Source of the DNA: an uncultured Lachnospiraceae bacterium
Lineage (GTDB): Bacteria > Bacillota > Clostridia > Lachnospirales > Lachnospiraceae
DNA: 52,048 nucleotides
Assembly: GCA_905235275.1 (NCBI GenBank)
Contig: CAJOLA010000003.1
Location: 1 to 52,048, forward strand
Reading direction: 5' to 3'
This document shows, piece after piece, positions 1 to 52,048 of this stretch. The notes under the pieces were generated by a model, which was not told the DNA's origin, made no database searches, and saw nothing but the letters and a program-made list of their open reading frames with translations. Each line of letters starts with the position of its first letter. Position 1 is the stretch's first letter. Made by a program: the position numbers and the translations under genes.

Positions 1-146
1 CGGTAAACTTCCACCTGCCACATTCTTCATGTTGATTAATTCGGAACATGGTGACACCTAAAGCCGCCAAAAACCGCCCGGGGGATAGCTCACAAAAGCC
101 GCCAAAGGAATCGTCCGGGTGGCAATCCCGATAGCAAACTAAAAAT

Positions 147-178
147 ACCCCCTTCCCCGGGAGTCCGGAAAAGAGGGT
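147..178 (-). terminator. Intrinsic terminator downstream of proC
   Basis: Minus strand ACCCTCTTTTCC-ggactccc-GGGGAAGGGGGT (12 bp with G-U pairs) followed by a T-rich tract (TATTTTT). Confidence 0.7.
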
Positions 179-202
179 GCGTAAAGCCTTGGCGCTTAAT
201 TT

Positions 203-1006
203 TTAATTATTTTCTTCGCATTTTTCGTAGCATGCTTTAGTGGCTTTGAATATTGCATTTCTAAAGCCGTTTTCTTCGAGGGCTTCTACTGCCCTGATTG
301 TTGTTCCTCCCGGTGAGCATACTTTGTCTTTAAGTGCTGCAGGATTCTCGCCGGATTCCAAAACCATCTTTGCGGAACCGTATACTGCCTGTGCGGCAAA
401 TTCATAAGCGTCTGCTCTGCTCATGCCATACTTAACGCATGAATCGGCAAGAGCCTCAATAAACATATAAACGTATGCAGGTGAAGAACCGCTGGCACAG
501 ACAACGGCACTCATAACAGTCTCAGATACGAATTTGCATTTTCCGAACGAAGAAAAGAACTTCTCAACCATCTCAAGCTCTTCTTCGGTAAATGTATTAT
601 CCCTTGCGCAAAGACCTGTCATACCCTCTCCGATAAGTGCAGGCGTGTTAGGCATTGCTCTTACTATTCTGGCATTAATATCAAGCATCTCTGAAAGCTG
701 CTTGATGGTTATGGTAGGAGCAAGAGATATTACAACGTGACTGCTTGTAAGTACTTCTTTAATCTTTGAGGTTGCTTCCTTATATGCCTGAGGCTTAATG
801 GCAAGAACTATATATTTACAGTCCTTAACACATTCAGTGATGCTGCCCGCTGAAAGCACGTGTGTCTCTTTTGTAATCTCATCACACTTTTCATCATTAA
901 TATCATAAAAAATCATATCTCCGGCTGAGAAAATATTCAAAGCGCCTTTAAGCATTGCGCTTCCCATATTACCCATTCCGATAAAACCGATTCTGTCCAT
1001 AACCAA
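203..1006 (-). CDS. proC: Pyrroline-5-carboxylate reductase
   Basis: N-terminal Rossmann motif IGFIGMGNMGSAMLKG; C-terminal VCSPGGTTIRAVEALEENGFR typical of ProC. Confidence 0.95.
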   Translation of the reverse strand: MVMDRIGFIGMGNMGSAMLKGALNIFSAGDMIFYDINDEKCDEITKETHVLSAGSITECVKDCKYIVLAIKPQAYKEATSKIKEVLTSSHVVISLAPTITIKQLSEMLDINARIVRAMPNTPALIGEGMTGLCARDNTFTEEELEMVEKFFSSFGKCKFVSETVMSAVVCASGSSPAYVYMFIEALADSCVKYGMSRADAYEFAAQAVYGSAKMVLESGENPAALKDKVCSPGGTTIRAVEALEENGFRNAIFKATKACYEKCEENN

Positions 1007-1021
1007 TCCCCCTTAATCAAA

Positions 1022-2293
1022 TCATTTTAAAAGAGTTTCAACTGATGCAAGCTTAACCGCTAATGCAAAAAGCCTTGTTGCCGTATCAAGTTCCTCAACG
1101 GTAGGAAATGTCGGAGCAATTCTAAGATTGGAATTATCCGGATCCTTACCGTAAGGATAAGTCGCTCCCACATTAGTAAGCGTAACACCCGCCTCCTTGC
1201 ACAGTTCATATATTCTGTCAGCGCAGTGAAGCGTTGAATCAAACGAAATAAAGTAGCCGCCCTTCGGGTCCGTCCACTCTCCGATTCCAAGACCGTCAAG
1301 CTCCCCGGATAATATCTCAAGAACCTTTTCAAACTTTGGACGAATGAATTCGGCATGCTTTTTCATGTGTTCTCTTATTCCGTCCGCATCCTTAAAATAT
1401 CTTGCATGGCTGAGCTGATTTATCTTATCGTGTCCGATAGTCTGGAACTTTAAATGTCCCTTTATATCCTTTAAGTTGGCTTCGGAAGCCGCAACCGCAG
1501 CTATACCGCCGCCCGGAAAGCTGATCTTGGAGGTTGATGAAAATTCAAAAACCATATCAGGATTACCGCTCTCTTTACACAAAGATAAAATATCAGGCAA
1601 TCTGCATTCATCATAAAGATCGTGAACGCAATAAGCGTTATCATAAAAAATTCTAAAATCAGGCGCCTTTGGCTTAAGTGCTGCAAGTCGTTTAAGCGTC
1701 TCATCCGAATAAACATAACCTGTCGGATTGGAATACTTCGGTACGCACCATATACCTTTAATTGCTTCGTCCTGTTCAACAAGCTTTTCAACCACGTCCA
1801 TGTCCGGACCTGTAGGAGTCATTGGAACGTTTATCATCTCAACACCAAAATGTTCGGTAACCATAAAGTGTCTGTCATAACCGGGAACGGGACATAAAAA
1901 CTTAACCTTATCCAACTGCGACCATGGTTTATTACCGAGATATCCGTGCGTAAATCCGCGTGATACCTGGTCAAACATTATGTTAAGGCTGGAATTACCC
2001 ATTACGATAACGTTTTCTGCTTCAGTATCCATAATCCCTGCCATTAAACGTCTTGCTTCAATAATACCGTCGATATTACCGTAATTCGAGCAATCCGTAC
2101 CGTCCTCGGAAATCAAATCACTTGAGGAATCAACGGCATCAAGAAGCGGAAAACATATCTTTAACTGACTTGGCGCAGGCTTTCCTCTTGCCATGTTAAG
2201 CTGAAGATTCTCGGCTTTAATTTTATTATATTCGGATTCTAAATCCTTCTTTAAATCGTTTAATTTGTCAGATGACAAACTCTCATACAACAT
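1022..2293 (-). CDS. PLP-dependent class I/II aminotransferase (aspartate aminotransferase-like)
   Basis: LNMARGKPAP, SNPTGYVYS, FSSTSKISFPGGGIAA (PLP lysine). Start placed at MLYESLSSDK because AAGGAGT lies just upstream; the ORF track extends further. Confidence 0.85.
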   Translation of the reverse strand: MLYESLSSDKLNDLKKDLESEYNKIKAENLQLNMARGKPAPSQLKICFPLLDAVDSSSDLISEDGTDCSNYGNIDGIIEARRLMAGIMDTEAENVIVMGNSSLNIMFDQVSRGFTHGYLGNKPWSQLDKVKFLCPVPGYDRHFMVTEHFGVEMINVPMTPTGPDMDVVEKLVEQDEAIKGIWCVPKYSNPTGYVYSDETLKRLAALKPKAPDFRIFYDNAYCVHDLYDECRLPDILSLCKESGNPDMVFEFSSTSKISFPGGGIAAVAASEANLKDIKGHLKFQTIGHDKINQLSHARYFKDADGIREHMKKHAEFIRPKFEKVLEILSGELDGLGIGEWTDPKGGYFISFDSTLHCADRIYELCKEAGVTLTNVGATYPYGKDPDNSNLRIAPTFPTVEELDTATRLFALAVKLASVETLLK

Positions 2294-2387
2294 GAAAATG
2301 ACTCCTTTTTTCATAGTTTCAGTAAATAATGTCACATTTATATATAATACACTCACATGTTTTCAAAATCAATAAAAACATACAAAA

Positions 2388-2416
2388 AAGACAGACGCTT
2401 TAAAAGTGTCTGTCTT
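2388..2416 (-). terminator. Intrinsic terminator downstream of rny
   Basis: Inverted repeat AAGACAGACGC/GTGTCTGTCTT followed on the minus strand by TTTTTT. Confidence 0.8.
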
Positions 2417-2419
2417 AAA

Positions 2420-3967
2420 TTATTTCGCATAGTCAATTGCTCTTGATTCCCTGACGATATTAACCTTAATCTGTCCGGGATATTGCAATTCTTCTTCGAT
2501 CTGTTTGGAAATGTTTCGCGCCATGATTACCATATCCGCATCGGATACTTCTTCAGGCACAACCATAACTCTGATCTCACGACCTGCCTGTATGGCAAAA
2601 GATTTTTCAACGCCGGTGTAGGCATCTGCAATCTCTTCAAGCCGCTTCAATCTGTTAATGTACACTTCCATGTCCTCACGTCTCGCACCCGGCCTTGCGG
2701 CTGAGATAGCGTCGGCGCATTGAACCAAAACGGAAATAAGATTGTCCGGTTCAACATCACCGTGATGTGATTCCACTGCATTTATAACAACATCGGATTC
2801 TTTGCATTTGCGACAAATCTCGGAACCGATCTGTACGTGTGTTCCTTCCATCTCGAAATCAACGGCTTTACCGATATCATGAAGAAGACCCGCTCTTTTT
2901 GCAAGCTTCTCATCCTCACCGACTTCAACGGCAAGAAGTCCCGATAAAAGTGCAACCTCTATGGAATGACTAAGAACATTCTGACCGTAGCTCGTTCTGT
3001 AATGTAACCTGCCCAGATACTTGACTATCTCAGGATGTACGCCATGCAGGCCGACATCCATTACAGCCTCTTCACCCTTTTGCTTAATGGTGGCATCCAC
3101 TTCCTTTGTGGCCTTCTGAACCATCTCCTCAATCCTTGCCGGATGGATTCGACCGTCCACGATAAGCTTCTCAAGCGCCAATTTTGCTATCTGGCGTCTG
3201 ATAGGGTTAAAGCAGGATAATACAACTGCTTCCGGTGTATCATCCACAATCAGCTCGACTCCCGTAAGTGTCTCAAATGTACGTATGTTACGTCCTTCTC
3301 TTCCGATAATTCTTCCCTTCATATCATCGCCGGGGAGTTCCACAACAGATACCGTCGTCGCAGATACCTGATCGACATCACAACGTGATATCGCACTTAT
3401 AATGATATCTTTGGCTTTCTTGTCGGCTTCCTCGCGTGTTTCTGTTTCGACCTGCTTAATGATACGTGCGGATTCTTCCTTTACGTCATCCTCGACATCC
3501 TTAAGCAATGTCTGTCTGGCTTCATCAGCCGTCAAACCTGATATTTCTTCAAGCGCTTTTAACTGATTGTTCTTAATCTCTTCAATCTCCTTCTCCTCAG
3601 TGGCAAGCTTTTCTTCCCTTTGAGTGAGTTCTTCGTTGCGCTTTTCAATGGTTTCCGACTTTTTATCTATAGCCTCTTCTTTGGCAATAACACGCTTCTC
3701 ATACTGTTGTACTTCGTTACGTTGTTCTTTAACTTCATTTTCCATTTCTTTTTTCAACTGAATAGCAGCTTCCTTAGCGGAAATCTCTGCTTCCTTGTAG
3801 ACCGTATCGGCCTTCAACTGAGCATTCTCAACAATCTCTTTGGCTCTGTCTTCAGCAGTGCCAATGGTTTTTTTGTTCGTGCTCTCAATTGTTTTAAGGG
3901 AAATAAACCAGGTGAACAACGCGACAACTCCTCCGGTAATTAAACTGGAGACAATAGTTATTATCAC
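2420..3967 (-). CDS. rny: Ribonuclease Y
   Basis: N-terminal TM, long coiled coil, KH domain ([20 protein letters not shown]), HD domain ([10 protein letters not shown]...[11 protein letters not shown]). Confidence 0.97.
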
Positions 3968-4028
3968 GAAAGCACCTCCTTATTCAGTTTTCATTGTGCA
4001 AGTTGTAAAAATTGATTACAACATTGTT

Positions 4029-4058
4029 ATAGTACCATTATCAAGAGCTAAATGTCAA
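4029..4058 (-). promoter_or_regulatory. Putative rny promoter (TTGACA-18-TACTAT)
   Basis: Minus strand TTGACA (4053-4058) and TACTAT (4029-4034), 18 bp spacer, lying across the recX 3' end. Confidence 0.55.
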
Positions 4059-4668
4059 AGAATTCTTTAGTCGCGCAGTCTGCCGCATCAAAGGAAAAGC
4101 CCCTGCCTGCCAGATATTTTTTTGCCTTATTTACGGTAATGTAATCGGCATCGTCTTTTTGACGCAAATACTTCCTCTCAAGGAGATCTAAGCATAATTT
4201 CTTTTCGTAATCCGGATTTTCATCCATATAAATGTCAAAAGCTTCATCAATCGTATTTTTATCGATTCCTTTAAGCATTAATGCGGATGTAATTGCCTGA
4301 CGCGACTTATTCATCGTATGATACGCAATATATTCCTGCGTATATCTTTTATCGTCAATGAATCTCATTTTAATAAGTTCATCAATAACCGAATTAATAA
4401 TATCCTCCGGGTAATCGCCACTGCCAAGCTTTTGAGCAATCTCTTTTTTTGAATATTCTTTTGCCTTTATAAGATAAAGCGACCTGTTTAATGCAGTCGG
4501 ATAAAGTATGTCATTTTTTATATGATCCAGCGCATCGTCAGTTAAATCAATGCCCTGCTCTATCTTTAATTTTTTTAATTCAGACTTATATAAGGGAAAA
4601 GAATAATCATCCTCAAGAATGACTTTAACCTTTTTGGCCGTTAAATCCTTAATCTCAGTAACAATCAT
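4048..4668 (-). CDS. recX: Regulatory protein RecX
   Basis: RSLYLIKAKEYSKKEIAQKL, DELIKMRFIDDKRYTQEYI and repeated three-helix architecture typical of RecX. Confidence 0.88.
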   Translation of the reverse strand: MIVTEIKDLTAKKVKVILEDDYSFPLYKSELKKLKIEQGIDLTDDALDHIKNDILYPTALNRSLYLIKAKEYSKKEIAQKLGSGDYPEDIINSVIDELIKMRFIDDKRYTQEYIAYHTMNKSRQAITSALMLKGIDKNTIDEAFDIYMDENPDYEKKLCLDLLERKYLRQKDDADYITVNKAKKYLAGRGFSFDAADCATKEFFDI

Positions 4669-4708
4669 AAAACTCTCTTTTCCTTAAAAATAAAAAATAT
4701 AAAAATAA

Positions 4709-4731
4709 AAGACGGCTTAAACTGCCGTCTT
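4709..4731 (-). terminator. Intrinsic terminator downstream of the PcsB-like gene
   Basis: AAGACGGC/GCCGTCTT stem followed on the minus strand by a T-rich run (TTATTTTTATATTTTTTATTTTT). Confidence 0.75.
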
Positions 4732-4741
4732 AAGGTCATCA

Positions 4742-6019
4742 TTAATTGAGCGGCTGTCCGTTAGGCCATACCCAACCGACATAAGCTCCACCCGTCCAGT
4801 TGGCGACCGTCTGAATATCCTGAATTCTTACGCCGCCACCGTTGTGGGCAATCATATTACCGCCAACATATATACCGATATGACCGTATCCGCCGTTGGC
4901 AGCGGACGGAGCAAAGATTACGCAGGATCCGATAGGAATTGAAGTTCCGGCCGGTCCTCCCGAATAACTCCATTTAACCCAATACTGATAAGCATCTCCA
5001 TGCGGAGGTGTAACACCGGCCATTGCATAAACTCCGGAAACCCATGCCGCACACCAGCCGTATGTTGCCGGGTGAGAACTGATTCCTCTGCTTGCGTAAT
5101 CGGCAACTCTTGCAGCAGTTCCTGAGCCATAAGATGACTCCAACGATACTGAACCGCCTGAAGATGAACCGCCTGATGAAGATCCTCCCGAATAAGAACG
5201 TCCGGATGAACTTGCAGCGGCAACTCTTGCTGCAGCTTCCTCAGCGGCACGACGCTGTCTTTCGAGCTCTGCCTGTCTTATACGCTCTTCCTCTTCAGCA
5301 ATTGCTGCGGAATTCTTATCTATCTCGCTCTGCGCATCTGCAATTCTGCCGGCATTATTTGCAAGATCTGAATTAATGGAAGACAGATAATCCTCTTTCT
5401 GGCTAACCAGCTCTGCAACCTCAGCCCTTCGCTGATTCATCTCTTCTTCGGCTTTTTTTATCTCTTCAAGCTCTACCTCAAGTCTGCCCTTGAGATCTTC
5501 AATCTCGCGCCTTGTGGCCTCTATCTCATCAAGCTTACCACGGTCATAGTCATAAATTTTCTGATAATATTCCATGGAATTAAGAAGATCCGCCATGCTT
5601 CCGGAAGAAATAAAGGTTTCGGCAACATCAGCATTCTGGTTCTCATACATGTACTGTATGCGCAGCTTCATCTCGTTATACTGTCTGTTTTGGATGGCAA
5701 TCTGCTCATCGAGCTTCTGGTTGGTTTCAAAAATCTGTGCCGTAAGCTCGGAAGCCTGCACATCAAGCTCATTAATCTTATCGAGCAATTCTTTAAGCTG
5801 CTTCTCTAAAGCATCTATCTCTTCCTGAGTCACGTCCTTTTTATTCTGAAGATCATCGGATTTCTTTTCCAATTCTTCCTGTTCCCTGCGCAACTCTTCC
5901 TGCTTTTCTTTAAGATCATCAAGAGTATCAGCGTAAAGCGTCGGAACGGTAGCCGTCACCGCTGCGGCAGCAACAATTCCGCATATTACTCTGAAAAGTT
6001 TTGATTTTCTCTTTCTCAT
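4742..6019 (-). CDS. PcsB-like peptidoglycan hydrolase: signal peptide, coiled coil, CHAP domain
   Basis: Signal-like N-term MRKRKSKLFRVICGIVAAAAVTATVPTLYA, long coiled coil, Ser/Gly linker, C-terminal CHAP-like YGWCAAWVSGVYAMAG...GHIGIYVGGNMIAHNGGG. Start chosen at the ATG behind GAGGGG. Confidence 0.88.
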   Translation of the reverse strand: MRKRKSKLFRVICGIVAAAAVTATVPTLYADTLDDLKEKQEELRREQEELEKKSDDLQNKKDVTQEEIDALEKQLKELLDKINELDVQASELTAQIFETNQKLDEQIAIQNRQYNEMKLRIQYMYENQNADVAETFISSGSMADLLNSMEYYQKIYDYDRGKLDEIEATRREIEDLKGRLEVELEEIKKAEEEMNQRRAEVAELVSQKEDYLSSINSDLANNAGRIADAQSEIDKNSAAIAEEEERIRQAELERQRRAAEEAAARVAAASSSGRSYSGGSSSGGSSSGGSVSLESSYGSGTAARVADYASRGISSHPATYGWCAAWVSGVYAMAGVTPPHGDAYQYWVKWSYSGGPAGTSIPIGSCVIFAPSAANGGYGHIGIYVGGNMIAHNGGGVRIQDIQTVANWTGGAYVGWVWPNGQPLN

Positions 6020-6053
6020 ATTACCCCTCGCATATGATAAATATTTCAAAATT

Positions 6054-6081
6054 ATTACAATAGTATTACATCTATATTACC
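6054..6081 (-). promoter_or_regulatory. Candidate WalR-type operator array (GGTAAT-N5-TGTAAT-N5-TGTAAT)
   Basis: Minus strand GGTAATATAGATGTAATACTATTGTAAT; two exact TGTAAT half-sites and one near match at 11 bp period, upstream of the PcsB-like gene. Confidence 0.5.
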
Positions 6082-6144
6082 ATACAAGTATAAATAAAGC
6101 AATAATGCACATCACGGACATCTCAGATGTAATTTTTTTTAAAT

Positions 6145-7839
6145 TCAACCGGGTTCTTCCAATCCTTTTGCAGCAACATCGCCTTCTCCCGCCCCCACTC
6201 TTCTAAGCCTGGTTTTAAGATTTAATCCGATGCCGAAAATCAGCGGTGAGGTATAGACGAGCGGCAATGCATACCTGATATGCGACAGCGGTGATGCCAA
6301 AAACAATACTACCGTCACCAGAATCGGAATGATAAAAATAATCTCATTTTTCTTTTTGCGTTTTATGCAACGAACTATGGCAAACAGCGGAATCCAAAAA
6401 GAATAAAACACATTATCAAACAAAAAAGATACGCCCGGTATCCCGGCAAGAAAATCATATACGCCAAGATAAAGCTCCCGAACCGGTCTTGTAGCATCGG
6501 AATTCTTCAACTCCTTAAAGTATGTCTGAGACGTTAAATCCCTGTGAAGCTCTATGGTTTTTACCGGCGCATAAAATCCGCCGCAGTTTCCTAATGTTGC
6601 TTTAATATAAGAATCGGGTTTTCTAAATCCTGTTCTTATCCATAATTGGGTAAATGCGCTGTTATCTTCAGACGTCGCATAAAAATTATACGTGTCTTTA
6701 ATGCCGTCACTGCAATCATATATGTAGTTGGTTTTTATATTTTCGTAATCAATGACATTGGAAAGAACTCTTTTTTCATCGTCATTATAATAATCAGGAT
6801 AATCAATATCTACCCTGGCAACCTCCTGAAACATAGGCCCAAGCCTTTCCTGTCTGCCCCCGGGGTAAATGTTGGCCATCGGAAATATAATATGCGGCAA
6901 AACAATCAGCATCATCACAATCGGTGCAGCCAGTGCCCCCAATATATATCCGCGCCATTTAAAATCAGACTTTACGGTTGCAAAAAGCAACGCAATATTA
7001 GACGGTATTACAATATAAAGCCCTAATTTTTTGGTAAGACAAAGAAGTACCGACAGGATTATAAATGCAATAAGTTGTTTCTTCGTAGTTTTTTTTGTAA
7101 GCAATATACTTGCAAATATGACAAAATACCATACAAAAACAATTGAGAAAACAGAGTCCTTAACCATCGAGAACGAATAAACGGCAATAACCGGATTTAT
7201 CAAAATAAATATTATTAAAATCGGCGTCGGTATTCTGATCTTAAGCTTATTCATGAAGCATATCATGTATGAAATCGCCGTCGATGTCGCCACCATGGAC
7301 AGTATGGAATAAATAAAAAAACCGATATTTATATTTCCAAAAAATCTTCCCACATAGAAAAAGAATGAAAAAATAAGTGTATCAAAAACAGGATGATGAT
7401 CATTTAAAAATACACTTATTTCCACCTGGCCCTGCTTCCAATCAAAAGGAAGCGGCTTTGTGCCCGTAACAAAATCGTTTATCTGGTTTATCGTATCCCA
7501 ACCGCAAACTCCGGGATAAAAAATAATCGCAACAGGAAGATAACACAGCGAAATCAATATAGTGCCTTTTAAGAGTCCTTTAAGGTTAGGCTCAAATATC
7601 TTTATGTCACGAACTGAAACGTTATATTTAGCTTCAAAAATATGTATGACAAAAATGAAAGCTAAAAATAATACGAAAAATAAAGCCGTCTCCAATACAA
7701 AAGCAACTGCATTGCCACCCGGAATTACGAACTCGTGATACTTGTAGACGTTATATGCACATGTCGTAAAAAGTGACAATACAGCAGAAAAAATAATATC
7801 GAATAAATTTATGCCTTTAAATTTCTCGCTTTTAGTCAT
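6145..7839 (-). CDS. Polytopic membrane protein (DUF6020-like/glycosyltransferase-like envelope protein)
   Basis: Many predicted TM segments; FYPGVCGWDTINQINDFVTG...LNDHHPVFDTLIFSFF. Family call from recall only. Confidence 0.65.
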   Translation of the reverse strand: MTKSEKFKGINLFDIIFSAVLSLFTTCAYNVYKYHEFVIPGGNAVAFVLETALFFVLFLAFIFVIHIFEAKYNVSVRDIKIFEPNLKGLLKGTILISLCYLPVAIIFYPGVCGWDTINQINDFVTGTKPLPFDWKQGQVEISVFLNDHHPVFDTLIFSFFFYVGRFFGNINIGFFIYSILSMVATSTAISYMICFMNKLKIRIPTPILIIFILINPVIAVYSFSMVKDSVFSIVFVWYFVIFASILLTKKTTKKQLIAFIILSVLLCLTKKLGLYIVIPSNIALLFATVKSDFKWRGYILGALAAPIVMMLIVLPHIIFPMANIYPGGRQERLGPMFQEVARVDIDYPDYYNDDEKRVLSNVIDYENIKTNYIYDCSDGIKDTYNFYATSEDNSAFTQLWIRTGFRKPDSYIKATLGNCGGFYAPVKTIELHRDLTSQTYFKELKNSDATRPVRELYLGVYDFLAGIPGVSFLFDNVFYSFWIPLFAIVRCIKRKKKNEIIFIIPILVTVVLFLASPLSHIRYALPLVYTSPLIFGIGLNLKTRLRRVGAGEGDVAAKGLEEPG

Positions 7840-7861
7840 GACCTGTTTTTGATATTAATAA

Positions 7862-7898
7862 GCATCAGCCCGAATCAATTAATTATCCGGGCTGATGC
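7862..7898 (-). terminator. Terminator-like hairpin downstream of recA
   Basis: Perfect 11-bp inverted repeat GCATCAGCCCG/CGGGCTGATGC; the following T tract is weak. Confidence 0.5.
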
Positions 7899-7920
7899 CA
7901 TTATTCTCCATTAATAAAAA

Positions 7921-8970
7921 TTATTCGTCGTCAGATTCAGGTATCTCTTCTTCAATACCCTCTCCGCCGATATTATAAGCTTCTCTGACCTGAGCTTCTA
8001 TCTCTTCCCTAAACTCGGGATGCTCAATCAGATACTGCTTGGCATTCTCTCTTCCCTGGCCGATCTTTTCTCCGTTATAGGCAAACCATGCACCGCTCTT
8101 TTGTATTATATCCTTGGCTGCGGCAAGATCGAGAAGATCTCCTTCTGAAGAAATACCCGTTCCGAACATAATGTCAAATTCAGCCTCTTTAAAAGGAGGG
8201 GCAACCTTATTCTTAACGACCTTTACGCATACGTGGTTTCCGACAACTTCACCGTTTTGTTTAAGAGCTTCTTTTCTTCTGACGTCGAGTCTTACCGATG
8301 AATAAAACTTCAGAGCTCTTCCTCCGGATGTGGTCTCGGGATTACCGAACATAACCCCGACCTTTTCTCTTAACTGATTAATAAAAACAACCGCACAATT
8401 ACTCTTGCTTGTAATCGGAGTAAGCTTTCTTAAAGCCTGTGACATAAGGCGCGCCTGAAGTGCAACGTGAGTCTCACCCATAACACCGTCTATCTCCTGC
8501 TTCGGTACTAAAGCTGCAACCGAATCGACAACAATGATGTCAATGGCACCTGAACGCACCATGGTTTCCGCAATCTCGAGAGCCTGCTCACCGCTGTCCG
8601 GCTGTGAAATATAGAGATTATCAATATCCACGCCTATATTCTTGGCATAAACGGGATCGAGCGCATGCTCGGCATCAATAAATCCCGCTATTCCGCCGAG
8701 CTTCTGGGCCTCAGCTACCATATGGAGCGCAACCGTTGTCTTACCGCTTGATTCAGGCCCGAAAACCTCAATTACTCTTCCCCGGGGGATACCTCCGACA
8801 CCAAGAGCAATATCAAGACTCATGCACCCTGTCGGAATAACGCTTACGTCAATATTATCTTCGGCATCTCCCAGTCTCATTACGGAGCCTTTTCCGAATT
8901 CTTTTTCGATGTTGGCAATGGCTGCATCAAGAGCCTTAAGCCTGTCATCCTTGTTCATGTTATCGTTCAT
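7921..8970 (-). CDS. recA: Recombinase A
   Basis: [58 protein letters not shown]. Confidence 0.99.
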
Positions 8971-9004
8971 AAAAACCGATCTCCTTTAATTATAATATGC
9001 CCAA

Positions 9005-9033
9005 ATTATAAAACACAAACATATGTTTGTAAA
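9005..9033 (-). promoter_or_regulatory. recA promoter (TTTACA-17-TATAAT) with LexA-type palindrome ACAAACATATGTTTGT (9015-9030) in the spacer
   Basis: Minus strand TTTACA at 9028-9033 and TATAAT at 9005-9010; perfect 16-bp palindrome between and overlapping -35. Confidence 0.7.
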
Positions 9034-9055
9034 TACCAAAGATATAACTTTACAC

Positions 9056-9598
9056 TTATTTAATATCTGACAAAACGCCCCTGTTCTTTAGCAAATAATC
9101 AATAAGCGAAATGACCGTAAGCGCGAGTGCCACGTAAACCAAAATCTGAGTTATCACCCACATCGGTGTATTTTTGAAGTCGATTATTAAAAGCATCACG
9201 GCAAACATCTGCACTGCGGTTTTCCATTTGCCCCACCATCCCGCAGCGATAACATTTCCTTTTTCTGCGGCAATGAGTCTGAATCCGCTGATAATAAACT
9301 CACGCGCGATAATTATGATAACTATCCAGCCCTGAATTCGACCGAGCTCACAGAGTGCGATAAGCGCGGAATCAACAAGCAGCTTATCCGCAAGCGGATC
9401 CATAAACTTTCCGAAATTGGTAATCAGATTATATTTTCTTGCTATCTTTCCGTCGAGCATATCCGTAAAGGAGGCGGCAAGAAAGATTGCAAATGCTATC
9501 CAGTTATTGGCGCCGTTTCCGAAACTGCAGTACAGAAAGAAAAGAAACGGCGGTATCATACATACTCTGAGAATAGTAAGTTTATTGGGTAAATTCAT
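9056..9598 (-). CDS. pgsA: CDP-diacylglycerol--glycerol-3-phosphate 3-phosphatidyltransferase
   Basis: CDP-alcohol phosphatidyltransferase motif DMLDGKIARKYNLITNFGKFMDPLADKLLV; MNLPNKLTILRVCMIP N-terminus. Confidence 0.95.
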   Translation of the reverse strand: MNLPNKLTILRVCMIPPFLFFLYCSFGNGANNWIAFAIFLAASFTDMLDGKIARKYNLITNFGKFMDPLADKLLVDSALIALCELGRIQGWIVIIIIAREFIISGFRLIAAEKGNVIAAGWWGKWKTAVQMFAVMLLIIDFKNTPMWVITQILVYVALALTVISLIDYLLKNRGVLSDIK

Positions 9599-9610
9599 CT
9601 CGTCCTCCGT

Positions 9611-10951
9611 TTATTCAACAATGTCGCCTATAAGATCGTATTCCGTCGATCCCGTCACCTTCACCTTTACAAAGGTTCCGGAAACCATATCCCTGGAAGT
9701 ATCGGGACCGGGGTTGATAAATATGTTACCGTCAACGTCAGGTGCATCCCTGTAAGTTCTTGCAACATACACGTCATCCTCCGGTATAAATCCGTCAATG
9801 ATTGCAGTCATCGTCTTTCCGACAAAACGCTTTTGTATCTTCTCCGACACGGCCTGCTGCAGCTCCATAAGCTCCCCGCGTCTTTTTTCTTTTAAATCAT
9901 CCGGAATCTGTCCCGGAAACTTTGCGGCAGGCGTTCCTTCTTCGGCAGAATAAGTAAAAATACCGACCCTGTCGAGCTCGTTATATTTTATGAATTCCTT
10001 TAAGGTCTCGTGATCGTATGCGGTCTCACCCGGAAATCCGCTGATAAACGTTGTCCTTATGCAAATGTCCGGAACCTTATCACGCAGCTTCTTTATTATC
10101 TTCTCAATATGCTTTTTATCGGTCTTTCGCCCCATGTACTTAAGCACGGCGTCGGACGCATGTTGAATCGGCATATCAATATATTTGCAAAGCTTGGGTT
10201 CATTTTGCAAAAGAAAAATGAGATCGTCCGTTATCTCTTCGGGGTAACAGTACAAAAGTCTTATCCATTCAAGCCCCTGAATACCGGCAAGACCTTTTAT
10301 GAGCCTTGTAAGCATTTTATGTTTTCCGGGCAAATCGGTTCCGTACATCGTAACTTCCTGGGCAACAAGAATTATCTCCTTAGTGCCCGCAGCCACAAGG
10401 TCTCTTGCTCTTGCAAGAAGATAATCCATGGGATAGCTTCTGTATCTTCCCCTTATCTTCGGAATGATGCAATATGTACATTTCTTATCACAGCCTTCCG
10501 CAATCTTAAGATATTCATACCATCCGCCGGTAACGCTTACCCTGTCGGCTTTTACGACCGGCAGTCTGTCAGGCTGATCCATAAAATATTTTTCGCCGTC
10601 ACTAAGCGATGCCTTTACGGCATCAACAATCTTATCGATGGATGTCGTCCCGACAATGGCATCAATCTCCGGTATCTCGGTCAGTATCTCATCCTTATAG
10701 CGCTGGGCAAGACACCCCGTTACAATCAGAGACTTGCATGTCCCGTTTACCTTATATTCACTCATCTCAATGATGGTATTGATGCTTTCCTTTTTGGCAT
10801 CATCAATAAAGCAGCATGTATTAATGATAATAATGTCAGCCTGCATCTCATCATTGGTAAGCTCATATCCGTTGTCACCAAGCAGACCTATCATCTCTTC
10901 GGTATCAACGAGGTTTTTATCACATCCGAGCGAAACAAATAATATTTTCAT
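9611..10951 (-). CDS. rimO: Ribosomal protein S12 methylthiotransferase
   Basis: MKILFVSLGCDKNLVDTE; radical SAM CDKKCTYCIIPKIRGRYRSY; C-terminal TRAM-like region. 4-bp overlap with valS end. Confidence 0.96.
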   Translation of the reverse strand: MKILFVSLGCDKNLVDTEEMIGLLGDNGYELTNDEMQADIIIINTCCFIDDAKKESINTIIEMSEYKVNGTCKSLIVTGCLAQRYKDEILTEIPEIDAIVGTTSIDKIVDAVKASLSDGEKYFMDQPDRLPVVKADRVSVTGGWYEYLKIAEGCDKKCTYCIIPKIRGRYRSYPMDYLLARARDLVAAGTKEIILVAQEVTMYGTDLPGKHKMLTRLIKGLAGIQGLEWIRLLYCYPEEITDDLIFLLQNEPKLCKYIDMPIQHASDAVLKYMGRKTDKKHIEKIIKKLRDKVPDICIRTTFISGFPGETAYDHETLKEFIKYNELDRVGIFTYSAEEGTPAAKFPGQIPDDLKEKRRGELMELQQAVSEKIQKRFVGKTMTAIIDGFIPEDDVYVARTYRDAPDVDGNIFINPGPDTSRDMVSGTFVKVKVTGSTEYDLIGDIVE

Positions 10952-13578
10952 AGTTTCTCCAGGTTTTCTTTTACCTTCTCAAGCATCTGCCTGTATTTCT
11001 CAAGCTTTTCCCGCTCTTCATTTATCTTGGCTTCAGGCGCCTTCGCAACAAAGTTCTCATTGGAAAGCATACCCTCGCATCTTTTAACTTCACCCTCGAG
11101 TCTCTTCACCTCGGCGGTAAGCTTTTCTTTTTCCTGTTCAATGTCAACAAGGTCGCTTAACGGTATATATACGGTGGCATTCTCGATAACGGCAGTCACG
11201 CAGTCGGCATGCTCTTCTTTGTCATCACTTGAAAGCACAACTTCATTCGCGCCCGATAACAGTTTGAAAAATGCTTTTCCCTTTTCAAATATATCAAGAG
11301 TTTCGGCATTATTTGTCACCACATATATATCAAGCTTCTTGGAAGGAGGCACATCCTTATCGGCGCGAATATTACGAACGGCTTTAACTGCCTCACGGAT
11401 GTTTCCGGTTGCATATTCCTCTTTCGGGAAATTAAGCTCCTCGGAGTACCTCGGCCATTCGGAAATCACAATTGATTCCTCATCACTTTGCAGTGAGCAG
11501 AATATCTCCTCCGTAACAAAAGGCATGAACGGATGGAGCAGCTTTAAGATATTAAAGAGCACTTTTTTAAGCGTCCATACGGCCGCCTGCTTCGTGTCAT
11601 CCTTATCATCATAAAGACGCGCCTTTACCATCTCCACATACCAGTCGCAGAATTCATCCCATGCAAAGGCATCAATCTTATCATAAGCAATTCCAAGCTC
11701 ATACTTTTCAAGATTCTCGGTAACATCTTTAATAAGGGTATTCATCTTGGAAAGGATCCACTTGTCCGCATCCGTAAGATTCTCAGGCGCCGGTGCATTG
11801 TGATCTACAACAAGATCCTCATCGTTCATCATAATGAAACGTGCCGAGTTCCAGATCTTATTTGCAAAATTCCTTGATGCCTCAACTCTGGACATAAAGA
11901 ATCTCATGTCATTTCCGGGCGACGTATTGGAAATCAGAGATGCTCTGAGCGCATCTGCTCCGTACTGCTCAATCACGTCTATGGGATCGATACCGTTGCC
12001 CAGGGACTTACTCATCTTTCTACCCTGTTCATCACGAACAAGACCATGGAATAAAACGTCCTTAAACGGCGGCTTGCCCATGTGCTCATATCCTGAAAAT
12101 ATCATTCGGATAACCCAGAAAAATAAAATATCGTATCCCGTAACAAGTACCGACGTCGGATAGAAGAAATCAAGCTCCTTAGTATTTTCCGGCCAGCCAA
12201 GCGTCGAAAAAGGCCAAAGTGCTGACGAGAACCATGTATCAAGAGTATCCTCATCCTGTGTAAGCTTTCCGCCGCACTCAGGACAAACGCTTACATCCTC
12301 TGCCGATACCGTAATGTGATCGCACGAATCACAATAATAAGCGGGAATCCTGTGTCCCCACCAAAGCTGTCTTGAAATACACCAGTCACGGATATTGTCG
12401 GTCCAGTGATAATATGTCTTTTCAATGCTCGAAGGTATAAGACGTATCTCACCGCTCTTTACACCCTCAATTGCAGGCTTAATGAGATCGCCCATCTTAA
12501 CAAACCACTGTTCCTTAATCATCGGCTCAACAACGGTGGAGCATCTGTCATGAGTTCCGACGTTATGTATATGCTCTTTTATTCCGACAAGAAGGCCTTC
12601 ATCCTCAAGGTCCTTAACCACTGCCTTTCTTGCCTCATATCTGTCCATCCCCTGATATTTGCCGCCCTTTTCGTTAATCGTGGCGTCGTCGTTAAGAATA
12701 TTAATCTGGGGAAGTCCGTGTCTCTCACCGACCGCAAAGTCGTTAGGGTCATGCGCGGGAGTAATCTTAACAACACCCGTTCCGAACTCCATATCGACAT
12801 ATTCATCGGCAATAACGGGAATCTCACGTCCAACAAGAGGAAGCGTCACGGTCTTTCCGACAAGATCCTTATAGCGCTCATCTTCGGGATTAACTGCTAC
12901 CGCCGTATCACCGAGCATTGTCTCGGGTCTTGTTGTGGCAAGCTCCACAAACCTTCCCTCTTCACCGGTAACCGGATACTTAATATGGTAGAACTTACCC
13001 TGCTTTTCCTCGTACTCAACCTCGGCATCGGAAATAGAGGTCTTACATACCGGACACCAGTTAATGATACGTGCGCCCTTGTATATAAGTCCTTTTTCAT
13101 AAAGATTAATAAAAGAAGTCGTAACAGCGTCGGAGAGCCCTTCATCCATTGTGAAGCGCTCTCTTTCCCAATCACATGAGGAACCGATTTTTTTAAGCTG
13201 TGACGTAATGGTTCCTCCGTATTCCTCTTTCCATTCCCATGTTCTTTTAAGGAATGCCTCTCTGCCGATATCGTTTTTTTCTATCCCCTCTTCCTTTAAG
13301 GCGTTAATAACTTTAACCTCCGTGGAGATACTCGCATGATCCGTACCGGGAATCCAAAGAGCCGCATACCCTTGCATTCTTTTAAATCTTATGAGGATAT
13401 CCTGCATCGTGTTATCCAATGCATGCCCCATATGCAATTTACCGGTAACATTTGGCGGCGGCATTACAATCGTAAACGGTTTTTTGCTCTCATCTGCCTC
13501 CGCATGAAAATATCTGTTATCAAGCCATTTCTTATATAATCGTTCTTCTATGTCAGAAGGGGAATATTTTTTTTCCAA
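10948..13578 (-). CDS. valS: Valine--tRNA ligase
   Basis: PPPNVTGKLHMGHALDNTMQD (HIGH), KMSKSLGNGIDP (KMSKS), C-terminal coiled coil. Confidence 0.98.
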   Translation of the reverse strand: MEKKYSPSDIEERLYKKWLDNRYFHAEADESKKPFTIVMPPPNVTGKLHMGHALDNTMQDILIRFKRMQGYAALWIPGTDHASISTEVKVINALKEEGIEKNDIGREAFLKRTWEWKEEYGGTITSQLKKIGSSCDWERERFTMDEGLSDAVTTSFINLYEKGLIYKGARIINWCPVCKTSISDAEVEYEEKQGKFYHIKYPVTGEEGRFVELATTRPETMLGDTAVAVNPEDERYKDLVGKTVTLPLVGREIPVIADEYVDMEFGTGVVKITPAHDPNDFAVGERHGLPQINILNDDATINEKGGKYQGMDRYEARKAVVKDLEDEGLLVGIKEHIHNVGTHDRCSTVVEPMIKEQWFVKMGDLIKPAIEGVKSGEIRLIPSSIEKTYYHWTDNIRDWCISRQLWWGHRIPAYYCDSCDHITVSAEDVSVCPECGGKLTQDEDTLDTWFSSALWPFSTLGWPENTKELDFFYPTSVLVTGYDILFFWVIRMIFSGYEHMGKPPFKDVLFHGLVRDEQGRKMSKSLGNGIDPIDVIEQYGADALRASLISNTSPGNDMRFFMSRVEASRNFANKIWNSARFIMMNDEDLVVDHNAPAPENLTDADKWILSKMNTLIKDVTENLEKYELGIAYDKIDAFAWDEFCDWYVEMVKARLYDDKDDTKQAAVWTLKKVLFNILKLLHPFMPFVTEEIFCSLQSDEESIVISEWPRYSEELNFPKEEYATGNIREAVKAVRNIRADKDVPPSKKLDIYVVTNNAETLDIFEKGKAFFKLLSGANEVVLSSDDKEEHADCVTAVIENATVYIPLSDLVDIEQEKEKLTAEVKRLEGEVKRCEGMLSNENFVAKAPEAKINEEREKLEKYRQMLEKVKENLEKL

Positions 13579-13602
13579 AACTAATACCTCTTGTTAATAT
13601 TT

Positions 13603-14097
13603 TTATCCGATGGACAAAAACGAATCCATCTCTTCGCTGATTGTGTCAAAATTACAATCCATGGCTACGGCCATCTCGCCGTATAAAAGCTTTCTTGCCG
13701 TTAAAAGCGTTCTGCTGTCAATAGACTTCATCTTACGGAGCTCTTTTGCTCTTTCATTTTTTATGTTGTATAAAAATCTGATCATATGAAGGAGCATTCC
13801 CGCATCCTGTGACTTAATAACGTTGTCATACTCCTTTGCGGAAAGATGCTTATTAAGATCCTCGTCGGTTTTACAATGCATCGCCTTGTGGCGAAGCTTA
13901 TCGCATTGTTGCTTTGAAATTATTCTACGCATAGGCACCTTATTATCCACGGGTGAATAAATAAAGCCTCTGTCATCAAAATACGGTTGCAAAAAATAAT
14001 AATCACCGCTTACATCCTTAATCGGCGGTGTGTCAATCTTGGAAACCGTACACACACCGATTACTCCGTACATTACCTTGTCGTCAACTTCAAACAC
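13603..14097 (-). CDS. CarD/CdnL-family transcriptional regulator
   Basis: MFEVDDKVMYGVIGVCTVSKI plus VDNKVPMRRIIS and helical C-term; GTG start. Confidence 0.88.
   Translation of the reverse strand: MFEVDDKVMYGVIGVCTVSKIDTPPIKDVSGDYYFLQPYFDDRGFIYSPVDNKVPMRRIISKQQCDKLRHKAMHCKTDEDLNKHLSAKEYDNVIKSQDAGMLLHMIRFLYNIKNERAKELRKMKSIDSRTLLTARKLLYGEMAVAMDCNFDTISEEMDSFLSIG
14054..14082 (-). promoter_or_regulatory. Reserved low-weight note: no motif called here beyond the CarD 5' coding region
   Basis: No promoter is claimed at these coordinates; the CarD promoter is listed separately at 14154-14182. Confidence 0.02.
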
Positions 14098-14153
14098 TTA
14101 TATACACTCTCCTTTCTTAAAATTTAAACCATATTTTTGCGTATTTGTGTTAA

Positions 14154-14182
14154 ATTATAGCGTAAGTATGCCAAAAAATCAA
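14154..14182 (-). promoter_or_regulatory. Putative carD-like gene promoter (TTGATT-17-TATAAT)
   Basis: Minus strand TTGATT (14177-14182) and TATAAT (14154-14159), 17 bp spacer. Confidence 0.65.
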
Positions 14183-14183
14183 A

Positions 14184-14220
14184 GAAATCCGCCTTACTTC
14201 CGATGAGTAAGACGGATTTC
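14184..14220 (-). terminator. Intrinsic terminator downstream of the HPr-like gene
   Basis: GAAATCCGCCTTACT/AGTAAGACGGATTTC, 15 bp stem with one wobble or mismatch, then TTTGATTTTTT on the minus strand. Confidence 0.8.
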
Positions 14221-14242
14221 AAAAATTTCAAACAATTCAGTA

Positions 14243-14491
14243 TCAGGCTGAAAGGAACTCAGCTATTCCCTCAAGGGCACTTTCACAGTCTTCGCCCTCG
14301 GTAGATATATTAACTACCATGCCTTTTTTTAATCCGAAAGCCATAACCCCCATAAGACTTTTTGCATTGATATTCTTCCCATCACATTCAAGATCGATAT
14401 GTGATGAATATCCGCATGCTGTCTCCACGAGCTCGGCCACAGGATTGTCATATTTTTTGTTGATGTCTGATACTTCAATTGTTTTTTTCAT
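14243..14491 (-). CDS. HPr-family protein lacking the catalytic histidine (Crh-like)
   Basis: MKKTIEVSDINKKYDNPVAELVETACGYSSHIDLECDGKNINAKSLMGVMAFGLKKG; keeps the Ser46-region KSLMGVM but has KYDNPVA where HPr has GIHARPA. Start at the internal Met of the ORF. Confidence 0.85.
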   Translation of the reverse strand: MKKTIEVSDINKKYDNPVAELVETACGYSSHIDLECDGKNINAKSLMGVMAFGLKKGMVVNISTEGEDCESALEGIAEFLSA

Positions 14492-14526
14492 ATAATCACA
14501 CCTCAAAAATTAGTATATTTCTACTT

Positions 14527-14555
14527 TATATACAGCATGATTTAATGAAAGTCAA
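14527..14555 (-). promoter_or_regulatory. Putative promoter of the HPr-like gene (TTGACT-17-TATATA)
   Basis: Minus strand TTGACT 14550-14555 and TATATA 14527-14532. Confidence 0.5.
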
Positions 14556-15448
14556 CTTTTTTTTACCAGAATTTTTTTTGATTTTCTGTCATACACATAT
14601 ACACTGTCTGATAAAATCTCATCTTCCGCCACTCCTTTGGCGTTGATTTCCTGTACTATATCAGCAAGCTCAGTCGGCGAAATCTTCTCATCTTTAGGTA
14701 CTATTATAAGCTCATGTACCGACGACGGAAGGATATACAGATCTCTCTCAAGCCTGTCGCTGAAATCCTTTATTACACCGTCATACAGTATACAGCCTGC
14801 GCCGTTAATATGTGTTGTATTGGTCAAAACGTACATCGCCGGTTCATTATTATCATCATCCCGGTATATTTTTTCTCCGGATAACTCATTTAAGAAATAT
14901 GTTATTGGAGCAATTCTTGCTTCCAAAAGCTTCGGCGTATTTTTTTGTGCCACGGTAAAAATATCTTTGTCCGATACGTTCCATTTTTTAAGGTACTCGT
15001 TCTTTATAATCGTTGTGGCAATATTATCTTCAAAATGTTGCACTATACAGTAATATACGATTGCAAGATCGAGAAATTTTTTATGCGGCACATCCTTTAA
15101 CATCTCTTTGTTCTTCTCATAATTGACCACTTTGTAAATTATTCGGTTCTTAAGATTCTCATAATCATTAAAAAACTCAGGATCAAAACATACCGAATCC
15201 CGGTTTCTGTAGTAAACAGATAAAATATTGTTCATGATATCGTCAAGGTCTTTTCCCGCCTTAAAATCTTCGTAATAGTCGTTTAAATAAATTGCGGGTG
15301 CAACGCTATACCCTTCTTCGAGTATCACCAGTCCGTCCAATTGCTTTCCGTTGTTTTTGACGACTTTGTTGATAAAAACTTTTCCCCCTTCCCCGGCTGT
15401 GGTAACAGCGCGATTTTTGATGAATTCAATAAAATTATCGTACTCCAT
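14552..15448 (-). CDS. DUF5688-like protein of unknown function
   Basis: Long ORF; MEYDNFIEFIKNRAV start behind AAGGACAGAG. Family from recall of the Lachnospiraceae DUF5688 pattern (VYVLTNTTHINGAGCILYDGVIKDFSDRLERDLYILPSSVHELIIVP). Confidence 0.7.
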   Translation of the reverse strand: MEYDNFIEFIKNRAVTTAGEGGKVFINKVVKNNGKQLDGLVILEEGYSVAPAIYLNDYYEDFKAGKDLDDIMNNILSVYYRNRDSVCFDPEFFNDYENLKNRIIYKVVNYEKNKEMLKDVPHKKFLDLAIVYYCIVQHFEDNIATTIIKNEYLKKWNVSDKDIFTVAQKNTPKLLEARIAPITYFLNELSGEKIYRDDDNNEPAMYVLTNTTHINGAGCILYDGVIKDFSDRLERDLYILPSSVHELIIVPKDEKISPTELADIVQEINAKGVAEDEILSDSVYVYDRKSKKILVKKS

Positions 15449-15583
15449 CTCTCTGTCCTTCCATAAATTTATATTTTTATAGTTTGGTTTTTGATTTAGG
15501 GAAAATGTCAAAAAATTGAAAAAAATTAAAAAGAAAAAAATCAGATTAGAAAAAAATTTAATGAATTTTCGAAAAATAAAAAA

Positions 15584-15605
15584 CCGAACCCAAAGATGAG
15601 TTCGG
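15584..15605 (-). terminator. Intrinsic terminator downstream of pepD
   Basis: CCGAAC/GTTCGG hairpin followed on the minus strand by TTTTTTATTTTT. Confidence 0.7.
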
Positions 15606-15651
15606 GGGGTATAATATTATACGTATATATTTTTGTCAAGAACGAAAAGTA

Positions 15652-17097
15652 TTAAAATTTCATTAACACTTCTTTTATGATTTCCCAGTACATTTCAGCC
15701 GATTTAATATCGATTTTTTCGTTATAGGTATGGATATCATAAATGTCCGGACCAAATGACACACAGTCGAGCCCGGGTATATTCTTTGAAAAAATTCCGC
15801 ATTCCACACTCGCATGAATCACTTCAATTTGCGCCTTTTTCCCTGACTTTTCCTCGTAAACACGGGTGATCAAATCCCTCAACGAAGACTCCGGTCTGTA
15901 AGTCCAAATCTCCGTCTCGGCACCAAAAGAGATTTCTGCTCCCAACCGGTTAACAATATTTCTTACAACCTCTTTAAGAAAATCTCTTTGAGCTTCAACA
16001 TTGCTTCTTAAACAAATTGTCATTTTGATGTGATTTAAATCGGCTTTTACGATACCAAGATTAAGCGATGTCTCAGTCATCGGTTCTTCCTGTGCAAACA
16101 TCCTTACAACGCCGTCAGGAACCTCTGTTAAAAGCGCGGTAATCGTATTACTGTCATCCCCCGTGATAACCTGCTCATTTTCTTTAAAGCCTTCATCCAC
16201 ACATTCAATCTTCATATTCGGATCGGAAAGTTTAAATGCGTCGATAATTTTATCCGATTCCTCTTTAAAAATCCGCTCAAACTCCCGGGGTGCCGTTTCG
16301 GATGAGATAACAGCCTCACAGCTCTTTGCTATGGCATTATCCTTTCCGCCGCCGTCTATGCTTACAAAGCGCACACCGACGCCTTTCAAATTCATCATAA
16401 GCATCAGCCTTCCGAGAAGTCTGTACGCATTTCCCCTGTTTTTTATTATCTCAATACCGGAATGACCTCCCGTAAGATTACTAAACGTTATTTTATAAAA
16501 ATATCCGTCAGCCGGCTCGCTTTTAATATCTTTTTCTATAACACAAAGCGTAGAACCCGCACATCCGGCAGTAAAGATACCGTCATCCTCAGAATCGATA
16601 TTAAGCATGTAATTGCTGCGCAAATCGCTCATATCCATGGCGGCCGCGCCAAGCATGCCTATCTCTTCGTCCGTCGTAAATACGCCCTCGATATTCGGAT
16701 GATCAAAATCATTGTCGTCAAGCACCGCAAGCGTATACGCAACGCCTATTCCGTCATCCGCGCCAAGCGTAGTGCCGTTCGCCCTCAGATATTCACCGTC
16801 CAAAACAAGCTCTATACCCTCTTTTAAGAAATCTTTTTTCCCGTCCTTTGATACGGTTACCATATCCAAATGGCTTTGCAGCATCACGGTAATATCACTG
16901 TTGCCGTTTTTTGAAGCGTCTTTAAAGACAACAACGTTTCCGCTCTCGTCTTTTCTGTATTTAAGGCCGCGTTCCTTTGCGAAATCAACAATGTACTTAC
17001 TTGCGGCATCCGTATTTCCGGAACCGTGCGGAATTGCGGAAATTTCTTCGAAAAATTTCCAGAATTTATATTTTTCACTCAATTTTGAAATACTCAT
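15652..17097 (-). CDS. pepD: Aminoacyl-histidine dipeptidase (M20 family)
   Basis: FFEEISAIPHGSGNTDAASKYI, LQSHLDMV, GTTLGADDGIGVAYTLAVL, FTTDEEIGMLGA, NLTGGHSG. Confidence 0.92.
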   Translation of the reverse strand: MSISKLSEKYKFWKFFEEISAIPHGSGNTDAASKYIVDFAKERGLKYRKDESGNVVVFKDASKNGNSDITVMLQSHLDMVTVSKDGKKDFLKEGIELVLDGEYLRANGTTLGADDGIGVAYTLAVLDDNDFDHPNIEGVFTTDEEIGMLGAAAMDMSDLRSNYMLNIDSEDDGIFTAGCAGSTLCVIEKDIKSEPADGYFYKITFSNLTGGHSGIEIIKNRGNAYRLLGRLMLMMNLKGVGVRFVSIDGGGKDNAIAKSCEAVISSETAPREFERIFKEESDKIIDAFKLSDPNMKIECVDEGFKENEQVITGDDSNTITALLTEVPDGVVRMFAQEEPMTETSLNLGIVKADLNHIKMTICLRSNVEAQRDFLKEVVRNIVNRLGAEISFGAETEIWTYRPESSLRDLITRVYEEKSGKKAQIEVIHASVECGIFSKNIPGLDCVSFGPDIYDIHTYNEKIDIKSAEMYWEIIKEVLMKF

Positions 17098-17144
17098 AAT
17101 TTAAACCCCGTTTATTATTTATTTACATACCGATGGTATTTCGG

Positions 17145-17173
17145 TTGACATTTTCCGACTATATCTATAAAAT
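17145..17173 (+). promoter_or_regulatory. Putative rpsT promoter (TTGACA-17-TAAAAT)
   Basis: TTGACA 17145-17150 and TAAAAT 17168-17173. Confidence 0.6.
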
Positions 17174-17228
17174 GGCAAGGTATGTTTAATGCAATGAATT
17201 AACAAATATATCAGGAGGAATTACTTTT

Positions 17229-17489
17229 ATGGCAAACATTAAGTCTGCAAAGAAAAGAATCAGAACCAACAATGCCAGAGCTGAGAGAAACAAGGCTCAG
17301 AAGAGCGCTGTTAAGACTGACATAAAGAAAGTTGAAGCTGCCATTGCCGCTAATGATAAGGCTGCTGCAAGCGAAGCTTTAACAGCTACCGTAAGTTCTA
17401 TTCAGAAAGCTGCCAACAACGGCATCTACCACAAGAACACGGCAGCAAGAAAGATTTCAAGACTTACAAAGGCAGTTAATGCTCTTTAA
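17229..17489 (+). CDS. rpsT: 30S ribosomal protein S20
   Basis: MANIKSAKKRIRTNNARAERNKAQKSAVKT; AGGAGG upstream. Confidence 0.98.
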   Translation: MANIKSAKKRIRTNNARAERNKAQKSAVKTDIKKVEAAIAANDKAAASEALTATVSSIQKAANNGIYHKNTAARKISRLTKAVNAL

Positions 17490-17494
17490 TTTTT

Positions 17495-17520
17495 AACCCG
17501 CATGCAGCGGGTTATTTTTT
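17495..17520 (+). terminator. Intrinsic terminator of rpsT
   Basis: AACCCGC-atgca-GCGGGTT followed by ATTTTTTT. Confidence 0.85.
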
Positions 17521-18482
17521 TATGCCATGGCTTTTGAAATGATTATCTCAAGACCGTTTCTGTCCGATATCAATCCTGATTTTATTTTATATTCCATATC
17601 CTCAAATAATTTTAACAGATTCTCAAGAGCCTCCTGAGAAAAATTGTCCGCCTGTGCACGGTATTTTTTTACGACAAAAGGCGCAACGCCCTTCATGCCG
17701 ATTTGTGACGCGTCAATATTAACGGAGCCCTTCACCTGTGCTATTCCCATAAACTGTCTCTCAAGAAGTATAAGAATCTTTATCGGCGGCTCTTTTAAGG
17801 CAATCAGGTCGTTGTAAAGCGCAATTGCTTTTTTGTTATCCTTTTTTCCGATTGCCTCAATCATTTCAAATATCTTATTCTCGATTGAAACGGCGCAGAC
17901 CTTATCCACATCTGCTGCCGTTATTTTTTTCTCATATGCACAATATGCCAAAAGCTTTTGGAGCTCGTTGGATATGTTATTTAAATCCCCGTTGGTGGCA
18001 TCTATAAGCTTTTCTACGGCAGCCGGCTCTATCGCAAAGCCTTCCTGCTCACATTTGCTCTTAATAAATGTTTTAAGATCCCCCTGCGACTGCTTTTTTA
18101 ATTCACATACGTATCCGTTTTTTTCAATCTCCTTATAAACTTTTTTTCGTTTATCGGCAGAGCTCTCAACGATTATCATATACAGGTAATCGGGCATGTC
18201 TTTTATGATATTGGCGATACCGTCAGACGCCCATGAGAAGAAATCGCACGAATCAAGTACAATGAGTCTCTTTTGAGCAAAAAAAGGCACGGTGAGTGCC
18301 AAATCACAGACCTCCTGCTCACTCACCTTATCTTTGAAAACAGCTTTATTCATTTCGTCATCGGCAATAATTGCGTCGGACAGATTATCCTTCATTTGCT
18401 TTTTAAGATAATCCTCTTCACCCAGCAGCAAATAGCAATGCTTTAATGTATTGTTGTTAATGTCATTTTGAATATTTTTCAT
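17520..18482 (-). CDS. holA: DNA polymerase III subunit delta
   Basis: HCYLLLGEEDYLKKQ, KRLIVLDSCDFF, TNGDLNNISNELQKLLAYC; adjacency to rpsT. Confidence 0.92.
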   Translation of the reverse strand: MKNIQNDINNNTLKHCYLLLGEEDYLKKQMKDNLSDAIIADDEMNKAVFKDKVSEQEVCDLALTVPFFAQKRLIVLDSCDFFSWASDGIANIIKDMPDYLYMIIVESSADKRKKVYKEIEKNGYVCELKKQSQGDLKTFIKSKCEQEGFAIEPAAVEKLIDATNGDLNNISNELQKLLAYCAYEKKITAADVDKVCAVSIENKIFEMIEAIGKKDNKKAIALYNDLIALKEPPIKILILLERQFMGIAQVKGSVNIDASQIGMKGVAPFVVKKYRAQADNFSQEALENLLKLFEDMEYKIKSGLISDRNGLEIIISKAMA

Positions 18483-18537
18483 TTTCTTATCCCGCTTTTT
18501 ATGGGCTATATTATAACATAAATTACATATTTAAAAT

Positions 18538-20928
18538 TTACTCCAAATAACTCTTTACTGAATATCCGGACGGCGAATAATTAATCGTCAAAGCTCCTGA
18601 TTCCGACGTAACCTTATATGGAATATTTTGACTGTTCAGTCTTTTAACGGTCTCACTCCCCGGATGATTATATCTGTTATTTACACCGCATGAAATCATC
18701 GCAAAATCGGGGGATGCCGCCTTTAAGAATTCTTCCGTACTCGAATAATTAGAACCGTGATGAGCAACCTTAAGTATATTTACATGTGACACTTTCCCTT
18801 TGGCAAGCATCTCCTCCTCTCCTTCCTTCGTTACGTCTCCGGTAAAGAGCAGTGAAAAATCATTATACTCAAATCTGTACACGGCACTGAGTGAATTAAT
18901 ATCGTCAAATGACGTATCCTTACCCGGATAGAGACATTTAATTTTGTATTTATTTCCGTTTAACGAAAATCCTTCAGATGCGTATGCCGTATTTATCCCC
19001 TTTTTCTTTGCTTCTCTTACGGTTTCAACATATGCTTCATTTTTTAAATCATTGTTTATTTCCGGCAATACAATATTTGAAATTTTAATATCCTCTTTTT
19101 GTATCATATCAGTCAACGCATTTATATGGTCCGCATCGGAATGACTTATAAATACGGCATCAAGCTTTTTAACGCCTTTTGATTTTAAAAACGGTTCCAC
19201 TCTTTTTGAATATACGTTGCTTATGTTACTTGAACCCGCATCAAACAAAAAATTCCTCCCGGAATCGGTATGTATAAAGATTGAATCACCCTGCCCCACA
19301 TCAAGCATTGTGCAGTAAAACCCGTCTTTTTTATGAGTAACCATTATTACATTTACCGCAAACAGTGCCACGCAGGCCATGACCACCGGGCTTATTCCTT
19401 TAAAGAATTTCTTTTTATCCGGTCCCGTAATAAGCATGCCTGTTTTAAATGCCCGGTCAAGCTTATCGGCCGCCTTCTTCCTTATCAGATAGTAAATGAC
19501 AAAAAGAATCAGATAATAAATAATTACTTTTAAGATTGTGGGACTTCCGCTGACAACGCTTCCCGAAAAAACATTTGAAAATTTATCACAAACGACATCA
19601 TAAAAATCAAAAATCCTCTCATCAATTGCAATAAGAAATCTTCCCGCCCCGGGAGCTATTCCTCCGATAAAGCCCGCAAAAAAAGCCATACCTATAAGAA
19701 TCCCCGACAGCGGAATGACCAAAAGATTTATAAGCACCGAATAAACAGGTGCTTCATTGTAAAATATCAGGTTAAGCGGCAACAGCCCGGCAAAAACCGA
19801 GAAAGACACCAAAAGATCCGAAGAAGCATATTTGACCAGCTTTGATTTTTTATATAAAACCCTGACGGAATTACCCAGATTTCCGAACAGTATGATTGAA
19901 AGCACGGACCCGTATGACATCAAAAAAGAGGATCCGAGCAAAGAAAAAGGATTAAGTAAAAGCGTTATCATACATTGCAAAGAAAGCGACGTCACAGGAT
20001 CATAAGACCTGCCGGGTATGTCCGCAAACACAGAGCATGCAAACATCACGGCCGCTCTTACCGCAGACACCGAACCGCCCGTCATTATTACATAGATCAT
20101 AATCACAAGCGTCCCGGAGAGCGCACTCGGGGCGAATGCCACCCCTGCCCTTCTCATGAATTTATAAAAAAACATTCCCGTAAGAGATATATGCAGACCG
20201 CTTATTGCAAGGAGGTGCCCTATACCGTTCTTTCTGTATTCGTCTTTAATATCCTCTTCCAACAGACTCTGATCTCCAAGCGTAATCGCCGACAATCTTC
20301 CCGCATATTCGGGAGAAATCCTCTGATAAGAGTCGCGCAAATAATTCTTTATGAGATTTGCAACACTGACTAAGGGATTTGCGTCATGAGAAATGACTCT
20401 GATATCTCCCCCGTTGCATTTGGAAAAAATTCTGATTGATTCGTAATAGCTTTTTTCGTCAAAGCATCCTTCCATACGGCTTTTCTCCAAGGGCTTTACT
20501 TTTCCCTGCCCCGTTATGACATCTCCAATCCGGATGTCGCTCGGATTGCAGTAAAGTAAAACACCTTTAAAGTTTTCTTTTTTGCCGTTGCTATAAACAT
20601 ACGTGTCTTTTAGCTGAACGCTCATATAATCTTCCTTTTTGGTAAAACGCGTAACACGTCCCGTAAATTCTGATTCTAAGGCCTCGCCTGAAGTATTCAG
20701 CCTTACAACGCCTGTCGGTATGGAAAAGTTATGTAAGATAAAGAAAAATGAAATGATTAAAATACATGAAAAACAATATGCAATTCTTTTGTTTTTTAAA
20801 ATGAAAAAATATAAAAAAATAGAAATAAGTAAAATTAATAATACAAAAATAAAGCCGGCTCTATAAAGGTTTCCCGCCAGGCACATTGCGATGACGGGAA
20901 GAGCCAGCCATAATATGGGTCGTTTCAT
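18538..20928 (-). CDS. comEC: DNA internalization-related competence protein ComEC/Rec2
   Basis: GIGHLLAISGLHISLTG competence domain and C-terminal metallo-beta-lactamase domain (LDVGQGDSIFI, FISHSDADHINAL, KVAHHGSNYSS). Confidence 0.95.
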   Translation of the reverse strand: MKRPILWLALPVIAMCLAGNLYRAGFIFVLLILLISIFLYFFILKNKRIAYCFSCILIISFFFILHNFSIPTGVVRLNTSGEALESEFTGRVTRFTKKEDYMSVQLKDTYVYSNGKKENFKGVLLYCNPSDIRIGDVITGQGKVKPLEKSRMEGCFDEKSYYESIRIFSKCNGGDIRVISHDANPLVSVANLIKNYLRDSYQRISPEYAGRLSAITLGDQSLLEEDIKDEYRKNGIGHLLAISGLHISLTGMFFYKFMRRAGVAFAPSALSGTLVIMIYVIMTGGSVSAVRAAVMFACSVFADIPGRSYDPVTSLSLQCMITLLLNPFSLLGSSFLMSYGSVLSIILFGNLGNSVRVLYKKSKLVKYASSDLLVSFSVFAGLLPLNLIFYNEAPVYSVLINLLVIPLSGILIGMAFFAGFIGGIAPGAGRFLIAIDERIFDFYDVVCDKFSNVFSGSVVSGSPTILKVIIYYLILFVIYYLIRKKAADKLDRAFKTGMLITGPDKKKFFKGISPVVMACVALFAVNVIMVTHKKDGFYCTMLDVGQGDSIFIHTDSGRNFLFDAGSSNISNVYSKRVEPFLKSKGVKKLDAVFISHSDADHINALTDMIQKEDIKISNIVLPEINNDLKNEAYVETVREAKKKGINTAYASEGFSLNGNKYKIKCLYPGKDTSFDDINSLSAVYRFEYNDFSLLFTGDVTKEGEEEMLAKGKVSHVNILKVAHHGSNYSSTEEFLKAASPDFAMISCGVNNRYNHPGSETVKRLNSQNIPYKVTSESGALTINYSPSGYSVKSYLE

Positions 20929-20953
20929 CTAACTCCTTTCATTGTTCAATTAT

Positions 20954-21865
20954 TTATTCAGAAATATTGGAATTATCGAAATCCAGATTTTGATTAAGAT
21001 TTAAGTTCTCTCTGTAATATATATCAGAGTTACCGTCTATCATTATACGAACGCTTTTTATTTCATTTAATTCGCAAAGTGAATTAACAACGGCATATAC
21101 GGGAAGATTCCCCGAAGCATTTACATTACCGTTTGCAAACATGGAATCAAAATTCACATAGCATACGCCTTCACGAACGGATACTCCAAGAAGCTTGGTG
21201 TCCTCAGGAATTACGGGGTAAAGCCCCGCCTCAACGGGACCGTCCACAAGCCTGGATACAATCATCTTCTCAATTGATTCGTTATTATTATAAGCAATAT
21301 TGGTATCGGTCCTTATAAGCTTATCACCGCTTTTATCGGTAAAATAAAGACCGACATTCTTCCACTGGGCATCAAAAAACAAATCATTGGATTCATCTAT
21401 GTAGTCTTCGCTCTTTAGATTCTCCAGCTTTACACCGGATGCAAGTTTAATGATTCCCTTGGAATCCCGAATATTTAAACCCTCAACGCCCTCTATCTGA
21501 TAAACGGTCTTTACAAGTGCCGTTCTGTACATGGCCTCAGTCGTTTTATCCATCTCATTGTAATTATCCGAAAAGGTTATGATTACAATGCCTTCCTGCA
21601 TGCTGACATTTTCCACTTTAACATCGTCAGGTTTAATGGCAACATTTAATTCATTCGATCCCGTCTTATCGGATTCGGCAAGCAGTTCCTTTACAAGCTC
21701 TACCGTATCTTTGGTTTGCGTTGAAAATTTACTTACCGTAAGCCTGGTACCGGTAACATCGGTATGATAGATCATATACGTACCGTCGGAGGGACCGCCG
21801 CAACCGGCAAGCACGGCGCATGATGCGACTGCTGCAATCATTAAATTCTTAAATGATTTTATCAT
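20954..21865 (-). CDS. GerMN-domain lipoprotein
   Basis: Lipobox-like VASCAVLAGCGG; two GerMN-like repeats (VENVSMQEGIVIITFSDNYN...; LLGVSVREGVCYVNFDSMF...). Confidence 0.85.
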   Translation of the reverse strand: MIKSFKNLMIAAVASCAVLAGCGGPSDGTYMIYHTDVTGTRLTVSKFSTQTKDTVELVKELLAESDKTGSNELNVAIKPDDVKVENVSMQEGIVIITFSDNYNEMDKTTEAMYRTALVKTVYQIEGVEGLNIRDSKGIIKLASGVKLENLKSEDYIDESNDLFFDAQWKNVGLYFTDKSGDKLIRTDTNIAYNNNESIEKMIVSRLVDGPVEAGLYPVIPEDTKLLGVSVREGVCYVNFDSMFANGNVNASGNLPVYAVVNSLCELNEIKSVRIMIDGNSDIYYRENLNLNQNLDFDNSNISE

Positions 21866-23376
21866 ACGTCCACAACCTCCGTTCTTTGAGAGCTTTTATT
21901 CTTAAGCGGAATCTTAACGGTAAATACGGTCATTCCGTCGTCCCCGTTCTCACTCTCGGGCTCACTGTAGAGCTTGATCTGTCCGTCATGCATAAGTACA
22001 ACACTCTTAACGATGGAAAGACCGAGTCCCGTACCTCCCGTCTCTCTGGATCTTGCTTTATCCACACGGTAAAATCTCTGGAATACATTCTTTTGCTCGT
22101 CTTCGGGAATACCGCATCCGTTATCCTCAATCCTCAAATAAAAGAATTCATAATCGGCATTAAGAGACACATGTACAAAGCCGTTTTCTTTGTTATATTT
22201 AATGGCATTCTCAATGAGATTCGTTGCAACCTGAGTGATTTTACTCTCATCAATCTCAGCCTCTACCGGTCTGATACTCTCGAAAACAAGCTCTATTTTC
22301 TTACGATCGGCAATCGGCGTAAGCTTCTTCATGACCTTTTCAATCAATTCGTTGATGTTTACAAGACTGAGATTCAGATTGGAAACGGAGTTATCCATCC
22401 TTACCAATGAGAGAAGATCTTCGATAATGTCATTCTCCCTGTCAATCTCATTAGCGATATCCTGCATGAATTCCCTGTAAAGCTCTACGGGTGCGTCGGG
22501 ATTTGCAAGAAGTGAATCGGCAAGAAGCTTAATAGAAGTCATCGGTGTCTTCAACTCATGAGATACATTCGATACGAATTCTTCCCTGGACTTATCGAGC
22601 TCGCTCGCATTATCCAAAATATCATTAAACTGTATTGAAAAATCCTCGAACTCGGTATAGCCGTCCGCATGAATACGGTTCTCGGTCTTTCCGCCGGCTA
22701 TATCATCAACCTCGCTTTTTACGTATCTGAACTGGTTACGGAACTTAACGGCAAGGAATCCTGCTATAACCGCAAGCGACAATACGACCGCTACCGTAAT
22801 AAGAGTTGAATATCCGTGAACATCGGCTATGGATGCATTAATTTTGGACATGTTACGTCCGATAAGTACCGTTCCGATATTCTCCCCGGCATTGTTTTTA
22901 ATGATTGATGCACTCTCTACTATCGTATTATCACGGACATATGTTGATACACCGGCGCCTGATTCCACGGCTTTTACGGCACTCTCATTAATAAGTGTCT
23001 TTCCGGCATCGAATCCGTAAGTATCAAGTACAATATTATAATTATTATCAAGAATCCTGATTCGAAGTTCATTAATGGAAGCAAAATGAGTATAGACATC
23101 AAACTGTCCGGAAACCTCCGCGGCTTCCAGCGATGCATAGCTTTTCATCTCATCCGCGATAACGGTAGTCTGCATACGGACACTCTCTGTCTCTGTATCG
23201 GAAATAATATTACCGAAGTAATAGTTATCGAGAATATTCATGACCGTAGCCGGAACTATCGCAAAAATCGCAAGATATAAAAAGATTCTGAATGCAAAGC
23301 TACGAAAAAAACGCTTCAGAATCGATAAAAATCCTGAAGTCTTTTTTTCTTCATTTGCTTCGTTAACATTAGGCAT
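21862..23376 (-). CDS. WalK-like sensor histidine kinase
   Basis: Two TM, extracytoplasmic sensor, HAMP, HisKA (FVSNVSHELKTPMTSIKLLADSLL), HATPase (RIEDNGCGIPEDEQ, GTGLGLSIVKS). Overlaps GerMN by 4 bp. Confidence 0.9.
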   Translation of the reverse strand: MPNVNEANEEKKTSGFLSILKRFFRSFAFRIFLYLAIFAIVPATVMNILDNYYFGNIISDTETESVRMQTTVIADEMKSYASLEAAEVSGQFDVYTHFASINELRIRILDNNYNIVLDTYGFDAGKTLINESAVKAVESGAGVSTYVRDNTIVESASIIKNNAGENIGTVLIGRNMSKINASIADVHGYSTLITVAVVLSLAVIAGFLAVKFRNQFRYVKSEVDDIAGGKTENRIHADGYTEFEDFSIQFNDILDNASELDKSREEFVSNVSHELKTPMTSIKLLADSLLANPDAPVELYREFMQDIANEIDRENDIIEDLLSLVRMDNSVSNLNLSLVNINELIEKVMKKLTPIADRKKIELVFESIRPVEAEIDESKITQVATNLIENAIKYNKENGFVHVSLNADYEFFYLRIEDNGCGIPEDEQKNVFQRFYRVDKARSRETGGTGLGLSIVKSVVLMHDGQIKLYSEPESENGDDGMTVFTVKIPLKNKSSQRTEVVDV

Positions 23377-24061
23377 GGAAATAATATCCTACTCCCCACT
23401 TGGTATGAACAAAACGCGGATGAGCGGGATCCTCCTCAATCTTCTCACGCAAACGTCTGATATGTACATCAACGGTTCTTGCATCACCCGGGAATCTGCT
23501 TCCCCAGGCTTCCTTCAAAAGGCCTTCTCTGCTGTAGACCTTATTGGGATGCTTAGCCATAAGCTCAAGGAGGTTAAACTCTCTTGCGGTCAGATTAATC
23601 TCACGTTCATTTATATAAAGTGTTCTGCTTTCGGTATCAAGAACAAAATCTTTATAACGAAGAACCGTATCGCTGTCTTCGACCTTAACTTCCTTTTTGC
23701 TGTTCCTTCGCAAAATGGCCTTGATTCTTGCTTTTACCTCAAGTATGTTGTAAGGCTTTGTGATATAGTCGTCCGCTCCGTATTCAAGACCCATTATCTT
23801 ATCCATATCCTCACCCTTGGCGGTAAGCATGATAATCGGAACGTCGGAAAATTCTCTGATCTCACGACAAACCTGTAAGCCGTCAATCTTAGGCAGCATC
23901 AAATCCAAAAGTATAATATCGTATGAACCGGTCTTTACCTTGTTAAGGGCTTCTTCTCCGTCATAGGCGCCCGTCACTTCCATTCCGTCCTGCTCCAGGC
24001 TGAAAGTAAGCCCCTTAACAATAATCTTCTCGTCATCTACAACCAATACTTTTGTGGCCAT
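23369..24061 (-). CDS. WalR-like OmpR-family response regulator
   Basis: Receiver VLVVDDEK, IILLDLMLPKIDGLQVCREIR, IIMLTAKGEDMDKIMGLEYGADDYITKPY; winged helix GDARTVDVHIRRLREKIEEDPAHPRFVHTKWGVGYYF strongly resembling WalR. Confidence 0.92.
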   Translation of the reverse strand: MATKVLVVDDEKIIVKGLTFSLEQDGMEVTGAYDGEEALNKVKTGSYDIILLDLMLPKIDGLQVCREIREFSDVPIIMLTAKGEDMDKIMGLEYGADDYITKPYNILEVKARIKAILRRNSKKEVKVEDSDTVLRYKDFVLDTESRTLYINEREINLTAREFNLLELMAKHPNKVYSREGLLKEAWGSRFPGDARTVDVHIRRLREKIEEDPAHPRFVHTKWGVGYYFHA

Positions 24062-24080
24062 TCACGGTTCCCCCTGCAGT

Positions 24081-24686
24081 TTAAATTGTAATTAAGTCCT
24101 TAATTTTCTGAAACGAAGCATCCTTTATTCCGGATACCTTTTTTATGTCTTCAATAACTTTAAAGGAACCTTTTTCATCGCGATAGGAGATAATTGCCTC
24201 AGCCCTCACCTCACCGATTCCGGGAAGCGTCATAAGAGTGGCTTTATCGGCATAATTAATATTTATCAGTCCGTTTCCGGATACGGCGGGGGTAGCTCCT
24301 GCACCCTCCTGCGCATTAGCGGCCTCCTGCGCTTCGCCAACGGATGCAATTGTTATCTGCTCCGCATCGGTTAATTCTTTTGCGAGATTCACGCATTTAA
24401 GATCGGCATCCGCGGTTGCGCCTCCTGCCTTACCCAAAAGATCCGACACCCTGGAGCCCGTTTCCATTGTATACACCCCGGGGTTATTAACCTCTCCGCA
24501 AATATATACGACAATTTCCCGGGCCGGAGTATCTCCGGTTTCGGACTCTCCTTCGGAGCCTTCAGTCTCGCTTCCTATGACAAAATCGTCAGACTCTTCC
24601 GATGATGATGCCTTCGTGAATGCAAAAATACCTGCAATTACAATCAAAGCCGCTATTACTGATAGTTTAATTTGTTTTGTTTTCAA
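24081..24686 (-). CDS. comEA: ComEA-family DNA-binding protein (SLBB + helix-hairpin-helix)
   Basis: IVVYICGEVNNPGVYTMETGSRVSDLLGKAGG and LININYADKATLMTLPGIGEVRAEAIISYR. Start codon is TTG. Confidence 0.93.
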   Translation of the reverse strand: MKTKQIKLSVIAALIVIAGIFAFTKASSSEESDDFVIGSETEGSEGESETGDTPAREIVVYICGEVNNPGVYTMETGSRVSDLLGKAGGATADADLKCVNLAKELTDAEQITIASVGEAQEAANAQEGAGATPAVSGNGLININYADKATLMTLPGIGEVRAEAIISYRDEKGSFKVIEDIKKVSGIKDASFQKIKDLITI

Positions 24687-24694
24687 TGTGCACT

Positions 24695-24716
24695 CCTTAA
24701 AATCCGCATTTTAAGG
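24695..24716 (-). promoter_or_regulatory. Perfect 9-bp hairpin overlapping the comEA Shine-Dalgarno
   Basis: Minus strand CCTTAAAAT-GCGG-ATTTTAAGG, followed by AG-TGCACA-TTG; AAGG of the AAGGAG SD is in the 3' arm. Confidence 0.65.
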
Positions 24717-24738
24717 TCCCTTCAGTGCTATGTTCTAA

Positions 24739-24768
24739 ATAATACCCTATACAAGGGTAAAAATACAA
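24739..24768 (-). promoter_or_regulatory. Putative comEA promoter (TTGTAT-18-TATTAT) with palindrome ACCCTTGTATAGGGT in the spacer
   Basis: Minus strand TTGTAT 24763-24768 and TATTAT 24739-24744; ACCCT/AGGGT arms at 24744-24758. Confidence 0.4.
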
Positions 24769-24786
24769 GAGTTTTTTTGGTAAAAA

Positions 24787-24815
24787 TTGACTTTTATGCG
24801 CATAAAAACTATGAT
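24787..24815 (+). promoter_or_regulatory. Putative promoter of the yfhO-like gene (TTGACT-17-TATGAT)
   Basis: TTGACT 24787-24792 and TATGAT 24810-24815. Confidence 0.6.
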
Positions 24816-24852
24816 AGTATGCTGTAATAAACATTATTGGGAGAAAGCATTC

Positions 24853-27402
24853 GTGACAAAGGGCAGATTTATAGAAAAATCAAAAAATAATATTCTTTCG
24901 GGCAACATTATTTATGTAATTGCGCCTGCAATTCCGCTGGTTATTTTCCTTATACTTTATGCTATCAAGGGAATAGCGCCGTTCGGACATTTTGTATATC
25001 TTTCATCGGATATGTATCACCAGTATTGTCCGTTTTTCTCCGAATTATCTAACAAATTTCATAACGGAGGAAGCCTTTTATATTCATGGAATATCGGACT
25101 GGGAACCAATTTTACGGCTCTGTATGCGTATTATCTTGCCAGTCCCTTGAATTTCATATTGGCTGCGGTTCCGCACTCTTTAACGGCGCCGTTTATGGAT
25201 ATCCTCATCATCGTTAAGATGATGTTTGCGTCACTCTTTTTTACGATTTACGCATCCAAAAAATTTAAAACCAAAAGTGTAACAATTTGCATTTTCGCCA
25301 TGTTTTATTGCATGTCCGGCTACATCGCCGCTTTCGCATGGAATATCATGTGGCTTGATTGTGTTGCCGTTTTCCCGCTTGTAATGCTTGGGCTTGAACG
25401 TCTTGTATATAAGAAAAAGCCTTTTCTTTTCATTATCTCGCTTGGCCTGAGCGTACTTTTTAACTACTATATCGCAATAATGATTGTAATGTTTTCAATC
25501 ATCTATTTCATCTGCCTTCTCTTCCTCGTTGACAGAAAGGGTGAGAAGCTTGCAATCATAAAAAGAATTATTCTTTTTGCGATTTCGGGAGCCATTGCCG
25601 CGGGGCTTGCAGCCGTACTGCTCTTACCGGAGATTTATGCCTTTCAGCTTTCGGCGTCGTCTTCATCGTCGTTCCCATCGACTCTTACGGCTTACCATTC
25701 CTTCCTGCAGGAATTCTCCCGTCACATGACTTATTCTCCGTCGTATACGTGGCTTAAGCATTATCCGAATATTTATTGCGGTGTATTTTGTGTTGCTCTT
25801 TTACCGCTTTACTTCCTTTGCACCAAGATTAAGACAAAGGAAAAGATTGTAAAGGGCGTTATTTTGGGTATCTTCCTGTTCTCGTTCATGTTTAACATAC
25901 CCGAATACATCTGGCACGGATTCCACATACCGAACTGTCTGCCGGCGCGTCAGTCGTTTATTTATATTTTCTTTGTTCTCATTATGGGATTCGAAGCGAT
26001 TACGCACTTCAAGAATACCAAGCTAAGAGACATAATCATTTCCGCCGAGATATGCGGTGCGTTCATTATATTATGCGCATTTGCTTATCACGGGACCAAG
26101 ACCGTTGCGGATGAGGATTCATTTTCTTACTCGACAACACTTCTTTTATTAAATGCCGTCTTCCTTGCCGCATATTTTACCCTGTTCATATTGGCAAGAA
26201 GGAAAGGTCCGGCTCGTACTGCCGCCTTTATCGGATTTTGTGCGGTTGCCGTTACGGAATGCTCGACTCATATGTTTAACACGGGACTCGGTCTTGTAAA
26301 CTATAACGAATATACAAAAAACGACGATAATTACGCTCAGATTTTAAAGCATCTCGAGAGCGAAAATGACCCGAATGACTTCTACAGAGTCGATCAGGAG
26401 GCTGCAAGAACCGCAAATGACGGATCCTGGTATAACTACAAATCCGTCAATGCATTCTCGTCAACCTCCACTGCCGGCGTATCCAACTTCTACAAATCAT
26501 TCGGAACGAAAGCCGCCATGAACTCATACCAGAGACTCGGAGCAACCAATCTTTTGGATATGATCGTTTCCACCAGATATACGGTTTCAACCCAGAAGCT
26601 CGGCGAAGATGACCCGATAAAGAAGCTTGACTTTGAAGAAAACGGTCTCTACGTTTATAAAAACGAATATACTCTCCCGCTCGGATTCCTTATTCCGACG
26701 GAGCTTGCAGAGACGGCACCGGAAAAAGGCTCAGCGGTAGCAATGGCCGCCAAGACTCAAAACGACTTCTTTGAGAAGGCAACCGGTATATCAAAGCTGT
26801 TTTCCGATGTTTACAAAATGGACGGGGTAAAGGAATATACATTTAATGCTCCGGCGTCCGGACATTACTACTTCGGCTTTACCGGCACTCTTCCGGAAAA
26901 GATTGAAGTCTGCATAAATGAAGGCGAAAAGGTTTCCTTTAAGGACATCAAGAAGCACAACAGATATATAGATATCGGTTACCTGCATGAAGGAGACTCC
27001 GTTGTAACCACCTCCGAAGATGATATGAAATGCAACATCTATTGCATGGATACCGAAAAATTAATTAACGGCTATAACATACTTAAGCCTTCAGGCTTTG
27101 AATTAACGTCGCTAAAGGATACCGAAGTTAAAGGTCGCTACACTGCCGACAAATCCGGAACATACATGTTCTCCATACCTTACGAAAAGGGCTGGACCGT
27201 TTATGTTGACGGAAAACAGGTTGAAACATCTCCTGCCATGGGAGCATTCCTGTCAATAAGTACAGATAAGGGCGAACATGAGGTAGAGATGAAATATATG
27301 CCTCAGGGACTTATGCCGGGTGTTGCGATAAGTCTTGTCAGTGTCGGAATATTAACGGCATGGATGATTGTTTATAAGAAAAAACATAAAGGAGATCAAT
27401 GA
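24853..27402 (+). CDS. YfhO-family polytopic membrane protein (putative glycosyltransferase/GT-C-like)
   Basis: YLSSDMYHQYCPFFSELSNKFHNGGSLLYSWNIGLGTNF and C-terminal Ig-like VPYEKGWTVYVDGKQV pattern. GTG start behind GGGAGAAAG; the ORF-track start overlaps the promoter. Confidence 0.87.
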   Translation: MTKGRFIEKSKNNILSGNIIYVIAPAIPLVIFLILYAIKGIAPFGHFVYLSSDMYHQYCPFFSELSNKFHNGGSLLYSWNIGLGTNFTALYAYYLASPLNFILAAVPHSLTAPFMDILIIVKMMFASLFFTIYASKKFKTKSVTICIFAMFYCMSGYIAAFAWNIMWLDCVAVFPLVMLGLERLVYKKKPFLFIISLGLSVLFNYYIAIMIVMFSIIYFICLLFLVDRKGEKLAIIKRIILFAISGAIAAGLAAVLLLPEIYAFQLSASSSSSFPSTLTAYHSFLQEFSRHMTYSPSYTWLKHYPNIYCGVFCVALLPLYFLCTKIKTKEKIVKGVILGIFLFSFMFNIPEYIWHGFHIPNCLPARQSFIYIFFVLIMGFEAITHFKNTKLRDIIISAEICGAFIILCAFAYHGTKTVADEDSFSYSTTLLLLNAVFLAAYFTLFILARRKGPARTAAFIGFCAVAVTECSTHMFNTGLGLVNYNEYTKNDDNYAQILKHLESENDPNDFYRVDQEAARTANDGSWYNYKSVNAFSSTSTAGVSNFYKSFGTKAAMNSYQRLGATNLLDMIVSTRYTVSTQKLGEDDPIKKLDFEENGLYVYKNEYTLPLGFLIPTELAETAPEKGSAVAMAAKTQNDFFEKATGISKLFSDVYKMDGVKEYTFNAPASGHYYFGFTGTLPEKIEVCINEGEKVSFKDIKKHNRYIDIGYLHEGDSVVTTSEDDMKCNIYCMDTEKLINGYNILKPSGFELTSLKDTEVKGRYTADKSGTYMFSIPYEKGWTVYVDGKQVETSPAMGAFLSISTDKGEHEVEMKYMPQGLMPGVAISLVSVGILTAWMIVYKKKHKGDQ

Positions 27403-27403
27403 T

Positions 27404-28774
27404 ATGAAATTATGGGGCGGACGTTTTACGGGCGAGACTAACGAGCTTGTCAATGAATTTAATGCTTCCATTTCTTTTGATAAGAAGCTTTATAAGCATG
27501 ACATAACCGGAAGCATTGCACATGCGAAAATGCTCGGAAAACAAAATATTATCCCTATGGAAGAATCCGACAAAATCGTCGAAGGCTTAGAGGGTATTTT
27601 ATCCGACATCGAAAGCGGAAAGCTTGTTATCGACGATACGTATGAGGATATCCATACATTTGTTGAGGCCAATCTTATAGAGCGAATCGGTGATGCCGGA
27701 AAAAGACTTCATACGGGAAGAAGCCGAAACGATCAGGTGGCACTTGATACACGTATGTATGTCAGAGAGCAGATTGATGTTTTATCCGATAATATCAGGG
27801 ATTTCCAGGACATTTTACTTCGCATCATAAAGGAAAATACCGATACATATATGCCGGGATTTACTCATCTTCAGAAGGCTCAGCCGGTAACGGTCGCACA
27901 CCACTTCGGTGCATATTTTGAAATGCTTATCCGTGACAGAGACCGTCTTGCCGATTGTAAAAAGAGATTAAACTACTGTCCGCTCGGTGCCGGTGCCCTC
28001 GCGGGAACCACCTATCCGCTTGACCGTGAGTTTACGGCAAAAGAGCTTAAGTTTACCGGTCCGACACGTAATTCCATGGATTCCGTTTCAGATCGTGATT
28101 ATCTTATTGAATTCCTTGATGCCGTTGCAATCCTTATGATGCACCTGAGCCGTTTCTCGGAAGAGATCTGCATCTGGAATTCAAATGATTATAATTTCGT
28201 TGAGCTTGATGATGCATACAGTACCGGCAGTTCAATCATGCCGCAAAAAAAGAATCCGGATATCGCCGAGCTTGTTCGAGGCAAGACCGGTCGCGTATAC
28301 GGTGCGCTTATGTCCGTTCTTACTTCAATGAAGGCAATTCCTCTCGCATATAACAAGGATATGCAGGAGGATAAGGAACAGCTCTTTGATGTGGTATATA
28401 CTGCCAACATGTCAGTCGTTTTATTTGCCGGAATGATTGATACCATGAAGTTTAATAAAGACATAATGGAAAACAGCGCAAAGCTTGGATTTACCAATGC
28501 CACCGATGCCGCTGACTATCTTGTTAAAAAAGGAATGCCCTTCAGAGATGCACACGAAGTAATAGGTAAAATCGTTCTCTTTTGCATAGACAACAACAAG
28601 TCAATCGATGAATTAAGCATGACCGAGCTTCACGCTTTTTCAGAGGTCTTTGATGAAGACATATATGATGCAATAAGCCTTAAGACATGTGTTGATTCAC
28701 GTATCACTACAGGTGCTCCCGGTCGGGCAAGCATGAATAAGGCTATTGCCTATTATGAGGATTATCTCAGTTGA
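27404..28774 (+). CDS. argH: Argininosuccinate lyase
   Basis: MKLWGGRFTGETNELVNEFNASISFDKKLY, TGRSRNDQVALDTRMY, GSSIMPQKKNPD. Confidence 0.98.
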   Translation: MKLWGGRFTGETNELVNEFNASISFDKKLYKHDITGSIAHAKMLGKQNIIPMEESDKIVEGLEGILSDIESGKLVIDDTYEDIHTFVEANLIERIGDAGKRLHTGRSRNDQVALDTRMYVREQIDVLSDNIRDFQDILLRIIKENTDTYMPGFTHLQKAQPVTVAHHFGAYFEMLIRDRDRLADCKKRLNYCPLGAGALAGTTYPLDREFTAKELKFTGPTRNSMDSVSDRDYLIEFLDAVAILMMHLSRFSEEICIWNSNDYNFVELDDAYSTGSSIMPQKKNPDIAELVRGKTGRVYGALMSVLTSMKAIPLAYNKDMQEDKEQLFDVVYTANMSVVLFAGMIDTMKFNKDIMENSAKLGFTNATDAADYLVKKGMPFRDAHEVIGKIVLFCIDNNKSIDELSMTELHAFSEVFDEDIYDAISLKTCVDSRITTGAPGRASMNKAIAYYEDYLS

Positions 28775-28902
28775 AAGCCTGTGTACGATTCCCGGCAGGG
28801 GATATGCCATTTAATTTCCGTTTACGATAACTTTTTAAAAGCGGTCCCAACCAAAAATCATTAATGCATTTACTAATCCCCGGGACTCTACTGTCCCGCA
28901 AA

Positions 28903-28938
28903 AAAAGCCATGGTACCTTCACGGTAGCCATGGCTTTT
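28903..28938. terminator. Bidirectional terminator between argH and parC
   Basis: AAAAGCCATGG ... CCATGGCTTTT with A-rich and T-rich flanks between convergent genes. Confidence 0.8.
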
Positions 28939-28949
28939 AGTTTTATATT

Positions 28950-31244
28950 TTATTTTCTGCCTTTTGAATCTCTGTGTCCGACAGTTCCTTTTACTTTGCC
29001 TTTAATAACCTCGGCGCTCTTTAAGGTGTCTCCGTCGGAGAGCTTCATTCCCCGCACGCCTACAGCGCCCTTCTTCTTGGAAGGAACCTCTTCCAGCGGG
29101 AATTTTAATTTATATCCCTTTTTGGATTCAAGAAAGACCGTACGTGCCTCGCCGTCTCCCACGGTAAGTGACATCTGTCCGGACGCGTCACCACCGTCAA
29201 AGAGACTCTTGTGCTCATAGAGGTTAATTACGGTTAAAAGCTTATCGCCCTCGGCAAGCTTGGTTGCCGCAACCGTTCTCTTACTTACGACAAACTCACC
29301 GGCGCCCACTCTCTTAATCATTGCATTTTGCGTAATGAAAAGAAGTGAATCCTCCGTCGACATGGCTGCAGCTTCATCAAGATACTTCGCAAGACACATA
29401 TATACAATATCCTCATCGGAGGACTTGTAATTACTGATGTTATCAACGGGTATACCCTTATCTTTAAGCTTTGTCTGAGGCATGCTCTTTACGCTTACGC
29501 GGTGCATGTTACCGGCGCTTGTAAAGATGCATACCGAATCCGAGCTAAGAAGCGGCATTACTACCTTATTCTCAGCCTCTGCCGTATCCTTATTCTTCTC
29601 GTAAACGGACTTATCGATTGTCTTGATATAACCGAAACGATCCATAAGCATAACGAGCTCTTGAATCTCTTCCGGCTTTTCAGGAATTACGGCAGCCTCG
29701 GCATCCTCTATAACGGTGCGACGTTCCATACCGTATTCTTTTTTAATCGCTTCAAGGTCTTTAATTATAACCTTAAGCATTGTTTTTTTACTCTTTAAGA
29801 TCTTGGTATATTCTTTGATGGCCTTTAAGCATTTGTCATAGTCAGCCTGAAGCGCTTCAATCTCAAGACCGATCAATTTTGAAAGTCTCATTGCAAGGAT
29901 TGCATCCGCCTGCTTTTCGGTAAAGCAAAGCTTTGCCGCAGCCTTTTTGGAAGCCGGGCTCTTGAAGTTAATGTCCTTAACCTCTCCGTTTATGAGACAC
30001 CCCTTTGCCATCGCAAGATTCTTACTGCCGCGAAGAATCTCAATGATAAGATCGATAACGTCAACCGCCGCGATAAGGCCTTCCTTAATCTCACGGTTTT
30101 CTTCTTCCTTCTCAAGAAGGTTGGTATATTTTTTGGTATTAAGCTCAATCTGGAAATCACAGAAATGCTTAATGATATCCATCATTCCGAGAGTCTCGGG
30201 CTTGCCGTCAACTATGGCAAGCATGTTTACTCCGAATGTATCTTCAAGCTTTGTCTTCTTATAAAGCAGATTCTTAACGTAGTCTACGTCTGCGCCCTTC
30301 TTTAATTCAAGAACGATTCTGATACCGTCCTTTGAGGACTCATTTGAAATGTCGGTAATCTCGGTAAGCTGGCGGCTCTCAACGAGAGCATATACGTCCT
30401 GCATGAATTTAGCGATATTACCGCCGATCATCGTATACGGAATCTCAGTGATAACGAGTCTGTCCTTGGAGGACTTGGTCTTACCCTGCTCCAGCTCGAC
30501 CTTTCCTCTAAGCTTAATCTTTCCGATTCCCGAAGCGTAAATGTCATAGAGCTCCGACTTATTGATAACTATTCCGCCCGTCGGAAAATCCGGTCCCGGA
30601 CAAATCGACATAATCTCGGAAAGCTCCACTGCCTTTTTCTCAATAAGAGCATTTTCCATGTAGTAGATTACCGAATCGACAACCTCGGTCAGATTGTGAG
30701 TCGGAATATTCGTAACCATACCTACGGCAATACCGTCAGCACCGTTTACCAGGATATTCGGCACCTTTACCGGAAGCACCTCGGGCTCCGTATCGGAACC
30801 GTCGAAGTTCGGTATGAAATCAACGATATTCTTATCAAGGTCGGAAAGGAAAACCTCCTGCGTGAATTTTTTAAGCTTTGCCTCTGTATATCGCATGGCA
30901 GCGGCACCGTCTCCTTCGATTGAACCGAAGTTACCGTGACCGTCAACAAGCGCCATGCCCTTCTTAAAGTCCTGGGACATAACAACAAGTGTCTCGTAAA
31001 TGGAGCTGTCACCGTGCGGGTGATATTTACCCATTGCATCTCCGACGATTCTTGCCGATTTACGGTGCGGTTTATCCGCATTAAGACCCAGCTGGTCCAT
31101 TGCATAAAGAACTCTTCTCTGAACGGGTTTAAGACCGTCTCTGATGTCCGGAAGGGCTCTCGCGGTGATGACACTCATGGAATAATCTATATATGATTTT
31201 TGCATCACCTCTGAGTATTCGGTTTTTATTATCTGTTCAGCCAT
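28950..31244 (-). CDS. parC: DNA topoisomerase IV subunit A
   Basis: YSMSVITARALPDIRDGLKPVQRRVLYAM, GKYHPHGDSSIYETLVVMSQ, catalytic AAAMRYTEAKL; no GyrA box (QRRGGxG) found in the C-terminal domain. Confidence 0.88.
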   Translation of the reverse strand: MAEQIIKTEYSEVMQKSYIDYSMSVITARALPDIRDGLKPVQRRVLYAMDQLGLNADKPHRKSARIVGDAMGKYHPHGDSSIYETLVVMSQDFKKGMALVDGHGNFGSIEGDGAAAMRYTEAKLKKFTQEVFLSDLDKNIVDFIPNFDGSDTEPEVLPVKVPNILVNGADGIAVGMVTNIPTHNLTEVVDSVIYYMENALIEKKAVELSEIMSICPGPDFPTGGIVINKSELYDIYASGIGKIKLRGKVELEQGKTKSSKDRLVITEIPYTMIGGNIAKFMQDVYALVESRQLTEITDISNESSKDGIRIVLELKKGADVDYVKNLLYKKTKLEDTFGVNMLAIVDGKPETLGMMDIIKHFCDFQIELNTKKYTNLLEKEEENREIKEGLIAAVDVIDLIIEILRGSKNLAMAKGCLINGEVKDINFKSPASKKAAAKLCFTEKQADAILAMRLSKLIGLEIEALQADYDKCLKAIKEYTKILKSKKTMLKVIIKDLEAIKKEYGMERRTVIEDAEAAVIPEKPEEIQELVMLMDRFGYIKTIDKSVYEKNKDTAEAENKVVMPLLSSDSVCIFTSAGNMHRVSVKSMPQTKLKDKGIPVDNISNYKSSDEDIVYMCLAKYLDEAAAMSTEDSLLFITQNAMIKRVGAGEFVVSKRTVAATKLAEGDKLLTVINLYEHKSLFDGGDASGQMSLTVGDGEARTVFLESKKGYKLKFPLEEVPSKKKGAVGVRGMKLSDGDTLKSAEVIKGKVKGTVGHRDSKGRK

Positions 31245-31258
31245 ATTTCACCTTCCCC

Positions 31259-33175
31259 TTACGCATCAATTACCGCTTCATCGGCATGTTCATAAATGAA
31301 TTCACGACGTGGAGGCACGTCACTTCCCATAAGCATCTCCGTCACGTGCGACGCAAGTATTGCATCCTCTATCTCGACCTGCTTTAAGATTCTCGTCTCG
31401 GGATTAAGCGTCGTCTCCCAAAGCTGTTCGGGATCCATCTCACCGAGACCCTTATATCTTTGAATCTCAAAATTCTCGCCTTCATGCTCTTTTCTGTAAA
31501 TCTCAAGAGCCCTGTCATCGTAGAGATACTGCCCCTCACCCTTTTTGGGTTTGGCAAGATAAAGAGGCGGCGTCGCTATATATACATGACCGTGCGTTAT
31601 AAGATCCGGCATGAATCTGTAGAAAAATGTAAGAAGCAACGTATCAATATGCGCTCCGTCCACGTCCGCATCGGTCATTATGACTATCTTGTCATATCTT
31701 AATTTACTGATGTCAAAATCATTTCCGTAGCCTTCAAGAAATCCGCATCCGAATGCAAGTATCATAGACTGAATCTCGGCATTCCCAAGCACCTTATCGA
31801 TTCCTGCTTTCTCTACATTAAGAATCTTTCCTCTGATCGGAAGAATCGCCTGAGTGGATCTGTTCCTTGCCGTCTTGGCAGAACCGCCCGCAGAGTCTCC
31901 CTCCACTATAAAGATCTCGCACTCCTCCGGCTTTCTGCTTTCGCAGTTTGCAAGCTTACCGTTACTGTCAAATGAAAACTTCGACTTGGAAAGCATGTTG
32001 GTCTTTGCCTTCTCTTCGGCTTTTCTGATCTTTGCCGATTTAACCGCGCAGTCTATCACGGCCTTAAGCTGTTCCGGATTCTTATCAAAGTAATGCGTCA
32101 CACCCGTACCGGTAATACCCGCAACGATATTTGCGGCATCAGGGTTATCAAGCTTGGTCTTTGTCTGGCCTTCAAATCTCGGGTCGGGATGCTTTATTGC
32201 CACTATCGCCGTCATTCCGTTTCGCACGTCGAATCCCGTGAAGTTGGCGTCCTTATCCTTTAACACGCCAAGCTCTCTGGCATATTGATTGATTATGGTC
32301 GTAAACTTTGTCTTAAATCCCGTAATATGAGTTCCGCCCTCCTGGGTAAAAATCGTATTACAAAATCCGAGGATATTCTCCTCGAATACATCAACGAACT
32401 GAAAAGCTATCTCGACTTCAACATTATCAACAGTATCAGAAAAACGTACGATATCGCATACCGCCTCTTTTCCCTTGTTAAGCTCTCTTACGTAAGCGCT
32501 TAACCCGTCCGGCTCGTAATAAACTTCCTTACATTCGCTGCCTTTTCTCTTATCCTCAAAATTAATCTTTAAATTCGGATTAAGATAAGCCGTCTCATGA
32601 AGTCTTGACTTAATTGCCTCCGACTTAAATACAATCTTTTCAAATATCTCATCATCCGGCATAAAGGTTACGGTTGTTCCCGTATCCTTCTTTGCACATG
32701 TGCCTGTCTCCTTTAAGGAATACAGAGGCTTACCCTGCTTGAATTCCTGTGTGTAGACTTTACCGTCTCTTTTTACGGTAACCTTTAACGTCTTGGAGAG
32801 TGCATTAACAACGGCAGATCCGACACCGTGCAGACCTCCCGATATCTTATACGTCTCATCGCCAAACTTTCCTCCGGAGTGAAGTATGGTAAATACGACC
32901 TCCACGGCCGACACGCCGGCACCCGGATGAATATTAACCGGGATTCCCCGTCCGTTATCCTCAATGGTTGCGGATCCGTCGGCATTAAGCGTCACGCTTA
33001 TCTCCTTACAAAAGCCCGCCAAATGCTCATCAACCGAGTTGTCCACTATCTCATATATCAGGTGGTTCAGTCCTCTCGTACCGACACTTCCGATATACAT
33101 ACCGGGTCTTTTTCTTACCGCTTCCAGACCTTCCAGAATCGATATATTTTCAGCACTGTATTTTTTTTCTGCCAT
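31259..33175 (-). CDS. parE: DNA topoisomerase IV subunit B
   Basis: LEGLEAVRKRPGMYIGSVGTRGLNHLIYEIVDNSVDE, EGDSAGGSAKTARNRSTQAILPIRGKILNVEKA; adjacent to parC. Confidence 0.88.
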   Translation of the reverse strand: MAEKKYSAENISILEGLEAVRKRPGMYIGSVGTRGLNHLIYEIVDNSVDEHLAGFCKEISVTLNADGSATIEDNGRGIPVNIHPGAGVSAVEVVFTILHSGGKFGDETYKISGGLHGVGSAVVNALSKTLKVTVKRDGKVYTQEFKQGKPLYSLKETGTCAKKDTGTTVTFMPDDEIFEKIVFKSEAIKSRLHETAYLNPNLKINFEDKRKGSECKEVYYEPDGLSAYVRELNKGKEAVCDIVRFSDTVDNVEVEIAFQFVDVFEENILGFCNTIFTQEGGTHITGFKTKFTTIINQYARELGVLKDKDANFTGFDVRNGMTAIVAIKHPDPRFEGQTKTKLDNPDAANIVAGITGTGVTHYFDKNPEQLKAVIDCAVKSAKIRKAEEKAKTNMLSKSKFSFDSNGKLANCESRKPEECEIFIVEGDSAGGSAKTARNRSTQAILPIRGKILNVEKAGIDKVLGNAEIQSMILAFGCGFLEGYGNDFDISKLRYDKIVIMTDADVDGAHIDTLLLTFFYRFMPDLITHGHVYIATPPLYLAKPKKGEGQYLYDDRALEIYRKEHEGENFEIQRYKGLGEMDPEQLWETTLNPETRILKQVEIEDAILASHVTEMLMGSDVPPRREFIYEHADEAVIDA

Positions 33176-33189
33176 TTTTTACCTCAACA

Positions 33190-34188
33190 TCAATCAATAT
33201 ATTGTCTGTAAATATCATCAAATAATACCGAAGTCACGGTAATATTCTCGACATTTATCTTTTCCCACTGGGAATTATTAATTTCAATGTATGTATCATT
33301 CTCATACGGTAAAAATACCTCTTCAAATGCTTCGTTTCGTTTCTTTTCAAGAAGATATTCTTTGTTGGCATCCGTCTTGGACTGCTCGTTATCGCTTGAG
33401 CACTTGATTATATAAAACTTACCGTCACAAGAAACTACGTCACTTACTTCTCCCGACTTAAGTGCATAAGCTGCATTCTCAAACTCCTCCTGCATATCGC
33501 CTCTTCTAAGCTCGGCAGTATAGGCTTCGTCGGAGTTGTAATTTGCCGCAACATCATAAAACGGCTTTCCTTCCTTTAACTCCTTTAACGCCTTATTTAT
33601 CTCTTCTTCCGAGTCGTTTACGATATAGAGAACGGAAATGACCCTTGCCTCATCCGTACTTACTTCAATCGAATCATCGGACAAAAGGTAGTTTTTCATC
33701 TCCTCCGCAATCTTAAACTGAGTAAACATCGTCGTGAGCTTATCCCGTGAAACCTGAAGATTATTCTTTTGTTCATCCGTTAATCCCTGAAGATATATGG
33801 AGGCGGCATTATCAACCTCTTCCTTTTGGACGTGTGATAATACGACTCCCTTTTTCTTCGCCATGGAATTAAGTGTGGCGACTCTCGACAAACGGCTCTT
33901 AACATTATTCTTTACGAATTCATCTACCGTCTCGCCGTTAACCGTCGAGGGCAAAAGCTTATCATCCGCAACATCCAAAAGCTTTGTCTTCTCATCGGCA
34001 ATCAAAACCCTTGCGGCCATAACCGACGTCGACTCGCCTCCCGCCTTCAGAGCCGTGGAAGACGACATTCCGAATGTGAAATAAAGTCCTTTCCCGTTAA
34101 AAAATATGGTAAACACAACTATACCGGCAATTATGATGCCGGCAATTACAAACCACTTCTTAGCTTTGTTCTTTTTCTTTGTATGCAT
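33190..34188 (-). CDS. Membrane-anchored PpiC/SurA-like peptidylprolyl isomerase (PrsA-like foldase)
   Basis: N-terminal TM anchor; parvulin-like LKEGKPFYDVAANYNSDEAYTAELRRGDMQEEFENAAYALKSGEVSDVVSCDGKFYIIKC. Start at MHTKKK behind GGGGAA. Confidence 0.78.
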   Translation of the reverse strand: MHTKKKNKAKKWFVIAGIIIAGIVVFTIFFNGKGLYFTFGMSSSTALKAGGESTSVMAARVLIADEKTKLLDVADDKLLPSTVNGETVDEFVKNNVKSRLSRVATLNSMAKKKGVVLSHVQKEEVDNAASIYLQGLTDEQKNNLQVSRDKLTTMFTQFKIAEEMKNYLLSDDSIEVSTDEARVISVLYIVNDSEEEINKALKELKEGKPFYDVAANYNSDEAYTAELRRGDMQEEFENAAYALKSGEVSDVVSCDGKFYIIKCSSDNEQSKTDANKEYLLEKKRNEAFEEVFLPYENDTYIEINNSQWEKINVENITVTSVLFDDIYRQYID

Positions 34189-34222
34189 AATATTCCCCAA
34201 AACAGGCTTTTTAAAATATAAC

Positions 34223-34999
34223 TTAAATATTATATAGTTTTCTTATTGTATCTTCAACATTTTCGGTCACATATCTTGTATGCGCTTTAACCTCATCATC
34301 GGCATGAGCCATTGAAAAAGCATTATTCGTTTTATCAAGCATTGAAATGTCGTTATAATTATCTCCGAATACAATGCAGTCATCAGGGCCGAGTCCGAAA
34401 TTATCAAGCACCTTTCCAAGCGCATTTCCTTTGCTTACCGACCGGTCCATAAAATCACAATACACGGCTCCGGACATGGTAACGGAAGCAAACTTCCCCC
34501 AGGATTCAGTAAAATACTTAACATTTTTATGAATCCCGTCGTAATTGCACGCCGTCACCTTATATACCTTTTCATTAATGTTAAATAAGTCATCCGTTAC
34601 CTGCAACCGGTAATTATGCCCCTTTTCCCGTTCACTGACAATTTTTTCCGCATTTTCTTCCAGGTAGACATATTTCCTCGTAGATACAACCGGATTACAT
34701 CCGGGCGTTTTCCCGATGTCTGCTACTATCTCCCTGACAAGCGATTTGCTCATTGCCGATTCATGCAAAGTCTCACCCTTATATTCGACATATGCCCCGT
34801 TCTCGGCAATGAACAAAATCTTATCCTTCACCCTCTCAAAAAGTAAATGGAGGCTCGGCATCTGCCTGCCGCTTGCAGCAACAAAAATAATACCCATACG
34901 GTCAAGCTCTTCAATAACCTCAAAGAAGCTTTGACTGATATGGGTATGACCATTTGGTAATAATGTTCCGTCTATGTCACTTGCAACTAACTTCTTCAT
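34223..34999 (-). CDS. Cof-type HAD-IIB family hydrolase
   Basis: MKKLVASDIDGTLLPNG, VAASGRQ, VSKGNALGKVLDNFGL, VFGDNYNDISMLDKTNNAFSMAHADDEVKAHTRYVTE. Confidence 0.93.
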   Translation of the reverse strand: MKKLVASDIDGTLLPNGHTHISQSFFEVIEELDRMGIIFVAASGRQMPSLHLLFERVKDKILFIAENGAYVEYKGETLHESAMSKSLVREIVADIGKTPGCNPVVSTRKYVYLEENAEKIVSEREKGHNYRLQVTDDLFNINEKVYKVTACNYDGIHKNVKYFTESWGKFASVTMSGAVYCDFMDRSVSKGNALGKVLDNFGLGPDDCIVFGDNYNDISMLDKTNNAFSMAHADDEVKAHTRYVTENVEDTIRKLYNI

Positions 35000-35023
35000 T
35001 AAACAAACAGCCCTTCAAATATC

Positions 35024-36691
35024 TTAGTGCTCAAGTTGTCTGTTCACAGCAGATTCCAATGCATCAATGGATGCTCTCATGATATCGGGGTCAATACCTG
35101 CTCCAAAAGATACATTATCTTTATCATCCGCAACGCCCACGTATGCGATGGCCGATGAGTCGGAGCCGTTCGTTAAGGCATGCTCCTCATAAAGAACCAC
35201 GTTGCAATTTATTTTAAAGAATGATTCAAGAGCCTTGGCAACCGCATTAAGTCTTCCGTTACCTTTCTTAGAAACTTCAGTTTCCTTTCCTTCATAAACG
35301 ATATTCACCTTTGCGGTGATTTCGTTGTTTTCTTCCTGTACGAAATGCGCTCCGTTAATCTTAAATACGGGATTATAATTAAGATAACGCTTCTTAAAAA
35401 TGTCATAAACCTCAGCCGGCGCAAGCTCTTTATGCCCCTCATCAGATACCTCTTTTACGGCATATCCGATATCCTCACGCATAATCTTAGGTATATCAAT
35501 TCCGTAATTCATCTCAAGAACATATGCAACACCGCCTTTTCCGGACTGTGAATTAATACGTATAACATCCGTATCATACGTCCTTCCTACATCCTCCGGG
35601 TTAATCGGCAGATACGGTACCGCCCAGATATCACTTTCTTTCTCGGTCTTATGGCGCATACCCTTCGCAATGGCATCCTGATGCGAACCTGAAAATGCGG
35701 CAAATACAAGCTTTCCGCAGTACGGTCTTCTGTCCTCGACTTTAAGCTGAGTACATCTCTCATAAACCCTTACGATTGACTTCATGTCCGAGAAGTCAAG
35801 CTCGGGGTCAATGCCCTGTGCGTACATATTCATTGCAAGCGTAATAATATCGGCATTACCGGTTCTCTCACCGTTTCCGAAAAGTGTTCCCTCAATACGG
35901 TCTCCTCCCGCAAGGATGGCAAGCTCGGCATCCGCCACGCCCGTTCCTCTGTCATTGTGCGGGTGAATGGAAATGAGTACGCTGTCTCTTCTGTGGAGGA
36001 ACTTACTCATATATTCCACCTGGGATGCGTATACATGCGGCATCGACATCTCCACCGTAACCGGCAGGTTAATGATGCACTTATTATCGGGAGTAGGCTC
36101 CCATACGTCTATTACGGCATTACAAACCTCGAGCGCATATTCGGGTTCCGTTCCCGTAAAACTTTCCGGAGAATATTCAAACATAATATTTCCGGGCTGA
36201 TCTGCAGCCAGCTCCTTAAGAAGCTTGGCACCCTCGATTGCAATATTTTTAATCTCTTCCTTGCTCTTGCCGAAAACCTGCTCTCTTTGAGCTACGGAAG
36301 TGGAATTATATACGTGCACGATTACATTCTTAGCGCCTTTAACTGCTTCGAATGTCTTTTTGATAATGTGCTCTCTTGCCTGTGTCAGCACCTGAATCGT
36401 CACATCATCGGGAATCATGTTATTGTCGATGAGCGTTCTTAAAAATTCATACTCGGTATCGGATGCCGCAGGGAATCCGACCTCAATCTGTTTAAAGCCG
36501 ACCTTTAAAAGAGTCTTGAAAAACTCAAGCTTTTCTTCCAGACCCATCGGCTCGATAAGCGCCTGATTACCATCTCTTAAATCCACTGAACACCAGATCG
36601 GTGCTTTGTCTATATATTCTTTTTTTACCCAGTCGTTACATTCAACGGGCGGCATATAATAGCCCCGTTTGTACTGTCTGAAATCAAACAT
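35024..36691 (-). CDS. leuA: 2-isopropylmalate synthase (LeuA type 2)
   Basis: APIWCSVDLRDGNQALIEPMGLEEKLEFFKTLLKVGFKQIEVGFPAAS, HPHNDRGTGVADAELAILAGGDRIEGTLFGNGERTGNAD. Confidence 0.96.
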   Translation of the reverse strand: MFDFRQYKRGYYMPPVECNDWVKKEYIDKAPIWCSVDLRDGNQALIEPMGLEEKLEFFKTLLKVGFKQIEVGFPAASDTEYEFLRTLIDNNMIPDDVTIQVLTQAREHIIKKTFEAVKGAKNVIVHVYNSTSVAQREQVFGKSKEEIKNIAIEGAKLLKELAADQPGNIMFEYSPESFTGTEPEYALEVCNAVIDVWEPTPDNKCIINLPVTVEMSMPHVYASQVEYMSKFLHRRDSVLISIHPHNDRGTGVADAELAILAGGDRIEGTLFGNGERTGNADIITLAMNMYAQGIDPELDFSDMKSIVRVYERCTQLKVEDRRPYCGKLVFAAFSGSHQDAIAKGMRHKTEKESDIWAVPYLPINPEDVGRTYDTDVIRINSQSGKGGVAYVLEMNYGIDIPKIMREDIGYAVKEVSDEGHKELAPAEVYDIFKKRYLNYNPVFKINGAHFVQEENNEITAKVNIVYEGKETEVSKKGNGRLNAVAKALESFFKINCNVVLYEEHALTNGSDSSAIAYVGVADDKDNVSFGAGIDPDIMRASIDALESAVNRQLEH

Positions 36692-36712
36692 GACTTTTTC
36701 CTCCTTATTTTT

Positions 36713-37186
36713 TTATTCTTCTTCCGATACACTGCCGATATCGTTTACGTCAACGTTAACGTCAATGCCTCTCGTCTGGACGGGCGTAGAGAATACAATC
36801 TGCGTACTCGTACGTCCGAACTGCTGAAGCTGACCGATAAATGCGTCAAGCTCCATTGTGCTTGGGAATACTACCTTTAGAAGCATGGAGTAGTTTCCCG
36901 TAACGCAATTACATTCAACAACACTGGGGCACCCCTGTATAAAGGGATAAAATTCCGGTTTTCTTGCAGGTGCAACCTCAAGGTTGATAAATGCGGTAAT
37001 ATGATAGCCGATTTTAAGCTGATTAATTTTGGCTTCATATCCCTGTATTATACCCTCTTCCTCCAAACGTTCAATACGTGCGGAAACGGCGGGTGAAGAC
37101 AGAAATACATGTTCAGCCAATGCCTTTAACGGCATTCTCGCATTCTCCTGCAAAAGTGTAACCAGTTTTTTATCAATTTTATCCAT
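36713..37186 (-). CDS. Lrp/AsnC-family transcriptional regulator
   Basis: MDKIDKKLVTLLQENARMPLKALAEHVFLSSPAVSARIERLEEEGIIQGYEAKIN; RAM-like C-terminus. Confidence 0.93.
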   Translation of the reverse strand: MDKIDKKLVTLLQENARMPLKALAEHVFLSSPAVSARIERLEEEGIIQGYEAKINQLKIGYHITAFINLEVAPARKPEFYPFIQGCPSVVECNCVTGNYSMLLKVVFPSTMELDAFIGQLQQFGRTSTQIVFSTPVQTRGIDVNVDVNDIGSVSEEE

Positions 37187-37250
37187 GATATTCCTCCAGA
37201 TACATTAAAAAACTTTAAATAATTAACTATTATTTATTTTACACTTAATT

Positions 37251-39038
37251 TTAGAAATTATCAAGACGTTTTTTAATTTCCAACTCTTTAATAAATGACG
37301 ATTGCATTGCTTTTTTGTTAAGAAATGTTTCATGCCAGCTAAGCGTCAGAAACTTACGCGCTCTGGTCATTGCAACATACATGATTCGGCGCTCTTCTTC
37401 CTTTCCGTTCTCGGCAATTGCTCTTGCATACGGAATTACGCCTTCATTTACAAAAGGCACGAAAACCCTGTCAAACTCAAGCCCCTTGGACGAATGAATG
37501 GTGGACAGTATCACGGCGTTTTTGACATCTCTTTTTTCTCTGATTACCTCGTAATTTTCCTCAAGCTCAAATACACTCTCAATTGTGCTAAGACCGTGTA
37601 TGACTCCCCTGAATTCATCAAGTTTTCCTCTGTCGTACTCGGAAAGCCCTCTTTCAACTCCTATCACATTCCTTATGAATTCCAAAGCTGTCTCCGGCGA
37701 ATATTTTTTAAGTCTGATAATGTGGCGCTCCAGCTGTCTTATGCGTGCATCCGTGCACACTTCTTTAAGCAGACTCCAGCTTAAGTTTCCTGCCGTTGCA
37801 ATTCCCTCATTTACCTGAATGCCGGCGGATCTTAATATAACCACAAAATCCGAGGCTTCGGCTCTTCCTACTATCGCCTTAAAAAAGGACATAATCATTC
37901 GTACCTTCGGATGCTCAAATATATTCGTCAAATTATCCTTTAAACAAAATTTTATGTTTTCCTTTGTAAGCCTTGTCGCAACCTTCTCAAGTATGTTGCA
38001 GGTCCTTGCAAGCACCGCCACGGAATCCCCGCTCATCCGGGCTTTTCTTATCTCGGAAACAAGCTGATTCATCTCTTCAATCTCGTTATATGCAGAAATA
38101 ATTTTCAGTCCGTCACAATCACAGGCCGGTGACATTGAAACCATATTTTTGTTGTAGCGTTTTTTGTTTTTGCTTATAAGATTATTCGCACGCCTGACTA
38201 TGCTGTTTGTACTCCTGTAATTCTCGGGCAGGCTGTAAATTCTGCAATCGTCAAAATAGTCCTTAAAATTAATCATTATCTCGGGGCATGCACCCCTGAA
38301 TCCGTAAATCGACTGATCTTCATCTCCCACCGCATAAAAATTATCATTTTTGCATAATTTCTTAAGAAACTTAAATTGATCAACTCCTGTATCCTGAAAT
38401 TCATCAACCAGAACAAATTCGAATTTACCGGCAATAACTTCACTGCCGCCCGGCTCGGTCAAAAGTCTGTCCGACATTTTTGCCATATCATCAAAATCAA
38501 AATATCCGAACTTCTCCTTAAAGCTTTGCAGCGCCGTCTGCGCAAACTTAAAAAACTCCCGGTCACAATACTGCAGCCTGTAATCATCAAAGCTTAAGCC
38601 CGACCTCTCAAATGCCGCAGACTCCTTTAAAAATAAATTGATAAGACCGGGTATCCTGACAAATCCCCGATTGCGTTCCTGATATTTAATAATTGTCTTT
38701 TTTAGAAAGTCGATTTTTTCTTTTTCGGGTAATAAACGATAATTGGAATTAAGATTTCCTGAATTAAGAATCGAATAACATACTGAATGAATCGTAGAAA
38801 AAGTAACAGATGTATTATGCTCTGAAGTCGCTTTCAGATAGCGCTCCTTCATTTCCGCGGCGGCCGCCTTAGCGAAGGTAACGACAAGTATCCTTTCGGG
38901 ATCAACACTTCTTTTTTCTGTCAGATACTTTATCCTCTCAATGATTACCGTGGTCTTTCCGCTGCCGGGTCCCGCAAGGACAAGCGCCGGTCCCGTGTAA
39001 TGAGTTACGGCCTCCTGTTGATATTTTGAAAGTAAAAT
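37251..39038 (-). CDS. UvrD/PcrA-like superfamily 1 ATP-dependent helicase
   Basis: ORF-track protein lacks Walker A. In-frame upstream translation gives LLSKYQQEAVTHYTGPALVLAGPGSGKTTVIIERIKYLTEKRSVDPERILVVTFAKAAAAEMKER. Extension ends at a TAG with no ATG/GTG/TTG in the expected place; AAGGGGGGA precedes an ATT codon at 39036-39038. Motifs VDEFQDTG, DEDQSIYGFRGA, TIHSSKGLEFDRVF. Confidence 0.85.
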   Translation of the reverse strand: MLLSKYQQEAVTHYTGPALVLAGPGSGKTTVIIERIKYLTEKRSVDPERILVVTFAKAAAAEMKERYLKATSEHNTSVTFSTIHSVCYSILNSGNLNSNYRLLPEKEKIDFLKKTIIKYQERNRGFVRIPGLINLFLKESAAFERSGLSFDDYRLQYCDREFFKFAQTALQSFKEKFGYFDFDDMAKMSDRLLTEPGGSEVIAGKFEFVLVDEFQDTGVDQFKFLKKLCKNDNFYAVGDEDQSIYGFRGACPEIMINFKDYFDDCRIYSLPENYRSTNSIVRRANNLISKNKKRYNKNMVSMSPACDCDGLKIISAYNEIEEMNQLVSEIRKARMSGDSVAVLARTCNILEKVATRLTKENIKFCLKDNLTNIFEHPKVRMIMSFFKAIVGRAEASDFVVILRSAGIQVNEGIATAGNLSWSLLKEVCTDARIRQLERHIIRLKKYSPETALEFIRNVIGVERGLSEYDRGKLDEFRGVIHGLSTIESVFELEENYEVIREKRDVKNAVILSTIHSSKGLEFDRVFVPFVNEGVIPYARAIAENGKEEERRIMYVAMTRARKFLTLSWHETFLNKKAMQSSFIKELEIKKRLDNF

Positions 39039-39125
39039 AAAAAATCCCCCCTTAAAATCAATATGGAGGGAATTATACTATCTGTTTCTTAAAAATACAA
39101 TAAGTATTTTCATTAAATTTTAAAT

Positions 39126-40304
39126 TTATTCACACACGATAACCTCGGCCGTCTCTATAGCCTCATTTATCATGTCCTCGATATTATCCGGAAGCTTCTT
39201 CTCATCGCGCTCTATTATATCAAGCTTGGGCTTTGTGACCGGGTGCTTTGCAACAAATATCGTGCAGCAGTCCTCAAACGGCTGAATCGATGTCTCATAC
39301 GTTCCGATCCTTTGAGCGACGTCTATTATTTCCTGCTTGTCAAATCCGATAAGCGGACGATATACCGGCATCTCACATACGGCATTTGTGCAATAGAGCC
39401 CGTGCATCGTCTGACTTGCAACCTGCCCGATGCTCTCGCCCGTCACAAGCCCCATGCAGCCGTTCTTTTTGGCGATGGCTTCAGCGATTCGCATCATTAT
39501 GCGTCGCATGATAATCGTAAGCTCATCGTGAGGACAGGACTTATAAATCTCAAGCTGGATTGCCGTAAAATCAATCACGTTTAACGATATCGGTCCCGCA
39601 TACTCCGAAACTGTTTTTGCAAGATCGACAACCTTTTGCTTCGCACGCTCGCTCGTATACGGCGGAGCATGAAAATATGTCGCATGAATTCTTACACCGC
39701 GTTTTGAAATCATATATCCGGCAACAGGTGAATCGATTCCGCCCGACAGCAAAAGCATGGCACTTCCCGAAACGCCTGAAGGCATGCCGCCCGGTCCCGG
39801 TATCTCCTTTGAATAAATATTAATCTGCTTTCTTATCTCTATTGATATAAGAACATCCGGATTATGAACGTCTACTTTAAGACCCGGAAATGCTTCAAGA
39901 AGGACATGTCCCATCTCCCCGTTTATCTCCATTGAATTAAGCGGGAAATTCTTTCTTGCACGTCTGGCATCCACCTTGAACGTAAAATTCTTCTCCTTGT
40001 AGGCAGCGTCAATATATTCGACAAGCTTATTTGAAAGGTCCTCTACACCGTTGTCCTCAATCTGTATAACTGGGCATATCCAAACTATCCCGAATACCTT
40101 TTGAAGAATCCCGACCACCTCATCATAGTCAAACTCTTCTCTTGCCGTTGCATATATTCGACCGTTTTCTTTTGTCACGACAAAATCACCGTCTGTTTTC
40201 TTTAATGCTCTCGCAACACTGCTTACCAAAGCATCCTCGAAAAGATGGCGGTTATTTCCCTTTAAACCTATTTCTCCGTATTTTATTAAAAAAGCTTTGT
40301 ACAT
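39126..40304 (-). CDS. thiI: tRNA 4-thiouridine synthetase ThiI (no rhodanese domain)
   Basis: KYGEIGLKGNNRHLFED, THUMP region, PP-loop LLSGGIDSPVAGYMISKRG, IDVAQRIGTYETSIQPFEDCCTIFVAKHP. Confidence 0.96.
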   Translation of the reverse strand: MYKAFLIKYGEIGLKGNNRHLFEDALVSSVARALKKTDGDFVVTKENGRIYATAREEFDYDEVVGILQKVFGIVWICPVIQIEDNGVEDLSNKLVEYIDAAYKEKNFTFKVDARRARKNFPLNSMEINGEMGHVLLEAFPGLKVDVHNPDVLISIEIRKQINIYSKEIPGPGGMPSGVSGSAMLLLSGGIDSPVAGYMISKRGVRIHATYFHAPPYTSERAKQKVVDLAKTVSEYAGPISLNVIDFTAIQLEIYKSCPHDELTIIMRRIMMRIAEAIAKKNGCMGLVTGESIGQVASQTMHGLYCTNAVCEMPVYRPLIGFDKQEIIDVAQRIGTYETSIQPFEDCCTIFVAKHPVTKPKLDIIERDEKKLPDNIEDMINEAIETAEVIVCE

Positions 40305-40319
40305 TTTTTACTCCGAAAA

Positions 40320-41477
40320 TCATTTTCTGACAAATTGTCTCAAGACGGGTATCAGCTCCTTCATGGCATCCACGCAGGCGTCAACCTCTGCAATTTCAGA
40401 CTCATACGAAAAGCTGAATCTCACCGTTGAATCCGCCGCGTCTTTTGATACACCCATCGCGGTGAGGGCGAAGCTGAGTCCCGGTTTATTTGAAGAACAT
40501 GCGGAGCCGGAAGATATGTAAATCCCCTTTTCTTCAAGCGCATGCAAAAGCACCTCACTCTTTACGCCGTTTACCGTTATGCTTACGACATGCGGTGCCT
40601 GGAACTCTCCGTCTGCTTCGTTGATAACAATATCATCAATCTCCGACACTCTTGATATGAAGTGACCTCTTAACTCGTTTAATTTGGCGATCCTTTCTTC
40701 AAAGTCACCGTCATAAACCATATCAGCCGCAACTCCAAGCCCGGCAATGCCCGGAACATTTTCGGTTCCCGATCTCAATTTATTTTGCTGACCGCCGCCT
40801 TCAAGTAAAGGAATAATCCTCACGCCTTCTTTTATGTATAAGAATCCGACACCTTTAGGTCCGTGAAACTTATGCGCGCTTGCGGAGAGCAAATCGGCTT
40901 TAAACCTCTTTGGCACAACCTCCATCTTTCCGAAGGCCTGAACACCGTCCACGTGATACAAAATATCTTCGTTATACCCTTTTACAATCTCACCGATTTC
41001 TTCAACCGGTTCAATCGCACCGGTCTCATTATTAACATACATGACAGAAACCAAAATCGTATCATCGCGCAAAGAACTTTTAAGGCTTTCCACATCCACC
41101 CGTCCCGATGCATCCACGGGAAGGAATGTCACCTCAAAGCCTTCCTCCTGCAGCTTTAAAAAAGGCTCTCTTACGGAAGCATGCTCGACGGATGAAGTAA
41201 TTATATGCTTACCTCTTCGCTGCTTTGCTTTAACGGCTCCGTAAATTGCCATGTTATTGGATTCCGTGGCCCCTGAAGTAAAAAAGATTTCTTTATCCTT
41301 ACACTTTAATATGCCGGATAAAATCTCACGTGTTTTTTTAATATGATTTTCAGCCTCAACACCCTTAATATGCTTCGAAGACGGATTCCCGTAATCATTT
41401 AAAGCAACCTCTGTCATCTTTTCCATGACTTCGGGAAAAGGTCTTGTCGTTGCGGCATTATCAAAATATATATCCAT
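40320..41477 (-). CDS. Cysteine desulfurase (NifS/IscS family)
   Basis: YFDNAATTRPFPEV, SGATESNNMAIYGA, SASAHKFHGPKGVGFLYI, SGSACSSNKPGLSFAL; adjacent to thiI. Confidence 0.95.
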   Translation of the reverse strand: MDIYFDNAATTRPFPEVMEKMTEVALNDYGNPSSKHIKGVEAENHIKKTREILSGILKCKDKEIFFTSGATESNNMAIYGAVKAKQRRGKHIITSSVEHASVREPFLKLQEEGFEVTFLPVDASGRVDVESLKSSLRDDTILVSVMYVNNETGAIEPVEEIGEIVKGYNEDILYHVDGVQAFGKMEVVPKRFKADLLSASAHKFHGPKGVGFLYIKEGVRIIPLLEGGGQQNKLRSGTENVPGIAGLGVAADMVYDGDFEERIAKLNELRGHFISRVSEIDDIVINEADGEFQAPHVVSITVNGVKSEVLLHALEEKGIYISSGSACSSNKPGLSFALTAMGVSKDAADSTVRFSFSYESEIAEVDACVDAMKELIPVLRQFVRK

Positions 41478-41479
41478 AA

Positions 41480-42217
41480 TTATTCCTCAAACAGATAATT
41501 CATAACAGACATAAGCATCAGTGCGGCAGTCTCGGTTCTTAATATCCTTTTGCCAAGCGTAATCGAAACTGCTCCGGCTTCTGTTGCCATATTTGCTTCT
41601 TCATGCGATATACCGCCTTCCGGTCCTATAAGAACCGCTACGGTATCTCCCGGTTTAATGCCCGATAAAATCTTTTTCGTGTAACTAAAATCCTCGGCGC
41701 ACTCAAATGGCATCAGAAACACATCGGCATCTTTCGCCTTGTCAATCGCCTCTTTAAAATTACATACGGGCGAAATCTCAGGGATCATGCTTCTTTTGCT
41801 TTGCTTTGCGGCCGCCTCGGAAATTAATCTCCAGCGCTTCCGTCTGCTCTCGGCTTTTTTTGCATCAAGCCTGGTCACGCTTCGCTCCATGGCAACCGGC
41901 ACAATGCCTGCCGCACCCAACTCAACTGCCTTTTGAATAACGGTCTCCATTTTATCTGCCTTCGGCAATCCCTGATAGATAAAAACCTTTACCGGCAGCT
42001 CCGTGTTTTGCTGATATTCATTTTTAACATCACAAATCACCCTGTCGTCTTCAAACGTCCTGACACTGCACTCAAACACCCGGCTGTCTCCGGATTTTAC
42101 CTGTATCACATCACCGGGCTTTAGCCTTAATACGTTTTTTATATGATTGTAATCCGTTCCCTCAAGGATTATCTCATCTTCCGAAATATTGTGATGTTCG
42201 GCAAAAAACAAATGCAT
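41480..42217 (-). CDS. rsmE: 16S rRNA (uracil1498-N3)-methyltransferase
   Basis: MHLFFAEHHN start; KADKMETVIQKAVELGAAGIVPVAMERSV, VLIGPEGGISHEEANMATEAGAVSITLGKRILRTETAAL. Confidence 0.95.
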   Translation of the reverse strand: MHLFFAEHHNISEDEIILEGTDYNHIKNVLRLKPGDVIQVKSGDSRVFECSVRTFEDDRVICDVKNEYQQNTELPVKVFIYQGLPKADKMETVIQKAVELGAAGIVPVAMERSVTRLDAKKAESRRKRWRLISEAAAKQSKRSMIPEISPVCNFKEAIDKAKDADVFLMPFECAEDFSYTKKILSGIKPGDTVAVLIGPEGGISHEEANMATEAGAVSITLGKRILRTETAALMLMSVMNYLFEE

Positions 42218-42228
42218 ATTAACTCCTG

Positions 42229-43191
42229 TTATTTTTTGCGTGCCGTAACCGATGACCATTCACCGTCGCTTATTACATCAATCACTTCAAGTGCGCCGTT
42301 ACCTTCGATGGCACCGGTTACTTCTTCAACCTTTTCATTTAAAATCCCCGAATATATAAGACGGGCTCCCGGCTTCATGTGTCTGTCGACCGTTGCGGTA
42401 AGCGGCACAAGCACATCGGGAAGGATGTTGGCACATACAAGATCGTATTTAATAAGTCCGCATCTTTCCTTAAACTCATCATCCGAAATGATATCGCCCA
42501 TAAGAAAATCCACTTTACTCTCATCGATTCCGTTTTCTTTTATATTCTCATATGAAGCCGTTATCGCCATCTTATCGAGATCCACACCAAGCACTTCAGA
42601 CGCCCCGTACACCATCGCCACGATGGACAGAATCCCGCTCCCGCAACCGATATCAAGCACCTTATCTCCCGGCTTTATAATCTCCTGCATGCGTCCGATC
42701 ACAAGACGTGTGGTCTCGTGACTTCCCGTCCCGAATGCCCTGCCGGGATCCAGGCTTATTACTTTGGCATTTTGCATCTCGGGGGTTACTTCTTCCCACG
42801 TCGGCTTGATAAAGAGATCATTTATGCGAAATGTGTGCCAATATTTTTTCCAGTTGTTGGCCCAGTCGGCATCATCTGTCACCGATTCCTTAATGTCGCA
42901 TGAACCGGCATTAAAAGTCTCTTTTAATTCCGCAAGCTTTAATTTTAATTCGCTTAGTTTTAAAGAATTTTCTTCCGGTTCATCGGCGCTCAGATAAAAA
43001 GAAACAATCGCGCTTCCGTCATCCTCCGGGGCATCCGGAATAATATCGACGAACATCCCGTCCGCTTCTTCCTTTGTGATTCCCTTTTTGTCCTGTATCT
43101 CCACACCGTCTATTCCAAGCTCGGAAATAATCGCGCAAATCAAATCCGTCGCATCGGCCGTTGTTTCGATATCATATCTGTTCCATTTCAT
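42229..43191 (-). CDS. prmA: Ribosomal protein L11 methyltransferase
   Basis: VISLDPGRAFGTGSHETTRLVIGRMQE, VLDIGCGSGILSIVAMVYGASEVLGVDLDKMA, VCANILPDVLVPL. Confidence 0.96.
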   Translation of the reverse strand: MKWNRYDIETTADATDLICAIISELGIDGVEIQDKKGITKEEADGMFVDIIPDAPEDDGSAIVSFYLSADEPEENSLKLSELKLKLAELKETFNAGSCDIKESVTDDADWANNWKKYWHTFRINDLFIKPTWEEVTPEMQNAKVISLDPGRAFGTGSHETTRLVIGRMQEIIKPGDKVLDIGCGSGILSIVAMVYGASEVLGVDLDKMAITASYENIKENGIDESKVDFLMGDIISDDEFKERCGLIKYDLVCANILPDVLVPLTATVDRHMKPGARLIYSGILNEKVEEVTGAIEGNGALEVIDVISDGEWSSVTARKK

Positions 43192-43205
43192 AAAAAGTTT
43201 CCTTT

Positions 43206-44591
43206 TCAGGCATTAACAAGAAAGGCTTTGTAGCAATTAAGTGCCTCATAAAGATCGACTTTACTTATCACTTCCATCGGAGCATGCATGTTAAGAACGG
43301 CAACTCCGCTGTCGATAACATTCATCCCGTATGTTGCAAGAATGTAAGCAATGGTTCCGCCGCCTCCGATATCAACCTTGCCAAGCTCAGCCGTCTGATA
43401 TGAGACCTTATTTTTATCCATGATGCTTCTAAGCTCTCCGATGTACTCGGCTGACGCATCGTTGGAACCGCTCTTTCCGCGTACACCCGTGAACTTGTTA
43501 AATACAACACCATGTCCAAGATATGCCGTATTCTTAAGCTCAAAAAATCCCGGATAGTTTGGATCGTATGCACTTGATACGTCTGAAGAGAGCATCTTGG
43601 AGGAAGCAAGCGCCCTGCGAAGCTTAAGCTCCGAATACTGACCGGTTCTTTCCATAACCTCGGCAACCGTATTCTCGAAGAATCTGGATGTCATACCCGT
43701 CGCTCCGACACTTCCTATCTCTTCTTTATCAACGAGAATGCATACGCCGGTTTTTTTCAGTCTTCCCGACTCGGTAAGCGCAATAAGTGAAGGATAAGAG
43801 CAAACCCTGTCGTCATGTCCGTATCCCATAATCATGCTCTCGTCAAAACCGCAATCTCTCGCCTCTCCCGCGGGAACCATCTCAAGCTCGGCCGATACGA
43901 AGTCTTCTTCTTCAAAGCCGTACTTTTTCTTAAGGATGGAGAGAACATTTTTCTTTACAAGCTCTTTTTCTTTTGCGGTTGTTGCGGCAGGCATGCTTCC
44001 CGCAAGCATATCAAGGTCCTCGCCCTCAACCACATGCTCACCGTTTTTCTTAAGCTGCTTTTCAGCAAGGTGTACGAGAATGTCCGTTATGCAAAAAACG
44101 GGATCTCCGGGATTGTCGCCTATGTTAATGTTAAGCACCTTGCCGTTCTTTAAAACAACCACACCGCGAAGCGCCATCTGTCTTGCAACCCACTGGTATT
44201 TTTTGATTCCGCCGTAATAATGAGTATCAAAAAGTACAAGATCCTTATCTTCATAGACGGGATTTTGCTTAATATCAATTCGCGGAGAATCAACATGCGC
44301 GCCCAGTATGTTAAGCCCCTCTTCAATCGGCTGCGTACCGATGTTAAAAAGCAGGATAGACTTTTTCATGTTAACGGCATATACCTTATCACCGGGTTTA
44401 AGCTTCTTATTCTCACTTTTAATCTTCTCAAGATTAACGTAACCCTTTTTTTCGGCAATCTTAACGGATTCCTCTATACACTCTCTTTCAGTCTTACAGT
44501 CGGAAATAAATTTTCTGTATTTTTCGGCAAACTGAAATATCTTCTTTTTATCGGTTGCAGAATATTTGGTCCATGCATTTTTAGTTTCCAT
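43206..44591 (-). CDS. M18-family aminopeptidase
   Basis: NILGAHVDSPRIDIKQNPVYEDKDLVLFDTHYYGGIKKYQW, YGHDDRVCSYPSL, LVDKEEIGSVGATGM, LNMHAPMEVISKVDLYEA. Confidence 0.93.
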   Translation of the reverse strand: METKNAWTKYSATDKKKIFQFAEKYRKFISDCKTERECIEESVKIAEKKGYVNLEKIKSENKKLKPGDKVYAVNMKKSILLFNIGTQPIEEGLNILGAHVDSPRIDIKQNPVYEDKDLVLFDTHYYGGIKKYQWVARQMALRGVVVLKNGKVLNINIGDNPGDPVFCITDILVHLAEKQLKKNGEHVVEGEDLDMLAGSMPAATTAKEKELVKKNVLSILKKKYGFEEEDFVSAELEMVPAGEARDCGFDESMIMGYGHDDRVCSYPSLIALTESGRLKKTGVCILVDKEEIGSVGATGMTSRFFENTVAEVMERTGQYSELKLRRALASSKMLSSDVSSAYDPNYPGFFELKNTAYLGHGVVFNKFTGVRGKSGSNDASAEYIGELRSIMDKNKVSYQTAELGKVDIGGGGTIAYILATYGMNVIDSGVAVLNMHAPMEVISKVDLYEALNCYKAFLVNA

Positions 44592-45495
44592 CTTCCGTCA
44601 CTCCTTTACTTTCTGTAGATTCGTTATTTTCGTTATCTTCGTTTTCACTTGCTTCGTTATCTTCGTTTTCGTCGTTTTCACTTACTTCGTTATCGTCGTC
44701 TTCGCCGTCAGCTGTGGCCGGTTTGTCATTTTCTTCAATCTCTTCAACTTCTTCAACGTATTTTTCGAACTCATCTGACACGTCAGCATCGTTTTCAACT
44801 TCATCTTCACTCACTTCGGCGTCATCACCGGATTCGGGTGAAATATTTCCCTCTAAGGCATCAGGTGATTCGTTCTCAACCTCATCTCCACTCACTTCGT
44901 CATCATCTCCGGATTCGGACGAAGTATTTTCCTTTAAGGCATCAGGTGATTCATTCTCAACCTCAAGCTTCATCTGCCCGATCAAATCTTCCGAAATCTC
45001 CGGAAGCTCGTCCGGACTGCTTATGTTGAATCTCCTTAGGAACTCATCCGTCGTTGAGAAAAGAAACGGTCTTCCGGGAGCATCAAGCCTTCCCGACTCA
45101 TATATGAGACCGAACTCAACCAGTCTGCTTATCTGATTGGAACAACCCACTCCTCTGATGTTTTCAACCTGCGTCCTTGTGACGGGCTGCCTGTAGGCAA
45201 TTATGGAGAGCGTCTCAAGCATTGCTTCGGTAAATTTATAACTGTTATCACGGCTCACCAATGAAGCGAGGACCGTATAAAATTCCTTTTTGGTAGCGAG
45301 CTCATATCGCCCGTTGATGTTTACGATATGAATACCTCTGTCAGAATTAAGATAATCGTCAGTTAATTCCGTAATATATTTAATTGTTTCGTCTCTGCTA
45401 AGTTCCAGAGCGGCAGCCATCTCGTCAGCACCAATCGGCTCTCCCTTCGCAAAAAGCATGGCTTCAATGGCAGCTTTAATGTTAACGGTTTCCAT
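44581..45495 (-). CDS. scpB: Segregation and condensation protein B with long acidic C-terminal tail
   Basis: ScpB core IEAMLFAKGEPIGADEMAAAL, AMLETLSIIAYRQPVTRTQVENIRGVGCSNQISRLVEFGLI, PGRPFLFSTTDEFLRRFNI; then an Asp/Glu-rich tail. Confidence 0.94.
   Translation of the reverse strand: METVNIKAAIEAMLFAKGEPIGADEMAAALELSRDETIKYITELTDDYLNSDRGIHIVNINGRYELATKKEFYTVLASLVSRDNSYKFTEAMLETLSIIAYRQPVTRTQVENIRGVGCSNQISRLVEFGLIYESGRLDAPGRPFLFSTTDEFLRRFNISSPDELPEISEDLIGQMKLEVENESPDALKENTSSESGDDDEVSGDEVENESPDALEGNISPESGDDAEVSEDEVENDADVSDEFEKYVEEVEEIEENDKPATADGEDDDNEVSENDENEDNEASENEDNENNESTESKGVTEDGN
44791..44952 (-). repeat. Two 81-nt imperfect tandem repeats in scpB encoding a 27-aa acidic unit
   Basis: VENESPDALKENTSSESGDDDEVSGDE / VENESPDALEGNISPESGDDAEVSEDE, directly adjacent; DNA also conserved. 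Confidence 0.9.
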
Positions 45496-45513
45496 GATAA
45501 CCTCCGTAAATAA

Positions 45514-46296
45514 TTATTGAAAGAATTCCCCTGATTCTCCGAACATTTCCACGTCCTTTTCTACCGTAATCGTGATCTCGTCCTTCGGCGTCTCCTGGAC
45601 AACCGTTACGAATCCGGACCTCATCATCTCAAGCAGTACAAGAAATGTAACTATCTCTGTCAGTACACCGCTTCCGCTTGGAAGAAGTGAGTTAAATCCC
45701 ATCTTCTTACCTCGCTTCATGGCAGTTTTCATACCGGTAATTGTCGCGGGTATATCAACCTGCTCGGCTTCTATTACTCCGAAACCGCTTCTTACCGGAT
45801 CTATCCTGTCGGCCGCACGGCGCAGGGCATCAATATAGGCTCTGTTAAGCACTTCGGTATCGATGCCGTAAAGCAGCTTGTCGAGATCGGGCTTCGGCCT
45901 GAATTTCAGTATATTCGACGGTATGGACTCATAACCGAAATACCTCTTCTGACCTTCCTCGGAATAATCACGAAGCTCCGTGGCAATGAATTTAAACATC
46001 TTCAGTTCAAGGAGCCTTGCGGTAAGTTCTTCCTTCATCTCCTCAGCGTCAGGACCTTCCTCCACGGGCTTAGGAAGCAGCATTTTGGACTTAATCATAA
46101 GAAGCCTTGCCGCCATGACCAGGAATTCGCTTGCAAGATCCAAGTCTTCCTCAGCCATCTGCCTTACGCATTCCAGATACTGGTCCGTAATCTCAACAAT
46201 CGGAATGTCATATATATCAAGTTTGTTTTTTTCTATCAAATGGAGCAACAGGTCCAAAGGACCCTCAAAAGCCTCCAATTTTACGTTTAAACTCAT
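45514..46296 (-). CDS. scpA: Segregation and condensation protein A
   Basis: VKLEAFEGPLDLLLHLIEKNKLDIYDIPIVEITDQYLE, FLVMAARLLMIKSKMLLP. Confidence 0.96.
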   Translation of the reverse strand: MSLNVKLEAFEGPLDLLLHLIEKNKLDIYDIPIVEITDQYLECVRQMAEEDLDLASEFLVMAARLLMIKSKMLLPKPVEEGPDAEEMKEELTARLLELKMFKFIATELRDYSEEGQKRYFGYESIPSNILKFRPKPDLDKLLYGIDTEVLNRAYIDALRRAADRIDPVRSGFGVIEAEQVDIPATITGMKTAMKRGKKMGFNSLLPSGSGVLTEIVTFLVLLEMMRSGFVTVVQETPKDEITITVEKDVEMFGESGEFFQ

Positions 46297-46326
46297 TTAT
46301 TTCCCTCAAAAACCTTTGAAAATTAA

Positions 46327-46355
46327 TTGTTTTTGCACATTTTACGATGTATAAT
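46327..46355 (+). promoter_or_regulatory. Promoter of the candidate small RNA (TTGTTT-17-TATAAT)
   Basis: TTGTTT 46327-46332 and perfect TATAAT 46350-46355, 17 bp spacer, with no credible ORF downstream on this strand. Confidence 0.65.
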
Positions 46356-46361
46356 ATAAGC

Positions 46362-46544
46362 AAATCTGGAATGTACGTCAGTTTACTTATTTTGATCCGA
46401 CATTTTTGATACGGGATTTTAATATCGGACTTTTCAAAGTCGGGCCGTCTTCGAACGGATGGCTGCGATAAGTTCTGCAAGAACCCACCTGGCGGTGTGC
46501 CGGGAGTCATACAAGTAAACAACGGCATTCCGGGTCTTTTTTTT
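46362..46544 (+). ncRNA. ssrS: Structured small RNA, probable 6S RNA
   Basis: About 180 nt closed by ATCTGGAATG (46364-46373) with CATTCCGGGT (46526-46535) and GTTTACTT (46381-46388) with AAGTAAAC (46513-46520); internal hairpins CCGTcttcgaACGG and GTTCTgcaAGAAC; ends in TCTTTTTTTT. Layout fits 6S, but no covariance search was run. Confidence 0.55.
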
Positions 46545-47643
46545 ATGTCTTCCCGCCGACTTTTGCTTCTTCCTTTTCGAATTCCTTTTCTTTCCGATTT
46601 TCCCTTTTTTGTTCTATCTCGGATTTTTCATTTTCCTTTTTTTGCTCTTTTTCAGCCTGCTTTTCTTTTTTTGCTTCTTCTTTTTGCTTATTTTTCTCTT
46701 CTTTTTCTTCTGCTTTTTTCTTTTCTTCCAGCTCTTTATTGGTTTCTTTTTCACGCTTAAGCTTAATATGATGCTCTCTTAAATGACGTATTCCCGGATA
46801 TTCGGAAACCTTCATCCATTTTGAAAGAACCACCCAACCGTTCTCGATATAGGTATTAAACTCGGCACCGAAGTACAAAATCATAAACATGGCAAATATC
46901 CAGAAGAAAAGAAACAACAGATTCGCCATACTTCCGTACACGTCATTAAACGTCGGTGAGTTTGAAATAATCAGCGAGAATATCCACGAGAAAAACATTC
47001 CGCCCATCGCCGCAATAAATGCACCCGGAAGCTCCTTCCAGAATCCGCTTTTCCTGTCCGGAACATACACATAAATCAATGTAAACATAATTGTCAGCAC
47101 TATAGGCAGTATTATGTACCTTCTAAACACAATACTCTGCAAAATGGCAGCCAACACGGGCGAAGAATACTGCAATCCTTCAACAAACGAGGATCCGTAT
47201 ACATAAATCAACAAAAAAAAGATAATAACAAACATAAAAATAAAGGTGAATGCCGTGGATTTTAAACGTTTGGCTCCCCACTTTTTATTTGATTTTATGT
47301 TATATATTCTTTCAAAGGCCTTCATCATGCCCATGAATCCCTGTCCGGCGGCATATATCGCAAATATATACGCAAGTACCGTTATTACGTTATACCTGCT
47401 GTTATAAATCTCCGTAAGCACTTCTTCGGCAAGAGCGGTTATCTGCGGAGGCGCCACATCCGATATCGCCTTCATAATGTTATCAAGCTGAACCGGGAAA
47501 AATGTCAATATTTTAAAAAGAACCATAAGAAAAGGCAAAATACAGACAATAAGAAAAAAACTTGAAGCAGCCGCGTAATATACGCAGTTGTCAGCAAAGT
47601 ATTTTTTAACGCTTTTTTTAAATCTATCACCGTATTTTGACAT
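46543..47643 (-). CDS. YihY/BrkB-family membrane protein with charged C-terminal tail
   Basis: NCVYYAAASSFFLIVCILPFLMVLFK, GQGFMGMMKAFERIYNIKSNKKW, YGSMANLLFLFFWIFAMFMILYFGAEFN; Lys/Glu-rich tail. Confidence 0.9.
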   Translation of the reverse strand: MSKYGDRFKKSVKKYFADNCVYYAAASSFFLIVCILPFLMVLFKILTFFPVQLDNIMKAISDVAPPQITALAEEVLTEIYNSRYNVITVLAYIFAIYAAGQGFMGMMKAFERIYNIKSNKKWGAKRLKSTAFTFIFMFVIIFFLLIYVYGSSFVEGLQYSSPVLAAILQSIVFRRYIILPIVLTIMFTLIYVYVPDRKSGFWKELPGAFIAAMGGMFFSWIFSLIISNSPTFNDVYGSMANLLFLFFWIFAMFMILYFGAEFNTYIENGWVVLSKWMKVSEYPGIRHLREHHIKLKREKETNKELEEKKKAEEKEEKNKQKEEAKKEKQAEKEQKKENEKSEIEQKRENRKEKEFEKEEAKVGGKT

Positions 47644-47724
47644 GATTCTTCACTTTTCCGATATTTGTTTACAAGATGATATATTCTATCATATAAGCAC
47701 GGTTTTATCAAAAAAACGCCATAT

Positions 47725-48180
47725 TTACCCGTCTTTTTTATCCGGTGCGGGCGCGTCAAAATCAATCTCCGTTATCTCGTATCCGGACATCTGAATCGTA
47801 TCAAGAATATACTCTTCGGTTACCCCAAGGTAACTTGCAAGCTCGGCAGGTGTTGGCTTTACGAAAAAGTCCTCATTATACTTTATTGCCGCATCATTTA
47901 CTTTGTTTACGCGCTTCAAAATCTTATTTGCAAGGTCTTCCTGCGCTTTGTCTTCATCCATAAGCGCTGCTATCCTATCGTTAAATGACGCCTTAATTTC
48001 TTCCAATATCACGACTTCTTCTTTTCCTGCGTGACTGTTATCGTTTATGTATTCCGCAATCACGAGTGCTCTTTCCTGATGGAGATCCTCATCGGGAATA
48101 CCTTTATCCTGAAAAACAATGATGAAATCCTCGGTTCCTTCAAATAATTTTGCAAATAACTCTTCCTGTTCTTTATTCAT
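47725..48180 (-). CDS. Hypothetical protein with C-terminal sigma-70 region-3-like HTH
   Basis: 151-aa ORF within the operon-like run; KPTPAELASYLGVTEEYILDTIQMSG resembles sigma-70 region 3. Confidence 0.65.
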   Translation of the reverse strand: MNKEQEELFAKLFEGTEDFIIVFQDKGIPDEDLHQERALVIAEYINDNSHAGKEEVVILEEIKASFNDRIAALMDEDKAQEDLANKILKRVNKVNDAAIKYNEDFFVKPTPAELASYLGVTEEYILDTIQMSGYEITEIDFDAPAPDKKDG

Positions 48181-48184
48181 CTGC

Positions 48185-48610
48185 TCACCTGTCCTTATCG
48201 ATATGCATGATAAAACCGTTTCCGAATTGTTCGTTCGGTCTTTTTATGAATCCGCATTTCTCATAAAAATCCTCGGATCCCTTTTTGCTCATAAGACCAA
48301 GCATCATCTTCGTCCCCGGCAAAGTAATCTCTTTTGTATACTCTACAAGACGGTCCATTATATATCTTCCGATTCCGAGCCCCTGATACTCATCCCTGAT
48401 CATTATGTCCTGGATATAGCATATTACGGCTCCGTCTCCGACGAGACGCCCCATGCCGACAACTCTGTCGTCATCACAGGCCGCTACAATCTTTAATGCG
48501 TTTTTAAGCGCAAGCTCGCCCTGCTTCCTTGAAAGCTCGTGAAATCCCACGTCCTTTCGAAGTTCAAAATAATCGTCAATATTTAACTCATCTTCAACAT
48601 ATCTAATCAT
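48185..48610 (-). CDS. GNAT-family N-acetyltransferase
   Basis: VVGMGRLVGDGAVICYIQDIMIRDEYQGLGIGRYIMDRLVEY, GSEDFYEKCGFIKRPNEQFGNGFIMH. Confidence 0.92.
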   Translation of the reverse strand: MIRYVEDELNIDDYFELRKDVGFHELSRKQGELALKNALKIVAACDDDRVVGMGRLVGDGAVICYIQDIMIRDEYQGLGIGRYIMDRLVEYTKEITLPGTKMMLGLMSKKGSEDFYEKCGFIKRPNEQFGNGFIMHIDKDR

Positions 48611-48618
48611 TAATACCT

Positions 48619-50142
48619 TTAAATCTCCTTGTCACAATCCAGATCAAACCAAAAATCCACTCCGTCTTCGGTATTTTTTACCCCGCAACCGGTTCCGTGC
48701 ATGTCCAGGATGGACTTTACAATCGAAAGACCGACGCCGTTTCCGCCGTACTCTCTGGTACGGGCTTTATCTACTTTAAAGAATTTGTCCCATATATTGC
48801 CAATCTGAGACTCAGGGATATTCTCACCGCTGTTCCATACGTGAACTCTGACGGTTTTATCCATTTTATCAATATCTATCCTGATGACATTTTGGCCGGA
48901 ACAATGATTAATCGCATTGGTTATATAGTTGGTAATAACCTGCTCAATGCTCATCTTGTCAGCCCATACTTCTATTTTTTCATTTTGCTTTTCAAATTCG
49001 ACTTTTATGCCTTTCTTTTCGAAATAAATGATATTGGCATTAAGTATGGCGGATAAAAGCTCAACAATATCAAATCTTTCAATAATCAACTCCAAATGCC
49101 CGCTTTCAAATTCACTCATTGCAAGCATTTGCTTTATAAATTTGTCCATCTTGTCGGACTCATCAATTATTATCTCGCAATATTCATTGATGCTTTCAGG
49201 ATCCTTGGCAATACCTTCCTTTAAAGCTTCCGCATAGCCTGATATAAGCGCAATCGGCGTCTTTAATTCATGTGACAGATCGGATATAAATTCTTTTTGG
49301 CGTTGCTGATAATCTTCTTTTAATTTTATATCGTTCTCAAGTGCGATATTCGCATTTTTAAACTTGGCAAGACTTTTCTCCAGCTCGCCTGAAAGCTCAT
49401 TCATGGTCTCACCGAGAAGTCCTATCTCACTTCTGTCCTTGCCTTCATACTTCACATCAAAATCAAGCTCTGACATCCTTCGCGAGAGTATTGTCAGATC
49501 TTTAATGGGCTTGGTAATAAACCTTGCCATAATAACCGATGCAATCAAAGCGCCGCCAAGCGCAATAAGAGCCGCAATCTGAATAATGTAGTTCATAACA
49601 TGAATACTGTTTTCAATGCTTGCGGCCGTAAAACGACAAAGAATAATATATTCGGAATCGGACACACCCCACAGCTCATAGGAATCCTCGGAATTAGAGG
49701 CTCCTTCAAGCTTTTGGAATACATAATCTCTTCCTTCTTCCAAAATCTCAACAGGTTCAACCGGTCCGTCAGTGGCATTGTTGCCAAGCACGCTCGCAAT
49801 CAGCCTTCCTTTAAGATAACGTTCGCCACGGGTATTCACATATATAACATTCCACTCATTATCGACAACTATGGCGCTGACATCATATTTTCCGGTTATT
49901 TTCTCCAAAGCACTGTCAATTTCCTCAGATGTTCTGCTTTGGTAAGAATCCTTTTCAAGGTCGCTTTCTATTTCATAATATGCGTTTTTCAGATTGTCTT
50001 TACGGCTGTTTAAATAAATCCGGGGGCCGACGGCATTGTTAAAAATCCACAAAAAAATAAGCATCCCCGCTATAATTATCGCGTAACTGATAAAAAGCCT
50101 TAACGCAATAGGAATTTTTACACGAAATTTTTCAGCAGACAT
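48619..50142 (-). CDS. Sensor histidine kinase (HAMP)
   Basis: Two TM, HAMP (ITKPIKDLTILSRRMSELDFDVKYEG), FISDLSHELKTPIALISGYAEALKEG, GGNGVGLSIVKSILDMHG. Confidence 0.93.
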   Translation of the reverse strand: MSAEKFRVKIPIALRLFISYAIIIAGMLIFLWIFNNAVGPRIYLNSRKDNLKNAYYEIESDLEKDSYQSRTSEEIDSALEKITGKYDVSAIVVDNEWNVIYVNTRGERYLKGRLIASVLGNNATDGPVEPVEILEEGRDYVFQKLEGASNSEDSYELWGVSDSEYIILCRFTAASIENSIHVMNYIIQIAALIALGGALIASVIMARFITKPIKDLTILSRRMSELDFDVKYEGKDRSEIGLLGETMNELSGELEKSLAKFKNANIALENDIKLKEDYQQRQKEFISDLSHELKTPIALISGYAEALKEGIAKDPESINEYCEIIIDESDKMDKFIKQMLAMSEFESGHLELIIERFDIVELLSAILNANIIYFEKKGIKVEFEKQNEKIEVWADKMSIEQVITNYITNAINHCSGQNVIRIDIDKMDKTVRVHVWNSGENIPESQIGNIWDKFFKVDKARTREYGGNGVGLSIVKSILDMHGTGCGVKNTEDGVDFWFDLDCDKEI

Positions 50143-50157
50143 ACTCCAACACCTTAT

Positions 50158-50844
50158 TTATTGTTCAGAAGAATCAAATTTATATCCCATTCCCCAAATG
50201 GTTTTAATATATGTTCCCTTATCGAGAAGCTTTTGTCTTAACTTCTTAACATGCGTATCAATCGTTCGTGCGTCACCGTAATAATCATAATTCCAAACGG
50301 TATCAAGAATCTTTTCACGAGACAAAGCAACTCCCTCATTCTCCATAAAGAAACAAAGGAGTTCGAATTCCTTATAGCTTAATTCCACAAGCTTACCGTC
50401 CACGGTAACGGTATGAGCATCTATATCAACCGTTATACCGCCCGCGTTTATCTTTCCGCTCTCTTCAGATTCCCCGTACGCTCTGCGCATAATCGCGGCG
50501 ACTCTTGCCATAAGAACCTTAGGACTTACCGGCTTGGAAATAAACTCATCGGCACCGCTGTCAAAGCTCTCCAACTCATCAGCTTCCCCCACTTTTGCGG
50601 TAAGCATGATAATCGGAACATTGGAAGACTCTCTTATATGCTTGCAGGCTTCCCAGCCGTCCATAACGGGCATCATGACATCAAGAATAATAAGTGCAAT
50701 GTCTCCGTTGCTCTGAAATGCTTCGACAGCCTCTTTTCCGTTGGCAACCTCTAATACTTCATATCCTTCATTTTCCAGAAAACCCCTTAAAAGCTTTCTC
50801 ATCCTGGACTCATCGTCCGCTATCAAAATAGTATTATCCGACAT
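50158..50844 (-). CDS. OmpR-family response regulator
   Basis: ILIADDESRMRKLLRGFLENEGYEVLE, LIILDVMMPVMDGWEACKHIR, winged helix DTVWNYDYYGDARTIDTHVKKLRQKL. Start at MSDNT behind GAGG. Confidence 0.94.
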   Translation of the reverse strand: MSDNTILIADDESRMRKLLRGFLENEGYEVLEVANGKEAVEAFQSNGDIALIILDVMMPVMDGWEACKHIRESSNVPIIMLTAKVGEADELESFDSGADEFISKPVSPKVLMARVAAIMRRAYGESEESGKINAGGITVDIDAHTVTVDGKLVELSYKEFELLCFFMENEGVALSREKILDTVWNYDYYGDARTIDTHVKKLRQKLLDKGTYIKTIWGMGYKFDSSEQ

Positions 50845-50856
50845 TGTATACCTCAT

Positions 50857-51570
50857 CTACAAATGCATATCATTCTTAGCTTCATTATGTACAAGACTGA
50901 ATCCCAAAATATACATGGCCGTAACAAATGCAAAATAAAGAATGGTCGATTCAAGAGAATGCAACATAGCCGCCATATCATAAAATCCGTGCAGAAGCAT
51001 CGGAACAAACCATGCGGCAAACGCATTAAACCCGTAATTTACTCTTCGTCCGCGGTTGCGATACATCTTGGATCTGCTGTAGAAAATACCCATAAATATA
51101 GCAAATCCCACATGTGCAGGCACGGCAAGAACGGCCCTCTGTCCTGCCACTACAAGTCCGTATCTGATAATGTATCCGATATTTTCAAACCCTGCAAACC
51201 CCAGTGAAACCGCAACGGCATAAACGATACCGTCAAACTTATAGTCAAAATTCGGATTGCTCCATGTCCCGATTTTTAAGAAAATATATTTCACTCCCTC
51301 TTCCACAAATCCCACAACAAAGAAAGTGAAGAAGAATACATATCCGACCGTGTTCTCCGGATAAAATTTCTTTAATACGGTATCACCTATCTGTTCCAAT
51401 ATCAACGCGATAACAGCAGAAACAACACCTGCTATCAGAAGCTTGATTATAAGTGAAGCAGGTTCCGGATTCACATGGTCCTGACTGTACACATAAATCA
51501 AAAGAATAATCGCAGGCAAAGTCGCGGCAATAATATATACTAAAGATGTCAGTGTAAATGTCGCTAACAT
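50857..51570 (-). CDS. PrsW-family intramembrane metalloprotease
   Basis: Polytopic; FVEEGVKYIFLK (EExxK), FAGFENIGYI (FxxxE), HVGFAIFMG and LLHGFYDM (His motifs). Confidence 0.87.
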   Translation of the reverse strand: MLATFTLTSLVYIIAATLPAIILLIYVYSQDHVNPEPASLIIKLLIAGVVSAVIALILEQIGDTVLKKFYPENTVGYVFFFTFFVVGFVEEGVKYIFLKIGTWSNPNFDYKFDGIVYAVAVSLGFAGFENIGYIIRYGLVVAGQRAVLAVPAHVGFAIFMGIFYSRSKMYRNRGRRVNYGFNAFAAWFVPMLLHGFYDMAAMLHSLESTILYFAFVTAMYILGFSLVHNEAKNDMHL

Positions 51571-51694
51571 AAGTTATCATTCCCTTAATCGCAGTTTCTT
51601 GTGTTAAATTTTATACAAAATAACGTCAAAAATCAATCCATACGCAAAAAATACACACAATTCTACGGCGTTCACCGGGATTTTCGCATACAAA

Positions 51695-51727
51695 AAGACC
51701 ACACCCCTAAATTCAAGGTGTGGTCTT
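51695..51727 (-). terminator. Intrinsic terminator downstream of the InlB-repeat gene
   Basis: Perfect 11-bp AAGACCACACC/GGTGTGGTCTT; TTTTTG follows on the minus strand. Confidence 0.8.
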
Positions 51728-51774
51728 AATACGCTAAATGGCGCGAATTTAGCATTACTTAAGGAACTTACCCG

Positions 51775-52048
51775 TTAATTGGTTTCATTCCATACCGCGT
51801 AAAGCTTCATTTCCGTATATCCGTAATCCGGACTTGTCGTGTCGGGGTCTGCGGTAAGCAATACCCTCTGACCCGGCGAATATGTCGCTGTTTCAGCATT
51901 CGGATCTGTCGCCCAGCCTCGGAATGTATATCCCTCGCGCTTCGGTGTACTGGTGCTGAGCATGAATTCATATCTGTTGTCTGACGTGTACGCATGTGCG
52001 AGCGGCGGAGCGTTGGAGCCGTTGTTCGCATCGTACTCCAGATAGAAC
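51775..52048 (-). CDS. C-terminus of an InlB B-repeat (Listeria-Bacteroides repeat) surface protein, truncated by window edge
   Basis: Open frame to the edge: FYLEYDANNGSNAPPLAHAYTSDNRYEFMLSTSTPKREGYTFRGWATDPNAETATYSPGQRVLL...MKLYAVWNETN*. Confidence 0.85.
   Translation of the reverse strand, partial: FYLEYDANNGSNAPPLAHAYTSDNRYEFMLSTSTPKREGYTFRGWATDPNAETATYSPGQRVLLTADPDTTSPDYGYTEMKLYAVWNETN

Follow-up and report, generated by a model that had tools for sequence, protein, structure and literature searches.

A putative WalR-type operator of three phased half-sites behind the promoter of a PcsB-like wall hydrolase gene in Lachnospiraceae

The window discussed here, by which we mean the whole stretch of 52,048 nucleotides analysed from an uncultured, rumen-type Lachnospiraceae bacterium, holds a gene for a secreted wall hydrolase with a short array of direct repeats just ahead of its coding sequence, and a two-component regulatory pair further along. 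It also holds a 6S RNA gene on the plus strand (RF00013, 46360-46540, 65.9 bits). The relevant features are as follows.

4742-6019, minus strand: secreted coiled coil plus CHAP/NlpC-type wall hydrolase, PcsB-like, 425 aa from the ATG (fold model, alignment, synteny)
6024-6029, minus strand: ribosome-binding site GAGGGG (sequence reading)
6043-6048, minus strand: half-site 3, TGAAAT, one mismatch, 11 bp after half-site 2; lies in TGAAATATTT, 10/10 identical in 3/3 orthologues
6054-6059, minus strand: half-site 2, TGTAAT, 11 bp after half-site 1; identical in 3/3 orthologues
6065-6070, minus strand: half-site 1, TGTAAT, 3 bp past the -10; CGTAAC in both orthologues
6074-6079, minus strand: -10 element TAATAT, extended (TGG before), 17 bp from the -35; TGN-TA(A/G)TAT in all three orthologues, 5/6 identical
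6097-6102, minus strand: -35 element TTGCTT; TTGCTT/TTGCCT in G005 and G008, 5/6 identical in all three
20954-21865, minus strand: GerMN-domain lipoprotein, downstream of the kinase; two Germane domains (PF10646)
21862-23376, minus strand: cognate sensor kinase, HisKA plus HATPase_c (Pfam; adjoins the regulator across the family)
23369-24061, minus strand: WalR-like OmpR-family response regulator, proposed binder of the array (NCBIfam, DNA-binding-domain matches, 42/42 near-complete relatives)

The hydrolase is modelled as long helices (residues 28-125 and 142-267) followed by a C-terminal domain, with a mean pLDDT of 71.6 and structure matches, not strong ones, that include PcsB (4cgk), FtsEX/EnvC and RipA; 4cgk was aligned over 403 columns with an E value of 0.0037 and a low TM score. 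In the sequence alignment Cys323 is nearly invariant and His380 invariant. The protein scores 29.5 bits against a cut-off of 450 for NCBIfam PcsB (NF046104), and Pfam CC_PcsB is not reported for it, though it is reported for a paralogue in the genus. The regulator, similarly, has YycF (NF040534) as its best NCBIfam match, at the top of 105 families, with 266.6 bits against an equivalog cut-off of 340, while the kinase reaches 233 bits against the WalK cut-off of 725 and shows neither HAMP nor PAS in Pfam. As all three proteins fall below equivalog cut-offs, we use '-like' names only and do not file the pair as WalRK; the labels 'WalRK' and 'PcsB' are sound in this looser sense and not as equivalogs.

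The WalR-like C-terminus that had been ascribed to the regulator is clearly there. Indeed, the top solved matches of its DNA-binding domain are S. aureus WalR (2zxj), B. subtilis YycF (2d1v) and E. faecalis VicR (2hwv), and its recognition helix, GDARTVDVHIRRLREKIE, differs little from the WalR helix, GDVRTVDVTIRRLREKIE. The gene is single-copy and family-wide, being found in 57 of 61 relatives and in every one of the 42 near-complete genomes, with a second, weaker match in two of the 57. The gene order comEA-RR-HK-GerMN-comEC-holA (20954-24686 here, minus strand) is conserved across Lachnospiraceae, so that competence-type genes flank the WalR-like pair, and the GerMN lipoprotein is possibly an accessory protein.

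Read directly, the minus strand from 6081 to 6054 runs GGTAAT-ATAGA-TGTAAT-ACTAT-TGTAAT, reproducing the letters originally given, and the claimed match to the WalR box, TGTWAH-N5-TGTWAH, is exact at 6054-6070. The make-up of the triplet had to be revised. GGTAAT (6076-6081), at first taken as the third phased half-site, overlaps the conserved -10 hexamer and reads GATAGT in G005; we rejected it as a half-site because it is part of the -10 and does not keep the half-site form in that genome. A phased TGAAAT at 6043-6048 had been overlooked; it is recovered as a one-mismatch match in a scan of the bacterium's own genome and is the same in both orthologues. The three half-sites thus start 3, 14 and 25 bp after the -10, each is followed by an A, and the array begins 3 bp downstream of the -10 and reaches into the 5' UTR. 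The distance of about 35 nt first reported between the end of the array and the start of the gene is right without TGAAAT, and shrinks to about 24 nt before the ATG (6017-6019) if TGAAAT is included. The promoter has changed as well: the TTGTAT-16-TACTAT pair proposed earlier is not kept in orthologues and was dropped on that ground, and the promoter that is kept there is TTGC(T/C)T-17-TA(A/G)TAT with TGN before the -10.

Repeats that, like those of other forward-oriented sites, fall within the predicted transcribed leader might act as RNA, within the 5' UTR of the hydrolase transcript. We consider this very improbable: in all three orthologues the predicted folding of the leader does not surpass that of shuffled sequence (z 0.58, 0.08 and 0.40) and the leader has no match in Rfam, which led us to reject RNA structure there, and elsewhere the motif also occurs mirror-oriented upstream of the -35, outside the gene's transcript.

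True orthologues number two, G005 and G008 (the uncultured Lachnospiraceae RUG10926 and RUG12106), the only close orthologues in the scan of named genomes, and both have the order pgsA-recA-hydrolase-recX-rny. A DUF6020 membrane-protein gene (6145-7839, minus strand) has been inserted between recA and the hydrolase gene in the source species only, recA adjoining the hydrolase gene in G005 and G008; despite this insertion, the promoter block is retained. When the upstream regions are aligned the array is kept before both true orthologues, just as the original prediction would have it, the three-way alignment reading TTGC(T/C)T, 17 bp, TGN-TA(A/G)TAT, (T/C)GTAA(T/C)-ACT(A/C)T-TGTAAT-A(A/T)TTT-TGAAATATTT. 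Here CGTAAC, the first half-site in two of the orthologues, is one base off consensus. No other non-coding block in either orthologue of the PcsB-like gene is as well conserved as the array, and across the three sequences 28 of its 32 positions are identical against 22 of 69 in the remaining non-coding stretch (p = 1e-7).

Other homologues in the genus are some 41-48% identical and do not adjoin recA. Upstream regions in G001 and G003 are without the site, the homologue in G007 has a loose-consensus match only (TGTTAA-N5-TGTTAT), and the motif is absent upstream of the paralogue in the bacterium's own genome (C90). Distant PcsB homologues from the family were unusable as an orthologue test, since they are not syntenic and mostly paralogous. 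In G002 a perfect triple TGTAAT array (L084, G002:C32:17549-17576) separates a PcsB-like gene from a CHAP gene that diverges from it; the array stands far upstream of the PcsB-like gene, at about 300 bp, and probably serves the CHAP gene.

How often the motif occurs depends on how it is written. The site at 6054-6070 is the sole TGTWAH-N5-TGTWAH in the window, where 0.35 are expected, and 27 of 100 window shuffles contain at least one, so that a single match alone is not significant; the whole 1.26-Mb draft genome has 12 matches against 12 for the reversed-pattern control, which is chance. These chance counts led us to reject the loose consensus as evidence. Among the 12 matches, those containing TGTT lie in coding sequence or not before a gene start, and most of the strict ones lie at gene starts and gene boundaries. 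The strict form, TGTAAY-N5-TGTAAY, occurs 6 times against 0 controls in the bacterium's own genome, a test picked after inspecting the matches. The genus and family tests, which are largely independent of that choice, give 41 against 7 for the genus (11 genomes, binomial p = 6e-7) and 705 against 270 for the family (150 Lachnospiraceae genomes, Wilcoxon p = 4e-20), the motif exceeding its own control in 120 of the 150 and falling below it in 9. Under the refuting condition first set for the box, chance frequency across the genome, the loose form would fail; the excess is real for the strict form. In addition, the genus favours the N5 spacing (of 331 pairs distributed among 21 spacings, 41 have it, with about 16 expected), and the TGTTAY variants of the Bacillus consensus are not enriched (25 against 21), which is why TGTT half-sites were rejected as part of the motif. 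A chance match in A+T-rich DNA, consistent as it is with the loose counts in window and genome, is already contradicted by the strict-form enrichment, the spacing preference, the conservation and the gene context, and hardly deserves credence; we hold it almost certain that the array is a functional regulatory DNA site.

The strict box is met again ahead of other genes for secreted wall hydrolases, in the genus as well as in the family. Three strict sites in the bacterium's own genome precede genes for secreted wall-type proteins (the PcsB-like gene on C3, and others on C13 and C61), two more are near gene boundaries (C8 and C64) and one is within a transposase gene (C2). Sampled family sites are intergenic in 39 of 60 cases against 11 of 30 control sites (p = 0.014) and stand before an exported-like gene in 26 of 60 against 4 of 30 (p = 0.005), exported-like being defined by a simple hydrophobicity rule and the 60 sites being taken in listing order. 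Pfam matches in the target proteins include NlpC/P60, Hydrolase_2 (cell wall hydrolase), CHAP, SH3, GH18, LytR_cpsA_psr and CAP, with weak choline-binding matches.

Two sets of sites are of separate interest. In three genus genomes (L058, L060 and L083) the box stands before a conserved non-secreted gene that looks like DUF1848, a target that makes a misfit with a wall-only regulon. A strict box (L007, G000:C8:28216-28232) lies at the 3' end of an S1/CvfB-like gene, with the next gene preceding an ftsE-like gene, and could link the regulon with FtsEX.

What, then, binds the array? The likely binder is the WalR-like protein at 23369-24061. Direct repeats of 11 bp are a common target of OmpR/PhoB-family regulators, the genome encodes four Trans_reg_C proteins of which three are further candidates, and E. 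coli PhoB boxes are similar (PMC4168254), so one of those three proteins, or an unrelated factor, might be the binder instead. We think this quite improbable: the recognition helices of the other three regulators differ, that of 23369-24061 being the one close to WalR's, this regulator is family-wide like the motif, and the targets are wall hydrolases.

The sign of control is best approached through position. Family-wide, with orthologous genus sites collapsed by hand, the end of a strong promoter's -10 lies 0-22 bp upstream at 12 of 25 forward sites, where shuffles give 0.13, and the start of a strong promoter lies 0-22 bp downstream at 4 of 15 mirror-oriented sites, where 0.09 are expected. 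The two remaining combinations of orientation and side are not significant (promoters downstream of forward sites, for example, number 2 against 0.96 expected), and orientation is associated with side (Fisher p = 0.007), which gives the repeat a fixed polarity relative to the promoter. An extra [CT]GTAAY half-site lies 9-10 bp upstream of the pair at 8 of 24 forward sites, with 0.1 expected. Mirror boxes L008, L061 and L080 lie upstream of a TTGACA-17-TATTAT promoter, with an additional half-site within the spacer, and the genes behind them encode secreted choline-binding-like proteins.

WalR sites of S. aureus that lie between the -35 and -10 or downstream of them are associated with repression, and those upstream of the -35 with activation (PMC10746227); applied to an array downstream of the -10, this rule predicts repression, and we think that the regulator probably represses the hydrolase promoter. 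The original prediction held repression to be as plausible as activation; both can indeed be entertained, but the corrected geometry favours the former. The same operator and regulator could instead activate, either because transcription in fact starts downstream of the array or because binding behind the -10 aids initiation. The classical hydrolase targets would suggest as much, since WalR~P of B. subtilis activates yocH, lytE and cwlO while repressing iseA (PMC7299342), and bmsH of S. mutans is activated although its site lies downstream of the promoter (PMC4168254). The window promoter is also weak (TTGCTT/TAATAT), others elsewhere being near-consensus, and the G002 array is remote from its PcsB-like gene. 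We regard activation as unlikely all the same, given that all orthologues keep the -35/-10 pair ahead of the array, that promoters downstream of forward sites are not in excess, and that a position past the -10 is associated with repression in S. aureus.

We prefer to read the array as a WalR-type operator bound by the 23369-24061 regulator and probably negative in effect, and give this reading as a whole a probability of about 0.58. The operator would consist of the three phased half-sites, TGTAAT, TGTAAT and TGAAAT, 11 bp apart, the first of them 3 bp beyond the -10 and the series reaching into the 5' UTR; the phosphorylated regulator would bind it as tandem dimers on one face of the DNA and block RNA polymerase or its escape. 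In physiological terms, a silent kinase would leave the hydrolase expressed and an active one would keep it down. The sites at other hydrolase genes mostly sit just behind strong promoters, with a minority mirror-oriented upstream of the -35, where the same regulator would activate. Sequence, conservation, enrichment, position and the kind of target gene are observed; the binder, the sign of control and its physiological sense are inferred. Pneumococcal pcsB is activated by WalR, and this, with the activation of cwlO, lytE and bmsH, the missed YycF cut-off, the three other OmpR-family regulators, the availability of only two true orthologues and the non-syntenic genus homologues that lack the site, have it in loose form or carry it far upstream, counts against the preferred reading. 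The broader claim of a conserved cell-wall circuit, operator included, survives in the conservation of the site, the strict-form enrichment and the WalR-like regulator, and loses the original triplet make-up, the -10 and the loose-form enrichment.

More tentatively, and with rather less than even confidence, the family-wide patterns suggest a Lachnospiraceae WalR-type regulon of inverted logic, one that would mainly repress near-consensus hydrolase promoters through three-half-site operators behind the -10, with mirror sites upstream of the -35 activating a smaller set and the polarity fixed. WalR is the best-known essential regulator of the Bacillota, and Lachnospiraceae are a dominant gut and rumen family; to our knowledge, work on WalR has been almost confined to Bacilli and C. 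difficile, and our literature search found no paper on WalR in Lachnospiraceae. Sites of this kind are already known. As far as the literature searched shows, what appears to be new is how widely they occur in Lachnospiraceae, the tighter half-site consensus, the grouping of three half-sites in arrays behind strong promoters, and the repeat's fixed polarity towards the promoter. The strict motif predicts targets from sequence and the position predicts repression, which makes the sign of WalR hydrolase control directly testable in Lachnospiraceae, and raises the question of whether hydrolases are released once the kinase falls silent.

Among known systems, the closest is the WalR (YycF) box of B. 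subtilis and S. aureus, TGTWAH-N5-TGTWAH, which is likewise a direct repeat with an 11-bp phase before secreted wall hydrolases and has the same position classes relative to the promoter. Unlike that box, the Lachnospiraceae half-sites are limited to TGTAAY and often number three, the extra one lying 9-10 bp upstream of the pair or, at the present locus, 11 bp downstream; and whereas the repressed gene in B. subtilis, iseA, encodes a hydrolase inhibitor, most forward sites here lie behind near-consensus promoters of the hydrolases themselves. The pho box of E. coli PhoB is also a head-to-tail repeat of the OmpR/PhoB family with an 11-bp phase, but its half-site is TGTCA, and the DNA-binding domain of our regulator scores clearly higher against WalR structures than against PhoB. 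Compared with the VicR target of Streptococcus, the present gene is PcsB-like in architecture only, and the predicted sign is opposite to the activation of pneumococcal pcsB. The array does share with the S. mutans VicR box, footprinted as TGTWAHA-N4-TGTWAHA (PMC4168254), the A after the half-site, present in 3/3 half-sites of the window. Finally, C. difficile WalRK is a clostridial WalR-type system too, and WalR overexpression there represses one putative D,L-endopeptidase that has consensus matches upstream, in an organism whose operon is walA-walR-walK-truA2 (PMC9210968), unlike the competence-flanked arrangement found here.
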